DNA of 64,000 nucleotides from Roridomyces roridus (taxonomy: Eukaryota > Basidiomycota > Agaricomycetes > Agaricales > Mycenaceae). Positions 1 to 64,000 of the stretch are shown here, piece by piece (the first letter of the stretch is position 1; each line of letters opens with the position of its first letter). A program made the position numbers and the translations under genes. Below the pieces are notes generated by a model. That model worked only from the letters and a program-made list of their open reading frames with translations. It searched no databases and was not told the DNA's origin. Location: the NCBI GenBank assembly GCA_029378245.1, contig JARKIF010000010.1, positions 1,116,001 through 1,180,000 of the forward strand. The letters run 5' to 3'.

Positions 1-1869
1 CTGGTGATGCGCCATACGCGGAATCCGCTTGTGGCGACGGGCGTACTGGCGTGCTCGGCCCATCGTACGAGAAAAAGTCGGGTTCAGGAGGTCGGATAGA
101 CGGCATCTGAGACTCGCCGTCGTCCCACTCGCTCCTTTCCGCAATCGGCGACGGCCGTCGTGGGACAACAGGGATAGGCGGGGGACCAGGGAACTGCGAG
201 GCGATCTCACTAACGCTCGCCGCGGTCAAAGATTCGGGGTAGTACGAGCTACGGCGACTGTATTCCGAGGACCGTTGTTGTGCGGGTTTGGGTATAATGA
301 ATTCGGGGTATCCCGTGGGCATCGGAGGATCAAAGGCAAACGAGGGGACAGTGCTGGTAGCATATTGCGAGGAGCGCGCAATCGAGACCCAGCTGGAAGA
401 CACCGGACGCGCTTTGACGCTCTCCGCAATCACGGCGGGGCTGGGCATCTCGAGGCCGGAGAACCGCATATGCAGCGTCGGGGCCCCCTTGTCGAAATGC
501 ACAGTGACGCGCTGGTTGGGATTGAATTCGGGCACGTCGATTTGCGTCCGCAGTGGTGAGCGATATCGGACGCTGTCGGCTGTCATCGGTGGCCTGAGCT
601 GGTCGCTGTCCCTGGTCGTGCGCAGCTGCGAAAGGTCGCGCTTGACCTGAGCAAACTGGGACATGCGTGGCCCGTCGTTCTTTTCCGACATGGGTTCATT
701 GGGCCGGAAGGCACTCGCGGTGGGCGTGAGCTGGCGGAAGGTGCTGAATCGAGGATTGGATATCAATAAGCCCAACCGCGAACGGCGGGCTTGCTGCCGG
801 CTCGAAGACAATTCCTTGGTGACCTCTGAAAAGTCGTCAAACTGATCCACGCTACGGGGCATCAGCAACGCGGCGTCTCAAACAAGGCCAGCACACGCAC
901 CCCTTGACAATCCCGATGATCAAAAATGCGCGCGCCAAAAAGCGTAGTATCCGCCGTGTAAGCGCACCGCCGAACCCGCCCTGAGCGAACCCAATGACGG
1001 TTTCGACGGCACCGAGCTTGAAGCCTCCAGTGATCCAGCCAATGCCACGGATGAGATGGGCTTGGTCGGAAGACGTGGTCTCGATGCGCCGCTGATCAAT
1101 GAAAGCGCGGACGAGACGGTAAAAGGCAAAGCAAAAGTTGATGGCCTCGAATGCGGTGAGGAGAGCGAGGGTGAGGCTCGTGAGGAACGTCCACAAGTCC
1201 TGGTCGCTGGAGGTGCGGAAGCCAATGGCAACGACCTGCCTTTCTCCGGAACCAATGGTGCCTGGGTGGTAGAGATCAATCTCTACCTAGGGCGGTGAAT
1301 GATACGGGCGGACGTACGGCGTGATATGCCCACAAACGACGACAGCTCATTGAGGGCGACGATGGCAGGGATGAAGAAGAGAAGGAGGACGTTTGCGATG
1401 TTCTGGAACCGTTTAGGGAGGGTGTCGATAAGTTCTCCCCGCGTGAACAAGTAAACGAAGAAGGTGTAGAAGAATATGGGAAGAAAAGAGGTGGCCCCTG
1501 GAATCGTAAGAGATGGAACACGCGCATAAGATTCCGGACGCACCCAGGACGATATCCACAACACTAAACACAGTGACACTGTCCCGCACAGCGGGCAGAG
1601 TGTGGGAGAGCAACTCAAGCAAGGCCAGCGCAAAGTAAGACCATCCTTCCGCCGTCAATAAGAGATGTCGCCTTGAAAAGGGGGGTTCTTAGTTTCGTCA
1701 TAGACTCCGAAATGAAAGCCACTCACCAGCCAGTACCCCAGTTTGTGATGACGAGAGTCGTCGAGAATATAAGCTCCAAAGCGGTGGGGATGATGAGAAC
1801 TTGAGACTCGAGGCTGGTGAAGCGTTCGCAACGAAGGATGGTGGCCGCAGAAAGACAGAGAGATCCCAT
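1..1869 (-). CDS. multi-pass membrane protein, conserved hypothetical, 3' end beyond window
   Basis: I do not recognise a named family. Five exons join in frame: 1869-1727, 1671-1544, 1497-1318, 1261-901 and 851 to the left edge. The introns are 46-56 bases with GT/AG ends. The start is the ATG at 1869, which follows an in-frame stop. The spliced protein has at least 554 residues. The first ~290 hold about six hydrophobic segments, for example FLPIFFYTFFVYLF, NVLLLFFIPAIVAL and LWTFLTSLTLALL. A long polar tail rich in Ser, Pro and Arg follows, probably cytosolic. The intron at 1543-1498 matters: without it two overlapping frames both look coding, and splicing merges them into one hydrophobic stretch. 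Its role is unknown; a transporter or receptor-like membrane protein is possible. The stop codon is not in the window. Confidence 0.75.
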
Positions 1870-2166
1870 TTACTGGGTGAAATGGGTATGGCCTCAGAGA
1901 CGGGCAGTTGGCATCTCAGGGCTTGAGCGCCAGCAGGAGAAGCCTGTGTTGTAAAAGAGTGGATAGCAGACTGGCTGCAACTGGGATCGACCGGCGCCTT
2001 CGTAAAGAAAGAGAGTTTAGGGAAAGGGAACGAAATAACAAGCCAGCCCGTCGTTACAGATGCCATCAACGGTTGCTATCCACCACCCATTTGGCTTGAT
2101 CTCTCCGACAACCTCGACGTTCCCTTTTCAATTCATGGTCCCCGCCTCGACAACTCTACAACGCGA

Positions 2167-2440
2167 TTATATCCGAGGAGGGTCCCATTCAGCCCAGTGG
2201 TAGCATTTCCGTCGGTCGGACAGACTTGAAACACCACAGACTCCAGAGCACTGGATACCTGTCCGACTGTCACTAGATGCACCCGGGACACCGCAAGTAC
2301 CCGGAGGTCCACACATGCCACCAATCGAACACTTAAAACCATGAAGATCTATCACCTCGTAGCACCACAAATCGGGATCGGAACGGGTTGTAAGGTAATA
2401 TACCCCGGAAAGGAGGTTCTGGAATTTGACGCAGAGTCAT
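2167..2440 (-). other. short cysteine-rich reading frame, possible gene fragment
   Basis: One open stretch on the minus strand carries six or seven cysteines in small-protein spacing (CSIGGMC, GTCG, IQCSGVC), ending at a stop at 2167. It could be the last exon of a small secreted protein. No signal peptide, start codon or convincing upstream exon was found, and an in-frame stop lies just upstream. The rest of 1870-2678 shows nothing else. Confidence 0.2.
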
Positions 2441-2678
2441 GGGTACAATACGGTAGCAATTTACCTTGTGTTCCTCTCTTTTTGAAGGCCTTTCTAATCC
2501 CTTTCAATGACTCGAACTTTGCGAGGAAACATTGCTGGTGAACCCTTGGCTATGAACCCGGATTACTGGTAAATGCAGATCCTCTCCCGGACCGACGGAG
2601 GTTTCGAAATGACAACGTGCTGATCGAGTATCCAGGTTCTCTATATCACAAGACATTGAAAAAGGTACGAGTAAGTAG

Positions 2679-3719
2679 TCAACGCTCCAACGCCAACTTG
2701 ACCAGCTGTCGAATGACATACTGGTAACCCACTCCTCCCGCTTCCCACAACCTCGGATACATCGACGTTGGCCGGAACCCAGGAATCGTATTCACCTCGT
2801 TCAGAAAAATCTCCCCGGTCCGCTCCTGGTAGAAAAAATCCACACGGGCGAATCCAGCGCAGTCGAGAATCTTGTACACCCGCAACGCCAGCTCTCGAAT
2901 GGAGTCGCACACTGCGGCCGACACATGGGCGGGTATGCGTATGCGTACTTCGCAGCCAACACCGTACTTGGCCTCATTGTCGTAAAAGTCCGAGCTGTGG
3001 ACGACCTCGCCGACGAGGCTCGCTTCCGGCGTTGCGTTTCCCAAGACGGCCACTTCCAGCTCGCGCACATGCACCACGCTCTCCTCGATGAGTGCACGGC
3101 GGCCGTAGCTCAGCGCCTTGGTGATGGCGAGCTCGAGCTCCGCCTCATCCCTGGCTTTCGACACGCCGATTGAAGAACCTAGGTTTGCGGGCTTGACGAA
3201 CCACGGTGCATCCAACCTCTCCTTGACCTCCCCCAAAATCCGCGCCGGGTCCGCGGCATACTCGTCCCGCGTAGTGGCCACGAAGCGCACCTGCGGGACG
3301 TGGTTGGCCCGCAGCACCTCCTTGGTCATGATCTTGTCCATACACACTGCACTAGCCAGCACACCGCAGCCGATGTACGGGATACCGGCGAGTTCAAGTA
3401 GCCCCTGCACCGTGCCGTCTTCACCAAACGGACCGTGCATAAGCGGGAAAACGACATCGTAGTCGGTTATCATTTCCGCTATTATAGCATGCAGCATGGG
3501 TAACCCACCGCCGGATTCTGCAGTCTGAGTTCCCGCATCCAAGGCCTTCCGACTTTCCTCGATAGTCAGCCAGAAGCCATTCCGAGCGACAACGAGCACG
3601 GCGGAGTCGATGTCCACCATAGTTTTCGTCGCCTCCAATACTGCGCGCGCGGAGGCGATCGAAACTTGGTGTTCTTCAGAACGTCCGCCGGCGAGGATGA
3701 GGAGGCGCGTTGGCTTCAT
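2679..3719 (-). CDS. D-alanine--D-alanine ligase-like ATP-grasp enzyme, bacterial type
   Basis: A single uninterrupted frame of 346 residues (355 if the upstream ATG at 3746 is used). The start at 3719 places MKPTRLLILAGGRSEEHQVS at the N-terminus, the usual Ddl opening. Visible signatures in order: HGPFGEDGTVQG (N-terminal Ddl domain), FVKPANLGSSIGVSK (ATP-grasp, with the substrate-loop serine), DNEAKYG (omega loop of D-Ala-D-Ala rather than D-Ala-D-lactate enzymes), FARVDFFY and EIFLNEVNTIPGF (metal and ATP site), then SMYPRLWEAGG. Bacterial Ddl enzymes make the D-Ala-D-Ala dipeptide for peptidoglycan, a polymer fungi lack. There is no intron, whereas the neighbouring genes are intron-rich. 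All catalytic motifs are present, so the product looks functional. The substrate in this organism is unknown; an ATP-grasp ligase with another amino acid substrate is possible. Transfer from a bacterium is inferred. Confidence 0.92.
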   Translation of the reverse strand: MKPTRLLILAGGRSEEHQVSIASARAVLEATKTMVDIDSAVLVVARNGFWLTIEESRKALDAGTQTAESGGGLPMLHAIIAEMITDYDVVFPLMHGPFGEDGTVQGLLELAGIPYIGCGVLASAVCMDKIMTKEVLRANHVPQVRFVATTRDEYAADPARILGEVKERLDAPWFVKPANLGSSIGVSKARDEAELELAITKALSYGRRALIEESVVHVRELEVAVLGNATPEASLVGEVVHSSDFYDNEAKYGVGCEVRIRIPAHVSAAVCDSIRELALRVYKILDCAGFARVDFFYQERTGEIFLNEVNTIPGFRPTSMYPRLWEAGGVGYQYVIRQLVKLALER

Positions 3720-3746
3720 TTTCCAAGGTCCATCTTTGGTTTCCAA

Positions 3747-4998
3747 CTCATCCAGGTTTTATCTTCAGAAACCTGTGGCATTGTACATAACCATTCCCCC
3801 ATTCAAGGAGACATGGTTTTGTGGCGACCTTAAGCTTGCCCAGGTTTTAGCGCGCGCCATGATTCAAATTCAGTTCGGACGTCCCCACCTGTTGTACCAA
3901 AATTCGGGGTGGTGAGGTCTTCCCTGCTTTGAATGGCTAGGTGGACTGAACATGAACGCTGTTTCAGCTATTCATTCTCATTCTCATTCAGAGCGCCTAG
4001 CAAACCGTCGTCGCCGTCGGACTCGGAAAATAACGGAATGCTCGAAGCGGCCTCGAGGATACAAGGATACAAAACTCAGGACCTACACCCGTTGAAATTG
4101 GGACTAACTCATCGTAGAGCTTCGGAGTGCCCAACTACCGGATGATCGACTGAATGCTCCGACGTCGGTGTTGGAATCGTTAACCACAGGAATGAATGCT
4201 GCGTGCTTTCCCTTCGATCTACCGCCGCAAGTTTTCGGAATCAATTGACAAACTTTTGAGCCCTCTTTCCGGTACTTATTCTCAGTCTATATAGCTCAAG
4301 AAAAACCAAACGTCCCCTTTGCTCCGCTTGCCATTCTGGCAGACGGATCGCTACCCTTTTGGATGCGGATCGTCACAGAGCGCCAAAATCTTACAAGTCT
4401 GTATCGTGCCCATAGCGGCAAGCAGTCGTGCTGTTACTTGTCCGGGCTACCAACTTGGACCACAATGCACCGAGCGATCCTGCCAGTGTTTGGAAACATG
4501 AGTGGAATGATCAGGCGTCTTTAGAATATGGCGGTGATGATTCGGGAATTCAGCTGAAAGACATTTCGAGTGGGAGGAGGGGAGGAGAAACAGAGTCCAA
4601 AAATTTGGGTGAAATGGAGAATGATGTTGTAGGTAGCTCTGAGGATGTATGATCACGCCTGGACAAAAAATATCTGGTTCCGATGATGACCATGCTCAAA
4701 GACGCAGTACGAGAAGATGCGAATGTCTAGGGAACTCAAGACTCAAACGAAATGAGGTCGGAGCCGGAACAAAATCCCCTACTCTGTCAAGAGGAGGGTG
4801 CTGTGGGGCTGAATGTGCAAAACGAACTACATCGATCATGGCAACATGCTGAACAAAATGCTGAACTCACGCAAGGGAAAGCCGACCTGCGCCCAACCTG
4901 CCCACCCTCAAGAGGGTCGTCATTCCACCTCCGTTTGGCCGATCACCAAGTTCAAACTTCACATTTGATACAATTGTAAAGTAATACAAGAAATCGAA
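3747..4998. other. gene-free stretch between the Ddl-like gene and the GH28 gene
   Basis: Only short uncharacteristic frames are present. A TATA-like ctatatag lies near 4288 but no convincing start or exon follows it. Nothing recognisable was found. Confidence 0.5.
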
Positions 4999-6714
4999 TC
5001 AAGAGCAAGTCACCCCCGTTACCCCGATTGCATTCTGGCACAGAATTTCCGGCGTCTCGCCAGCTGGAATGCTGAGATTGAAATTCGTAAACGAGATATT
5101 GGTGCAATTGGCTGCGGCACTGCACTCCAGAGCGATAACTTTCTCGAGTCAAGCAAAGAATGCGAGGATAGAGAGATACGCACTTTCGTTGGTGAGCGAA
5201 GTCCCAGACCAATTTTCATAGTGCACGTCTTCAAAGATGTATTTCGAGGGAAGGTCACCTCTGCGGCTACAGTGAACGCAAGCTTGGAAAGAGGAATAAA
5301 GGCGTACGTGTGACCTCCATTCGTCTGTGAGATCGTGGTGGGCCGGTTAACCTGATTCAGTACAACGTTCTTGAGTGTAATGTTTTTAGCGTGGCCAGGA
5401 CCGGCGCCTCCGCCTGTTGGAGGTACACCTACGAGTTACGAGAATTCAGTTATTGCGTCAGTTTATTGCTTCAGTTATTCACCGTTGCTTGTGTCATCCC
5501 AAGACTTGAAGTAGACGCCGTTGTTCATGTTGGGTTGTATAGAGGCATTGATACGAGTCATCTGTTTGAAGATATAAGTTCGAAGCATCTCGTTGAAATC
5601 GACAGACTTGCCGTCAAGTCCTCCATGAAAACGTTTTCAACGATATCCGTCAAATTGAAATATTGCCCCAGAGAGCCGAAAGCGATGCCGTTTCCACCTC
5701 TGCACGTAACATTCCGAGCAAGGATATTGGTCGAATTCTGTGTGGTTTGAAAATCCGTTTGGATGAACACCAGGCGACTTACCCCTTTGATAGCAAGGCA
5801 ATCGTCCCCGCAAGTGATATCCCAATTGAGCAGAGATACATTGTCGCTCCGGTATGTGTCGATACCATCTGTATTCGGGACAATACTACAAAGTTGGATG
5901 AGAACGTTGCTTGAGAGAGAACAACAAGAAACGCACTTGGTCCCCGCAAACGCCGGATTCGCATTGCTCGCATTGCACTTCATCCCATCATAAACAACGC
6001 TCTGCGACTCGGCAACGCAGTTGCACCAAAACGGCTGCGCCTCGATAGCGAAATTCCGAATCGTACCCCGCGTGGCACGATAGACCGTCAACGAAATCGG
6101 ACGCCCATCCCCGTCTTCCCTGGTCTGATTCGTGAAAAAGTCCCACCAAGGCTGTCCATTTCCTTGAATCCCACCGGTGTTGTGCGCGTCGACGACGAAA
6201 TCGCTGCCTGTGATCACAAACCACGATGCTTGACTCTGGATGAACACAACCCGGTAGGTATTATTTGCGTTGAGCCAAAACTCAATGTCGGGAACGAACT
6301 AAATCCAAAGTAAGGCACCGAACAAGCAGGATAACCGCAAGCACGCACGCTAAGGAATCCATGCAAATCCACCGTCGCATCGACTAAATCCCAGGTCATT
6401 TTCCTAAATGTATTATCAGCAAAACCGCAGCAGAGAAGATCCACAGGAATGCTCACCGCGTGATGTTGAACACACCCTCCTGCAGCACCGTATGTCCGCC
6501 GTGTCCGCACTTGGCGATCGCATCCAAGACCTACCAACACCGTTATTCGTGGTTACCAGGTGTCACGAAACCAACCTACCTGGTCGGTGTCGTCAAGCCC
6601 AGCACCCCGCGGTGAGATCGTGCAAGTCAGGCCTTGAGCTGGATTGGCGGTGCCGGCCCAGCAAGAAGTAGCCGTGGCCAGACCAAAGAGTAATATTGAG
6701 AGTAAAGCGCGCAT
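4999..6714 (-). CDS. glycoside hydrolase family 28 (exo-polygalacturonase-like), secreted
   Basis: Ten exons read through in frame from the ATG at 6714 to the TGA at 5001-4999. The protein starts with a signal peptide (MRALLSILLFGLATATSCWA). GH28 motifs follow in order: NTDGID (two catalytic Asp region), CGDDCLAIKG (catalytic DD), GNGIAFGSLGQ (active-site His replaced by the Ala/Phe variant) and NGVYFKSW, which resembles the RIK/K substrate-binding region. GH28 enzymes cleave galacturonan in plant pectin outside the cell. The C-terminus ends ...GVTGVTCS, with cysteines typical of fungal members. Introns are 45-60 bases. One, after the residues MEDLT near 5620, uses a GC donor (GCAAGT) with an ACAG acceptor; splicing it is required to keep the frame. 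Missing or substituted GH28 residues could indicate specificity for another pectic polymer. Confidence 0.88.
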
Positions 6715-6965
6715 CGTTGAGAGAAGGAAAGAACAGCGAGCCAGCCCTGTTTTATATCCTATGACGGGGCGAACCCCGCCCAACGTGACGACGCGACCAA
6801 GGTCATGTGGGGGCGCCGGGCCGCCTGCAAGTCAGAGGAGAGAATTCTTCCGAGAGTCTGACGGCGAAGACATTGGAGCTTCGGAGACTTTCGGCCGCCT
6901 GGCTGGATTAGGCAATGCCGAAGAGACAATCAATGATGAATATCAAACGACACGCCAGCCCGTCC

Positions 6966-7852
6966 CTATGAAGAAAGCCTCAAAATACCCAGCGTGCGCC
7001 CCGAAATCCTCGACCCGCGATCAAAGTTCTTGAAGTAATGCTCGCCGTATTCGACGAATAAATCTCCCTGCACGGGCTCCTGCAAGCCTGCATCCACATC
7101 TGACACCTCCTCCCTGCCAGTGCTCACCCACCTCACGCAAGACCAGGGCCGATCGACGACCCAACGCCGCCACGAAGTAGGGTCATACCCTTCCGGAAAT
7201 GTCCCAATCACCTCCCGTGCGGCGCCAAACAGCTCCTCGAGGCTTGCACCCCCATCCGCGAGCTGTGCACCGATGCGAAGCTCCCTCAGTGCGCGCAGCG
7301 GGAGGAGGGCAGCGGGCAGGGCTGTGGACACCTCAGGATCAAGACCGCGTGGCGGTGGATGGAGGATGTGATGCATGACGGTCCCGGGGTGGAACGTATC
7401 CAAGTGGGCGTTTACACCCAGGAGGATAGGGCGACACGTAAAAGTCGCGGATTGCCGAAGAAATGAGCGTCGTACCCAGAAATTTCAGCCTCTGTATTGA
7501 ACGCTCTTGATAGCCGTCCGGCGAGAGCTCCGAGTGAGCGCTCATGCTGATGCGGCGGTATGCGAATGTGTCTTGGAAGGGGAAGATCTGTTGGGAGCGG
7601 AAGAAGAGGGGGAGGGCGACGAATCTCAGGCGCTTCGAAGCACGAGAGATAGAGTCGAGAGCAATTTCAGGGATCAAGTCCAAGATGTCAAGCCAGATTT
7701 CGGTGGGCAGCAGTATGTCGGATTCGGAAATCTTGGGTTTCTGGGGCTTCTACCACTGGAAGTTGGTCTCTGGCAAGGAATGGTTTGTTTCAAACACGTA
7801 CCTTCCAGAATGCGAAAATTGCGGAAGATTGCCGTGCCAGAGAGGGAGTCAT
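6966..7852 (-). pseudogene. F-box-like protein gene with a probable 1-base frameshift
   Basis: Exon 1 starts at the ATG at 7852 (MTPSLARQSS...) and splices over a GTACGT...CCCCAG intron into LLPTEIWLDILDLIPE, an F-box-like N-terminus (about residue 25). The frame then runs to RDFYVSPYPPG near 7418. The continuation VNAHLDTFHPGTVMHH... is in another frame, displaced by one T at about 7415, and runs to a stop at 6966. The total would be about 270 residues. A 160-base intron from the GTACGA donor near 7455 to the CACAG near 7330 would also restore a frame, but it is much longer than the other introns here and deletes natural-looking sequence. F-box proteins recruit substrates to SCF ubiquitin ligases; the target is unknown. 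It may be a recent pseudogene, or the extra base may be an assembly error. Confidence 0.55.
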
Positions 7853-7859
7853 GGTGAGT

Positions 7860-8620
7860 GTCCAGTTTGGCGCATCAGCTCGTGGGAATTTTGATGGACC
7901 TTTCGGGCTTTTCGGCCATCATGGATCATGGATCATGACCATCACACTCCCTCCTTCTCCGCCTCGCCACAGCCCTCTGCGCAGCAGTACAGCTAGGAAT
8001 TCCCTCTTGAGTTTGGGTCTTACCTCTTTGCGCCACGTTCCCACAATGACTCAAGGCCTATCCACCTCGGTTGAGACCTGCCTCCATAAATTGAGTACCC
8101 ATTCAGGAACTGGAAGCTGTTATCACCCCCAAGTATCCCGGCGGACGTCAATTTTGGCGGATTTTGAGAGCGACTTACTGCGTCCGTCTGGGGACCGGTA
8201 TTCTCTTGCCCCTCCATTCCGTGATGTTCGTACCGAGTCATGCCCAATTGTCAAGCGGGTGCCACCCTTGAAAATAACTCAGCGCTCAACGCCGCCGGAG
8301 CTCCATTACCGTGTATCTGGGTCCATCAAGAAGAGCTCTTTTTGTCGACGCCATCTGTTTCACCCCTCTGCCAGTCTTGCGCCCGTCCAAGATCAAGGAT
8401 GGTATCAGGCCACAGCCGTCGGACTTTGATCCTCGACAACTGTCCTCGTTGGGATCCCCGGCTTGCGAATTCTCCTCTGCGGTGCTCAATAGCCATTGCA
8501 CCGACGATCCCTGCGGTGTAAAGCAGCCTTGCCATTCATTTTGCCAAAATTGGACGGCTGTGAAGAGTCTCGGGAATTGACGCGGCAGGCCTTTCCTGAT
8601 ACATCCAGAGGGTCGAGTTG
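7860..8620. other. gene-free stretch upstream of Zn2Cys6 gene A
   Basis: A long open frame exists on the plus strand (7785-8429) but its composition and lack of any motif suggest chance. The sequence just before 8740 is shared with the 5' region of the paralogue at 56.9 kb, so it probably contains the promoter and leader of gene A. Confidence 0.45.
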
Positions 8621-8739
8621 AGATGTCGACTTCGTCTATGAAAGCTGTTAAACTTAATGACTCGACCCCAAAGGTTACAAAACGAGCACGGAGACCGCAG
8701 TCCAATATTAAAGCCCAGATTCTTGGACGCTCCTCTTCA

Positions 8740-9484
8740 ATGGCCAGCCCCTACATTCCCTCACAGTTCGAGAGACGGACGAGAGTTTACATTGCATGCG
8801 TCAACTGCCGCAGACGCAAAATCAGGGTATGTTATCCTCTCGCCTCCCCGGTCGAAAGCACTGACGTATGTGATTCTCCAGTGCAAGTCGGGGGACTCGG
8901 AGGAGAAACCCTGCGAGCGATGCGTCAAGAAAGGGCTTCGCTGCGAATACGTGCCGGTAGACGGGCGAGACAGCAACGTCAACGAAAGCACCTTGAATAC
9001 CTCCTTCGCCGCCCACCCCCAGATGTACCCTAGCCACCATGGCCACCACCGCGAGGCGGGTCCTCCGAGTGTCGACCCCCGCTCCAGGTACACCCAGCCG
9101 CAGCCGCAGCCCACAGGAAGCAGCAGTCATCGACGAAACCCCGTCGGGCCTGGAGCCATACACGCACTCCCCTCCGGACAAGGACCATACCCTGGCCACA
9201 CTGTACCGAGTCATGCACCGTCGAATCCGACTCCTCCAGGAGGAGCCTACTACCATCCGTCGTCGCACGGCCCCGAGATGAATATGGGCCCGTACCCCAC
9301 AGGATACGAGGGTCACCATGGCCAGCAGCAGCAGCTGGCATATCCCCCGTTTCAGTGGAGTGCTGCGCAGCCTCCGTACGTCCATTAAATCAGTGAATAT
9401 CATGATTTTTCAACTGATAATCTTTCCAGCCCGTGTATCTGCCCGCCGGGACCGTGCTTCTGCGGTGGACAACATGGATTTTAG
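8740..9484 (+). CDS. small Zn2Cys6 (fungal binuclear cluster) protein, paralogue A
   Basis: Three exons: 8740-8826, 8882-9375 and 9430-9484, giving 211 residues. The cluster sits at residues 20-46: CVNCRRRKIRC, then CERC, then GLRC, split by intron 1 directly before the third cysteine. The middle is rich in Pro, His, Gln, Tyr and Gly, and no fungal-specific regulatory domain is present. Exon 3 adds a cysteine tail, PCICPPGPCFCGG. I chose the ATG at 8740 because similarity to paralogue B in a shared frame starts there; upstream the two copies differ by frame-breaking indels. Comparison of exon 3 with copy B shows changes at third codon positions and one in-frame 3-base insertion, supporting translation. 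Zn2Cys6 proteins normally bind DNA in the nucleus as regulators. At this length it could be a short or truncated regulator. Confidence 0.8.
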
Positions 9485-9771
9485 ATCGTTTTACTTAGAA
9501 CGAAGGAAGGATGAATTTTCTTGGCGGACTTGTTTGTATTATTGTAAACGTACTTGTAATATTTCTTGAAGGATAGTGTGTACCTGGATCTCCGGCGGCC
9601 GTGGCCCCTTCTCGGGAATCACTTTGACTCGGAATTGATTGCACAAAGGTGGTTGATGAATTAAGATTCTATCTGGATCTGAAGTCTCAAGAGACCGCCG
9701 CAAAGATACCTTGCGCAACGAAACCCAGCCATCAGTAGATCGGGACGGCACCATACACAATCGGGCATGTG

Positions 9772-10431
9772 AGGACCCGTGATTATACCCTTGGACGTAT
9801 GATCCTGGAATCCGGGAATTCAAAATTTTGTCCGGACTATCCGTGTTGCCGAAGTCGCAAAATTGTCCGGACTCGTATCACACGTTCAATTTTGGACCAA
9901 ATTTTGTCCGGACTGTGCATCAAAGGTCAAAAAAAATCGCTAAAATGCTAAAAATTTGCAAAAAAAAATCTAGAGCGCTGAGCGCTGAGCGTCCACGCCA
10001 TCGTCTCCCTCAATCACTGAGATTACCCTTCGCTCGTCTCTGAATGCGCGACACCTCCTCCATTCGCGGGAGTGAGCTTGAGGGCCGTGTCTGGGACTTG
10101 ATACAGGATTGATCCTGCAGGGAGGTGAGCAAATCGGGATACGCCAAGCGACGGAACGGTGCAGACCACGAGAAAATTGGCCGGCAAATGATCATGAGCC
10201 GACGGCTTGAATAGGTGTGGAGCCGTGACCGTGTTTTTAAGCGCGTCGAACAATGGCACTGGATTTGAATCAGAGGTGCCCATGGGCCAGCCGTTTTGTC
10301 CGGACTAAGGATCAGACGACGCACCGCCAAGGACCATTTTTGTCCGGACTCGTATCATAGATGAGTGCCGATTTCAATTTTTTTGTCCGGACTATGGGAT
10401 CATACGTCCGTGCGGTATTATCACGGGTCCT
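9772..10431. mobile_element. 660-base non-autonomous inverted-repeat element with repeated TTGTCCGGACT
   Basis: The ends are inverted copies over about 32 bases: AGGACCCGTGATTATACC at the left and the complement of a near match at the right, both followed by GACGTATGATCC. The flanks GGCATGTG and GCAATGTG may be an imperfect 8-base target duplication (6 of 8 match), which would suit a hAT-like element. Inside, the 11-base word TTGTCCGGACT occurs six times, three near each end (about 9832, 9857, 9899 and 10293, 10337, 10384), all in the same orientation. No coding capacity was seen. The element lies between gene A and the 3' end of the S33 gene. Confidence 0.7.
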
Positions 10432-10533
10432 GCAATGTGGCAAGTTGAATGGTTCAACAAAATAAACAAAACCCCAACTTCCGTCATTCAGAACTCGTCA
10501 ATAAATAAATAAATGAACCATATTCGAATACAT

Positions 10534-12935
10534 TCAATAAACAACCAACGCCGCGGCCAAGAACAACCCAAGCAACACCGTGTATTCCGGCGTCCCATGT
10601 ACTTTGCCTCCGCCGTTCTTGTGGTCCCCAGTAGTATCAGTAGTCCCGGTCGCATTCTGCACCTCCGAACTCGTGATGATATTCTCAATTACACTGACGT
10701 CCCCCGCCACAGCGCCAGTAGGGACGTCATACGGGTCAGGCACGGGGGGGCGCGTCCCTCCGGGCGGGATGACGGTGACGACTTGAGTGTTATCCTGCGG
10801 GCTGGGCATGCTACCCGTGCGCAGGAAGTTTCTCGAGAGAGCCGCCGCGCTACCTGCTGGGCCGGTCACTGTAGAACAACCCACCTCAGTTCGTGGCGGG
10901 GAAGGAAATTTATTTAATGGACAGCTTACGGTCAATGCTCGTGTGACCGTCTCCCGCGCGTACGAGGAGCGTCGAATTTGGAGTTTGTTGCCAGGCAAAA
11001 GTCGTGAGCTCCGTCGGCAGACTACAATTTCCGGTGAGACCCCCATTTCATTCCGAGAAATCAGCACGCTTACTTGAGATCGAAATCTGAAGTCATCCAC
11101 AAAATCTCCTTCGAGGAAGTCACGGGGGTCTGTGCGGGAACCTCGAATGGCCATGCGGTGCACATCAACAGGAGCTGCCAGGTTTGGGTGTAGATGATCG
11201 AGGCAGTATCGTTCTATGAAGCACCGCAATGAGAGATTGTGCTGGGTTGAACACTGGAACTCACAGGCTGTGCGTTGATGCTAAAGTTATTGAAGCCCTC
11301 AAACGTCTTCGCGCTGTCCTCGATGGCTGGAAACCCAGACAATTAGCGGTCAGAGTCTAGAGCCTCACACAAACAAATCGGAACTCACGAAAATCAGAAC
11401 ACAACAACGGCGAAACGACCGTCTCGCGAATATCAAAAACGGGTTGATATCCAAACAAACTGGCATTGCCATGGAGCGATTGGTTGAGCGCAAAATTGAA
11501 GAGCGGAAAGTCGGGGTCGGATCGGAAACTGGCGGCGACTGCGAACCGGAGATCGGTGGCCGTGACGGGGGCGTTGCAGAGCGTGCCGGGGCCACAACTC
11601 GGCGCTGCAAGTGGCGTCTCGATGGCCTGTGCCAGCAGAGTTTCCCAGGCCTGCGCTAGTGAGAATTCTGATCCAAGCAAGCAGGATATCATGCTCACTT
11701 TGACGACACTGCCCTTGCCTTGGCCGTAGAAGGGGCAGGTGGGATCGGTCATGCAGAAGGAATCGGAGCGAAGGAGCAAGCGATTGGTGGCAGCCACCTG
11801 GTCCGAGATCATCTCTTGGAATGCCTGCATTAAAATCATCGAGTTATCCGAACTTGAAGCCGGGCAAAGACCATACCATTCCGTGAGGGATCACAGCATC
11901 GATGACAAAGCGACCGACGCGCTCAGGGAATCGAGCGACATATGCTGCAGCGACGAACGTCCCACTGGCATCCAAACGTCAGTGCACTTGGCTTATACAT
12001 CTGCTGTGAGACCTACTATGATACCCCGTCGAAATGAATTATCTCGTACCCGAGCGCAGCGCGCACGGTGTCCATGTCCTGGATAAACTCCGCCGTACTG
12101 ACAAACTGCATCAGCCCCGGAGGCGTGGTATTGTTGCACGACGCCAAGAAGCCGCGCATGGCAACTTGATATGCGTTGTACTCCTCTTCGGAAGTCGGGC
12201 TGATTCCCCGGTGAGCATCGAGAAAAATCCTGTAAATGAAAGATACATACAAAGGATGGGTATGTCGTTGAAAAACGCGCCCGAGGTACAGTTCAAAGGG
12301 GTAGAGAATTCCAGACCTCGCATGTTGATTGCTGGGGGTAAATTAGTTCAAAAGCGAGATTCATAGATTGAATTACTTGCCAAGAATATCAAAGTCGTCC
12401 ATCAACTCAGTGAAAGTACTCGAAAGATTGAGGGCGTTCTCCCAGGCTTGGGGAGCTGCGGGAATCCCTGGGCCGCCTCCAATGCGGCGTCAGGAAGGAT
12501 AGAATCATCTCAATTGTCCGACTAACCTGGGTGACTGCAAGGGAGTTAGATTAAGGAAGACAGGAAAGTAGAAAGGACAAACAAGTATATCACACCCTGT
12601 GGATTTGCCGGTCGATTCATGGCAAATCCGACCGTGATGTTATTCGCGACAGGGTCAAAGGGCTTCGAGTAGTCCATTGGGACGTCAATTTCTGCACAAT
12701 ATAAGCGGAAGTCGAGCAAGGAAATAGACCCCGCACCCCCACATTGCAGCGACGAAGGAAGGGGCGTGTCCGCGGTGATATTGAGTCCTTGCAGAGCCGG
12801 CGGGATTCTCGTGTGGCAGTCCAACCACCTGATAGTCTGGTTTTCTGCACGGCGTTGAAATGGAACATGCAAAGATGAAGCAGGAGTAGCGGCGCCGATG
12901 AGGGCAAGCGAAAAGAAAAGAAGCTGGGAAGCCAT
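10534..12935 (-). CDS. secreted alpha/beta hydrolase, peptidase S33 / TAP-like
   Basis: A multi-exon gene starting at the ATG at 12935 with a signal peptide (MASQLLFFSLALIGAATPASS). In order: IDVPMDYSKP and NNITVGFAMNRPANP near the N-terminus, the oxyanion motif GGPGIPAAPQAW, then NMRGLEFSTPLNC. The nucleophile elbow GVSYGTF is assembled across a GTAGGT...CCAG intron near 12018. IPHGMAFQEMISDQVAATNR and a C-terminal GDGHTS with the catalytic His follow. The tail ends in a hydrophobic run (TVLLGLFLAAALVVY), which could be a GPI-anchor signal. Related enzymes release short peptides from N-termini outside the cell. The junction near 12540, which includes an 8-base candidate exon TCACCCAG, could not be resolved in frame. 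Two broken partial copies lie at 41.9 and 55.4 kb. Confidence 0.8.
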
Positions 12936-13640
12936 CGGCAAGATGCAAAAGCAGGAGTGAGTGAAGAGGAATGGATCTCCAGGGTTCGACTTGTTAGACT
13001 TTATACGCTCTTGATCTTGGGTCCGCAGCACTTTTGGCAAGTTCACGTGTTGTACTCCGCAGCGTTTGGAGGCAAGTTGGCACTGCATTGGTCCGACGAG
13101 AATCGGGAATTAAGTTGGAGGCGGTCTTTAATGATGGCGATTCTAAGTGTCGTTATGGACGAGGACCAATTGCACTTGGCAACGAGGAGGCGGGCGAATT
13201 GGATGCCTTAGACTGCAGCCGATCTGACGATTGCAGGGCTGAGGGCGCGCGAGTGCAATTGTCACGGCTGCAAGTCGCAAAGTTGAGGTTTCACAAGGAC
13301 CACGGGGAGATGGGACCGGTGGATTGGAGCCTGCCATCTCGGGCGCAGGGGAACCAGACATGGAGGTGGAAGGAAAGTAGTGATCACTGATTGGTTCGGC
13401 TGATCGGGAAACAGCCAACAAACAAGGCTACACAAATGCGTCTGTCGAAGTTGTGTGAAAATTCTTGGAAAATTCTGAAATTGAAGGAGGTGCTCATAAG
13501 CAAGGCTGAGTTTTGTTCTATGCGAGCTCAGGCCTCAGGGGTTATAAAGAGAGAGAGAAGAAAATTCAGCCGTAATATGACATTGATATATCAAATCTGA
13601 TGTGATGGCCAGGGTCCAGGTCTAGGCCTTCTGAATCTCT
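12936..13640. other. gene-free spacer between the S33 gene and the F-box/LRR relic
   Basis: No coding or repeat feature is supported here. It should contain the S33 promoter on the minus strand. Confidence 0.4.
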
Positions 13641-14780
13641 TCCCTCCTCATGCAACTCAGCATGTCAGACTCCGTCCGGACTCCCACAAGAGCTAGTCGA
13701 TTTCATCGTCAAACATCTCAAGGGCGACACGCCAAGCCTCAAATCATGCTCCCTCGCCGCACGCACATTCGTTGGGCCCTCTCAGGCTCTTCTCTTTCGG
13801 AAGCTCGAGAGTCTCCCTCCTCCAGAAACAACTCGTACAGCAACCCATGCCAGAGATTTCACAAAAGCATCACTTCGTACCCTCACCTCACGACGCTCGT
13901 CGAGGAATTGCGGATCGTGCTGGTGGGCTCCGAGACGTCTTTCGAGTATAACGCAGACGGGCAGTATCCCGAAGAACGCCACCCTTCTTGGGTCATGTCC
14001 AGCCAGACGCTGGCCCTCGTTCTCCCCCTCTTTAGCTATAGGCTGAGGCATATATCCGTAATAGAGAATTTGCCCGGGAATGGAACGGCGGCGGGGACGT
14101 CAGCATGAAGTGGAGCACACTGGGCCGCTCCCTCAAATCCGCGCTTACCGACGTCTTTTCCTCGCCAACGCGCAACTGCGCGGAATCGTTATTCATTCTC
14201 CCAAGGACCTGCTTTAGCCTTTCCCTCTCGCTCTCCCGCGTCTACTTCGAGAGAGACAAGTTCGAGCAGCCGTGGCAACCGCGCGAAGCCTGGCTAGAAG
14301 CGCAGCCCTGGAGACCGCAGCTGATGTCGCTCTTGCCCTCGGAGATACATATACGGAGACATGATCACCCGCTTCTTCCTTAATCCCCATCGACCTCTCC
14401 CAAATCATCTCTTTCACTGTCGTTTCGGTGTGACTGGAATGAAAAACGCGGTGATCGCTGCTATTGTTGCACATAAGTAATCGTGTTCAAGATCTGGATG
14501 TTTATCGTCCCCCAAGTGAGTTTTTCTCCGCGCGTCTTGGACTTGGTATTCACCTCTCGTAGGATTTGATATCAACCCCAATCTGCGTTGCCTGCGCATC
14601 TTCACCACGGACATGTCCAGGACCATGTCAGATACTTTTAAAGCCATCCCGATGCATTCTCAGCTGGAGAGCACCACCTTTGACGGTTGTTTGACGGCAT
14701 AATGTGGACCATAATGCGATCCTTGATACAATCGAGTCTCCCATGGTGGGACTTCCCTCGCTGAGGAGGGTGGAAATCTG
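13641..14780 (+). pseudogene. decayed F-box/LRR copy related to the intact gene at 48.4-49.6 kb
   Basis: The whole segment aligns by eye with the minus-strand gene at 49642-48397, including LPQELVDFIV, NPCQRFHK, ELRIVLVGSETSFEY, MKWSTLGRSLKSALTDVFSS and the intron near 14510. The reading frame changes several times: the F-box part is in one frame to about 13850, the ELRIVLVGSE part in another, and a third takes over after 14100. The sequence breaks off near 14780, before the region matching the intact C-terminus. It is therefore a pseudogene. Its flank leads into unrelated sequence at 14.8-15.2 kb with no supported gene. Confidence 0.75.
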
Positions 14781-15249
14781 ACTGAATTTTACTCACAGAA
14801 AAAAACAGTTTTGTAGATTGGGAATAGGATCAAAATCGCACAAAATTGTGCGACCTGGACTCTGGCAATCCGTCTCCCTCGGCCGAGGGACTCGGAAATG
14901 CAGTGCATGCGAGAATTGTGCGCTTTTTTTCTTTTTGGCTGGGTTTAGATCTTCGGCCACCGTCGTTCCCAAGGTTGCACTGACTGAATAGATTGGCAGA
15001 ATCAACCTTGACCGAACTCCAGCTGTGAGGTGACTTTAGGTAAGATGCGCGGGATAGTAACCACCGTCGCTGAAGCACCCAGAAGCAGTGAAGCTACCGG
15101 AACTATCAAACGGTGAGTGACGTACGTGCAAAATACTGATGCATCGTGTTTTCCTAACGCTACGACTGCCACGTGCCAAAATTCCATGGACCACGGAATC
15201 TCCAAGCTCAGCGCTCCGCGATGTCTTCTTGGATAAAGCAACTAGTTAC

Positions 15250-15560
15250 TACCGCGTTCCCCAGTAAGTAAGTGTCAAAAATCCCGCCCGAATTGTGCAT
15301 ATAGTGATTCTCGCGTAGTGGCCCGGTGGTACACAATAAGCGGGTCCAACTCGAGTCGTCCGTGACTCGATGGCCAGGACAGTCCTATAGCGTGTGGATT
15401 CGACCAGCATAACCGTGGAAGTATCGAGATCCACGCGAGGCCATGTGGCATGCCGTACTCCAGCGCCTTGTTGGCAGGGGTATTCGGCATCCCCCACTAA
15501 AGTTGCAAACTGATTGAATAGATTCGCGTAATTGAAATTAATCAATGTCGTCGGAGTGCG
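15250..15560 (-). repeat. dispersed repeat, inverted partner at 57.58-57.85 kb
   Basis: The minus-strand copy at 57.58-57.85 kb, read as reverse complement, matches this stretch with many substitutions and small indels (shared words GGCCCGGTGGT, CCTTGTTGGC, GAAATTAATCAATG-like). It precedes a Zn2Cys6 leader in both places. Box-like words weakly recall tRNA-derived elements, but the B box is not convincing. Confidence 0.5.
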
Positions 15561-16005
15561 AAGTGAGGCGACCTTAGGCGGGCCTTGAAATTTTCAACCC
15601 GCGGGATGGAATCAGTTTCAACGACAGTCCCGCTTTCAACGGCAGGTTTCGGGGTAATTCTGGCAGAAGAAAGGCCGAAAAATTGGTGCTTCAAATTTCA
15701 ATGTCCACCATGCGAATCTTCGTCCGTATTCTTTTGTCCTAGGCGCGTTTTGGGCGCGTTGCGACAAAAGGTCAAATCACACCTTCGTCGTCGCCACCCA
15801 GTGTCCCGAGATGTCCTCGAGTGTTTTACCTGTCGTGCTCTTCCTTCTCATTATACCAAACGTGGATGGACGTTTCCAAGACAAGTTCTCTCTACGTGGT
15901 GATGTGCCTGTTTCTATAAGTATCTGACTAGTTGACTTCATACCAGGCGCCCAAGCCATTGAAAAGGGACCCTGCATGAACGAGTCTCCACAACACTAGG
16001 CTCGG

Positions 16006-16702
16006 ATGTGTTCACGGCGAACCAGAGTATACATGGCCTGTCTCAATTGCCGCAGGCGCAAAGTCAAGGTGAGTTCTTTTCATCCACCCTGAGTTCATTC
16101 AATGACGCTCTCAAGTGTGATTCGAAGGATACCGAGACCTTGCCTTGCGCAAGGTGCCTAAAAATGGGGCTTGTTTGCCGATTCATGTCCATCGAAGAGG
16201 AACAGCTGGCTCTGTCGGACATGAATGCCAATGAAATACCGGATTCCAATACCGTTCCTCTTCACGGGCCCTTCCCAACCTTGCAATCATATCCCTCCCA
16301 TGGGACAGTCTCTTCCAATAATCATCAGTTCCCGCAGGGGAGTGCGACATCGGACGCGTACCCTCCACCCAGGTTCAGGCATATTCAACCACGACCTGAG
16401 GCTAATTCCAGCACTTATCAGACGAGCCCCGAACTCGTCACCCTTACACCGCTCTTTGATAGCGGCACCTATTCAAGGGCGACAGGCGGAGGGACCCACC
16501 ATCCGTTGCCTCAATATTTGACCTCTTTTCACTACACCCCGGCGTCTCTCCCTCAACAACCGGCGGATCCTTTCATTCCGTGGCCAGTGCCCCATTCTCA
16601 ACCAGTGTACGTCTATCCTGTGTGTTGTTTTGGGGTCGCGTTAAATTAGCTTATAGTGCATGCATTTATTGCCAGCCAGGATCGTGCTCTTGTGATAGAT
16701 AA
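16006..16702 (+). CDS. small Zn2Cys6 protein, paralogue C
   Basis: Three exons: 16006-16068, 16116-16606 and 16657-16702, giving 199 residues. The N-terminus MCSRRTRVYMACLNCRRRKVK is followed after intron 1 by C...CARC...GLVC, completing the cluster. As in copies A and B, intron 1 falls directly before the third cysteine. The middle is Pro/His/Tyr-rich. The last exon gives ACIYCQPGSCSC, an equivalent of the cysteine tail in A and B, although the donor region differs. A leader of about 400 bases (15585-16000, with FQCPPCESS in one frame) is shared with the relic at 57.1-57.55 kb. It is likely a nuclear regulator; targets are unknown. Confidence 0.75.
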
Positions 16703-18415
16703 CTGCGGACGATCTTCCTTATCCCGACATGCGGGAGCATAGTCGCAGCTGGACTGCGAGTACGGACTCGAACGTTCATATGATTTTTCTTTGTTGAACT
16801 TGTACATAGTTGTGTTTACGATTCTTGGACCTTCCACGGACTTCTGATACATTATTGCCTTGAAAAAAAGAACAATCCGAGTTTAATCGGTCGAAGGGAC
16901 AACCGGGTTGAAATCACTTGCCCCCATGTGCTGTAAGGCGGGGCACATGAATGATCTGACCGTTGCCCGAAATTTAAAGAAATTGAGAAACCATCAAGGT
17001 TGTTGCAGAGGACTCATAGGTCGAGCCTCCGAATTGCGATTGCATGAATTCTGTGGCGGCGGAGAGAGCTCAGGACGAGTGCACTGTTGGCACCTGGAAT
17101 GCTCAAAAAGGAAAGTGTATAGTTGATATGATCGGGATCAATGATCCACAAATCACGAATCACGTACATAGTGGTCAACACACGCGTCGCGTCAAAAGCC
17201 GGCGATTCACAGAGGAGCTCCAAGACGTGACTGTAAGAACGCAATGGCAGCGTTGTCTAGCTACCGAGAACAGCCCAGAAATTATTGGATCTTCTCAGTA
17301 TCAAGGATGACGGAAGAGAAGAGGATGCGAACAGAATGGAATTGAGGAGAAGACTCAGAAATGATGCCATGCGACGGCGGTGCTGATGCCGTGTCGGATC
17401 ATAGCGGCATGCCGATCCCTGAAGAAAGTCTCAGTCTGACTATGCGGCGGGAAAGGTTGGCAGCGGCGTACCGGAAAGTAGTTTTCGTCACGCTCCATTG
17501 AGCCCACGGCTTTCTGAAAGAATGAGGAAATCAAAAGGGACATCATCGGAGCCGCTCTGATGAGCGCCGGACAAAATACGGCGTGAGCAGAGTTTTTATC
17601 CCGGGGAAGCCCGCTCACAGTCTGTGTCAGGTATCCTCACAGACTCCAGCAGATGACTATGGCAAAATTTAACTGAATCCTGGTGCGAGAGGAAGTTGGG
17701 GGTGGGATCAAGTAGCTATGTACCGCATTCAAAACCGCCGTTCATTTGGGCTAAACGATCGGAACTTTTAAAATCCGCGGCCCCGTGTAAATTTGAAGAA
17801 ATACACTTTCCTCTTTCACAAGGAGTTCCAGGTATGATTCCACCAATCAACCGTACTTCTGTTGAAACTCCTCGTTTGGACAGAACCAGAATGATATGAT
17901 GGAGGTACGTCCACACAAGTGAGTGCCCTTCTGGCCGAGCTGATGGATCCTGGGTTTTCAGTTCCTCAGTGACCCCGGGTATGCGGATGTCATCACCGAG
18001 GCCAACAAGTTTGTCAAGGTATAAGTCTATACCAAGTTTGCTTAAACAATCGGCGTTGCAATGGTAAATGATGTTTAAACATTGATTGGTTTAAACAAGC
18101 CGGAGGACTGCCTCACACTAAAAAGGAAGCCACCAGGAGGACTCAAACAGCAGACCTGTCCAATACAGAAGATATAGAAAAGCAACCAACACCAAATCCA
18201 CTACACCAAACCACCATTTCAAGTGGGGGCAAGAGCATAGTGCAAATCACCAAATGCAAGATTCCCTCTTGGACTTGGTTGAATTCTTCTATTGGTCCGG
18301 TTTCAACATCCATGTTCATTGTTTAAACACTGTTTAACTGGGGAGAAAATCCACCATCACCAGGACAAGAGAGTTTGCCTTGATCATGATTTCGCGCTTT
18401 GAAAATTGTAAGATA
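16703..18415. other. gene-free stretch upstream of the Ty3 element
   Basis: Minus-strand frames at 17014-17244 and 17355-17618 look partly protein-like (TTMYVIRDLWIIDPDHINYT; MIRHGISTAVAWHHF) and may be remnants of a membrane-protein gene, but no splice model was found. TTTAAAC-rich words recur at 18045-18335 without a clear element structure. Confidence 0.35.
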
Positions 18416-18420
18416 GTGGA

Positions 18421-18896
18421 TGTCACGCGCTGACCTATTTGCGCACGTGACAACGCCAAACAAACCCGATATACATTGGCGCCGCACAGCGTTAAAGTCA
18501 TGGGAACCCTGTCTCGATCGGATTGAAGAAGAAGCCGAGGAAGACATTATTTAAAGACGTGGGATAAGTTTCATATTTATGCACGACAGCGTGGATGAGG
18601 GATGAAGTTTTCGATCAGTGAACTGTCAGATCATGACAGGCTTCTATGAAGAACACGGTGTAGACATGACAATAGGAAACGACAAAGATGCAGAACAATA
18701 GTGCATGTCGGAAGCCAGGACAATTAGTGTAGCATCGTAGATCTATTCCTCATAGTATAAAAGCAGTAGCTAGTCGTCGTATTCTGTACCCTCTCCTAGA
18801 CTTTTATTCAGTTCATTTTACGAGCTTTAGTAGCGCACTACCCAATCCACAGCATCTTACCGCTGTTGGACGCGTGAAACAAGTCTTGTCGTGACA
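18421..18896 (+). repeat. 5' LTR of the Ty3 element
   Basis: Begins TGTCACG and ends CGTGACA, a 7-base terminal inverted repeat. A TATA box (AGTATAAAAG) is near 18756, and the inferred transcript start is about 40 bases downstream, near 18797. The first 134 bases also encode, in one frame, the last residues of Pol (ADLFAHVTTPNKPD...), because pol ends inside the right LTR. Confidence 0.97.
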
Positions 18897-18909
18897 TAAT
18901 AAAAGTCTA
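18797..18909 (+). promoter_or_regulatory. self-priming pair: transcript 5' word and primer-binding site
   Basis: TAGACTTTTATT at 18797-18808, inside the LTR near the expected transcript start, is perfectly complementary over 12 bases to AATAAAAGTCTA at 18898-18909, starting one base after the LTR. In the fission yeast Tf1 element the first bases of the mRNA fold back onto the primer-binding site and prime reverse transcription without a tRNA. The geometry here is the same. No tRNA 3' end was matched to this site. Confidence 0.75.
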
Positions 18910-19397
18910 CCCTCATACCGCTCATACCTCCCCCCGACATATCCTTTCCATACGCCTCGGCGTCCCTCCCCCACTACTTGGATTCTCGTAATTGAAGATC
19001 CACTCATACCTCAAGCGTCACGTCGTTGAATCGCGACATTAAACAAGCGCCAATCTTTGGTCGAACTATTTTGATAGACAGTCGCTGTGCTACGGGAAAC
19101 GTTGAGTCCGTCCCCGCACAATAGCAGACGTTGGCGTTCGGGTGGCAATCTTCGGAGAGTACCCTCGCGCAGATACCGGGAGAGTCGTAGAAGGCCCGGG
19201 TCTGTTCTATCGGCAAGCGTTCCGACCGAGAAACCCACCACCGGCTTCGTGCCGCTCCTACCCAAGCCGCGACGGCGTTTCGCGCACCATCATCCTCCTC
19301 TTCCGGCACCTCTAGCCGTGAAGCCCGTTCCGTAGCGGACCAACTCTTGGCCGCTTCCGCCACCACCCACCACACCTTCCATACCACCGCCCCTGCC

Positions 19398-20513
19398 ATG
19401 TCCCATCACGGCAGCCCCATCCCCTATGACCAGCCTCAGGCTGGTTACTCGTACCCTCCCCAACAAATCTACCCCTCCCGCCCTCCTACCCGTTCTCCCC
19501 CTCGCCCCCTTCCCACACGACCCGACTCACAACCCCCCGCCCAGCCTGGCCTGACTGAGTTACTTCAGGCCCTCCCCCCACGCCCGGCACCAGCAAGGAT
19601 GACGCTGGCCCGGCTTCCCCCGCCGTTTGACGGCAATGACAAATCCAAGTGGGAAACTTGGATCGATAGTGTCATGACTTACCTCATGGCCTACGAACAC
19701 GACTTTGGTACGGATCACCGACGTATCTTCTTCGTGCTCTCGTTGCTGGGCGACGAGAAGAGTACTGCGTGCCCGGCCTCGAACTGGTCACGCAACTGGA
19801 AGGCGAAGCATTTTCGCCTTGATCAACCCCGTCCCTCCTTTGCGGAGTTCTTGACGGAGTTGGAGTCGACGTTCGCGGATCAGAACGTCAAGGAGACGGC
19901 GCTATTGCGCCTGATGAACACTCGGCAGGGAACGTCCACCCTGGCCGACTTCCTCCAGTCGTTCGAGTTGAACGCGGAGCAGGTGGGCTACACGCCCGGA
20001 AACGTGCTGCATGACACATTCCTGTGTCAAGCATTGGAAATCCTGGTCTCGGACCAGGTACGCAAACAGCTGTATGCTGGAGGCGTCGAGATCCCGGGAA
20101 CCTACCCCGGATTGAAAAGCCGGTTGATGACCATCAACGGCATCATTGAGCGCGGGAAGCTCATCAACTCTCGCTGGGGAGCGGGAGGTGGAATGTTTTG
20201 GACGCCGGCGCAGCAGCAGCCGCCGCCCAAATTCCCCAAGGCCACGACACTGGTGCCGCCGCCTCAACCCCAGGGGACGGCCCCCCATTTGGCGACCCGG
20301 GTCACTCCCGGAAACCCAGCGCCGATGGATGTGGATCGAACGCGGCAGGCCGCATTCAAGTGTTATAATTGTGGCAAGGAGGGCCACATGAAGCGGGAGT
20401 GCCCGGAGCCTCCCAAAAAGAAGTTTAATATCCGGTCGATCAAGACCGAGGACTACACGCAGGAGGACCTGCAGGCTCTCGCGAGCATACTCCGCGAGAA
20501 GGGTTTTTGTTAG
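19398..20513 (+). CDS. gag: Gag (capsid and zinc-knuckle nucleocapsid) of the Ty3 element
   Basis: 371 residues from the ATG at 19398. The N-terminal 70 residues are Pro-rich. A capsid-like helical region follows (PPPFDGNDKSKWETWIDSVM, FAEFLTELESTFAD, LADFLQSFELNAEQVGY). A CCHC zinc knuckle, CYNCGKEGHMKREC, lies near residue 323. The stop TAG at 20511-20513 directly follows a -1 slippery heptamer. Gag binds and packages the element RNA in cytoplasmic particles. Confidence 0.95.
   Translation: MSHHGSPIPYDQPQAGYSYPPQQIYPSRPPTRSPPRPLPTRPDSQPPAQPGLTELLQALPPRPAPARMTLARLPPPFDGNDKSKWETWIDSVMTYLMAYEHDFGTDHRRIFFVLSLLGDEKSTACPASNWSRNWKAKHFRLDQPRPSFAEFLTELESTFADQNVKETALLRLMNTRQGTSTLADFLQSFELNAEQVGYTPGNVLHDTFLCQALEILVSDQVRKQLYAGGVEIPGTYPGLKSRLMTINGIIERGKLINSRWGAGGGMFWTPAQQQPPPKFPKATTLVPPPQPQGTAPHLATRVTPGNPAPMDVDRTRQAAFKCYNCGKEGHMKRECPEPPKKKFNIRSIKTEDYTQEDLQALASILREKGFC
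20501..20507 (+). promoter_or_regulatory. -1 ribosomal frameshift heptamer GGGTTTT at gag end
   Basis: In the gag frame the codons are AAG GGT TTT TGT TAG, so G GGT TTT fits X XXY YYZ exactly. A one-base backward slip enters the frame that is open from 20507 onward. This matches the -1 frameshifting described for some fungal Ty3/gypsy elements. Confidence 0.8.
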
Positions 20514-23500
20514 GGCGCCCGGTCAAGGCCGAACCGGTGTGCCCTCCCGTATCTATTATCCATGGACAGTATACGCCGCTAGAGGCGGTAACGGACAGCA
20601 CGAACAATGTGCAAAATAGCGTACCTGTAAATTATGTAGAAAAAACTAGCCTACAACATAGTATACAAGAATTTCTTGTAGGCGAAGTAGAAAAGCCAAA
20701 AAAAATACGTATCTTGCAGAATGAGAACCGGAAACGTAATTTAAAGAATCGTCGCATGGATGAAGAAAACAAGCGCTGGAGCACTTTTAAAAAGGCCCCT
20801 GGAACCCAAACCAGTGATAAAAATAGTGAGAAGAAAAAGGGCGGCGATGCCGCGGAGGCTCAATCCTCGAAAGAGGAGGTAGCGCCTAAGCATACACGGG
20901 TGCCGTTCGGTCTCAGGAAGAAAGAGGCCGCACAATGGCTAGCACGCCGTGCTATGGGAGAGACGGAACAACGCTTAGCTCAGGAGCTGCGTGAGTTCCA
21001 ACGGCAACGTGTCCACCACGAGATGTTGGTGGCAGTCCAGCTGGAAGCACTGGACACGGGGAAAACACGTTCCATTCGTGCGTTGCTGGACAACGGGTGT
21101 ACCACCACATGCATGGACAGGGAGGGACTATGCCAAGGCCGAAGGCTTCGAGCTCAAAAAACTCGACATGCCGATTGTGGCCAGGAATGCCGACGGGACC
21201 GAGAACACCAAAGGCAAGATCACTCATTACGTAGAGATGATCATGTCTATCGGCCCGCATGTCGAAAGACAAAAGTTCCTGATCACGGGCTTAGGCAAAG
21301 CACGTGTGTTTATTGGGTACGATTGGTTGTTTAAACACAACCCAGAGATCAACTGGCGGGACCAGATGATGAAGTTCAGCCGATGTCCGGCAGAATGTGG
21401 CATGACCGGACTGGAATCCGGAAAAGGTGTCACACGGGAGGAAGCGGTGGAAGAAGGCGAATCGATCCTATTGGTCGATTTCGCGCCTGTTGTGGAGCTG
21501 CAAAGCAAGGCGACGCAGGCACAGCAGATGGCCGAACAGGCTTCGGCAGAAAAGGAAAAATTGACGGAAGACAAGATCCCGGAGCAATACCGGGAGTACG
21601 TCAAAGTTTTCGCAAAAGAGTCCTTTGACTCATTGCCGGAAAAGCGGCCTTGGGATCATGCGATCGAATTAAAGCCCGGATCAAAGGCTGTCGATTGCAA
21701 GATCTATCCACTCTCGTTAGGCGAGCAAGAAAAGCTGAACGAGTTTCTTGAAGAGAATCTCAAGAGTGGACGGATCAGACCATCCAAGTCACCGATGGCT
21801 TCGGCATTCTTTTTTATTAAAAAGAAGGACGGGTCCCTTCGACCGGTACAGGATTACCGGAAGCTCAATGAGATGACGGTGAAGAACAAGTACCCGTTGC
21901 CTCTGATCTCGGAGCTGGTCAACAAACTCCGAGGAGCTAGATTCTTCTCCAAGCTTGACATACGTTGGGGTTACAACAATGTACGGATCAAGGAGGGAGA
22001 CGAGTGGAAAGCGGCTTTTCGGACCAATCGGGGATTGTTCGAGCCACTTGTGATGTTCTTTGGGTTGACAAATTCACCGGCCACGTTCCAAACCATGATG
22101 AACGACATTCTTCGGGATCTCATCAACGAGGGCCATGTGATTGTATACCTAGACGACATCTTAATTTACACAGACTCCCTGGAGGAGCATAGAAGGATTG
22201 TTTCACGCGTCCTGGAGACGTTAGAAAAGAATAAATTATTCTTGAAACCCGAGAAGTGTGAATTCGAGAAGACGGAGATCGAATATCTCGGGGTGATTAT
22301 TTCCCACAACTCCATGCGGATGGACCCGGTGAAAATCAAAGGGATCATGGAGTGGCCAATGCCAAAGAACGTCAAGCAAGTGCAGGCGTTCCTCGGCTTT
22401 GTTAACTTTTATCGGCGATTTGTCCGCGGCTTTGCCGACATTGCCAGGCCCCTCACTAAGCTGACGGGGAAGGTTGCGTGGTCCTGGGGACCGGAGCAAG
22501 AGAAGGCGATCAACAAGTTGAAGGAACGGATCGCGGAGGATGTCATCTTGGCATTGCCAACGGATGATGGGGAATATCGGCTTGAGGCCGATGCATCAGA
22601 CGGAGCGGTTGGAGCAGTGCTCAGCCAACTCCAAGAAGGAGTATGGAGGCCTGTCGCTTTCATGTCTCACGGCATGAGTGACACCGAGAGGAATTACGAG
22701 ATCTATGACAAGGAGATGCTCGCAATCATGCTTGCTCTTGATGAGTGGAGACAATTCCTACTCGGTGCAAGGCACACGTTCGAGGTTCTGACGGATCACA
22801 AGAACCTCCAATACTTCAAAAAGCCGCAGAAAATCAATCGTCGGCAGGCACGATGGATCATCGAGTTGTCGCAGTACGACTTCTCGTTACGGCACCGGCC
22901 CGGAGCTTTGAATAAGCAGGCCGATTTGTTATCCCGCAGGGCGGATCATGACCAGGGGAAGGAGGACAATCAGGAAGTTGTCCTGCTTAAGCCCGAATAT
23001 TTCCGAGCGCAGGAAATCACGCTCGAAGGCGTCGAGAAGGATCTCCTGGAAGAGATCCGAGCGGAACGCAAACGGGACGGCAGCGTGAGGTCTGCCTTAC
23101 TGAAAAAGCTCCCTAGATGGGAGGAGGAGGACGGCATTGTCTATTACAATGGCCTTATTTATGTTCCGCATAACACGGAACTTAGAAATAAAATTATTGG
23201 ACTCCATCACGATCCGGCGATCGTGGGACATCCCGGAGGGAACCGGACCCAGGAGCTCGTTGAACGAAACTACTGGTGGCCGAAGCTCGGCAACAATGTT
23301 TCCGAGTATGTAAAGTCGTGCGAAGCGTGTCAGAGGTCACGAGCTCTTCGGCACAAGCAGGGCAAGCTGAACCCGCACAAGATTGCGGAAGGTCCCTGGC
23401 AGATCATTTCGATGGACTTGATCGGGCCGCTGCCGATTAGCAACGGTCACAACGCGATTCAAGTCTGGGTGGACACCTTCAGCAAAATGATTCACGTGGA

Positions 23501-24743
23501 GCCCACAACCATGGAAATCACGGCTGAAGGAGTTGCGCGTTTGACACGCGACCGTGTGATTAGATATCACGGGGTACCTCGAAAGATCATCTCGGATCGG
23601 GATCCGAGATATGTAGGAGGCTTTATGCGGGAGCTCAATAAGATCCTGGGGATCGAAATGAACCCGAGTACGGCACACCATCCGATAACCGACGGGCAGA
23701 CGGAACGGATGAACCAGGAGATCGAGAAATATCTCCGAATATTTATAAATTATCATCAGACGGACTGGGCTGAGTGGCTCTCCCTGGCGGAGTTCTGTTA
23801 CAACGACAAGGCCAGTTCGGCAACGAAGGCCTCGCCGTTTTATTTAAATACCGGCTATCACCCTTGGAAAGGGATCGAGAATGCCGTGGAGACGAGGAAC
23901 GAGGCCGCCGAGGAGTTTGGCACGAAGATGAAGAAAATTCGTGATGAAGCCACGGCGGCATTAGAAAAAACACAAAAAACAATGGAAAAATCATATAATC
24001 TACGACGGCGACCAGCGCCAGTATTTAAAAAGGGAGACAAGGTCTGGATTGAGGCGACGAACATCCAGACAGATAGACCCTCGAAGAAGCTGGGAGATAG
24101 GAGGCTCGGACCGTACGAGGTCCTGGAGAAAGTCGGAGCGTCTTCCTATAGGTTGAAATTGCCGAGCACGGACAAGTCACATCCGGTGTTCAACGAGGCG
24201 ATTCTCACACCGTATACGGAACCGCCCGAGAATCGAAGGGAGAAACGGCCGCCGCCGAAAATCATATCCGGCGAGGAGGAATATGAGGTGGAGGAGATTC
24301 TGAAACACCGCAAGATGGGGCGCGGGTTTCAATATTTAATAAAGTGGAAGAACTATCCTATGGGAGAAAGGACGTGGGAACCATCGCGCAACTTGACGCA
24401 TGCAAAAAAGCTGTTGGACAAATATAACAGGGAACACAGCATTGATGTCAGGACACTACCCACGCTCCCGGCTGGATATTGGGACGGCGAATGCAAAAGA
24501 TTCGTCCCAAAGGAGGAGTCCCAACAATACTCAAAGAAGAAATTATTTATACCCGATGAAAATCGGTTTGTCGACATCGACGAGGACGTCGATCCTAGAG
24601 AGGGGGTAATGTCACGCGCTGACCTATTTGCGCACGTGACAACGCCAAACAAACCCGATATACATTGGCGCCGCACAGCGTTAAAGTCATGGGAACCCTG
24701 TCTCGATCGGATTGAAGAAGAAGCCGAGGAAGACATTATTTAA
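20507..24743 (+). pseudogene. pol: Pol polyprotein (protease, RT, RNase H, integrase, chromodomain) with a frame break
   Basis: The -1 frame from 20507 carries a basic linker and the protease start (RALLDNGCTTTCMDR near 21090). At about 21120-21128 the frame shifts by +1, and the rest reads openly to 24743: protease end (GLGKARVFIGYDWLF), RT (KLNEFLEENLKSGRIRPSKS, VPVQD-like RPVQDYRKLN, YLDDILIYT), RNase H (EADASDGAVGAVLSQ, LTDHKNLQYF), integrase zinc finger (HHDPAIVGHPGG, CEACQRS) and DDE core (SMDLIGPLP, ISDRDPRYVGG, DGQTERMNQE), then a chromodomain (EVEEILKHRKMGRGFQYLIKW). The break coincides with GGGAGGGA, consistent with a 4-base tandem duplication. The protease has DNG instead of the usual D(S/T)G. 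The last ~44 residues are encoded inside the right LTR. Confidence 0.9.
24597..24606 (+). promoter_or_regulatory. polypurine tract of the Ty3 element
   Basis: AGAGAGGGGG lies three bases before the right LTR, the normal place for plus-strand priming. It falls inside the pol reading frame. Confidence 0.8.
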
Positions 24744-25085
24744 AGACGTGGGATAAGTTTCATATTTATGCACGACAGCGTGGATGAGGGATGAAGTTTT
24801 CGATCAGTGAACTGTCAGATCATGACAGGCTTCTATGAAGAACACGGTGTAGACATGACAATAGGAAACGACAAAGATGCAGAACAATAGTGCATGTCGG
24901 AAGCCAGGACAATTAGTGTAGCATCGTAGATCTATTCCTCATAGTATAAAAGCAGTAGCTAGTCGTCGTATTCTGTACCCTCTCCTAGACTTTTATTCAG
25001 TTCATTTTACGAGCTTTAGTAGCGCACTACCCAATCCACAGCATCTTACCGCTGTTGGACGCGTGAAACAAGTCTTGTCGTGACA
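24610..25085 (+). repeat. 3' LTR of the Ty3 element
   Basis: Identical by eye to 18421-18896. It begins TGTCACG inside the pol gene, contains the pol stop codon at 24741-24743, and ends CGTGACA before the duplicated GTGGA. Confidence 0.97.
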
Positions 25086-25157
25086 GTGGATGCCAGTGTT
25101 AAATAGTAAAATGTACACCATTTGCCGCGTAGCACTGTCCGTACTCGGGTTCTGTAC

Positions 25158-25620
25158 TATGGCGTTCAACCTGGTGCTTTAATCAGGTAGAATATAATAA
25201 TACCAGAAAAATTTATTTGAGCTTGAAAAGATTTTTGTGGGAGGGAGAGAAAGATATTTCGGAGCTTTTCAAAGTTTTATTTTGGTCAACACGAACAATA
25301 TATTTCTTCGCTGCGACATCCTCACGCCGCCGCGCCGCTCACCGCTCTCCTCGACACCGCCCTTGGCGTCACTCATCTTCAAGGTTGTTGTCACCTGTTT
25401 GGCAGCAACCTCCGCGCCTTCGCCGCTCAACAATGCCAGCACATCCACCGACGCGCCCTCGTCTCTTGTCACATTGTCTCTTGTCTTCTGCATTGTCTTC
25501 GTCTCTTTCTGGCTGCTGCTGGCCCACCACCTCCTTCGCACACAGGCCTCACACGTACAGCGGAACCGGAATGACCATCGTGCACCGCGTTTGCAAACGC
25601 TGCAAGAAGGCATCCCGTTT
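25158..25620 (+). repeat. roughly 450-base repeat, inverted partner at 41.37-41.78 kb
   Basis: Starting with TATGGCGTTCAACCTGGTGC, the sequence matches the reverse complement of 41776-41365 almost throughout (shared TAGAATATAATA, CCGCCGCGCCGCTCACCG, GTTGTCACCTGTTTGGCA, AAACGCTGCAAGAAGGC). The partner lies directly upstream of the dioxygenase gene and may be its promoter and leader. Here no such gene follows. Confidence 0.7.
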
Positions 25621-25699
25621 CTCAAGCTGCACGCGTGGACCACGGCTGCTTCCCATGGGTAGCGGTGATACGACTGCGTATTTCGCACGCGTGAAATCT

Positions 25700-27290
25700 G
25701 GCTAATTAGCTGTTTTGGTGCGCACACCAATGCCTCTGTCAGGTGATATACAATAAGGGATAGGACCGAGCTCCGTGTCGCTATTCATGTATTAATGAGA
25801 CAAGTACAAGTCGTCAGTACACTACGCTTGACTATTCGTTCAAGTGGTCGGTTGTAGTGACTCCAATAGGCGGTTCGCGGGGACTACTACTTGTGGAGAT
25901 ACCATACCCAAGGAGATATACCAAGCCCAGGTGTATTCAGAAATGAGCTAGACTAGCTATAGAGCAAAGACGAAGGTTGCGCGGACGCGCAGTACTATTA
26001 TGACAAGGTTCGCGGAGTACCTCGCGGACCGGTACAAGTCTATATATATGTATACAAACAGAGTGGCTCATGTAGGCGAGTTGGAGGAAATACTACCATT
26101 CATTCCGGTATTGAAGAGACAACCAGAAAAGAGATGACAAGTGGGCGAGTCGAACTCGCGCAGGCACACTAGTATGATCGAGAACTGATCCGAGGATGAT
26201 CATGATCATGGAAAGCGGCGGAGTCGCGGCAGACGATCAGAGCGATGATCGCGTCTGACAGAATATGCCAGGAGTAAGCTCTGTATGACGAAGATGGCGG
26301 ACCAAGGTTATTTATGGACCTGGGTCGAGGGCTATAGTCATAATGAGAACGGGCTCAGCAAGGGAGTGTAATGAAACGACGGAATCAAATTACCAGGCCA
26401 ATCGGCTCGACTGCCAAGACGGCATGACCACCGATCAGACGGGCCAAGCAGCGACATAAGCAGCAGAACCACGCGAAGCGGTTCGAGGGGATGTAATATA
26501 GGTGACAGGACACCTAGGGTTATAGGGAAAGTACGGAAATAGGGACGGCAGGCGCGTAATAGTAGTTATATCATCAGATCAGTAGGGAGTAGTATATAAG
26601 GCCTGTAGATCCCGCCCTTGCAGCATTGCATTGTACGCCTTCTTGCCTAGACATTGGGTCGAAGCTTGATCTGTGGTTATAGTGCAGTCTTGTGACTTCC
26701 GCGGAGATTTGTTGTATCATTTCTCTTAGCTTAGACGCAATATCAAAGGTACCCGAGCTCTGGTTCAACTTGGGTCAGCTATAGTAACATACTTAAGGGG
26801 TAGTGGGTTGCCCTCTGTGCTATAGTTCCTCTTCGTGTTGTATCGAAGTTGTATTGGTGTTTGCATATTGTGTGTTTCGGTCAATAAAATATAAAACCTT
26901 TTAACATCGTAACCTCGTGTTCGTTGTGAGCAGTCTACAAACCAGTCAAGAGATTCCTCTTAGTTCAAAGACAATTGAACTTGGTGTGAAACCTCAAGAA
27001 TCAACCTACAAGCTTCCGAGAACCAAACCGCGGAGTATCAGTCTTATCTGTATACTTCAGACGACCCCGAACTCAACCGTTAGGTGTCAGCGTGCTAGTC
27101 AAGGAATTGTGTGTTGTGTTGTGTGTGTTGTGTGTGTTGTGTGTGTTGTGTGGTTAGTGTGTTGTGGAGTTGTATCGCTTCGCGGTCTACTTCTAGGACA
27201 TTACCTACTCGAGCTATCTACTATACACTAGTGCGCGTGACGCTGCGTATCAGCGGGGAGGGAACCTTTGTGCCATCCTGCATGTCCGTG
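25700..27290. other. stretch without a recognised gene; promoter- and poly(A)-like signals
   Basis: A TATA-like AGTATATAAGG near 26591 and an AATAAAATATAAA run near 26884 give this the look of an old LTR or transcription unit, but no terminal repeats or coding motif were found. A (TGTGTTG)-type microsatellite follows at 27108-27170. Confidence 0.3.
27108..27170 (+). repeat. TGTGTTG-type microsatellite
   Basis: Short tandem units of GTGT and GTGTTG make up most of the stretch. Confidence 0.8.
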
Positions 27291-27339
27291 CTTTACTTGA
27301 ACAGTGTCTTATAAAGGACCAGGTGCGCCCATACACTAC

Positions 27340-28651
27340 CTCTCAAGTCGTCCCTAAGATCCTGCCAGATTGATCCAGACTCGCGACCAGCTGCTCTGGT
27401 GCCACCCTTCACCGGCCACTTCCGTGTTATCCTCGACACACCTTGCGGCATGCAGCAACTACATCCCGGAACACGCCATTTGAGCGCTGGCCAGGCTGGA
27501 ATCAATCGTGCAAAAAAGCCTGCGCCCACTCCCGCATCGCTTGAGCTTCGTTCGAGCATTTACCAAACTTCCAACAAATCGGCACGCCCCATTGACGCCG
27601 CTGAAGCGGAAGCACTAGCCAACGGCACTCGCGATGGCTCTGCCAACGGCACGAGTCGTTCCAGTGGCGGCTCCACTTGCGATACATGCGGTGCTGATTG
27701 CATGCAGCTCCGCTACCACTCTCTCAAAGACAAGAAGTTTGAGCTCTGCTCTCCATGCTACCTCGACGGGCGCTTCCCTTCCACCATATTCAGCGGCGAC
27801 TTTGTCAAACTCACGAGCGCTGCCGCCAGTGGACGACTGGTCAGACCAAGAGGTTTTGCTGCTGCTTGAGGGCGTGGAGATGTACGACGACGATTGGTCT
27901 CGTATTGAGGAGTATGTCGGCCCAGCAGTGCATCCGCAAGTTCCTTGAGCTGCCGATCGAGGATCCCTACCTTGCTACGGAGGCATCCATGGGCCCGCTC
28001 CGGCATAGCCAGCATATTCCATTCGAGCAAGCCGACAACCCTGTCATGAGGGTCGTCGCGTTCCTTGCGGGCGTTGTGGGTCCAGGCGTCGCTGCAGATG
28101 CGGCCAAAACTGCACTACATCACCTCACGAGAGAGGAGAAGACGCAAGACAGTGGTGCCGACGGTGTCAAGCGGGAGGGCACGAACGGGGCATCGTCGAG
28201 TAAACCTCCTACGCCCGCTGCCGAGGCCATGTCGGTCGATGGCATCCCACCAAAAAAGCTGCACACCGTACCACATTCGCAGGCGGTGCACTCAAGTCTT
28301 CTGCCAAGGCTGCCTTGGCACTCGCTGATGCTGAAGACGCCCAGATCCGCTCGACGCTGGCGTCGTTGATCAAGCTAACGTTGTCGAAACTCGAGATGAA
28401 GATGACGCAGTTTGAAGGAGCTCGAGGATATTCTCGAGGAGGAGCGCAAGGGGCTCGAGAGTGCCCGAATGGCTCTTGTGAATGAGTGGCTTGGGTTGAA
28501 GAAGACGTTGGATAATGTTCGGAGCGAGATTGCACACAATGGGATGGCGGCGGCGCATGCGTTTGCCATGTCGAGTGGGATGGGGACGAGTGGGCAGGGA
28601 AAAAGTAAATCCCACGTAGCCGAGGCGCGGATCATATCATCCATGCGATGA
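27340..28651 (+). pseudogene. SWI3/RSC8-type chromatin remodelling subunit, truncated and frameshifted
   Basis: Domains appear in the order of SWI3 proteins: the end of the SWIRM domain (DPDSRPAALVPPFTGHFRVI), a ZZ-type finger ([20 protein letters not shown]), a SANT domain ([35 protein letters not shown]), then an acidic and helical C-terminus (LEDILEEERKGLESARMA). SWI3 proteins scaffold SWI/SNF and RSC complexes in the nucleus. The first half of SWIRM and everything before it are missing. Frame changes occur near 27820, 27915, 28285 and 28415, and no intron was needed within the matched part. It is a dead partial copy; the working gene must lie elsewhere. Confidence 0.8.
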
Positions 28652-29253
28652 CATGTGGCAGCCCGGCTGGAAGTATGACACCGCATACAGTCGTGTATCC
28701 GATCGCGGCTTCACATTGACCATGTAGCAGCTGTATCCAAGGTGCGGGACAATGTGGTTCATGTAGCGGATGTGGGTGTTGTGACCAATGGGACTGGAAG
28801 TGTAAGTATTCGAGCAAAACCATGATATGACATGTCCATGATGTAATTTGCCTTGACTTCTGCTACTCATGGAACTTGACATCATTCAAAAGCTCCAATC
28901 AACCTCAAATTCCTTGCAGATTCCCGACACCAATGAGGGAAGAGCAAGCATCGAAGAATCTCACTAAGTCCATTGCCGATTGGATCTGTTCCGAGCGCGG
29001 CGCCCGTCGGACATGTGCATTGATTGATTGATGATCCGCACGACCGCAGTCGACATAAATACTGACACTTTGACAGACATCGGAATGCGTCTTCTTCCAC
29101 CCACCATCCCGTCGCTCTCACTCCCTCTACCGTATTTCCTTCTCCTGCCCCTCAGATGTCAGGTCTTTCCAGTCAATGGACTGTCCTCGTGACTCCTGGT
29201 GAGTTCTCCCTCCATCCTTTGGGCTTCGGCTCATTGTCAGACCCCGTGGGCAT
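28652..29253. other. spacer with a possible short first exon
   Basis: A TATA-like CATAAATACTG near 29053 is followed at 29158 by an ATG and a short frame (MSGLSSQWTVLVTP) ending at a GTGAGT donor. Three further intron-like intervals with GTACGT or GTATGT donors lie at 32.79-32.95 kb, beyond the mobile element. A small spliced transcript interrupted by the element is possible. No intact protein was obtained. Confidence 0.2.
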
Positions 29254-29261
29254 CTCAGAAC

Positions 29262-32200
29262 CACCTGTGGGTCCCACACATCCAAGCCTGTAAGCTAGGT
29301 ACCATGCCCCGTGGTACAGAGCTAACAGGCATGAGTTCATGCTTTGGGCCCATGCTCCCAACCATGCTCCTGGCAAATTTGACTTGGTGGTGGACAACTC
29401 AGTCCCCTGGTAACTGGTCGAGGTGCCCGGCTTTTCGGCCGCTCATCAAAGGCCATCAATAATTGATGGCATCGAAAAAGCGGCAATTGGCATGGGCAGC
29501 GCAAATCCATCAACGTTAGCACCAGACCACAGTGCCGGGTTATATCATCAATGATTGATGGCATCAGAAGAAAGTGATGTTGTAGAGGGAGTCAGGGGCT
29601 GCAAGAGTTGCCAATAAACTTGTACCTAGAACTGTCTCCATCACTCACAAAATGCAGCACAGTGAGCAATCACTGTGATGATTCCAGTGTAAGGTGACTC
29701 GGTGTGATGAGCAGTTAAAGGTGGGAGTGCATCCCCTACCAGTTGGGCTCCACCGCCCATTCTCAGCATGGCCACTTAGTCTACTGGTTACTGCCCCTAC
29801 CTTGTCACCTAACCTTTTGCCCAGGTCACAGGATCAATCCCCGGTGCAACCTTTTTTTTTTTATAGCTCCAGCCCCCCATGCTGTCCCATCCACTCATTT
29901 GACTTTCATTTTGACATCTCAAAGTACCCAATGCTCATATGGAGTTGTATATATAGCTGATCAGACTGGTTTGATCCCGAGTCCCAATTGGGACTACTAC
30001 TCCAAGTGGCCCAAAAAGGAAGTTTTGCCCAATGCACCTACTCCATGCAACCCTGTACAGCAGCCAATGTCAGGAGTGGTTCTATGGGTGTATTGATGTC
30101 ATTTAAAAGCCCCAAAGGCACATAGGTGAGCAATGCCAGGCTGCTACATCAGTGTTTGTTGGGCAGGGGAAGTCCCTGGTATTTCAATAGCTATTTGCCA
30201 TCCATTCTGGCTGGAAATCATCTGGGTCTGCTCATGCTTTGTTCTTCGCCTCCTTGAAAGCTTGTTTCTGGAGTCTATGCCACAATATGGTTGAGAGACA
30301 CCAGGGTTGATTGGAGATCAATTGCTGCTTAGAAGCCCTTTCTCCTTGAGAGAATAATCTGCAAAGGCCTTCTAAATTTTGTTTCAGACCTTATAAGTCG
30401 GAAATGGTGCAAATCTGGAGTCAACTGGGGGCATAACTACTGATTAGAGTGAGTTTTCCTCTGGCAGTGATACAGGTCCATTCCTCAGGCTCAGGATGTC
30501 CCTAGGTTGTCAGCTTGTATTATGATGCTCAGGTACCCCAGAGGCCCATTAATACCATATAAGATCAGACTTTGGGCATTGTACAGTCTTTGAACAAGGG
30601 AGATCAACCTGAGAATGATCAATGAATTACAGGTCAAGGGGTTGGGCAGATGGTCTGATGGTGGGCATAAGAATTTTGTTTGGCACTCTATTCACCTGGA
30701 ATAGTCCCTTTCTGGGGCCATTGTGATGCATAACAGCTGGTTAAAGTGAGTGTCACTCTGGCAGGGATACAGTCCCATTCTTCAGGCTCAGGATGTCAGT
30801 GGGTTGCCAGCTTTTGTTATATTGGTCCAATACCCCAGAGGCTCATTCATACCATACCACATCACAATTTGAGTCATGTAAACTCATTGAACAAGGGAGA
30901 TCAACCTGAGAGTGATCAATGAATTACAGCTCAAGGGTTGCTCAAATGGTCTGATGGTGGGCTTCAATGGACTCTCCTCTTTCAGAGGATTCAGAATATA
31001 TATAGTTTTGCATGGGTTGCATCATTGGTTGTTGAGTTATTGACATGTGTATGATGAACACTGCACTTTGAGTGGTGTGTATATATACTAGTCAACTTAC
31101 TCTCGGGCTCAACCACTGCACCTGCAAATCTGGACCAATCTGGGACAATGAAGACATATTCTGGACCACCCTTTCAAGGGGAATCCATTTTTCACATTCC
31201 CAGAGCCTGAAACCCAATGTGAAAGTCAGTATCAAGGAAATCATCCAAATTTGATCAGGTACATATCAGGGCTTTCTGATGTATTCTTGGTGACTATTAT
31301 GGGTTCAAATTGATATTTGAGCTACAGGATGCTCTCCCATCCTGCTTGTATGACTACCCTTCCTAGAGACAATGAGGAATATGGCAAACATGGAAATGGG
31401 GGATGTTGAAGTTGAACAGATCTATGGACATGTCAGTAACATATCCAGAGTATTGAAGGGGAATCATATAGTACCAGTGTACCCTCTGGACACAGAGATT
31501 AAGGATAGGGCTGTGGTACTGAGTGCACAGTCCAGCATCAGCTTGGAGATCATTGCCTCCAAAATGCACTGGATAGGGCTCTCATGGAAGATATATTGCA
31601 TCCAGGCCTTGTATATACACCCCTTCTATGTAATTCAACTTGTAAGGAGGCATTGGAAAGACTTTCTTGACATGAAATTCTACTGTCAAAAGAATTCTGC
31701 TTCTGTGGCTATTATGGGTAGACTCAGGCACCTCTCTCCATCCAATAGCACTCAATACTATAGCCAACATATAAGGGTAGATACCCAAACCTTCACTGCA
31801 TACAGATTCCCAGGCAGCACACCAGGAACAGTGAAAAGCAGAATAATTTCCTTTCTGGGACTTGGGAGTAGTGGCCAAGCTGGGACAAACAGCAAGGCAT
31901 TTCCACTGATGCTGGGTGTGGTTAGGGAGTGTTACAGCCTAGAAGTGCAGTATATGATAAAAGCATGTGAATAAAGTATCAGGAAGTATCAGGTGCTGTT
32001 AGGGAGAGGTCAGAAAGGAAAAAAGTGGCAACCAGAGGATTAGATCTTGTGACCTGCAGCAAAAGGAGTCCCAGACAGGACAGCACATTAACAATTAGAC
32101 TAAATGCCCATGTAATAGGTAGCTGGGTGCCTGCCAAGTGGACAAGAATATCCACCTGCCTTCTCCAAATCACTTACTGCACAAGTCAAGTCATCAATCA

Positions 32201-32618
32201 CCCCACTGATTGCTCACTGTGCTGCATTTTGTGAGTGATGGAGACAGTTCTAGGTACAAGTTTACTGGCAACTCTTGCAGCCCCTGACTCCCTCTACAAC
32301 ATCACTTTCTTCTGATGCCATCAATCATTGATGATATCACCCGGCACTGTAGTCTCGTGCCCACTTTGATGGATTTGCGCTGCCCATGCCAATTGCCGCT
32401 TTTTTCGATGCCATCAATTATTGATGGCCTTTGATGAGCGGCCGAAAAGCCGGGCACCTCGACCAGTTACCAGGGGACTGACTTGTCCACCACCAAATCA
32501 AATTTGCCAGGAGCATGGTTGGGAGCATGGGCCCAAAGCATGAACTGATGCCTGTTAGCTTTGTACCATGGGGCATGGTACCTAGCTTACAGGCTTGGAT
32601 GTGTGGGACCCACAGGTG
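29262..32618. mobile_element. 3.36-kb element with ~410-base terminal inverted repeats and 8-base target duplication
   Basis: The ends CACCTGTGGGTCCCACACAT and its complement bound inverted repeats of about 410 bases (29262-29675 and 32206-32618) with scattered differences. CTCAGAAC is present on both sides (29254-29261 and 32619-32626), an exact 8-base target duplication of the kind made by hAT-superfamily transposases. The interior has no recognisable transposase, only short frames and a tandem duplication. It is therefore non-autonomous. The left and right repeats have diverged, so it is not very recent. Confidence 0.85.
30430..30965 (+). repeat. two tandem ~240-base direct repeats inside the hAT-like element
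   Basis: 30430-30670 and 30727-30965 share GCATAAC, CAGGCTCAGGATGTC, ACCCCAGAGGC, GAACAAGGGAGATCAACCTG and TGGTCTGATGGTGGGC in the same order. Confidence 0.75.
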
Positions 32619-33029
32619 CTCAGAACTCTAGTCGTGCGGTCTCTACCCTCCTCACCAATGCACCTTGCTGCCTCTCCAGCATTCCAACTCCATCCTCTCT
32701 GCTTTCTCCCCTCTCGCCTCCCCGAATCCTTGTCTCGCTCCCACTTCCCTTAGCAACCGCGTAGCTCTCGGGCGGCCATCACGGTACGTCCATCACAATT
32801 CCTCATGGTCCACTAACCGACGCTTACTTACAGCATCCGCGCCCCGCCATCTCTATTCTTTTCCATCTCCCCCTGCCGACACTCTCCCTGGTATGTTCCC
32901 TTCCATCCGTGTTCCACCTATGCTAATGCGGATTGTTCAGCATGGTGGCAGAGAAGCTTGGGAACCCCGCTCTGTCTCTCTTGTTGTAGATCCATCATGT
33001 ATCTTAATGTAGCTTGAATGAATATTTCT

Positions 33030-33524
33030 TCTTCTAGCTTTGTTCTGTCCCAATTTAAGGAAGCAAGCCGGGGTGGAGGGAATGCAGCAGTATTTTAGGT
33101 GTGCGCCGGCGGGCCTCTATGAGCCACAGAGGACTACATGATCCCACGGAGCTGGCGGCACGTGGGTATCCATAGCGCCGTGCCAAGGACACATGGCGCT
33201 ACGCGCAGTCACATGTCACCCGCGCATGGCTACAGATGCCTACGTCAAGGGGTACTTTACAATCCGGCTACAGCTGCTACATGGCATCTGTATTGCTCTG
33301 TGGTAGTGCCACTTATTGCTGATGTTTTGCTGCACGATAGCAATTATTATTTGATTGTTTTCTTTCATACACCGCTTGCTCTGTAGATTCAAACAACCAG
33401 TCATAGATTCGAACAAAGATATTAGAGAGAAGGTGCTACACTACGGGTATGGATTGGGGGAAGTGTAATAAAAAGCAGTCCTTCTCGGCCTCGTTCATCA
33501 CCTCACATCCTCCCGGCCTCCCAC
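33030..33524. other. spacer, nothing recognised
   Basis: No coding motif or repeat structure seen between the hAT-like element region and the BTB gene. Confidence 0.4.
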
Positions 33525-34585
33525 CTAATCGTCCACCCTCACTGCGATCCCATAGAAGGAATTGAAACGTTGGATTCCTTTAACTGCCGCGTCGATGATG
33601 GCTTCTTCTCCAAAGCAATTCTGCTCCCACTTTGCCACCATATCGGCATAACATTTCGGTGTCATGCCTGGGAACGGACCGTGGTTCCTCAGATACGCCC
33701 CTATTTCTTTAAGCGGCAGCGGTGATTTGGGATGAAGGACCTTTCGGCCCACAGTGCGGAACCAGAAGTCGGGGAGAATACGAATGCACTCGGTGTGGTT
33801 GCTACAGTCTCCAAAGTCCATGTCCTCGGTGATGGGGAGCCTCGGAGCTGCATACGCAATGACATTGCGCTCGTGTTGAATAGCCAGGTAGGCTTGGTAG
33901 AGGATGTTGATGGTCATCCCACCGAGGGTACAGGCATCATCGTTGGTGAGTTGGGGAACAGTGGTTCTGTCCTCGCTGCCAGTCACATCGTCTAGGACAC
34001 GAGATATTGGAACAGGGCATAGCAGGCGGCGAACGACGGGATCGACCCAATCCGGGACATGGAAACAGCGGGCGTAGTGAAGAACGGTTGCAGACTTGAG
34101 GGGCAGTCCCTCTAGGCCTTCTCTGGCCACCTTTCTCGTCTCCTCCATGTCCCAGAGGTGACCTAGACGGAACAGGTTGGCAAAACGTCGCTGCTGACGC
34201 TTGGCATCAAGAACTTCTGGGGCAGCCACAAGCTTTCTGAAAGAGAGATAAGGCTAAGACCGTTAACTGTGCAAAAGAAAGCATGCTTACGATTCGAAAA
34301 AATAGTCAAGGAAATCTTCCAGCTCCTCTGCCGTTATACCTGGGATTACCATGGGGTTCTCCTCGGTCCCTTCATCCGTGCCAGAAGCAGCGCAAAGATT
34401 TCTTTCATGACGGGAGACATGAGGGTGAAGATTCCAGCGGGGAATTTGTACGTGGTCTTGCCGGCCTGCGGTGGTGCCAGTCAGTACAGCAGCTTGCGGA
34501 TTGAAAAAAAAACACCCACTGCATAGACAAAAGTCCGGGACTCGTCCTCCCAGTAGACAGGGTGACGACTGTACTCCACTTTCAT
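33525..34585 (-). pseudogene. BTB/POZ-type protein gene with a probable 1-base deletion
   Basis: Reading from the ATG at 34585 (MKVEYSRHPVYWEDES), a GTGGGT...CGCAG intron leads into AGKTTYKFPAGIFTLMSPVMKEIF. The following ENPMVIPGITAEELEDFLDYFFES is in a different frame; one missing base near 34388 explains the change. A second intron (GTAAGC...TTTCAG) joins KLVAAPEVLDAKRQQRRFANLFRLGHLWDMEE, which runs to a stop at 33525. The order fits mushroom BTB proteins of about 330 residues: a short BTB fold, then a helical tail. BTB domains mediate protein-protein contacts, often with cullin-3 ligases. If the missing base is an assembly error the gene is intact. Confidence 0.6.
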
Positions 34586-34680
34586 TATAACGAGCGTAGT
34601 GGTTCGAGTCAACAAGTTGTGATGGTGATTCGCGAACAAAGGGCCGAAACAAGGCATCTCAACCCAGTCCACTCACAGGA

Positions 34681-36791
34681 ATGCAGTTTCCCGATCTTCC
34701 TACTCGTGCTGGGGGTCTTCCTTGGTCCGCCAATGTCAACAATGCTTACCAGATAATATCGACAACATTCAACCGAGCGCAGCGCATCCACGGCCAAGAG
34801 GCTGAATCGAGCCGTCTCCGCTTTCACTCCAATGCTTTAATGGAGAACGTCATACCCTTGCTCGTGGTCATGGAAAGCGAAGCTCAAGAGGAGTCCATAC
34901 CGGTACCGTGGCTTCATTCCTGTGCAACAGTGACAACCGAGCTAGCTATGGAGCTCTTGAAAGCCAGCGAGGGTGCATTGAATCAGTACGCTTTTCTTCA
35001 AGTTACCATTAGATGCTCACCAGGCCCTTCTCCAGAGAGGAATCGAATGTTGTTTATTTCGATGCTGTTACCACTGTCAAGACTGGAAAGAGAGGCCGCC
35101 CCAAAAAGAAAGTCGATGTGGGACTCCTCCATGACGCCATGTCTACCAACCGTCGCATCTCCATCTCTACATTGGCAAGGGCCTTGGGAATAGACCGACA
35201 CGTTTTGTCCCGGAAACTAAAAGCCGGAATCTCAACAGACTTCTCGGCGCTACGTCGGGAAGATCTTGACACTCTTGTAAAGGGCTTCCTCACCGTCAAG
35301 CCTGGCTCAGGCTTCCGCTATCTGATGGGCTTCCTGTCACGGCATGGTCTCCGCGTTCAAAAACGTCGAGTTTTGGCCTCCATGAGGCGTGTTGATGGCC
35401 TCGGTCGGGTTCTGCGTCAGAGCAAGACTATCAAGAGACGGACATATAAGGTGTCTCGTCCCCACGCCCTTTGGCATATTGACGGGCACCACAAGCTGAT
35501 CCTGTGGGGGATCGTCATCCATGGTACTGTACTATTTCAACCGTAAGTTCAGTCACACGTCACAGCCAACCTTTTTTGATGTGTGCAAAAATCGCCATAA
35601 TTCAAAAGAAAATTTTTCGGCCTTCTCGGTCGAAAAATTACATAATTTTGATGAACTTACGGTTGAAATAGTACAGTATAGTGGATGGATATTCACGGGC
35701 GGTGAGGTTCTGTCTCTCTTTGAAAAAGGCGTACTCACCCTTTTTAGGTTACCGGGCTGCGAGCTAGCACCAATAATAAAGCGTCCACCGTCCTGGACTT
35801 GTTTCTTGATGCAGTGGCTGAATATGGCCTTCCATCACGCATGCGAGGAGATCGTGGTGCCGAGAACAGGTTGACAGCCATTTATATGATAATGAAACGT
35901 GGATTGAATCGCGCATCCTTCATTTGGGGCTCGTCAGTAATTCAACTAATGATTTTGACGGATACTCAGCCCCTTCTAGATCCACACGTAACACACGGAT
36001 AGAGCGTCTCTGGGTGGAGGTTGGGTCCCAGTTTGCTAGACGTTGGCGGGCTTTTTTTTATAGGCTTGAGGCCATACACAACCTAGATCGAAGCAACCAC
36101 ACCCACCTGTGGCTTCTACATCGCCTCTTCCTCCCCATGATCAATGCCGACTGCGCAGACTTTCAGGCGGAATGGAACTCCCACCCTATTTCTCGAGCTG
36201 GACATGACCAGAGCCCTGCTGTACGCTTGTTTTTCAGCATTATCCTAGAGATGTGGACTAACCCATGCACACAAGGACATGCTTTTGCTGGGGCAGCTTA
36301 CGAACGGCATCTATGTGGATGACTGTGTCGGGGTAGATGTCGAGTCCATTCGGGAGCATTACGGTATACACGGTCCAGCAAGACGGAGAGCGCCGGGTCA
36401 AGCAGGGGCAGGTCACCTTTTGGACGAGGATGACGAAAGTGTTGGACACATCGAGGCAGCGACAGATCACCACTTTCACGAGGAGCCGGCATCGGTCCCG
36501 AAATACAAGAACCCTTTTTCGGACGAGGACCTCCCCATTTTTGATGCGGCTTTGGCAGAAGCCAATCGTCAACAAATCCTCCCTCCGGGATATGGCATTC
36601 GTCAAGAAGAGTGGGAGGAGGGGTCTTATTCTGCCTCCGAGTTTTTGACTTGTGGTCGAAAGGGCGGTAAGCGGCTGGAGGTTGCTTTACCGAACACGAT
36701 TTGGCTTCCCAGGGCGCAGCTGTGGGTAAGGGGGCTTGCAGTGATGGAGGAGCTTATACACGGTGCTGAACAGAGTTCGGACATGGAGTAA
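34681..36791 (+). pseudogene. integrase-like DDE protein (RNase H fold), interrupted by a MITE
   Basis: An N-terminal helical region (34681-34990) is followed by a DNA-binding-like part (GKRGRPKKKVDVGLL, ISTLARALGIDRHVLSRKLK). The catalytic core then shows D in WHIDGHHKLILWGIVIHG, D in RMRGDRGAEN and E in NTRIERLWVEVG. Introns are visible after GYSRA (GTGAGG), after IWGSS (GTCAGT) and after DQSPA (GTACGC). The end reads LGQLTNGIYVDDCVGVDV to a stop at 36789-36791. A 150-base MITE sits between IHG and the next residues. One further frame change lies near 35010. The family is widespread in mushroom genomes and resembles retroviral-type integrases, but I cannot name the transposon it belongs to. 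Confidence 0.7.
35527..35676. mobile_element. 150-base MITE with TA target duplication
   Basis: Perfect inverted ends CTGTACTATTTCAACCGTAA at the left and its complement at the right (about 25 bases), each flanked by TA (35525-35526 and 35677-35678). This is the Tc1/mariner pattern. Removing the element and one TA restores the integrase reading frame (IHG followed by IVDGYSR), so the insertion event is directly readable. Confidence 0.92.
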
Positions 36792-36973
36792 AGGTTATTG
36801 TATAGACTTGGATGTTACATAGCAAGAAAGACGTTGGGGTGCCCACTCACTGGCAAAGGTGTATATGCAGACCAATCAGGCGTCAGAGCGTAGAGATATA
36901 TTTAAAGAACAGACAAACAACGTACATTTTTTTATTTCTTTCAACTCTCGTCACATAATCCCTCTGCGCAGCT

Positions 36974-38614
36974 ATGGAGGACCGTCCGTGCGTAGCGCAG
37001 TTCTCAGATGGGGAGGAGTGTGGCTGCGCCAGACTGCGCCTCGCGGACAATGCTAAAAGATCGCTTTGCAAAACTTGTGGACACCGTGCAGGACAACACC
37101 CCGAGCTAAACGTCCCCGAGGAGACCGTCAGCTCCATAGTTGAGCAGGTAAAATCAAAATACAACGAAAAGCAGGGGCTGGCTCTTGCAGAAAGGGAGTC
37201 CAGGTCGGGAATGCGTACAAAGGCTCCATCAACGCAACCGTCTAAGAGGGTATGGGCTCAATCTTCACGGAAAGCCATGTTTTGCTCACCCCACTGCTCC
37301 CCAAGGTCACCCTCACTCTGCCAGCTTTCTCCAAAGGCTCCGCTGTCAAGACATCATCGGTCACCAAAGGCGCCCGAGAGCCCCCAACGGCCGAGCTTTT
37401 TCGGTTCGATGGCATCGTTATCCTGTCGGAGGGGCTGGGAGAGGACGAGGTCAGTATTTACACCATATAAACTCGGCTCGGATACTTACACCTATTTCAG
37501 GAAAGGTGGTTGGTGCCTGCGGCCAAGGCAATTCCAACCCAAGCGGACGTTGCAGCCTTTGTCAACGAGGGGTTGGCTTTCACCACCAACAACGCAGTAA
37601 CGATCGCAAGCAACGCCACTCACCAGGACGTCGTGGACCTTTTCTCGCAGCACCTACCCAAGCCAATGGCTTACTTCGACTCCCTTGGGGAAACGTCCTT
37701 TTCTTCCGGAGACGGGGAGAAGGTGAATGCACCAATGTGGGTGCTTCTAGCACGGAGGAAACAGGCCTTCCAGGTTGTTCCGGTGGTGCAGCCACAGGCG
37801 TTGGACCTGTCCAAGAGCAGAGTCGTGATAGGCACCGGTGCGGCTGTATCCAGGTATATCGTGATATGTGAGGGCTTTTCGAATTGTTTCAAGCAAGTAA
37901 AGCAAACTCACCTCTCCATACAGCGTCCAGGGAGCCGATTCCTGAGGAGATCAAAAAGGAATGGGTGAAGCCGCAGACGTATGCGTTCATGAAGTTGCCG
38001 GTGCCTGAGGTTGGTGACTCGGATTCGGATTCGGAGGATGATGAAGAGCGCCGAGCGCGCGAGAAGAAGGAGAAGAAGGCAAAGAGAAAGGCGCTTCGGA
38101 AGCTAGAGGCGGAGGCAGAGGGCGCGCCGGTGGTCAAGAAGGCGAAGAAGAAGCATGGTGGGTTTCTTGCCGAAACGGATCCGGATCGTGATGGCTTATG
38201 ATTATGCTGATCTTCTACTTAGTTGTCTCCGATGAAGCCGCCATGTTCGAGGCAGTTGAGGGGTTCGATGAGGCGCCTCAAGGTACATCTTTTTATGACC
38301 TTCTTTCTTTGACTCACTGCTTTCAAGACGACAAACGTCGACACCGCCGTTCCTCTAGTAGATCTGTCACTAGCAACACCAGCACAGGTCTCGATTCTGC
38401 TGCAGAATCCTCCTTCTCAAACAACGCTGTGGCAGGGCCTTCGAAATTTACAGGGTCTTTGCAAGACGAAATAGACCTGACAAAGTCGCCTTCCCCAGAG
38501 GCGCCATCCACCCCTGATCAGCCAACGGTCGCATGGAGTCCTTGGTACTCTGACCCCCCTGTTGAACACGAATATCTCACAGGGCCTGTTTTGGGAAACT
38601 ATACCTTCTTTTGA
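36974..38614 (+). pseudogene. cysteine-cluster protein of unknown function, decayed
   Basis: The N-terminus from the ATG at 36974 carries a cysteine cluster, CVAQFSDGEECGCARL then SLCKTCGHRAGQH, likely zinc-binding. Coding then shifts by one base near 37208 and meets an in-frame TAA near 37242. It continues through SIFTESHVLLTPLLPKV, and over introns (GTCAGT...TTTCAG at 37450-37500; GTATAT...GTCCAG near 37855-37931) into a Lys/Glu-rich C-terminus (REKKEKKAKRKALRK). The end, ...PVLGNYTFF, is at 38614. I do not recognise the family. It lies head-to-tail after the integrase-like gene and converges with the dioxygenase gene. The frame break and stop suggest a recent pseudogene. Confidence 0.5.
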
Positions 38615-38628
38615 GCTAAAGAGTATCA

Positions 38629-38712
38629 TCTTACCAGACGCTCGTTCAATCTCACATTTCCTTCCCTCATCCTACCAGACGCTCGTTCAATCTCCCATTT
38701 CCTTCCCTTGCC
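38629..38712 (+). repeat. tandem duplication of a ~41-base unit
   Basis: Two adjacent copies of TACCAGACGCTCGTTCAATC plus CATTTCCTTCCCTC, differing at one or two positions. Confidence 0.85.
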
Positions 38713-38989
38713 TCTCATTCACGTACTGTTTCACGTTCCTTATATATACCTACACCTCATATTCCAGAGGGCTTGAAGCCTCACTCCCTACAACGTTCCT
38801 TAGACCCTCAGCCTATACCACTCTCTCTACTTAGCAGAATTTATCGGGCTTTACGGCCTGAAGACTAGATCTCTTATTTACACACTCCCTAGATAACCCT
38901 CTCGTCTCGTACCAGAGCTACATGCTCTCTATACCGGAACTTATCAAATTTGCTTGCCATTAAACGAAGTAGTATTGAGACGAAACAGG

Positions 38990-41209
38990 TTACACAAAAG
39001 GCTGGAAAGAGACATGCTGTTCAAAGGCTATCTGCGCAGACCGACCGTAGTCTGTGGTTTTCAATTCAATGGGTGTCAAATTGAGAGCGTCATACCCCAT
39101 CTCAGGATAATGGCGCATTGTCCCTTGGTTGAAGAAGACCATGCTTCCTCGCCCACACTCTCCATTCTCCACCAAAGGGACCGAGTTTTCTTTCGTAGGC
39201 CAGAGAACATCACCCGCCGTTGTAACGAACTCAATATCTACAAAGAGTGAGAAAGATATCAATCAAAGTAATAAGCTCTTACTGTTCACATCCACATTGA
39301 AGTGGTAGAGCAAGGATGAAGGGTAGAGAGCGAGAACCCAAGGAGGCATTTGGATTGCAACCCCCGCCTCCCAGAGGACCAGCCAAGTCCTGACCTCATC
39401 TTGAAATTGGGCTGGAGGGTGTGAGAAGAAGCGCTTCAGAAGTCAAACAAAGACCCACCTCCTCTCGCCGTCACGTAGACAAGCACACCACAGACACCAA
39501 TCTGGTTGCGCCAGTCAGCATGAGGACCACAGTGAACGCGGTCCTGCCCAAGGAACCATGCGTTGATACAAAAGTTCCAGAAGAGGCCAAAATGCGGTTT
39601 GATCTTGTAACGGTGCTCATGCTTTTTTGCGTCTTCTCGGAAGCGATGGGCGACTCCAGGAAAGGCAAGCTCCACCATCTTGGACACCCAATTGCTGGCA
39701 ACAGAGTCAGCCTTTACATCGTCAAGTAAAAAAGAAGGACTCACATGATGCGCTGCACGATGGGCAGGGCGAGAAATGCATCAACGCGGTCTTGGTGTTT
39801 TACGTGCCATTCCGACAGCGTCGGGTACTGGGATACAATGAGCACAAAAGAAATTGCAAAAGGTATAGCATGACTACCCGGACACACTGGCGATGCCAAC
39901 CTATGATCAAAGCGAAATGGTTACCACGGGGTTTCCCTTTGAAGGACGCCTCCAGCCTCTTGCTTCCCAGATCCTCCCCTAAGAGCACCTTACACGCCTC
40001 CTCCACCTCCGCCTTCAACTTCATCAGCCAAGTCGCTCTGTATGAGCGAAACATGAACACCGCGCCGTCACGGTCCACAAAGAATGTGCTTTGTTCTTTG
40101 TTTAGGCTGAGGTGTCTGTTCAGAATACGAAGATATGACCCAGAAGAGAGGGCTCACTCATCAGGGTGCTTGATGTACGGGACAGGGAACAGACGGGAGA
40201 CGGCCGCCTTGAGAAGCTCGGGGTTTTTCCAGATCTTTTTAAGATCTTTGCTTGCCTCCATGGGAGGAAGGCCGCCCTGCCACCCGCTGCTACTGACGGT
40301 GGCGTCTGTGAGGATGGAAAAATCCGATGCTTGCAAAACCTGGCCACGTCTGAAGGCCTTGGCTCGTTTGTTGCTCTTTGACCGAGCGCCCCGCGTCGTT
40401 TTGCATCCCTTTCCCTTGGGCGGGCGGCGTCGACGACATGGTTTCATGGCTTCCAGGGAAGAGGTGGAGGTCGCAAGGAAAGTGAAGGGGGCGTCCAGCA
40501 TAGAGGGTGCATTTTGGGGATAAGAGAACGGGAAGACGGTCTGTGAGGCAGCCGTACGGTTCGAAGGGACAACGGCCGGCGTTGGCTTCAGGACGGAGGC
40601 GTGGCTGGAAGTAAGGGACGTCGCTTGTTCACTGCGATCGCTAGGGCGGGGTAAGGGCTATATTCAAGAGAAAAAAACGGTAGAGACGAACCTCCACCCA
40701 CGGTCATTAACCAGGAGGCCTCGACTGGGTCCAAACCAATCGTGGTCATCTCGGCCCCGTTTCTTGGCAGGGGGCAGCAGCATCAGCTCCTCGCCTTTCC
40801 GTTTCTGGGAACGGGGACGTGCCGATCCGTCATCCATTGATAAAGAGGATATCGCAGGGTTGGGAACAAGTACAGGTAGGGACATCGAGGCAGCTGCGCC
40901 TCCTGAGACCTGAGGAGCAAGAGCGAGATGGAGGTGGCGGGAATGGAGGGCGTCCAGGTCTGCAGCGTGATCCTCCACCATTTCAGGTTCCGCCAGGGGC
41001 AGATACTCCCTCAAGAGCTCAGATATGCGACAGGAGGAACGGCACACGGAGCCCTGTACAGAAGTGTAAGGTTATGCTCCATCCTACTAATGAACGACGC
41101 TTACCGACAAGACTCGTTGTGGCGCCAAAGGGTCGTCCCCAACATCTTCCTCCTCCACCTCCTCCTCGTCTTCGCTGTCCTGACATGGACCAGATGTGTG
41201 GGTAGGCAT
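38990..41209 (-). CDS. putative 2OG-Fe(II) dioxygenase, TET/JBP-like
   Basis: A multi-exon frame reads without breaks from the ATG at 41209 (MPTHTSGPCQDSEDEEEVEE) to the stop at 38990. Introns of about 45-60 bases follow VLS, GWR, PYIKHPD, the WHRQ region, QRI, ARGA and VDVN. The N-terminal ~300 residues are low-complexity with a basic, nuclear-signal-like KRKG/KKRGRDD and PCRRRRPPKGKG. The C-terminal domain contains FGLFWNFCINAWF, HCGPHADWRNQIGVC with an H-x-D iron motif, LVLWEAGVAIQMPPWVLALYPSSL, a distal His in LLYHFNVD, and RGSMVFFNQGTMR where the 2-oxoglutarate-binding Arg could lie. Mushroom genomes have large TET/JBP families linked to transposons; these oxidise methylcytosine or thymine. 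Assignment here rests on motif layout only. The upstream ~560 bases are a repeat copied at 25.2 kb. Confidence 0.55.
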
Positions 41210-41364
41210 TGGTGTGGGTTAAGATGGCTGGCGTTTACAAGGGCGGTATAAAACGGTCGTCCCGTGTTGGATGTGGAGAAGACGATGCAGCAAGCTGGAG
41301 CCAGAGAAACAGAAAGCAGGGAAAAGACACGTCCGGCTGGCCTAGGACAGGGAACGCCTTCTTG

Positions 41365-41776
41365 CAGCGTTTGCGAACGCGGTGCACGACGGTTCGGTCC
41401 CGTGTCCGGCACCGTGGACGCGAAGGGCGGATGTGGTGTGTTGAGGAAAGGGCAAGAGGAAGAAGACGCGTCGATGTGCTGGCAGTGTGGCGTCGGCGTT
41501 CGAGGTCCGAAGGCGCGGAGGCTGTTGCCAAACAGGTGACAACGACCTCGAAGATGAGTGACGGCAAGGGCGGCGTCAAGGAGAACGGTGAGCGGCGCGG
41601 CGGTGTGAGGAGGCACTGGCGAGAAATATATTTTGTCGAGTCCACAAAAATAAAATCGCGAGAAGCTCCCGGAATAACTTTCTCTCTCCTCCCTTCAAAA
41701 ATCTTTTTGACCTCAATTTTTTTTTTCTGGTACTATTATATTCTACTGGATTAAAGCACCAGGTTGAACGCCATAC
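41365..41776 (-). repeat. promoter-region repeat of the dioxygenase gene, partner at 25.16-25.62 kb
   Basis: Inverted relative to the copy at 25158-25620, and lying 156 bases upstream of the dioxygenase ATG. An AT-rich stretch (TAGAATATAATAGTACC) near the outer end could hold a TATA-like element. A long frame across it (LLDAALAVTHLRG...) is partly conserved between copies, so a short upstream reading frame is possible. Confidence 0.65.
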
Positions 41777-41839
41777 TGTACATCCACCATCGAACGTGGT
41801 TGAAAGGTGGACTGTGTTCATCCAAGCCTGCGAGAGTAC

Positions 41840-42250
41840 ATCGTTGATACTTGAATCCCAAGGTAGGACTAACCTGGGTGACTGAGAATTCGAACCAAAC
41901 GAGATGATTTTCCATGGAGCGAGTATGAACCCTCGGGATTCGCCGGACGATTCATCGCAAAACCGAGCGTGATATTATTCGTCGACGCGTCGAGAGGCTT
42001 CGACCAGTCGAGCGGAATATATATTTCTGTATATCAAGGAATGAAACAGATGAAAAGTCTCAAGATTGACGCACCTCCGCACTTGAGCGAGGCCTGCCAT
42101 TGAATTCTTCCTGCAGAATCATTGGGATGCGCGCTGGGTGGTCTGGTTTTCCACGCGTTGTTGAATTGTAACATGGGGCGAAGATGCAGAGGCAGAAGCA
42201 AAGAAGCCGATGTAGGCAAGCGAAATAAAAATAAAAAACAGAGACATTGT
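41840..42250 (-). pseudogene. N-terminal fragment of an S33/TAP-like hydrolase gene
   Basis: Reading leftward: a signal-like MSLFF.. region near 42240, EIYIPLDWSKP-like and NNITLGFAMNRPANPEG words near 41990-41930, and the 8-base TCACCCAG flanked by AG and GT, as in the gene at 10.5-12.9 kb. Frames are broken and the catalytic part is absent. It lies directly downstream of the urate oxidase stop and resembles the fragment at 55.3-55.6 kb. Confidence 0.7.
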
Positions 42251-42365
42251 CTAAAAAGATGTGGAGGATTTATCGTCTTTCGGCAGCGATCACAACTTAG
42301 TAGGGTTGGAGGTACAAAATGCAATGGGATCCACAAAGACGATTCGAATTTTCCGCTTCGTGACT

Positions 42366-43626
42366 CTATTTCCTTGTAACCGTAGCAGAGATGAGCCCGC
42401 TCGGAGCTGCGACGGGCATAAACACCTCGGCCTGCGCTCTGCACATTCCCCACGATAAGTACGAGCTGCAGGGAAACATCAAACACGCACGGTACAATGT
42501 TCTCGACACCGAGATAACTCATATCGACGGGGATGTAGTGTTTGTTCGGCAACGCGTATGAGACACTGTTGACGCCCGGATTCTGAGCCACGATGGTGCT
42601 CGCCATACGGTAGAGCGTAGCTTGAACGCTGGCGCTGTTGTCCGAGGCAAAGATATCGAGAGTCACTTTCCTTGCCTTGGAAGGGACGGTGGTATCCCAT
42701 ACACTCCCTGCCGGAATATCCGTCTATCTGGATTGAGAAGGATGCTGTAATCGAATAAGGGACGTACGGGGGCCAATAATTCCTCCAGGTTAGTGTCACT
42801 TGGCTTCTGGACCTTGATCGGGGCAAAGGTGTACGAGAGGTCGATAGAAGTGGAAAGGATACGGTCGTCCACTTCTTTGAGGGTGGTGTATTTATCGCGC
42901 ACAAAGTTGTTAAAGGCAGATTCCGTGGTCTTGAGGACTGCGATTGTTCAGACAGAAAAGGACTGGGATAGACGGCGGCATACCGAGGAGGTCCGATATC
43001 CCGGATGTCACGGTGGCGACAATGCTATCTTTGCCCTGCGACGCGTCGACCTGCCCGACGGTAAGATCAATGGGCAAGAAAGTGGACTTGCAGGCATACG
43101 CACTTCGGCCTTGACAATGCGCTTATCGTCGCCGTCGCGGAAGAAGGCATGTGGATGCTCTTCGGGACCCTGTTCTCCGGTGACGGGAATACGGGACCAT
43201 CGCAGCTGCTCGACAGTCACAAAAGCTTTGTGGATGTGCGCATACTTTGAGACGACGTGTGTGCCCAGATGGAGTGCGAATCGTTCAGGATTCAGGACGT
43301 GGGGGGAGATTTTGGCGACGTCTAGCGCGGAGTTTTAGTGGTGGGCGAGGACTCGGCCGGCTCCCACTCACAGTAAGTGATGTTTTTCACTAGAGGAAGG
43401 ATTAAAGCAACATTCTGCTGGTTTAGAACAACGACGCACTGGAATCGGTAGCAACGATGACGGAGTTGTCGGCCTCGGTATAGCTGGTGGCAATGTCCCC
43501 CTCAAGCAGCAGCTGGACGTTGTATTCGACGATGTGGTGCCATTTTCCCTCCCTGACGATACGGAATACGCGCACTTTGTCCTTGCCGTAGCGTGCATGG
43601 CTGAGGAATGAGAGCTCGTCCGACAT
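42366..43626 (-). CDS. urate oxidase (uricase)
   Basis: The frame starts at the ATG at 43626 (MSDELSFLSHARYGKDKVRV) and is joined by introns near 43440, 43380, 43115, 42945, 42740 and 42520-42435. Uricase features in order: YTEADNSVIVATDS (catalytic Thr-Asp region), KISPHVLNPERFALHLGTH, YAHIHKAFVTVEQLRW, HPHAFFRDGDDKRIVKAEV, GISDLLVLKTTESAFNNFVRDKYTTL, VWDTTVPSKARKVTLDIFASDNSASVQATLY and LPNKHYIPVDMSYLGVENI. The last exon gives AEVFMPVAAPSGLISATVTRK and the stop TAG at 42368-42366. It oxidises urate to 5-hydroxyisourate in purine breakdown, normally in peroxisomes. The C-terminus lacks an SKL-type peroxisome signal. Length is about 300 residues, normal for the family. Confidence 0.93.
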
Positions 43627-43740
43627 GGTGGTGAGGAAGATAAGAATAAGGGTGAAATGATTGCGGATCAGTCGGATATATCACCGCCCGAAGCGGTCTA
43701 GACCACACGATGTGGGCCACGTCTTGTCCAGAACGTTGAC

Positions 43741-45300
43741 CATGCTATCACGGACCTCCAGAACACGCGTTGCATCTGCTCGTGGATTGACCCAGACAGT
43801 TTCTGCGTCCACTTCCTCGATGTGCGTATCAACCGCGAAACTGGAGCGCGGCACTCAAGAGTCTGCAGAGCGCCCGTCAAGCCTCCGCGAGAACCAGATG
43901 CTTCCAAAGACTACGTGCGTGTGGGCCCGGAGTACGTGCAATGCTTCCGACTATCGCGGTTGCTCATTTTCCAACAAACGCTAGTCTCAGAACACGCGTT
44001 CCAAGCCGGGGAAACTTCACAGCGGATAATTCGTACGGGCGCTCCGTCCAGGCCGATCCAGTTCGAACCTCCATCTCCACACTGGATCCTGCCAAAGTGA
44101 AGCGCACCGATCTACTCGATTTGAGAGGAAGATACGAGCATGCTGTCACCTTTCCTGGCTCCGAGGAACGGCGTCCAGTAAAGCTCCATTATTTCATGGA
44201 GCGTTTAGGGAAAGCTCTCCAATTCCCAGAGGGCAGCCGCGGTTTCCTGTACTACGACACAGAAACTCACAGCGTTCGTTTTCGCGTGAGGGGCGCGCGC
44301 GACCTGCTTCTGCCTGACGGGAGTCCATGGCGCATATCCCTCAGAGGAATCAGGGGTGACGACACCAAGTATGGCCAACTTTACGAACAGATTAGGCGGG
44401 ACGACTTCATCGGGTCATCATTTGCCGTCCCTCTGTCTACATTCAATCCCGACCTTCTCCAGCCCCAAGATCGAATTGTCATCAGGTCGAAGACTCTCCG
44501 CGTCTGGATGGGAAATGCTGAAAATACAACCATTTCCTACGAGCGCCCGGGCGAATTCCCCTTTGGCAGTCAAGGTTTCTTGTACTACCGCGCTGGCAGC
44601 ACACCCGTGGGAGGGAGCCTCCGCTTTCGGCTTGCTGCCAGTCTCGATGGATTCGCCCATGGGACCGATTTGCCGTTGCCTTCGGGCCTCCCATGGTCCA
44701 TCCCTCTGGCCTACATGGTCTCCCGGGTCAAATACACGTCAATCCTCGATGAACTGCTTCGCACAGGCCTCGTCACGGCCGAGGCTGTCGAAAACCTGCG
44801 CAGGTCATTGGTCAAACGGCTTCAATTAGACCGCACGCTGTTCGAGCTGGGGCAGCTGTTTCCGGTCGACTTTTCGTCCAAGATGATGAACATGACTGTC
44901 GTTGGCGCCGATGGCACGGTCGGAGAATTCTCATTGCAGAAGATGTTTACGAGTAGCAAAGACGACAATAGTGGAGTGTGCGCATTTACAGGTGCGCAAC
45001 GTCGTCTCGCGTTGTCCGTTGATAATTCTTTTTCTAGGCACCGCTCTGGTGCGTTTCGAACGCTCGGAAACAACGCAGGGACGACGGGTGCTGCATTGGC
45101 GCATTGTGAAGATTACGGATCCGGTCAAGTGCGTCGTCCCTGGATACCGAGCTCAGGACTTTAAGCGCGGTGTGGTCGAGCCACGAGAAGGCGAATTGCT
45201 GCAGAGTTGGAGATCAAGGCAAGAATTGGAGCCTTGGGAACTTGATGTTGATCATCACAGGTGGAGTACGAATGGACCGAAGTTATTGTGGGACTTGTAA
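43741..45300 (+). CDS. hypothetical protein with an internal duplication
   Basis: Unrecognised. Coding is clear from about 44000 to 44985 and, after a 59-base intron (GTGCGC...TTCTAG), from 45044 to the stop at 45300. Two related segments repeat: GSRGFLYYDTETHSVRFRV...LLLPDGSPWRISL near 44240-44340 and GSQGFLYYRAG..SLRFRL...LPLPSGLPWSIPL near 44570-44710. The start is uncertain. An ATG at 43741 gives an Arg/Ser-rich, mitochondrial-like N-terminus if a GTGCGT...GCTAG intron (about 43916-43981) is used; the ATG at 43941 is an unspliced alternative. It is transcribed divergently from urate oxidase across a short shared promoter of about 115-315 bases. Confidence 0.65.
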
Positions 45301-46800
45301 GATTGCTTGCTTCGTTGGTGCTTTGATTTATGTTCTACATTATTGTCTCACTAGCTGGAACCCGTGCATCCGCACGGCAGTCTGGCAATCACTGACATGC
45401 ATGATTCATTGAGACTCCGAAGAAGAGAGAGAGAGATGAAAAACCACTCTGGCTGGCAAATGCTTACTCGTCGTCGGCTGTTCTGCGCACTGCGCAGGTC
45501 CGTCGCTGCCGCTCTCTCCCTTGGCACTCCTCAGCCTCCTCATACTTCAGTCTATTTGTATGTACTTCCATTGCACTCGTGAATCGTGAATAAAGCGATC
45601 ATTCGACTTCCTGGACACTGCATGCAAATCTGTTTCTGTAGCTAGTCATTATTTAGTCCAGCTAACCCATTCGACGTTGCCGTGCGATGGTAATCTTTCG
45701 GAGCGCATAATGCGGCTTCGTCTGCTTCTGTAAATACTGACAGCGTCACCCAGCAGGACACGGAGATCTGCTTCAAAGCCTGTTGAAGGTTCGTCTCCCT
45801 CGTGGCCGAAACATCGCAGAACCGACCGATAAGGGTACCCTTGTTGCGAATCGGCTGGGGAGAAGCGTGAGTGCGGGCCTTGCGGGGGTAGTGTTGTCGA
45901 CGGTTGAGTAGATACATCGCCAGAAGGACCGATAGCGGCCGTTTCAGCAGCCTCCCGTTCACGCCGAAGCCGCTGAGCACAACTTCGTGCACTGATTTCT
46001 TGAGTCTCCGGCGGTGTTCCCAAGCCCAAAGCCGCTTGAAGTGCTCGCTAAAAGCCAGTCAGAAATAAACCAAGAACTTGCCACAGAATGAGCCCCACGC
46101 GCATGGAGAGCCGCAACCACGGGTTCGCAAAGAGCCTGAGGGAGGACAGGAAGAAAAGCACCCGTTCCGACTGAATCTCTGGACCCACGCCAAAAGCCGA
46201 CAAAAAGCAGGGAGGAATCGATTTATTTGGCTGTAGATCTCGCTGGGAGGCGCGAATACATCTTTCTAGAGGCCGGAGAGGCGTGCATACAGGTGTGGTG
46301 GACCGTGGCTGAACGGGCGAAAACGGCTGAACGGCTCGGGAAGTCTCGGCAGTAAAAGGGAGGGCAGTAACAAAGCAGTAACATGGCTGAACTGGATGAG
46401 GAGCTGAAGAATGGAGATGAAAGAGAGTGGGGCACAGCGCTATCAAGCCGCTATCTGGCAGGGGTACGCCTTGTGTAATCAAATTGATGGGAGAGGGTAC
46501 CTCTGCCATTTCACTTCCCACCTGGTGCTACAATACACAATCTGAGAGCAGGAACATCTTTGGTGTTATATTTAAACATCTCCTATAGGAGTACAATTCC
46601 TCCGAAGGCAAATGAAGAGAAGGGAAAAAAAGTCAACAGCGTGAACCGAACCCATGACTCTGACATGATATCACGATGCAAGCGGGTTGTTTGTACTTGC
46701 GTGGATAAACGCTATCTATAACCTGATTGGCTGAGAGCTCGAAAACGTGACTGCTGTCTTTTGTATAAGTAGATTGTTGAAATCAGCCGTGATGCCGAAG
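45301..46800 (-). other. possible hypothetical gene, weak support
   Basis: Minus-strand frames at 46521-46048 (hydrophobic LRLSMRVGLILWQVLGLFL at the end) and at 46029-45649 (REREAAETAAIGPSGDV, polar) could be exons of one membrane protein with a polar tail. A TTTTAG acceptor lies at 46050, but no donor that keeps the frame was found. The rest of the interval holds nothing recognised; 46.55-46.80 should contain the promoter of the next F-box gene. Confidence 0.25.
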
Positions 46801-46847
46801 TGATGTTGAAAAAACAAACAACTCATTTTTTCCTCCGGTTTTCCACG

Positions 46848-48320
46848 ATGCCAATGACTCTCAATCACCTCGCAGCAGAGATCCTGCTCGAAGTCATCTC
46901 GTACGCCTCTCCCCTTGATCTTCTCTCTCTAAGCACCGTCTCTCGATTGTTCCATTCCGTTGCAACCAAGTTCTTGTACCGACACATCGAGCTGAGGTCT
47001 TTCCGGCGTGTATTCCGGTGCTGCACGGCTTTGGCCCGGGCTGGGAATGAAGATGCAGCACTAGCTGTCCGGACGCTTTCATTTGATTTCTTCGGGTGCG
47101 AGTGCTTCAGATATAGAAAAGGGCGAACGGAACTCATCCTGCAGATACATCCAGCCAAAGCATACTGAACCCTCCCCGCCCCGGATCCGACCCATCGACT
47201 CTCTTTGCTCCATTCTTCCGACTCATCAACGCAGCGCTATCAAAAACGACCCTCCTACGCTCACTCGTCCTGCGCTTACCACACGATGCCCACGGCATCT
47301 GCCTCTCCCAATGCACGTTCCCGTCCCTCACTCACTACGGCGCGACGTTCACTGACGGGGGCGATTTTCTCGAGCGACATCCGCAGATTGTTAATATCAC
47401 GGTTCTGAATGACGGGTCGGGCGTACGGGCGTTCAATGAGACAGTGCTGCCGAGGTTGGCGGTGTTCAGCGGACCCGCAGAGATGGTAACGAGGATCGTC
47501 CCGGGGCGTCCTGTCCATTGCGCAAAGCTTTGGTGGCCACTCCGTGCTTGGGTGCAGACCCAGGGTGATATGGAGTCGGATAGCTGGGATACCGACGCTG
47601 TGATCGCTGCACTCTCACAATCGAACGCACCCCAAGGCGTTGCTGCGTTGGAGAATTTGTTCTTGGATTGGCCGCCGCTCCACGTGCTCACATCCCTGGC
47701 AACTTCACTCAACCTCCGAGCGCTGTTCATTCATAGTAGACACATCTCGTACGAAGCGTATCAAAGCGTTCGTCTTCCGAGCAAACGAAGGATATCGAAA
47801 ATCTACTGACGATCGGATAGTTTCTGACCAAGTTGGGCGCCGTTCTCCCGCAGTTCACACAACTCAACGAGCTCGGGGTCAATTTCCTACCTCTGATCGG
47901 CCAAGCAGAGGGCAAGCAACTCGCCGAAGAGTTCAATACCATCCGACACTGGGTAACCCTATGCCCGACACTCAATGTGTGCGCTCTTCAGAGTGGGTAT
48001 CATATGCCGCTCGCAGTCGATCGAGAGTTAACCTCTGGCCGTGGCCAGGTTCCATCAAATGGATCCGCTTCCGAATGACCAGCCCGTCGTACTGGATCCC
48101 ATTGCACCTCGACCCAAAAATCTTCAATCGCGTCTTCACGAATACTCTCTGGCGCGAGGCGTTCGAGAGTCGGCAAGCTTGGGATAGCTTCCACCACAAC
48201 ACGATCCTGCTCTTTGCGCATTTGCACCCCGGGACTGCGCTTTTCGCTGCTATATATCCACATGTCGTCATGGTTGAGGCGTTGACAGAGGTTGTGAGAC
48301 CCGGATTACCAGAGTCCTAG
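46848..48320 (+). CDS. F-box protein
   Basis: Four exons join exactly: 46848-47095, 47155-47767, 47821-47992 and 48049-48320, giving 434 residues. The F-box is at residues 5-50: LNHLAAEILLEVISYASPLDLLSLSTVS in pieces, then FHSVATKFLYRHIEL. The remainder looks like degenerate leucine-rich repeats (LLRSLVLRLP, LFLDWPPLHVLTSL, LPQFTQLNELGVNFLPL) and ends KIFNRVFTNTLWREAFESRQAW...VVRPGLPES. Donors GTGCGA, GTTCGT and GTGGGT are all followed by acceptable AG sites; alternative splice choices break the frame. An upstream ATG at 46803 would add 15 residues. It probably recruits substrates to an SCF ubiquitin ligase; the target is unknown. Confidence 0.75.
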
Positions 48321-48396
48321 CCGTATAATTTTGTATAATTTTCATCCTACTCCCAATCTACGAAACAATTATTATCTGTAAACAGTTCAGTCAAAC

Positions 48397-49642
48397 TTAA
48401 TCGAGAGAAAATTGATTCGAACCTCCAAACACTGTTATCTTCAGCAATCCCCGAGTTTCAAGGGAAGGCAGAAAATCTCGAAGATTAGTGGACCATGCCG
48501 AGAAATTCTTCCTCTCATCCGGGATAACGCGGATATCTACCCTCCTGAGCGAAGGAAGCCGCGCAATGACGGACGCGATCATCGCATCCAAGGATGGGAA
48601 CATGAGTGACATTATGCCGTCAAAGGTGATGCTCTCGAGCTGAGAATCCACCGGGATGGATCTGAAGGTATCTGACATGGTCGTGTACATGTTCGTCGTG
48701 AAGAGGCGCAGCGAACGCAGATTGGGTTTGATATCCAGTCCTGCGAGGGGTGAATACAGTAAATCCAAGACGCGGGGAGAAGGACGGACTTTCCGCACGA
48801 TAAACACCCAGATCTTGCACATGATTATGCGAAACAACAGCGGCGATCACTGCGTCTTTCGTGGTAGAGATATTCGAAGCGGCGGTGAAGGAGATGATTT
48901 GGGAGAGGTCGATGCGGGGATTAATGAAGTAGCGGGTGATCATGTCTCCCTCTATCTCCGAGAGCAAGAGCGACGACAGCTGGGGTCTCCAGGGCTGCGC
49001 CTCCGGCCATGCCTGATGTGCTTGCCACCCCTGCTCGAAGTAAACGCGGGAGAGCGAGAGGGATTTGAGCGCTGTTGCATCGCTGAACAAAGAAAGCAGG
49101 TCTTTGGGAGAGTGTACGACAATTCCGCGGAGCAGCGCAGACTCGAGCCTGGGCGAGGAAAAGACGTCGGTAAGCGCGGATTTGAGGGAACGGCCCAATG
49201 TGCTCCACTTCATACTGAAGTCCCCACCGCCGTTCCAGTCCCCGGGTGAATCCTCTACTAAGGAGATCCGCTTTAGCTTGAGAAGTGGGAGAACGAGGGC
49301 AAGCGTCCGGCCGGACATGACCCAAGGAGGGTGGCGTTCTTCGAGATACTCCCCGTCCTCGTCGTACTCGAAAGACGTTTCGGACCCCACCAGCACGATC
49401 CGCAATTCCTGGACTAGGCTCGCGAGGTGAGGGGACGACGTGAGGATTTTGTGAAATCTCTGGCATGGATTGCTGTCGGAGGTGTTTCTGGTTGGAGGAG
49501 GGAGAATCTCGATCTTCCGAAAGAGATGGGCCTGCGAGGGCATAAGGAATGTGCTCGCAGCGATGGAGCATGATTTGAGGCTGGGAGCGTCGGCGTCGAG
49601 GTTGTCGACGATGAGATCGATCAGTTCTTGTGGGACTGACAT
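48397..49642 (-). CDS. F-box/LRR-type protein, intact copy
   Basis: From the ATG at 49642 (MSVPQELIDLIVDNLDADAP, an F-box-like start) one long exon runs to VSHNHVQDLG. A 62-base intron (GTGTTT...CTCGCAG, about 48806-48744) joins LDIKPNLRSLRLFTTNMYTT, and the gene ends with a stop at 48397. The total is about 390 residues. Leucine-rich stretches recur (LVLPLLKLKRISL, ALKSLSLSRVYF, LPSLRRVDIRV). The decayed copy at 13.6-14.8 kb is its paralogue. The start codon lies only 46 bases from the end of the inverted-repeat element at 49.69-54.29 kb, so its ancestral promoter has probably been displaced. Confidence 0.75.
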
Positions 49643-50429
49643 GGAGGAGAGAGCAAAGGAAGAATGGTTCGAAAGACCGCCGCCATCACATCACCAAAAA
49701 TGTCACACCCAAGAAAGGACTTTTGATCCGGTCAAAGGTTTGTCAAGCCTTTGACGCGTTTTGCAAGGCGCTTCCAAGGGCTTCCCAGCCTCACTTCCAC
49801 TTTCAAAGGCATTCCAAGTCTGCCATTCAGCTTGCAAGGCCCTTCCATATCTCTGCAAGCCTGTTATATCCCTGCAAATCCCTTGCATTGCCGACACTTC
49901 TGGCAGCCTCTGACCACGCGACGTGTGCTTTTCCAAGTCGACGCGAGCCCACACCCCTCGTTCATGACCCTCAAGGGTCTCCTCGTACTATTTACTCTTG
50001 TCCTCATGGGAAAATGCACCTACTATGGCCAAACGGGTATCTCTGGCAGTCGTGGTATGACGCACCACAAAAGGTGCAGGGTAATTACGGCGCAGCATAC
50101 TCAAGGAGTACAAAGTGTCGTCGCAGCTGACGCTGCTGCTTCCGCCGCCACGCTCGAGACCGCAAATCAGACTATGGTGGACAATGCAAGTATTCTAAAT
50201 TATTCCTTTTCCGCGCCTCGAGGTAACACCGTTCACAGAATACATATTGATATTCGTCCTCCGACTCCCGTTATCTCCCCGCAGAGTTCTCTTCCCATGC
50301 GTCCCAAGAGGCTTTTCTGGCAGTCGTTTTATCCGCAAGCCTGCACACTATCGGGATGAGCCTCCACAGCCGCCGGCTGTTATGGAGCACATGGCCTGCC
50401 CTCCCGCGTCTCCCACTCCTCCCCCCATG

Positions 50430-50820
50430 CATGTCGACGCCGCGATGGTGCCGCCAAAATGGGTAAAGACCGAGTCAAATCGCCATGGGCTTTAGTACAA
50501 GGTCTTTCCAAACTGCCCGAGTCGCGATCCAGACGAAACCTCAGCATCGGGGACATTTGCAAATAACCTGAGCTGCTGGTCGCCCCGAAGATCCCCTTCT
50601 TCAGACCCGACACTCCTCCGCGGTACCCGTGTCTTAGTGCCACGGTTGCCCGAATCATTCGCGCCATCCATCTCATCCCAGCGTTTCATTATGGACGAAT
50701 GGCCGCTCTGTCGCCTGGCTACTCGTTTGCTCGCTGATTCGATGGTAAGAACGACGAGGATTGGGCCTGGTACTACGTCAACTCGTGCGTCTTTTTACAT
50801 TTTGTGTTTTACATGCTGAT
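50430..50820 (+). pseudogene. remnant of a Plavaka-type transposon protein
   Basis: MVPPKWVKTESNRHGL followed by an in-frame TAG and then YKVFPNCPSRDPDE. To my recollection this WVKTxSNxHGLYRVYP-type motif opens the conserved region of Plavaka transposases in mushrooms. Nothing of the catalytic domain was recognised downstream. Confidence is limited because this rests on memory of the family. Confidence 0.35.
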
Positions 50821-51529
50821 TTTGGGCAGGTTTGTCCATAGAGACATGTTTCTGTGCTACTCGCCTGACGCTGTCGGGAATCGCACGGGGCAGAAAGAAG
50901 CCTCCGCTGGGCCACTGCCTGGACGGAGCGCCGCGCCAGACTCGGATGAAGAGGAAGAGGATGTCGAGATGGAGGACAGCGATCCCCTTCAAGAGTTTGA
51001 TGCCACGGCGGGTGACGATGAACCGGGAGAAGACGAAGATTAAATGGAGGTTGGAAATGGCGATGGAAACGAGTCGGACAACGCGTCTGCCGTTGAAGAG
51101 TCCGATGAGAAGGGACGCGACGGGTGCACAACCCGCCGCTGTCACAGATGAGGATATTCTTGCCTTTGGGGGTACGACGACCTTTGAAGCACATTTCCTT
51201 TTTTTTCCTATTTTTATAGGCCGTGTAAATGTAGAAATGCAGAAAAGAGCTGCCCGCGATCAAGCACGCTTCTAAAAAAGGGACTCGGATCACGTCCAAA
51301 CAGACGCGCGCCTCTTTCTCTCATACCACCACCACCACCACCATGCCGGCCTCGTCCTTGTCTCGTCTTCCTCATCCTCCTCAGCCCCGACGTGTCTTCT
51401 CCGACTGCAGAGCCCCCGACAGCTGCCAAAAGAAGATACGACACGCTCGTCGGACTGGGAAGCGCTCCAAGCGCGACACCATGTGCATTACATCTGTTCA
51501 CGATCGCAGGCTCTTTCTGACGGACCACA

Positions 51530-52240
51530 GGGATACGAAGACGCCGTACGACAAGCTCATCTCGGCTAGCAAGTACTCCACTCGGGTGGTAGACCCTTTC
51601 CTCGACATGGGTATGATTACGCACTTTGGCGTGCGGTCGCGTTGGGCAGAGCCAGTGAGGCTGAGTGGCTCTTGATCCCTCCAACACTATCGTCGCCTCT
51701 GGGCCCGCGTGCGTCTTCTTTCCATCTTCGTGACCTCAGAACGGCATATCCTTTCTTCAGAGCCCTCCGACTGACGAGAAGCGGCATATCGACGTGTCTA
51801 ACAAGATGACTGTGATCCTCTCTTCAGACTGTATGGAGACATTGCGCGAGAACTACAAACAGGACACGCACTGGGGTGTGCTGGCTGGCAAAGTGCGTTC
51901 TCTATGTATCCCGTCGTGCCCTTTCTTCTCGATCTAAACCCCTCGTAGATGAAGAACGGTGCCAACTACGCTCACTATCAAGATATAGCCGGTCTCAAAG
52001 ACAGAACGAGTCGCTACCTCCCCCTGAAAGCCAGCACGGGCATCCACCCCTCTCGGCTCGGGCGAAGACAACTCTGACCGTGGCCTAAAGCACTCCGTCT
52101 TGCGTGACGCGCTCCTCCCGCGGGCTGTCCGTTTGCAAATCAACGAACGTGAGGCTGTCATCAAAGACGAGGAATCGGAAAATGCTCCGGCGCGACCGCC
52201 TCTGACTAAAAACGCGAGAAAGTGAGTTCAACGCGTCTAG
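51530..52240 (+). pseudogene. remnant of a DUF6698-like transposon-associated protein
   Basis: Protein-like segments in order: YDKLISASKYSTRVVDPFLD and MGMITHFGVRSRWAE (51550-51650); EKRHIDVSNKMTVILSSDCM and ETLRENYKQDTHWGVLAGK (51776-51894); a GTGCGT...CGTAG intron; then MKNGANYAHYQDIAGLKDRT (from 51951), GIHPSRLG and, after a one-base frame change near 52060, SVLRDALLPRAVRLQINERE. The layout matches mushroom proteins I remember as DUF6698, often found near transposons. It is not intact. The remainder of 52.3-53.1 kb contains only intron-like and short fragments. Confidence 0.4.
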
Positions 52241-53099
52241 TTCGCGGATACACGCGCATATACTCATCTCATTCGACTGCAGGGTGCTCATCGCGTCGCG
52301 GTTTCTCTCCTGATCTTCGTTGTCAGAGGTGTCTTCCCCGGCGGTTCTAACGACGGCAGTTGCGATGATAAGTCTGAAGAGCACGAAGAATCCGACATGG
52401 CAAGAATCCGCGCCGCGCGTCGTTCGTCCAGCTAAGTACGTGATGGTCCCTTTATTTTTCGTCTACTCATGGCGGTCACAGATTCCAATTACTTCGCTCG
52501 CGTTTTTTCCAATCCCGAGTGCATTGTCTCGCGATTTCATTGTCCGACCACTGATCTATCGCCCCAGATAACCCGTCGCACATTTTCGATATCTCGTTTC
52601 ATTCAGTACCGACGCTCTCTTTCCTTGTATATCACAGTACATCCTGAGCCTCTCCCTGTCGACGCTCCCACTGAATGTTCTCCCCAGAACTTCATTCGCT
52701 CTTGCCAAAAAGTCTCTGCATCGCAAGTATGACTTCCCCTTCCTGCTATCTCTCTTACTGATGCTCTGTTACAGAATCAGCTCAAACTCGCACTATTCTC
52801 GAATAGGTATGTATGTCAAACTTGTCATTACAACTCGTTAACTGATCCACACACGCAGACTCGACTCACTCGCACACTGTATCGCTCGTCAAGCGGTGAG
52901 TCTTCGAATCTTGTCGCGGAATTGACGCTGATCGACCTCTGGATAGCTTTGTATCGCATCCCCGGCTTCGTTACCTAGAATCAACTTGTACTTAAACTCG
53001 GAATAATATTGCATTGACTCGACCAGAATAGAAAGTACTTGAAAGTAGTTACAGCAGTTCCCGTAAATAATGTCAATCATGAGTTTTTTTTTCCCGTGT

Positions 53100-53980
53100 C
53101 ATCCCAAAAAGGAAATTCTGGCTTTCTCGCCTTTGTCTCGAGTCTTCTCCACCCTTCTCCACCCGCCGCCCATTGACTTGTTACAGAACACTCTCCCCAA
53201 GGCCCTCAAGCTTCGCAGTAACACATACTGAGCTGTTCTTCCCCGTGGCCAAGCCCAGTCATCACCGTCGGTCGACAATGTCTACTGCGTTTGCGCGGGT
53301 GGATCTGCACCCATCGGCATCCGAAACAACTAGCGGGCAGCCCGGAAAGCTCGTAGGGCCGGTTGGGGCGACGGTGGCTGGACACGATGCGGAGATGATT
53401 GCAAGATGGAGTGTCGCGGCATCCATCTTGCCCAGGTGCGTAGTCCGACCTACTGTCTCGACGCCAGAAGCTTATGAGCCTTTCCATGCTGTCTTGTTTG
53501 GCGATGCTGGACCTCCCGCTCTCTTTGCATCATATCGCGCAGACATCCACCGACACGTCACCCACATCCGTCAACCCAGACCCAGTCGCCCACATCCACC
53601 TGTGCCGTTTCGCCCATCCGCCCGCCCCACAAGCCGCTCAGGACGCTCAGGCCACTTGCGTATACAACATCCTTCGTTGTCTTCTGACAGCCATGGTGCA
53701 TAACTACGACGGTACGACCCACGAGCGGAAGCACTGATGCAGCGTCCTCCGTGCCATCCCGTCCTCTTCTTGTGCGCAGCAGACGGCGGTTTGATCTTCC
53801 CAGTCGTGCGCCTGCATTAGTACGGCCATGTACCGGCCTCGTCTTACCTGGGCTCGCCGACCCGGCAGTCGCGGGCGCAGCCATTGTGCAGGGCGCGTTT
53901 CACGTCTACGTAGTTTTACTGTAGCTCCAAACCAATGAATTTCTCGTATACATACTTCAGAATGACGCCCTGTGTATGCA
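53100..53980. other. stretch inside the old element, no gene supported
   Basis: Open frames exist on both strands at 53173-53703 and 53558-53884, but they overlap in GC-rich sequence and carry no recognised motif. Confidence 0.35.
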
Positions 53981-54299
53981 CTCAGCCTCACGAGGGCAGA
54001 GGACGCGAGACGAAGCCGCGATGGCCTGAATTTCCTTTTCGGGAAAACGAAAAAAAAGTTCGGTGTTTGACATTATTTTCAGGAACTGCTGTAAAAGAGC
54101 TTCCAAGGACCAAAAGTCCTTGAAAACCAGGTCCAGTCTGGGAAGCCCTTGGAAGGACTTTCAAAAATTGACAGTGCCTTTGAAAGCCCTTGCAAAGCTG
54201 TAAAAGGGCTAGTGGCCCTTTTAAGCACTTTCGGCCCTTGGAAGGTCCTGTAAAGGCCCTTCCAAACACCCGCCACTTTTGGTGATGCATGATCCCATC

Positions 54300-55289
54300 G
54301 GATTGATATCACATCGGCACGTATGTAATTACCTTGCTTTTCCTTTCCTTCCATCTTGCTTCCGTCTTTAACTGGTCAACTCGTCCAAAAGTACCTCCCC
54401 TGATTCAGTTTCGCCCTTCCCACATGGAGGTCGACGTCTGGAGCCTCCACGTGGAAATCCTCGAGTCATAACTGCACTCCGACGATCGTGTCTACAACTT
54501 GCGTCACAGTAGAGTCATCTGCAACGGCACCGTCGTCCCGCGAGCGCCTCGTGCTCGAATTCGTCAACGTCCCCGGCGACATCTCTCGCGTGCTCCTCCT
54601 TCTTGTTTACCATCGATCTCTCACGTTGATAGAGCAATTTGAAGTGCGTTGCGTGGTGCGTCCCCAACTGGGACCGGTCGCGACCGGGATGCGCGAGTTG
54701 TCCGTTGCCCCGGCAGTTCATGGGATGTGAGTCCCATTGGCCTTTTCCCTTCAGGCTGCAGTCGCACATGAAGCAGCTTGTTTTGGTTAGAGTTGGAGAG
54801 ATAATGGAGGGTATTTTGCGGCAACAGTGTCCAAAGGCGCGTGTTTCTGTTGGCACTAATGACTGTGATTATCGATGTACCATGTAATTCTGCTAGCGAC
54901 GCTCTTTCAATGCATTTCCCAGCAATTCGACAGCCATAGAAGCCGATCCCCACGATGGCTCGAATCCGTACGCTCCATGCCTGTATTGACGTTCAGCCTA
55001 CGTTTATACTCTCGAGTCAAACGCACCCATAATGGAAAACGACGGGCGCCTTTGAACTGTTGCTCTCCACCCATTCGACTTCCAGACATATCCCTTGCTC
55101 CCTATGGGGACGCAACCCGAGTCCATCTTCGACGACAATGGGATAGAGGTCTTCGATCGTGGGCTTCCGATTACTGGTGATCGCTGCCGCAAGACGGTAA
55201 CTGACTACCCCACCATCCGTTACTTTAAGGAAGTCGTTCGCCTGGCATACTAAACTGTGGAAATCCCCCTATCTCTTTTGGACAATGTC
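54300..55289. other. spacer with a short F-box-gene-start-like remnant
   Basis: ATGGAGGTCGACGTCTGGAG at about 54425 is similar to ATGGAGTTCGACGTCCGGAG at about 63645. Both are followed by a few matching codons and an early stop. They may be remnants of the same gene start. Nothing else was recognised. Confidence 0.3.
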
Positions 55290-55622
55290 TCTTTTTCTAT
55301 TATTTCGCTTGCCTACATCGGCGTCTTTGCTTCTGCATCTGCGTCTTCTCTCCATGTTCCAGCTCAACCACGGGTGGAGAACTAGACCATCCAGTGGCTG
55401 GACTCTTACACTCGGATCCCGATGATTCTGCAGGAAGAGTTCAATGGGTGCGGAGGTGTGAGACTTTATTCTACTGGATCGCTTCATCATTCATGCATTC
55501 ATCCTGCTATACAGAAATATATGCTCCGCTGGACTGGTCAAAGCCTTCCTACTCCGTCACGAATAATATCACGCTCGGTTTTGCGATGAATCGCCCGGCG
55601 AATCCCAAGGGTGAAGACTAGT
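55290..55622 (+). pseudogene. N-terminal fragment of an S33/TAP-like hydrolase gene
   Basis: Starts with a signal-like MSLFLLFRLPTSAS, then a frame carrying VEN-stop-TIQWLDSYTRIP, equivalent to AENQTIRWLDCHTRIP in the intact gene with CAG changed to TAG. An intron-like interval leads to EIYAPLDWSKPSYSV and NNITLGFAMNRPANPKG, after which similarity stops at 55622. It is closest to the fragment at 41.84-42.25 kb, in the opposite orientation. Confidence 0.75.
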
Positions 55623-55629
55623 TCGTGTT

Positions 55630-56189
55630 CTGTCCTCTCGACATTGGGATCCCCTCGACGTCGACAGCTTCCAACCACGTTCGGTGGTCTACTGCATTGA
55701 ATTCCGATCTGTATGCGTCTTAGCGGGGTTGCTGTTTGCTCGTTTTCACTAACAGAAGTTGAGGCCTAGGGAGGTTTTTAGGTGGACCATTCAACAGCTT
55801 GCCTCGGACATTGCCCGATTGTGTATGGTGCCGATCTACTGATATCTGGTGTTCGTTGCGCCGGATATTGATGCGCCGGTCTCTTGAGACCCGTTGTACA
55901 GACGACACAATCTTACATACTTAATGCAAGCCTTTATCAGCATTTCCTGAAATGCCAGGCGCCACTTGAATGCTTCTGCTGACGGGTAGTTAGCTGCCGA
56001 TCAGCTGCCGATACAAAGGCAATGGCCCATAGTTTTCTGTATTTCGAGCAAACTCCGAGTCGAAACAGCGATTCCCGAGAAGGGCCGGCAGCGATCCAGT
56101 TATACACTATCCTTCAAGGAATATCACAAGTACTATGTTGACAATAAGTGATACAACAAGTTTGCAACAAATTCCTTCATCCGTTCGTT
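55630..56189. other. spacer 3' of Zn2Cys6 gene B
   Basis: No gene recognised. The part from about 56080 is similar to the sequence at 63.83-63.89 kb, 3' of the fourth paralogue, and to the 3' flank of gene A near 9.5-9.6 kb in complement. Confidence 0.4.
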
Positions 56190-56920
56190 CTAAAATCCAT
56201 GTTGTCCGCCACAGAAGCACGGTCCCGGCGGTGGGCAGATACACGGGCTGGGAACATTATCAGTTGAACAATCATGGTATTCCCTGACTTAATGGACGTA
56301 CAGAGGCTGCGCTGTCCCCCACTGAAACGGGGGATACGCCAGCTGCGGGCCATTGTGACCCTCGTATCCGGTGGGGTGCGCCCGGTTCATCTCAGAGCCG
56401 TACAACGACGGATGGTAGTAGGCTCCCCCTGTAGGAGTCAGATTCAACGGCGCCTGGGTGGGTATGTGGCCAGGGTATGATCCCTGCCCGGAGGGGAGTG
56501 CATGCATGTCAATGGCTCCGGGGCCGGGGGGGTTTTGTCGATGAGCCCTATTCTCTGTGGGCTGCGGTTGGGTGTACCTAGTGCGGGGGTCGACATCCAG
56601 AGGGGCAGCCTCGCGGTGGTGGCCAGGGTACATCTCGGGGTTGGCGGTGAAAGAACTCTCGGTGCTTTCGTGGATGTTCCTCTGCCGCTGTTCCTCCACC
56701 GACATGTATTCACAGCGAAGCCCTCTCTTGACGCATCGCTTGCAGGGGTTCTCCCCCGAGTCCCCCGATTTGCACTGTGGAATCATATACCTCAGTACTT
56801 GCTTTCGACCGACCAGGCAAGTGGACATCGTACCTTGATTCTGCGTCTGCGGCAGTTGACGCATGCCATGTAAACTCTCGTCCGTGGCTCGAACTGTGAG
56901 GGAATGTAGGGGCTGGCCAT
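56190..56920 (-). CDS. small Zn2Cys6 protein, paralogue B
   Basis: Exons 56920-56834, 56774-56302 and 56247-56190 give 205 residues. Exon 1 is the same length as in copy A (87 bases) and encodes MASPYIPSQFEPRTRVYMAC and VNCRRRRIK. Exon 2 completes the cluster (C...CKRC...GLRC) and is Pro/His/Tyr-rich (GAYYHPSLYGSEMN). Exon 3 gives PCICPPPGPCFCGGQHGF. Compared with copy A, the tail has synonymous differences and one in-frame codon insertion, which suggests the small cysteine tail is under selection. Expected to be a DNA-binding regulator; it follows the relic of a C-type copy on the same strand. Confidence 0.8.
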
Positions 56921-57059
56921 TGAAGAGGAGCGTCCGAGAATCGGGGCCTTAATATGTGGTCTCCGCGCCCGTTTTTGGAACCTTTCGCGTCGAGTCATTA
57001 ACAGCTTTCATTCATGGACATAGTGGACATCTCAGCTCAGCCGTCTGGATGTATTGCTA

Positions 57060-57560
57060 TCACTGCGGCACTGGCCACGGAATGAAAGCATCCGCGGGTT
57101 GTTGAGGGAGAGGCGCCGAAGTATAATGATATGCCGGGCTCAAATATTGCTGGTCATGCTGGAACGTCGCTTGCCAAGGTGCCACGGATGGTAGGTCGCT
57201 CCGAGTGGTGACGAGTTCGGGGCTCTTCTGATAGGTGCTGAAATTAGTCCCAGGTCGTGGTTGGATATACCTGAGCCTGGGCGGGGTAGACACGTTCGAT
57301 GTCGCAGTCCCTCACGAGAAGTGAGTATTATTGTGATAGACTGTCTAGTAAGGAATAAGAAATAACAAAATTTCGCAACACGCCTAGCACAAAAAAATGC
57401 AAACGAAGACTCGCATGGAGGACATTGAACTTTGAAGCACGAATCTTTCGGGCTTTGTTCTACCAAATTTAAAGCTGCCGGCAATATTGAGAGCGGGAGT
57501 GTCGAAGTTGAACTGATGGGCGATTCCATGCCGCGGATTGAAAATTTCAAGGCTCAGCTA
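57060..57560 (-). pseudogene. relic of a Zn2Cys6 paralogue C-type gene
   Basis: The leader (KFSIRGMESP, VQCPPCESS) matches 15585-15740, and the later part (PPRLRYIQPRPGTNFSTYQ, PLPQQPADAFIPWPVP) matches exon 2 of gene C. The section between, holding the start codon and zinc cluster, is missing: the leader runs almost directly into GACTGCGACATC-like exon 2 sequence. The 3' end stops before the cysteine tail. It is therefore dead. Confidence 0.75.
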
Positions 57561-57574
57561 AGGTCACCTCACTT

Positions 57575-57850
57575 CGCAATCCAACATTGATTAATTTTGA
57601 GGGCCTGAATCATATTCAGTCAGTTTTGCGATTTTAGTGGAGGACTGTGGAGGATCAATGGAAGATGCCGAAATACCCGCCAACAAGGCAATTCTGGCAC
57701 AGGTACAGCGTGCCACATGGACTGATCTGGATACTTTGAGGTTTGAAGACCTTGTTGGTCGTGGTCGAATCCACGCCATAGGATTGTCCTGGTGCGAACC
57801 ACGGGTGATTTGAGTTGGACCTGCATATTGTGTAGTCTTAGACCACCGGG
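57575..57850 (+). repeat. dispersed repeat, inverted partner at 15.25-15.56 kb
   Basis: The reverse complement matches 15250-15560 with substitutions. In both loci it lies just upstream of a C-type Zn2Cys6 leader, so the two were probably duplicated together. Confidence 0.5.
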
Positions 57851-57879
57851 CCGCTACGTGAACGGTGAGGTCCTGTCAT

Positions 57880-59368
57880 TGACACTGCCTCTTGTTAAGG
57901 TTGAGCCTTAATAAAAAATAGGGCTTAATGAGGGTCCCCTCATTAAGCCTTAGAGTCGAGCGAGGTTCATCCTAGCCCTGGACTAAGGCTTACTGATATG
58001 GAACACATCAGAAGGTTCAAGTGTGACACATCACGGCCAAATTTTCTTCCTCGCCATCTTGTCGCCATCCATAATGCCACCCAAGCTGGGCGATCTCTGG
58101 AAGTTGTTCGAGCCGGGTGGAATGCTGAACTCGTCTCACCGCAAAGTGTACTACAGCACAAACCAGCGGATGTTATCGACGTCACGGTGGATGCGGAGTC
58201 GGGCGCCGACGACGGGAGTGGGAGTTTGGCCAGCCGGGACTGGGTAGATGAAGGTGCGGGACAGTACTTCGAACATGTCGGCTTTGGTCTGACGCCAATC
58301 CAGGGAATTTTTGGCAAAGTCCCACGTCAAGTCCGTGCTTGGCGTGAGCGGGCCAATGCCCTTAACCCTTAATTAATAAAAAGTGCCCTTAATAGGGCTT
58401 GAGAAGAAACGCTGCGCGAGGACTGAATTGCAAGAAGCATCAAGAATTCCAAAATGGCGTGGGGCCTCCGGCGTGCCCGCCATCACATCCGAGTCTGATT
58501 GATATCACCTGGCTTTGAAGCCATTGCTCCCGCATGGCAGAAACGATTCCCCCGCAGGCACCCAAATAGTAAATTGATTTGAAATTGATACCTGACTGGG
58601 CTTGAATAAAAATTCAGGAACTCCTTGCTCGAGGGGTTATCATGATGCCGGTTGCGGCCGACTCGGAGGCTTATCCGGATCAATGATAGAAGGACACCAT
58701 TAGTTCCAAACGGATGTTCGCCGGGATTTGATCCGAGAACGTTGGCGGCAGCCGAGTTTTCAAATTTCAATTTCAGTCGAACCCAGGTGGGTGCATCTGG
58801 CCCGGTGGGATCAACCGGCAGATAGACGGCTCCGAAGCGGATGATCGCCGGTAGTCTGCGGCAAGTGCCATCATGAAAGGGCTTTGACTAACACAGGCAA
58901 TACCCTCGGCCCCACTCGGGACGCCGTTGATCCATCGTGTGCTCCGATTTCCAAATGGATATCGGGGATCGTTTGATGCCACAGGCCCAGGTTAAAAGAA
59001 CGATTCCTACACGGGTTAATGGTTGTGACTTTGGCAGACCCAGCGTTCAGACATGACCCTGCCACGACTCGAAACCCTCCTCATTGTGTACTGTAGTATT
59101 ACGTTCAATTCGTATGGTCACGGGTCACACGGGATTTTTTATACGGAAAATTTCGTATGTCACAGGGTCACAGAGGCAATTTTTCGCCTGCCGAGAGATG
59201 CCGACCTTAGCCGAGATCAAATCACGGATCAAATTTCCTTTTTGAGCCATGCCGGCCGTCGGATACGAAAGGTTCCATTCGTATGAATTGTCACACCCCA
59301 AAGTGCCATCCGAATTGAACGGAATACTACAGTACTAGCTAATCCATCGTCCCGAAGTATACAATACT
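57880..59368. other. spacer with TTAAGG-rich inverted words, no gene supported
   Basis: 57890-58400 is bordered by AT-rich words with TTAAGG/CCTTAA motifs (GGGCTTAATGAGG, CCTTAATAGGGCTTGAG) that could be ends of a decayed small element; the frame inside has no motif. 58.4-59.37 kb shows nothing recognised apart from repeats of TTCGTATG near 59107, 59155 and 59280. Confidence 0.3.
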
Positions 59369-59369
59369 T

Positions 59370-60643
59370 TCACCCCCACAGATACTGCATCTCCGCCCCG
59401 CCAAAGTACCTACCGCCCTTGACATCCCCACGCTCCGCAATCGCGGTCAGTTCCGCCACTTCCTGCGCCTTCAGCTCGACATCCCCACCCTGAAGGTTCT
59501 CCAACGTCCTTTCTGCTTTCCTAAATGCCATTATGCGACAATCAGCGTCGCCGACGGTATCAACGAAAACGACACTGACGACGATCCCGGGAGAGGTATA
59601 ACATGTGGACCCAGAGCCGCAACCCACGCGATGCAGAGTTGCGCTGGGGTGACGCCCTTGTTCTCCGCGATGGCCAGAATCTCCTCCACCATGCGAAGAT
59701 TATGGTCAATGTTCTCATCGCTGAGGCGGCTGAGCCCCGCGCGGAAGTCTCCCTCTGCGAAGTCCGCCCGACTCTTTATTTTACCAATCAAGAATCCCCT
59801 GCCGATGGGTCTGCAAAACTGTAAGCCACCGCCCGCTGATTCTGAATGTCGAGTACTAACGAGTATGCAGCAACAGCAACACCGAGCTCGGCCGCCGTTG
59901 CAATAACATCCTTCGTCTCCTGCTCATACGACCACAAGCTGACCTCGATTTCGACAGCAGTGACAGGATAAACCGCATGGGCTCTGCGCAGTGTCTTGGC
60001 GCTGCATTCCGACAGACCGATGTGCGTGAAATGGCCCTCTTTGAGTAGAACGGCGAGACTTTGCATCATGTCTTCCACAGGAACATTGGGGTCGATACGC
60101 GCTGGCTCGTAGAGGTCGAGTTTCTTCAGCGGACCCAAAGCTTTGGTGATTGTTTCCACGCTTCGGCGTAGGTTATCCATTCTAATTTAGGTCGGCCTTC
60201 GCCATGGAGGACGACGACCACGCACGAACAATCCGGCATCCTTTTGCCACGCACTATACCACCCTTGACGGAAATAAAGGTCTTGTCCGCGTAGTCCGGG
60301 TATTTGGCATAGAAACGTGCAAGCAACTCGAGGTTCTCCGTGCCGCCCGTGGATGAATAAAACTCTCCAGCGTTCAAGAAGGCTTTAGCTCCTGCGGGAA
60401 GGGCGTCGACGCCAGCCTTGATGGACTCGAAACAATCCTCATCGGATTTGCCGCCCACAGGGAAACTGGTGGAATGCCATCTCAAGGTCAGAGTCGATCT
60501 TATACAACGAAAGCGGACTCACCACATCATCATCAGCCCATGCTGCAAAGAGATTGAGATTCAATCCATGAACGCCCAAGAGAACTCACAGATACACGGC
60601 CAACAGCGATGTTGCCTCCAAGGTGTGCGACACGATTAACCAT
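59370..60643 (-). CDS. aldo-keto reductase, pyridoxal reductase type (copy 1)
   Basis: From the ATG at 60643 (MVNRVAHLGGNIAVGRVS) five introns join HGLMMMW, then GVDALPAGAKAFLNAGEFYS (catalytic Tyr region), DKTFISVKGGIV (catalytic Lys), DCSMDNLRRSVETI, LDLYEPARIDP, FTHIGLSECSAKTLRRAHAV, PVTAVEIEVSLWSYEQETKD, YSPIGRGFL, KGVTPAQLCIAWVAALGPHV, IPLPGSS and KAERTLENLQGGDVEL. The end is ...YFGGAEMQYLWG at 59370. All frames close exactly and every splice site is GT/AG. Related fungal enzymes reduce pyridoxal to pyridoxine with NADPH in the cytosol (vitamin B6 recycling). It forms a tandem pair with the next gene, same strand, 499 bases apart. Confidence 0.9.
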
Positions 60644-61142
60644 TTCTTCTTGGGCTGAGGAGGATAAAGAACGGTGGTAACCGTCGAGGAAGCAGCCCCT
60701 GCCTTTTATACTGCATACTTCTGCCGTTCTGCCCACGCCGTCCGGTTCGCTTTCCGTCTTCTTGTAATCCAAATTGACCAATTATTCAAGAATAGTTCAA
60801 TTCTTTGGCACGGGTCACATGGATTAGAACGGTGTTGCGAAGAAGGATTTCAAGGTGATTTGTTGAATACGTGGAGACTTGGTGATTGTTGTGGCCAAAT
60901 TAAGCAGGAAATGCCAAGTATTATGCGTACAGGGAGTCAAGCACGCTCGGATAAAGGCGGTGTTCCTCTGAGGTGATACCGGAGATCCGAGCACGGCCCA
61001 CGGGCATCGCGTTGACGTCGTCGTCTTGCGGCATCAAATAATGAATCTGCGATTCTCAATAACGAGGACGCAGATGGAGAGTCACTGGTGACATCTTGGG
61101 ACATTGTACAAACAGCGCGTACACAACACGCCCCTAATTAGC
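60644..61142. other. spacer between the tandem aldo-keto reductases
   Basis: No feature recognised. It should hold the promoter of copy 1 and the 3' end of copy 2. Confidence 0.4.
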
Positions 61143-62483
61143 TCAACCAAACAAATACTGGCCCTCCGATCCACCCAAGTATCTATGTCCTCTGATGTCC
61201 GCGCCCGCAGCAAGAGCATTCAACTCGACCATCTCCTCACTGGAGAGCTCAATATCGCCTTGGAGGTTCTCCAGCGTCCGGCTCACCTTCCTGCGAAAAA
61301 AAGGATAATGGGAAAGACAAGAGAGAGGTGTGAGGACTCATGAAGACCCAGGGAGCGGGATGACATGCAGTCCTAAAGCGGCAACCCACGCAATACAGAG
61401 CTGCGCGAGAGCCAAGATGGGGGCTACGATGCGTAGGTTGTGCGGCAGATTCTCTTCGTTGAAACGGGTTAGGTGGGCGCGGAAGTCTCCCTCTATAAAA
61501 CAAATCAGCGTCTGGAATTAACAGATGGGTATCGGTCCACTAACTGGGGACTTCTGCTTGAGACGTGATACTTGCGGTGAGAAATCCGTGGCCGATGGGT
61601 CTGAGATAGCTCTAAGTAAGTCAAAAAACATTATAGAGGGAAAGTATGAAACGAGTATGAAACGACAGAGACACCAAGCTCTGATGCAGTGGCAATGATG
61701 ACCTGCTGCTCCTGCTCGTACACCCACAGACTCACTTCGATCTCTGCAGCGGTGACCGGGTGTACCTGTCTGGGTAAAAATGGGACAAAAACAAAGAAAA
61801 AGGAGATTACCGCATGAGCTCGACGCAGCGTCGTGGCATTGCACTCCGAAAACCCAATATGCAAAAAGTACCCCTCCTTGAGCAGCGCAACGAGGCCCTC
61901 CTGCATCATATCCTCGGGCGTCACCTTCGGGTCCATGCGCGCCGGCTGAAACAAATCCAGCTTCTTGTGCGGTCCCAGAGCCTTGGTGATATTTTCCACG
62001 CTCTTGCGCAACCCCTCCGCCCCGGATGTGTCCGTTAGTTCGAGAAATACGCGGTTGAAAGCGATAAAAACGTACGAGCAGTCTGGAATCTGACCGCCGA
62101 CCATGGCACCCTTGACAGAGAGGAAGGTCTTGTCCACATACTCGGGGTGCTTGGCGTAAAACCGCGACAAGAGCTCGAGGTTCTCTGTTCCACCCGTAGC
62201 CGAGTAGAATTCGCCGGAATTCAAGAACGCCTTGGCGCCGGCGGGGAGAGCGTCGATGCCGGCTTTGTACAGTCGAAGCAATCTTCGTCGGAAAGTCGGC
62301 CTAGGGGAATGCTAAAAAGAGGGACATGCTCGTTTTCACGTCGACTCACCACATCATCATCAATCCATGCTGAAGAAATGCGAGCTCAAGAGTATGTGAA
62401 GACATTCAGAGAGTACTCACAGAAACACGCCTGACTGTGATTCCAGACGCGGTGCCGCCCAGCTTTGTTACACGATTGACCAT
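61143..62483 (-). pseudogene. aldo-keto reductase, pyridoxal reductase type (copy 2), probably damaged
   Basis: Similar to copy 1 throughout: MVNRVTKLGGTASGITVRRV, HGLMMMW, AFLNSGEFYSATGG, DKTFLSVKGAMV, LDLFQPARMDP, HIGFSECNATTLRRAHAV, TAAEIEVSLWVYEQEQQ and YSPIGHGFL. Three defects are visible. The donor of the last intron, GT in copy 1 (GTCAGT), reads ATGAGT at 61341-61336, so an in-frame TGA would follow PGSS and remove the last 40-odd residues. About eight residues (ENKGVTPA in copy 1) are absent before QLCIAW. An intron near 62070-62030 has no usable acceptor, although it can be read through in frame. It may be a recent pseudogene or make a shortened protein. Confidence 0.7.
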
Positions 62484-63890
62484 GCTTGATGTTTGCGTTG
62501 GATGGACTCGGATGAAGGAAGGCAGTCGGAGGTACTTACTTATAGAGAATTGATAGCGTTGCCTCGTACACAACCGTGCAGCCGGTTAACCAACTGTCCA
62601 GGTAGTAACTGTCCAACCGGTTAATCACAACCGTCCAGCCGATTAAGCGATCTGAAAATCACCAAGAAAGTATAATGAACCACCCACATTCAGACTCTCA
62701 GGCTCCCGCATTTTCACGACTCACAACACTCACCGGCGCGCCCAGTTCCTCAAACTCCAATCTTGAAGCTCTCAGACTCCTGGCATAAACGCCGTTACGC
62801 AGGCGGTACACGGACGGGGTCGACGAAGAACTCAGACGCACCTGTCCTACTCGAAGCCGCAATCGAGACACGAGGAGATTCAGTTCCACTCCCTAGGAGT
62901 ACAAGGTACGATTCACGCGTCCCGGCGATGGCGCCCACTTTTCGGCCTACATTCCGTGCAGACGGGGGTGAATTCCAGGTTTCTGCGGGAGGTTAGTGGA
63001 TAGGTTTCATGTGTGGACCGTAACACGCACTTGTCACTACCGCCAAAGTCAGACGTCCGTCCTCCAAGAAAACCATCAGATGAAAGTCTCATCAACAGAT
63101 GCGGCCTCAGTAAGGCAGGCAGGGAAAGGTACACAATGGATTGGGAGAGAAGCAATCCCACATCGTCGGTACCGACCCGCATAGCGAGTTTCCGAAATCG
63201 AGATGGGAGTCGTCGGGACAAAAGCCGTGAGTATATGACGTCAGCGATCACAGGACATTCTGGTTCCGAACCACCATCTTCCCTCTGGCGGTCGACGTTT
63301 GCAGCAACACAAGGAATTACAATCCTGTCCTCCGCTCAGCTCTCTACTTGTTGGCTACCGACGTCTGGACTCCAATCTCTTGACTTTCATCAATCCGAGT
63401 CCTTAGTGCCACAAGTTCATCTCCGCTCTCTCACATTCGTCATGCGTGCACCTCGACCGGCGGAACGTGAAGACACTGGGTTTCCCACTACTTTGGCGGC
63501 TCGCGGATCACGTTCGTTTGAACGCTGGCTTGAATTTCTCGGTGCGGGAATCGTGCCTGCTATGCCCAGCAATGGCCTCAAGCCCAAGTCAGATCGATTC
63601 CCATTTTTTTTTTTGGTTCCCACCCCGTTCCTCTTCCTTCTAACATGGAGTTCGACGTCCGGAGCCTCCTCGGAGAAGTCCTCGAGCTCATCATTAATGA
63701 ACTCGTCTCCCTGCTTCTTCTCCCATCGGATTGCATTCACATTGAACATACAGCTCGCCTCTTCTAGCATACCTGGGCTACATTGTTCCGAAAGCACTCC
63801 TCTGATATCTTCACCAATGCTCATATCATTTCTTCGGGAGATATATCAATAATACCACGAGTTTGCAACAAATTCCTTCTTTTGTTCGTT
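62484..63890. other. spacer with three copies of a CCGTCCAGCCGGTTAA-like word
   Basis: Upstream of copy 2, near 62570-62650, three spaced variants occur (ACCGTGCAGCCGGTTAA, ACTGTCCAACCGGTTAA, ACCGTCCAGCCGATTAA); they could be regulator-binding sites or a decayed repeat. A short gene-start-like remnant near 63645 is similar to one at 54425. No intact gene was found, although long frames cross 63.0-63.85 kb on both strands. Confidence 0.35.
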
Positions 63891-64000
63891 CTAAAATCCA
63901 TATTGTCCGCCACAAAAGCACGGTCCTGGTGGGCAGATACACGGGCTGGGAACATTATCAGTTGAACAATCATGGTACTCCCTGACTTAATGGACGTACA
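63891..64000 (-). CDS. 3' end of a fourth small Zn2Cys6 paralogue (D), cut by the window edge
   Basis: Exon 3 (63945-63891) encodes PCICPPGPCFCGGQYGF and a stop, nearly the same as copies A and B. The preceding intron is 63999-63946 with a GTACGT donor, and one base of exon 2 remains at 64000. The 3' flank is also similar to that of copy B. Confidence 0.85.

Follow-up and report, generated by a model that had tools for sequence, protein, structure and literature searches.

A bacterial-type D-Ala-D-Ala ligase in the mushroom Roridomyces roridus and its relatives, probably acquired by a single transfer

Introduction

The nuclear genome of the mushroom Roridomyces roridus (Agaricales, Mycenaceae) carries an intact, intronless gene for a D-Ala-D-Ala ligase (Ddl) of bacterial type, even though fungi have no peptidoglycan wall. 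It was probably acquired only once, from a bacterium, in a lineage ancestral to part of the Mycenaceae, where it would since have been retained as a cytosolic ATP-grasp enzyme. The gene lies in a stretch of 64 kb, the whole of which is denoted here as the window, within a contig of 2,115,068 bases in a 90.8-Mb assembly made of 501 contigs. An earlier note on this DNA, made from the sequence alone, had announced an intact bacterial-type Ddl in a mushroom genome. This was borne out, as the minus-strand frame runs from 3719 to 2679 over 346 codons, from ATG to TGA, without any internal stop, and its product retains all 15 core residues of E. coli DdlB. All four motifs singled out in the note (GPFGEDGTVQG, NLGSSIGVSK, NEAKY and EVNTIPGF) occur in the translation exactly as written. 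The coordinates of the features discussed are collected in Table 1.

Table 1. Coordinates of the ligase gene, its functional segments and neighbouring features in the window.
Feature	Position	Strand	Basis and remarks
Intronless D-Ala-D-Ala ligase (Ddl) gene, 346 aa	2679..3719	minus	ATG 3719-3717, TGA 2681-2679; translation, family matches, predicted model
H95 (DdlB H63) and GPFGEDGTVQG substrate-site motif, residues 90-118	3366..3452	minus	DdlB alignment
Lid (omega) loop FYDNEAKYGVGCE, residues 245-257	2949..2987	minus	K251-Y252 (DdlB K215-Y216) kept, Y212 replaced by N248, one extra residue
Tract with 0 SNPs between the allelic contigs C2 and C12	1400..4376	n/a	Alignment; SNPs beyond both ends
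GH28 galacturonidase gene, 10 exons and 9 introns	4999..6714	minus	Splicing; protein identical to P0192

Family Assignment of the Ligase

The protein matched the Pfam families Dala_Dala_lig_C (E 3.8e-63) and Dala_Dala_lig_N (E 8.1e-27), both beyond their cut-offs (213.1 bits against 24, and 94.6 against 34.6, respectively). It also exceeded the cut-offs of the NCBIfam models NF002528 (E 2.9e-114; 381.7 bits, cut-off 262) and TIGR01205 (323.4, cut-off 245.65), while NF002378 fell just below its own (240 against 243), as did the narrower equivalogs among 25 of the 47 matched models. A search of the PDB yielded 37 distinct matching sequences, headed by the Ddl from Thermus (1.1e-84).

Several other identities were considered and discarded. 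A Van-type ligase, joining D-Ala to D-Lac or to D-Ser, does not fit the scores of 222.3 for NF000206 (cut-off 550) and 222.9 for NF000207 (cut-off 520), and no Van model was above its cut-off among 25 of the 47 matched NCBIfam models. D-Lac ligases lack the lid tyrosine that is represented here by Y252, a residue that is present in the Roridomyces protein. Neither PADLOC nor PHROGs gave a match for Ddl at E<=0.001 that would suggest a phage-defence or phage gene, and one scan of viral contigs for a possible viral carrier produced 18 pattern matches, none of them a relative. As for a paralogue derived from a fungal ATP-grasp gene, a search of the genome with its own Ddl protein returned only the two alleles described below at E<=0.001. 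When PF07478 was used instead, eight matches rose above the 24-bit cut-off. The two Ddl alleles scored 214.7 bits, and the remaining six, with 24.3-39.4 bits, are read as other ATP-grasp genes.

Genomic Setting and Allelic Copies

The earlier note had described the gene as one intronless frame between genes full of introns. This holds for Ddl itself and for its neighbour at higher coordinates, a GH28 gene interrupted by nine introns, each of 45-54 bases; as for the neighbour at lower coordinates (about 0-2 kb), three of its frames matched no Pfam family. The spliced GH28 product is identical over 423 residues to the Roridomyces roridus protein P0192, and the next 15 GH28 matches all come from Mycena species (75-83%). 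In base composition, Ddl stands above its surroundings, with a G+C of 59.1% compared to 52.1% for the 64-kb window, and a GC3 of 70.9%, where GH28 has 59.9% and two further frames in the window reach 62.4% and 64.2%.

A second contig of the assembly (C12, 112,580 bases) carries a Ddl that is 100% identical, in the midst of aligned blocks showing 97.3-99.7% identity, and this copy is read as the other allele of the locus in the window (C2). The SNP-free tract around the gene is suggestive of a recently shared tract or of gene conversion. Since SNPs reappear on both sides of it, each of the allelic contigs holds Ddl within the same flanks. The earlier note had raised contamination, to be recognised by a gene not joined to the fungal flanks, and the two contigs, as far as sequence allows, speak for a gene that is joined to them. 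The alleles are identical over the whole tract, non-coding positions included, so no selection signal can be read from this pair. Immediately beyond, between 4400 and 5599, 71 SNPs are found in 1200 bases, compared to none over the approximately 3 kb around Ddl. Further on, the C12 allele appears to contain about 790 extra bases at window position 7416 (L009 8800-9589), as judged from a jump between aligned blocks.

Relatives and Probable Origin

Among the 120 best of 7,996 scored proteins, the relatives of Ddl comprised those of M. venus (the closest, at 65%), M. sanguinolenta (two), M. epipterygia, Lactarius quietus, M. latifolia (two) and M. amicta, mixed with environmental proteins. M. chlorophos was added by a profile search made with ten rows of the group. 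Presented initially as an oddity of one genome, the gene is indeed found in Roridomyces, but it is common, by the names of the records, to at least seven species of Mycenaceae. The nearest named bacterium within the same 120 best of 7,996 was a Myxococcota metagenome-assembled genome (MAG), at 54%. Outside the fungal rows it is environmental and bacterial Ddl, and not fungal ATP-grasp proteins, that are nearest.

A quick tree of 150 rows placed Roridomyces together with 13 others, eight of them named fungal rows and the other five unnamed (SH-aLRT 98). A second tree, of 77 rows, was calculated under a mixture model, with a root that serves for drawing only and bootstrap values that, according to a warning of the program, were not fully settled. 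It recovered a fungal clade of 12 rows, nine of them named or from Roridomyces and the other three unnamed, with a bootstrap and SH-aLRT of 100/98; within it Roridomyces paired with M. venus (100/83). Three environmental rows (P0012-P0014) were sister to the clade (93/96), and it was surrounded by environmental and Myxococcota rows, and then by a group with Deinococcota and Casimicrobiaceae, several of the deep forks outside the fungal clade being weak (under 65). The end branch of the Roridomyces protein, at 0.69, was the longest in the clade. The fungal clade thus appears nested in sequences that are bacterial or, as in the case of P0012-P0014, presumably so. These three rows, together with P0017 and P0121, are metagenome relatives lying just outside the fungal clade; how old the transfer is taken to be depends in part on whether they belong to bacteria or to fungi.

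The proposal of a transfer from a bacterium is consequently well supported, given that the nearest non-fungal sequences are environmental or bacterial Ddl and that the tree nests the fungal clade among them. The simplest reading, and that which fits best, would be a single bacterium-to-fungus transfer, received by an ancestor shared by some of the Mycenaceae and followed by losses. A search of genome contigs with the M. venus Ddl gave 156 relatives, of which the best 80 were all at or below 54% identity; among 398 genomes from the phylum of G001, four matches reached E<=1e-100, the best of them (53%) being G001 itself. As the best candidates reach only 53-54%, no donor is named; the nearest named relatives are Myxococcota MAGs.

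One row deserves a separate mention. P0008, on a 226-kb contig of Lactarius quietus, comes from another order, yet its Ddl nests inside the Mycena rows and shares 86% identity with one of the M. sanguinolenta proteins, pointing either to a fungus-to-fungus transfer or to a mixed sample.

Active Site, Lid Loop and Predicted Fold

The residues of the Roridomyces protein were compared at 27 positions with those of E. coli DdlB (K-12 record), whose catalytic and binding roles we take to be as generally assigned. Matches were found at 19 of the 27, including 15 of the 15 counted as core. Seven of the eight differing positions depart from DdlB in the majority, or the whole, of the remaining aligned Ddl too, which leaves Y212 of the DdlB lid loop as the sole differing position that most aligned rows keep. 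In alignment A4 this position is a Tyr in 29 of the 30 non-fungal rows, and becomes Asn in Roridomyces, Leu in M. amicta and Phe in M. chlorophos, the three most divergent fungal rows. The extra residue that follows the Lys-Tyr pair is shared by Roridomyces and M. epipterygia, and the other rows are without it.

The check was then extended to 16 DdlB positions (the 15 core ones and Y212) in 15 rows of the fungal clade. The 15 core positions were unchanged in 14 of these rows; in the remaining one (P0033, a protein short at its start) the position of E15 is missing and the rest of the core is kept. This conservation extends over a considerable divergence, as the Ddl proteins from Roridomyces and M. 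chlorophos share 51% identity. Departures were also counted at those columns in which the 30 non-fungal rows reach 90% conservation; for these rows, leave-one-out gave a median of 2 and a range of 0-12. Roridomyces showed 7 departures, M. venus 3, L. quietus 3 and M. epipterygia 2, whereas M. amicta and M. chlorophos, with 17 and 21, were the only ones exceeding the non-fungal range. The latter two (P0022 and P0143, respectively) form a fast branch in which the motif HGKGGED and altered NLGSS motifs are found, and possibly constitute a subfamily with altered specificity.

An AlphaFold2 model of the Roridomyces protein, built with 36 aligned rows, reached a mean pLDDT of 90.3 and a pTM of 0.90. 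Its top structural match in the PDB was the Thermus thermophilus Ddl with ATP and D-Ala-D-Ala (E 4.4e-41), and the 50 best Foldseek matches were all Ddl, one of them being a D-Ala:D-Lac ligase.

Proposed Activity and Pathway Context

That the core site was kept while identity dropped to 51% argues for a working enzyme. The earlier note had called the copy apparently functional; what stands of this is the conservation of the core residues and the resemblance of the model to the Thermus Ddl, and catalysis itself is what these features make probable. D-Ala is its likely substrate, although we hold this somewhat less firmly, and any one particular role for the product outside peptidoglycan is doubtful. 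By analogy with the family, E16, H95 and the S182 loop would hold a first D-Ala, whose carboxylate would be phosphorylated by ATP. A second one would be bound by R292, G314 and S319, and its amino group would then attack to give D-Ala-D-Ala, with Mg bound by D294, E308 and N310, and with the lid closed by K251-Y252. The D-Ala-D-Ala formed, or a near D-amino-acid dipeptide, would most likely enter fungal metabolism, where it might act as a sink for D-Ala released from bacterial walls or made by an enzyme of the threonine-aldolase type, or else be used as a building block. The loss of the lid Tyr, combined with the longest end branch of the clade, implies that specificity may have moved or constraint relaxed; the enzyme would thus have been kept, but its fit to the substrate may be shifting.

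The remainder of the pathway was searched for in the genome in six frames, exon by exon, a procedure that can miss genes split by introns. No match was found to Mur_ligase_M (PF08245), Ala_racemase_C (PF00842), Ala_racemase_N (PF01168), Peptidase_M15 or Peptidase_M55, and no D-Ala-D-Ala dipeptidase was seen either. Fungi usually have Ala_racemase_N proteins, and should have distant members of Mur_ligase_M, so that the failure to see these makes the pathway negatives weak. If they hold, the lack of a Mur ligase would leave D-Ala-D-Ala without a wall precursor to which it could be joined. Pieces of a GH25 lysozyme were detected at one locus of the genome, and pieces of Beta_elim_lyase, a family to which threonine aldolases and certain alanine racemases of fungi belong, were seen at one good locus and at a weak one below the cut-off; in both families the internal stops may represent introns or damage. 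No metabolite cluster was recognised by eye around Ddl in the 64-kb window.

Alternative Explanations

The bacterial type of the gene, its lack of introns and its elevated G+C and GC3 are what would be expected if the assembly had been contaminated by a bacterium. This is nevertheless very unlikely, because two allelic contigs carry Ddl in the same flanks, with SNPs on both sides and with the nine-intron GH28 gene of Roridomyces roridus adjacent to it, the fungal clade spans seven named species of Mycenaceae, one of them with the gene on a 6.7-Mb contig, and the closest row of all (among the 120 best of 7,996) is a fungal one. The gene might instead be a decaying relic devoid of function, as its long end branch and patchy occurrence could suggest: 18 named Mycena taxa with GH28 are absent from the Ddl matches listed, a weak sign because these are the best 120 of each search and M. 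chlorophos already ranked low. The frame, however, is free of stops in both alleles, and the core residues persist down to 51% identity, which makes a relic improbable.

A third possibility is that the fungal enzyme changed its substrate, so that it would join D-amino acids other than D-Ala, or attach D-Ala to a different acceptor, in making a secondary metabolite. The replacement of the Y212 position in the three most divergent fungal rows, and the altered HGPFGED and NLGSS motifs of M. amicta and M. chlorophos with their many departures, point in this direction. Yet the core, including DdlB K215, Y216, R255 and S281, is intact, the departures of the Roridomyces protein stay within the non-fungal range, the D-Ala:D-Lac and D-Ala:D-Ser models score far below their cut-offs, and no metabolite cluster was recognised by eye nearby; a change of substrate is therefore conceivable and rather doubtful. 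The ligase could also render a service to endohyphal bacteria, with the fungus making wall precursor for a symbiont. Mealybugs make wall precursor for their symbionts. The movement of ddl into three species of ants (PMC13320244) lends this idea some plausibility, but neither a Mur ligase nor a bacterial alanine racemase was found in the genome, weak as these negatives are, and such a service is a slimmer prospect still than a relic. A single gain from a bacterium, followed by retention as a cytosolic enzyme, is thus the reading that we prefer. A further, tentative idea is that some bonnet mushrooms make free D-Ala-D-Ala, or another D-dipeptide, as a metabolite of their own, with the lid loop retuned after the transfer. 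If so, the dipeptide may serve in interactions with the surrounding bacteria, as a sink for wall alanine, as a building block for D-peptides or as a bait for wall-binding molecules.

Comparison with Known Ligases and Transfers

With the bacterial Ddl enzymes (NF002528 and TIGR01205; T. thermophilus 6u1c and kin) the Roridomyces protein shares its domains, length, predicted fold, core residues and the Lys-Tyr dyad of the lid. It differs from them in being encoded by a fungal nuclear genome in which the above searches brought up no other step of the pathway, in the change from Tyr to Asn in the lid and in one extra loop residue. Among eukaryotes, a bacterial Ddl was reportedly described in bdelloid rotifers in 2008 and said to be active in vitro, the host being in that case an animal.

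In fungi, a Dala_Dala ligase that is 45% identical to Bacteroidetes was transferred at the base of the Sordariaceae, the family of Neurospora and Sordaria, according to PMC5169069, which also describes a fungus-to-fungus transfer into Colletotrichum. That case also concerns a gene with a bacterial Ddl domain in a fungus, but it belongs to the Ascomycota and involves another donor phylum; it is likened to ours by its description, and the passages on it name no mushroom. A D-alanine-D-alanine ligase is likewise listed among the genes moved from bacteria into Batrachochytrium dendrobatidis, with a table value of 39 that is taken as the percentage of identity to bacteria (PMC5005798); the host there is a chytrid, and the comparison is again by description. 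An Aspergillus orthologue of D-alanine-D-alanine ligase is named in a table row of PMC5816093. Finally, ddl2 of three Formicoxenini ants, which is closest to that of Sodalis and is expressed, is another ddl whose eukaryotic host makes no peptidoglycan itself, although the donor was enterobacterial and the host is an animal (PMC13320244).

No Ddl from Mycena or any other mushroom is reported among the open-licence papers listed, as judged from titles and the beginnings of abstracts. The main text of one survey (PMC11708051) mentions neither Mycena nor D-alanine, and the mushroom family may be among the 20,093 transferred genes that it covers. A transfer of this type is thus known in kind, and the mushroom Ddl family seems, as far as could be seen, not to have been described before. 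It shows clearly how an enzyme of wall synthesis has been retained by organisms that lack such a wall, and several genomes of the group have been sequenced. Considered together with the Sordariaceae, the chytrid and the ants, it suggests that Ddl may have been useful outside peptidoglycan more than once.

Other Features in the Window

Inspection by eye of the remainder of the window disclosed a retrotransposon on the plus strand (19347-24743) whose open frames are long, one being gag-like (19347-20513) and including a zinc knuckle, the other a Ty3-like pol frame (20991-24743) whose end resembles a chromodomain. Three further frames, at 8657-9388 (plus), 16008-16649 (plus) and 56289-56864 (minus), look alike by eye, with a zinc-cluster motif of the CxxCxxxGLxC type and tails rich in Pro, His and Tyr, and would be either a gene family of local extent or copies of a dispersed repeat.
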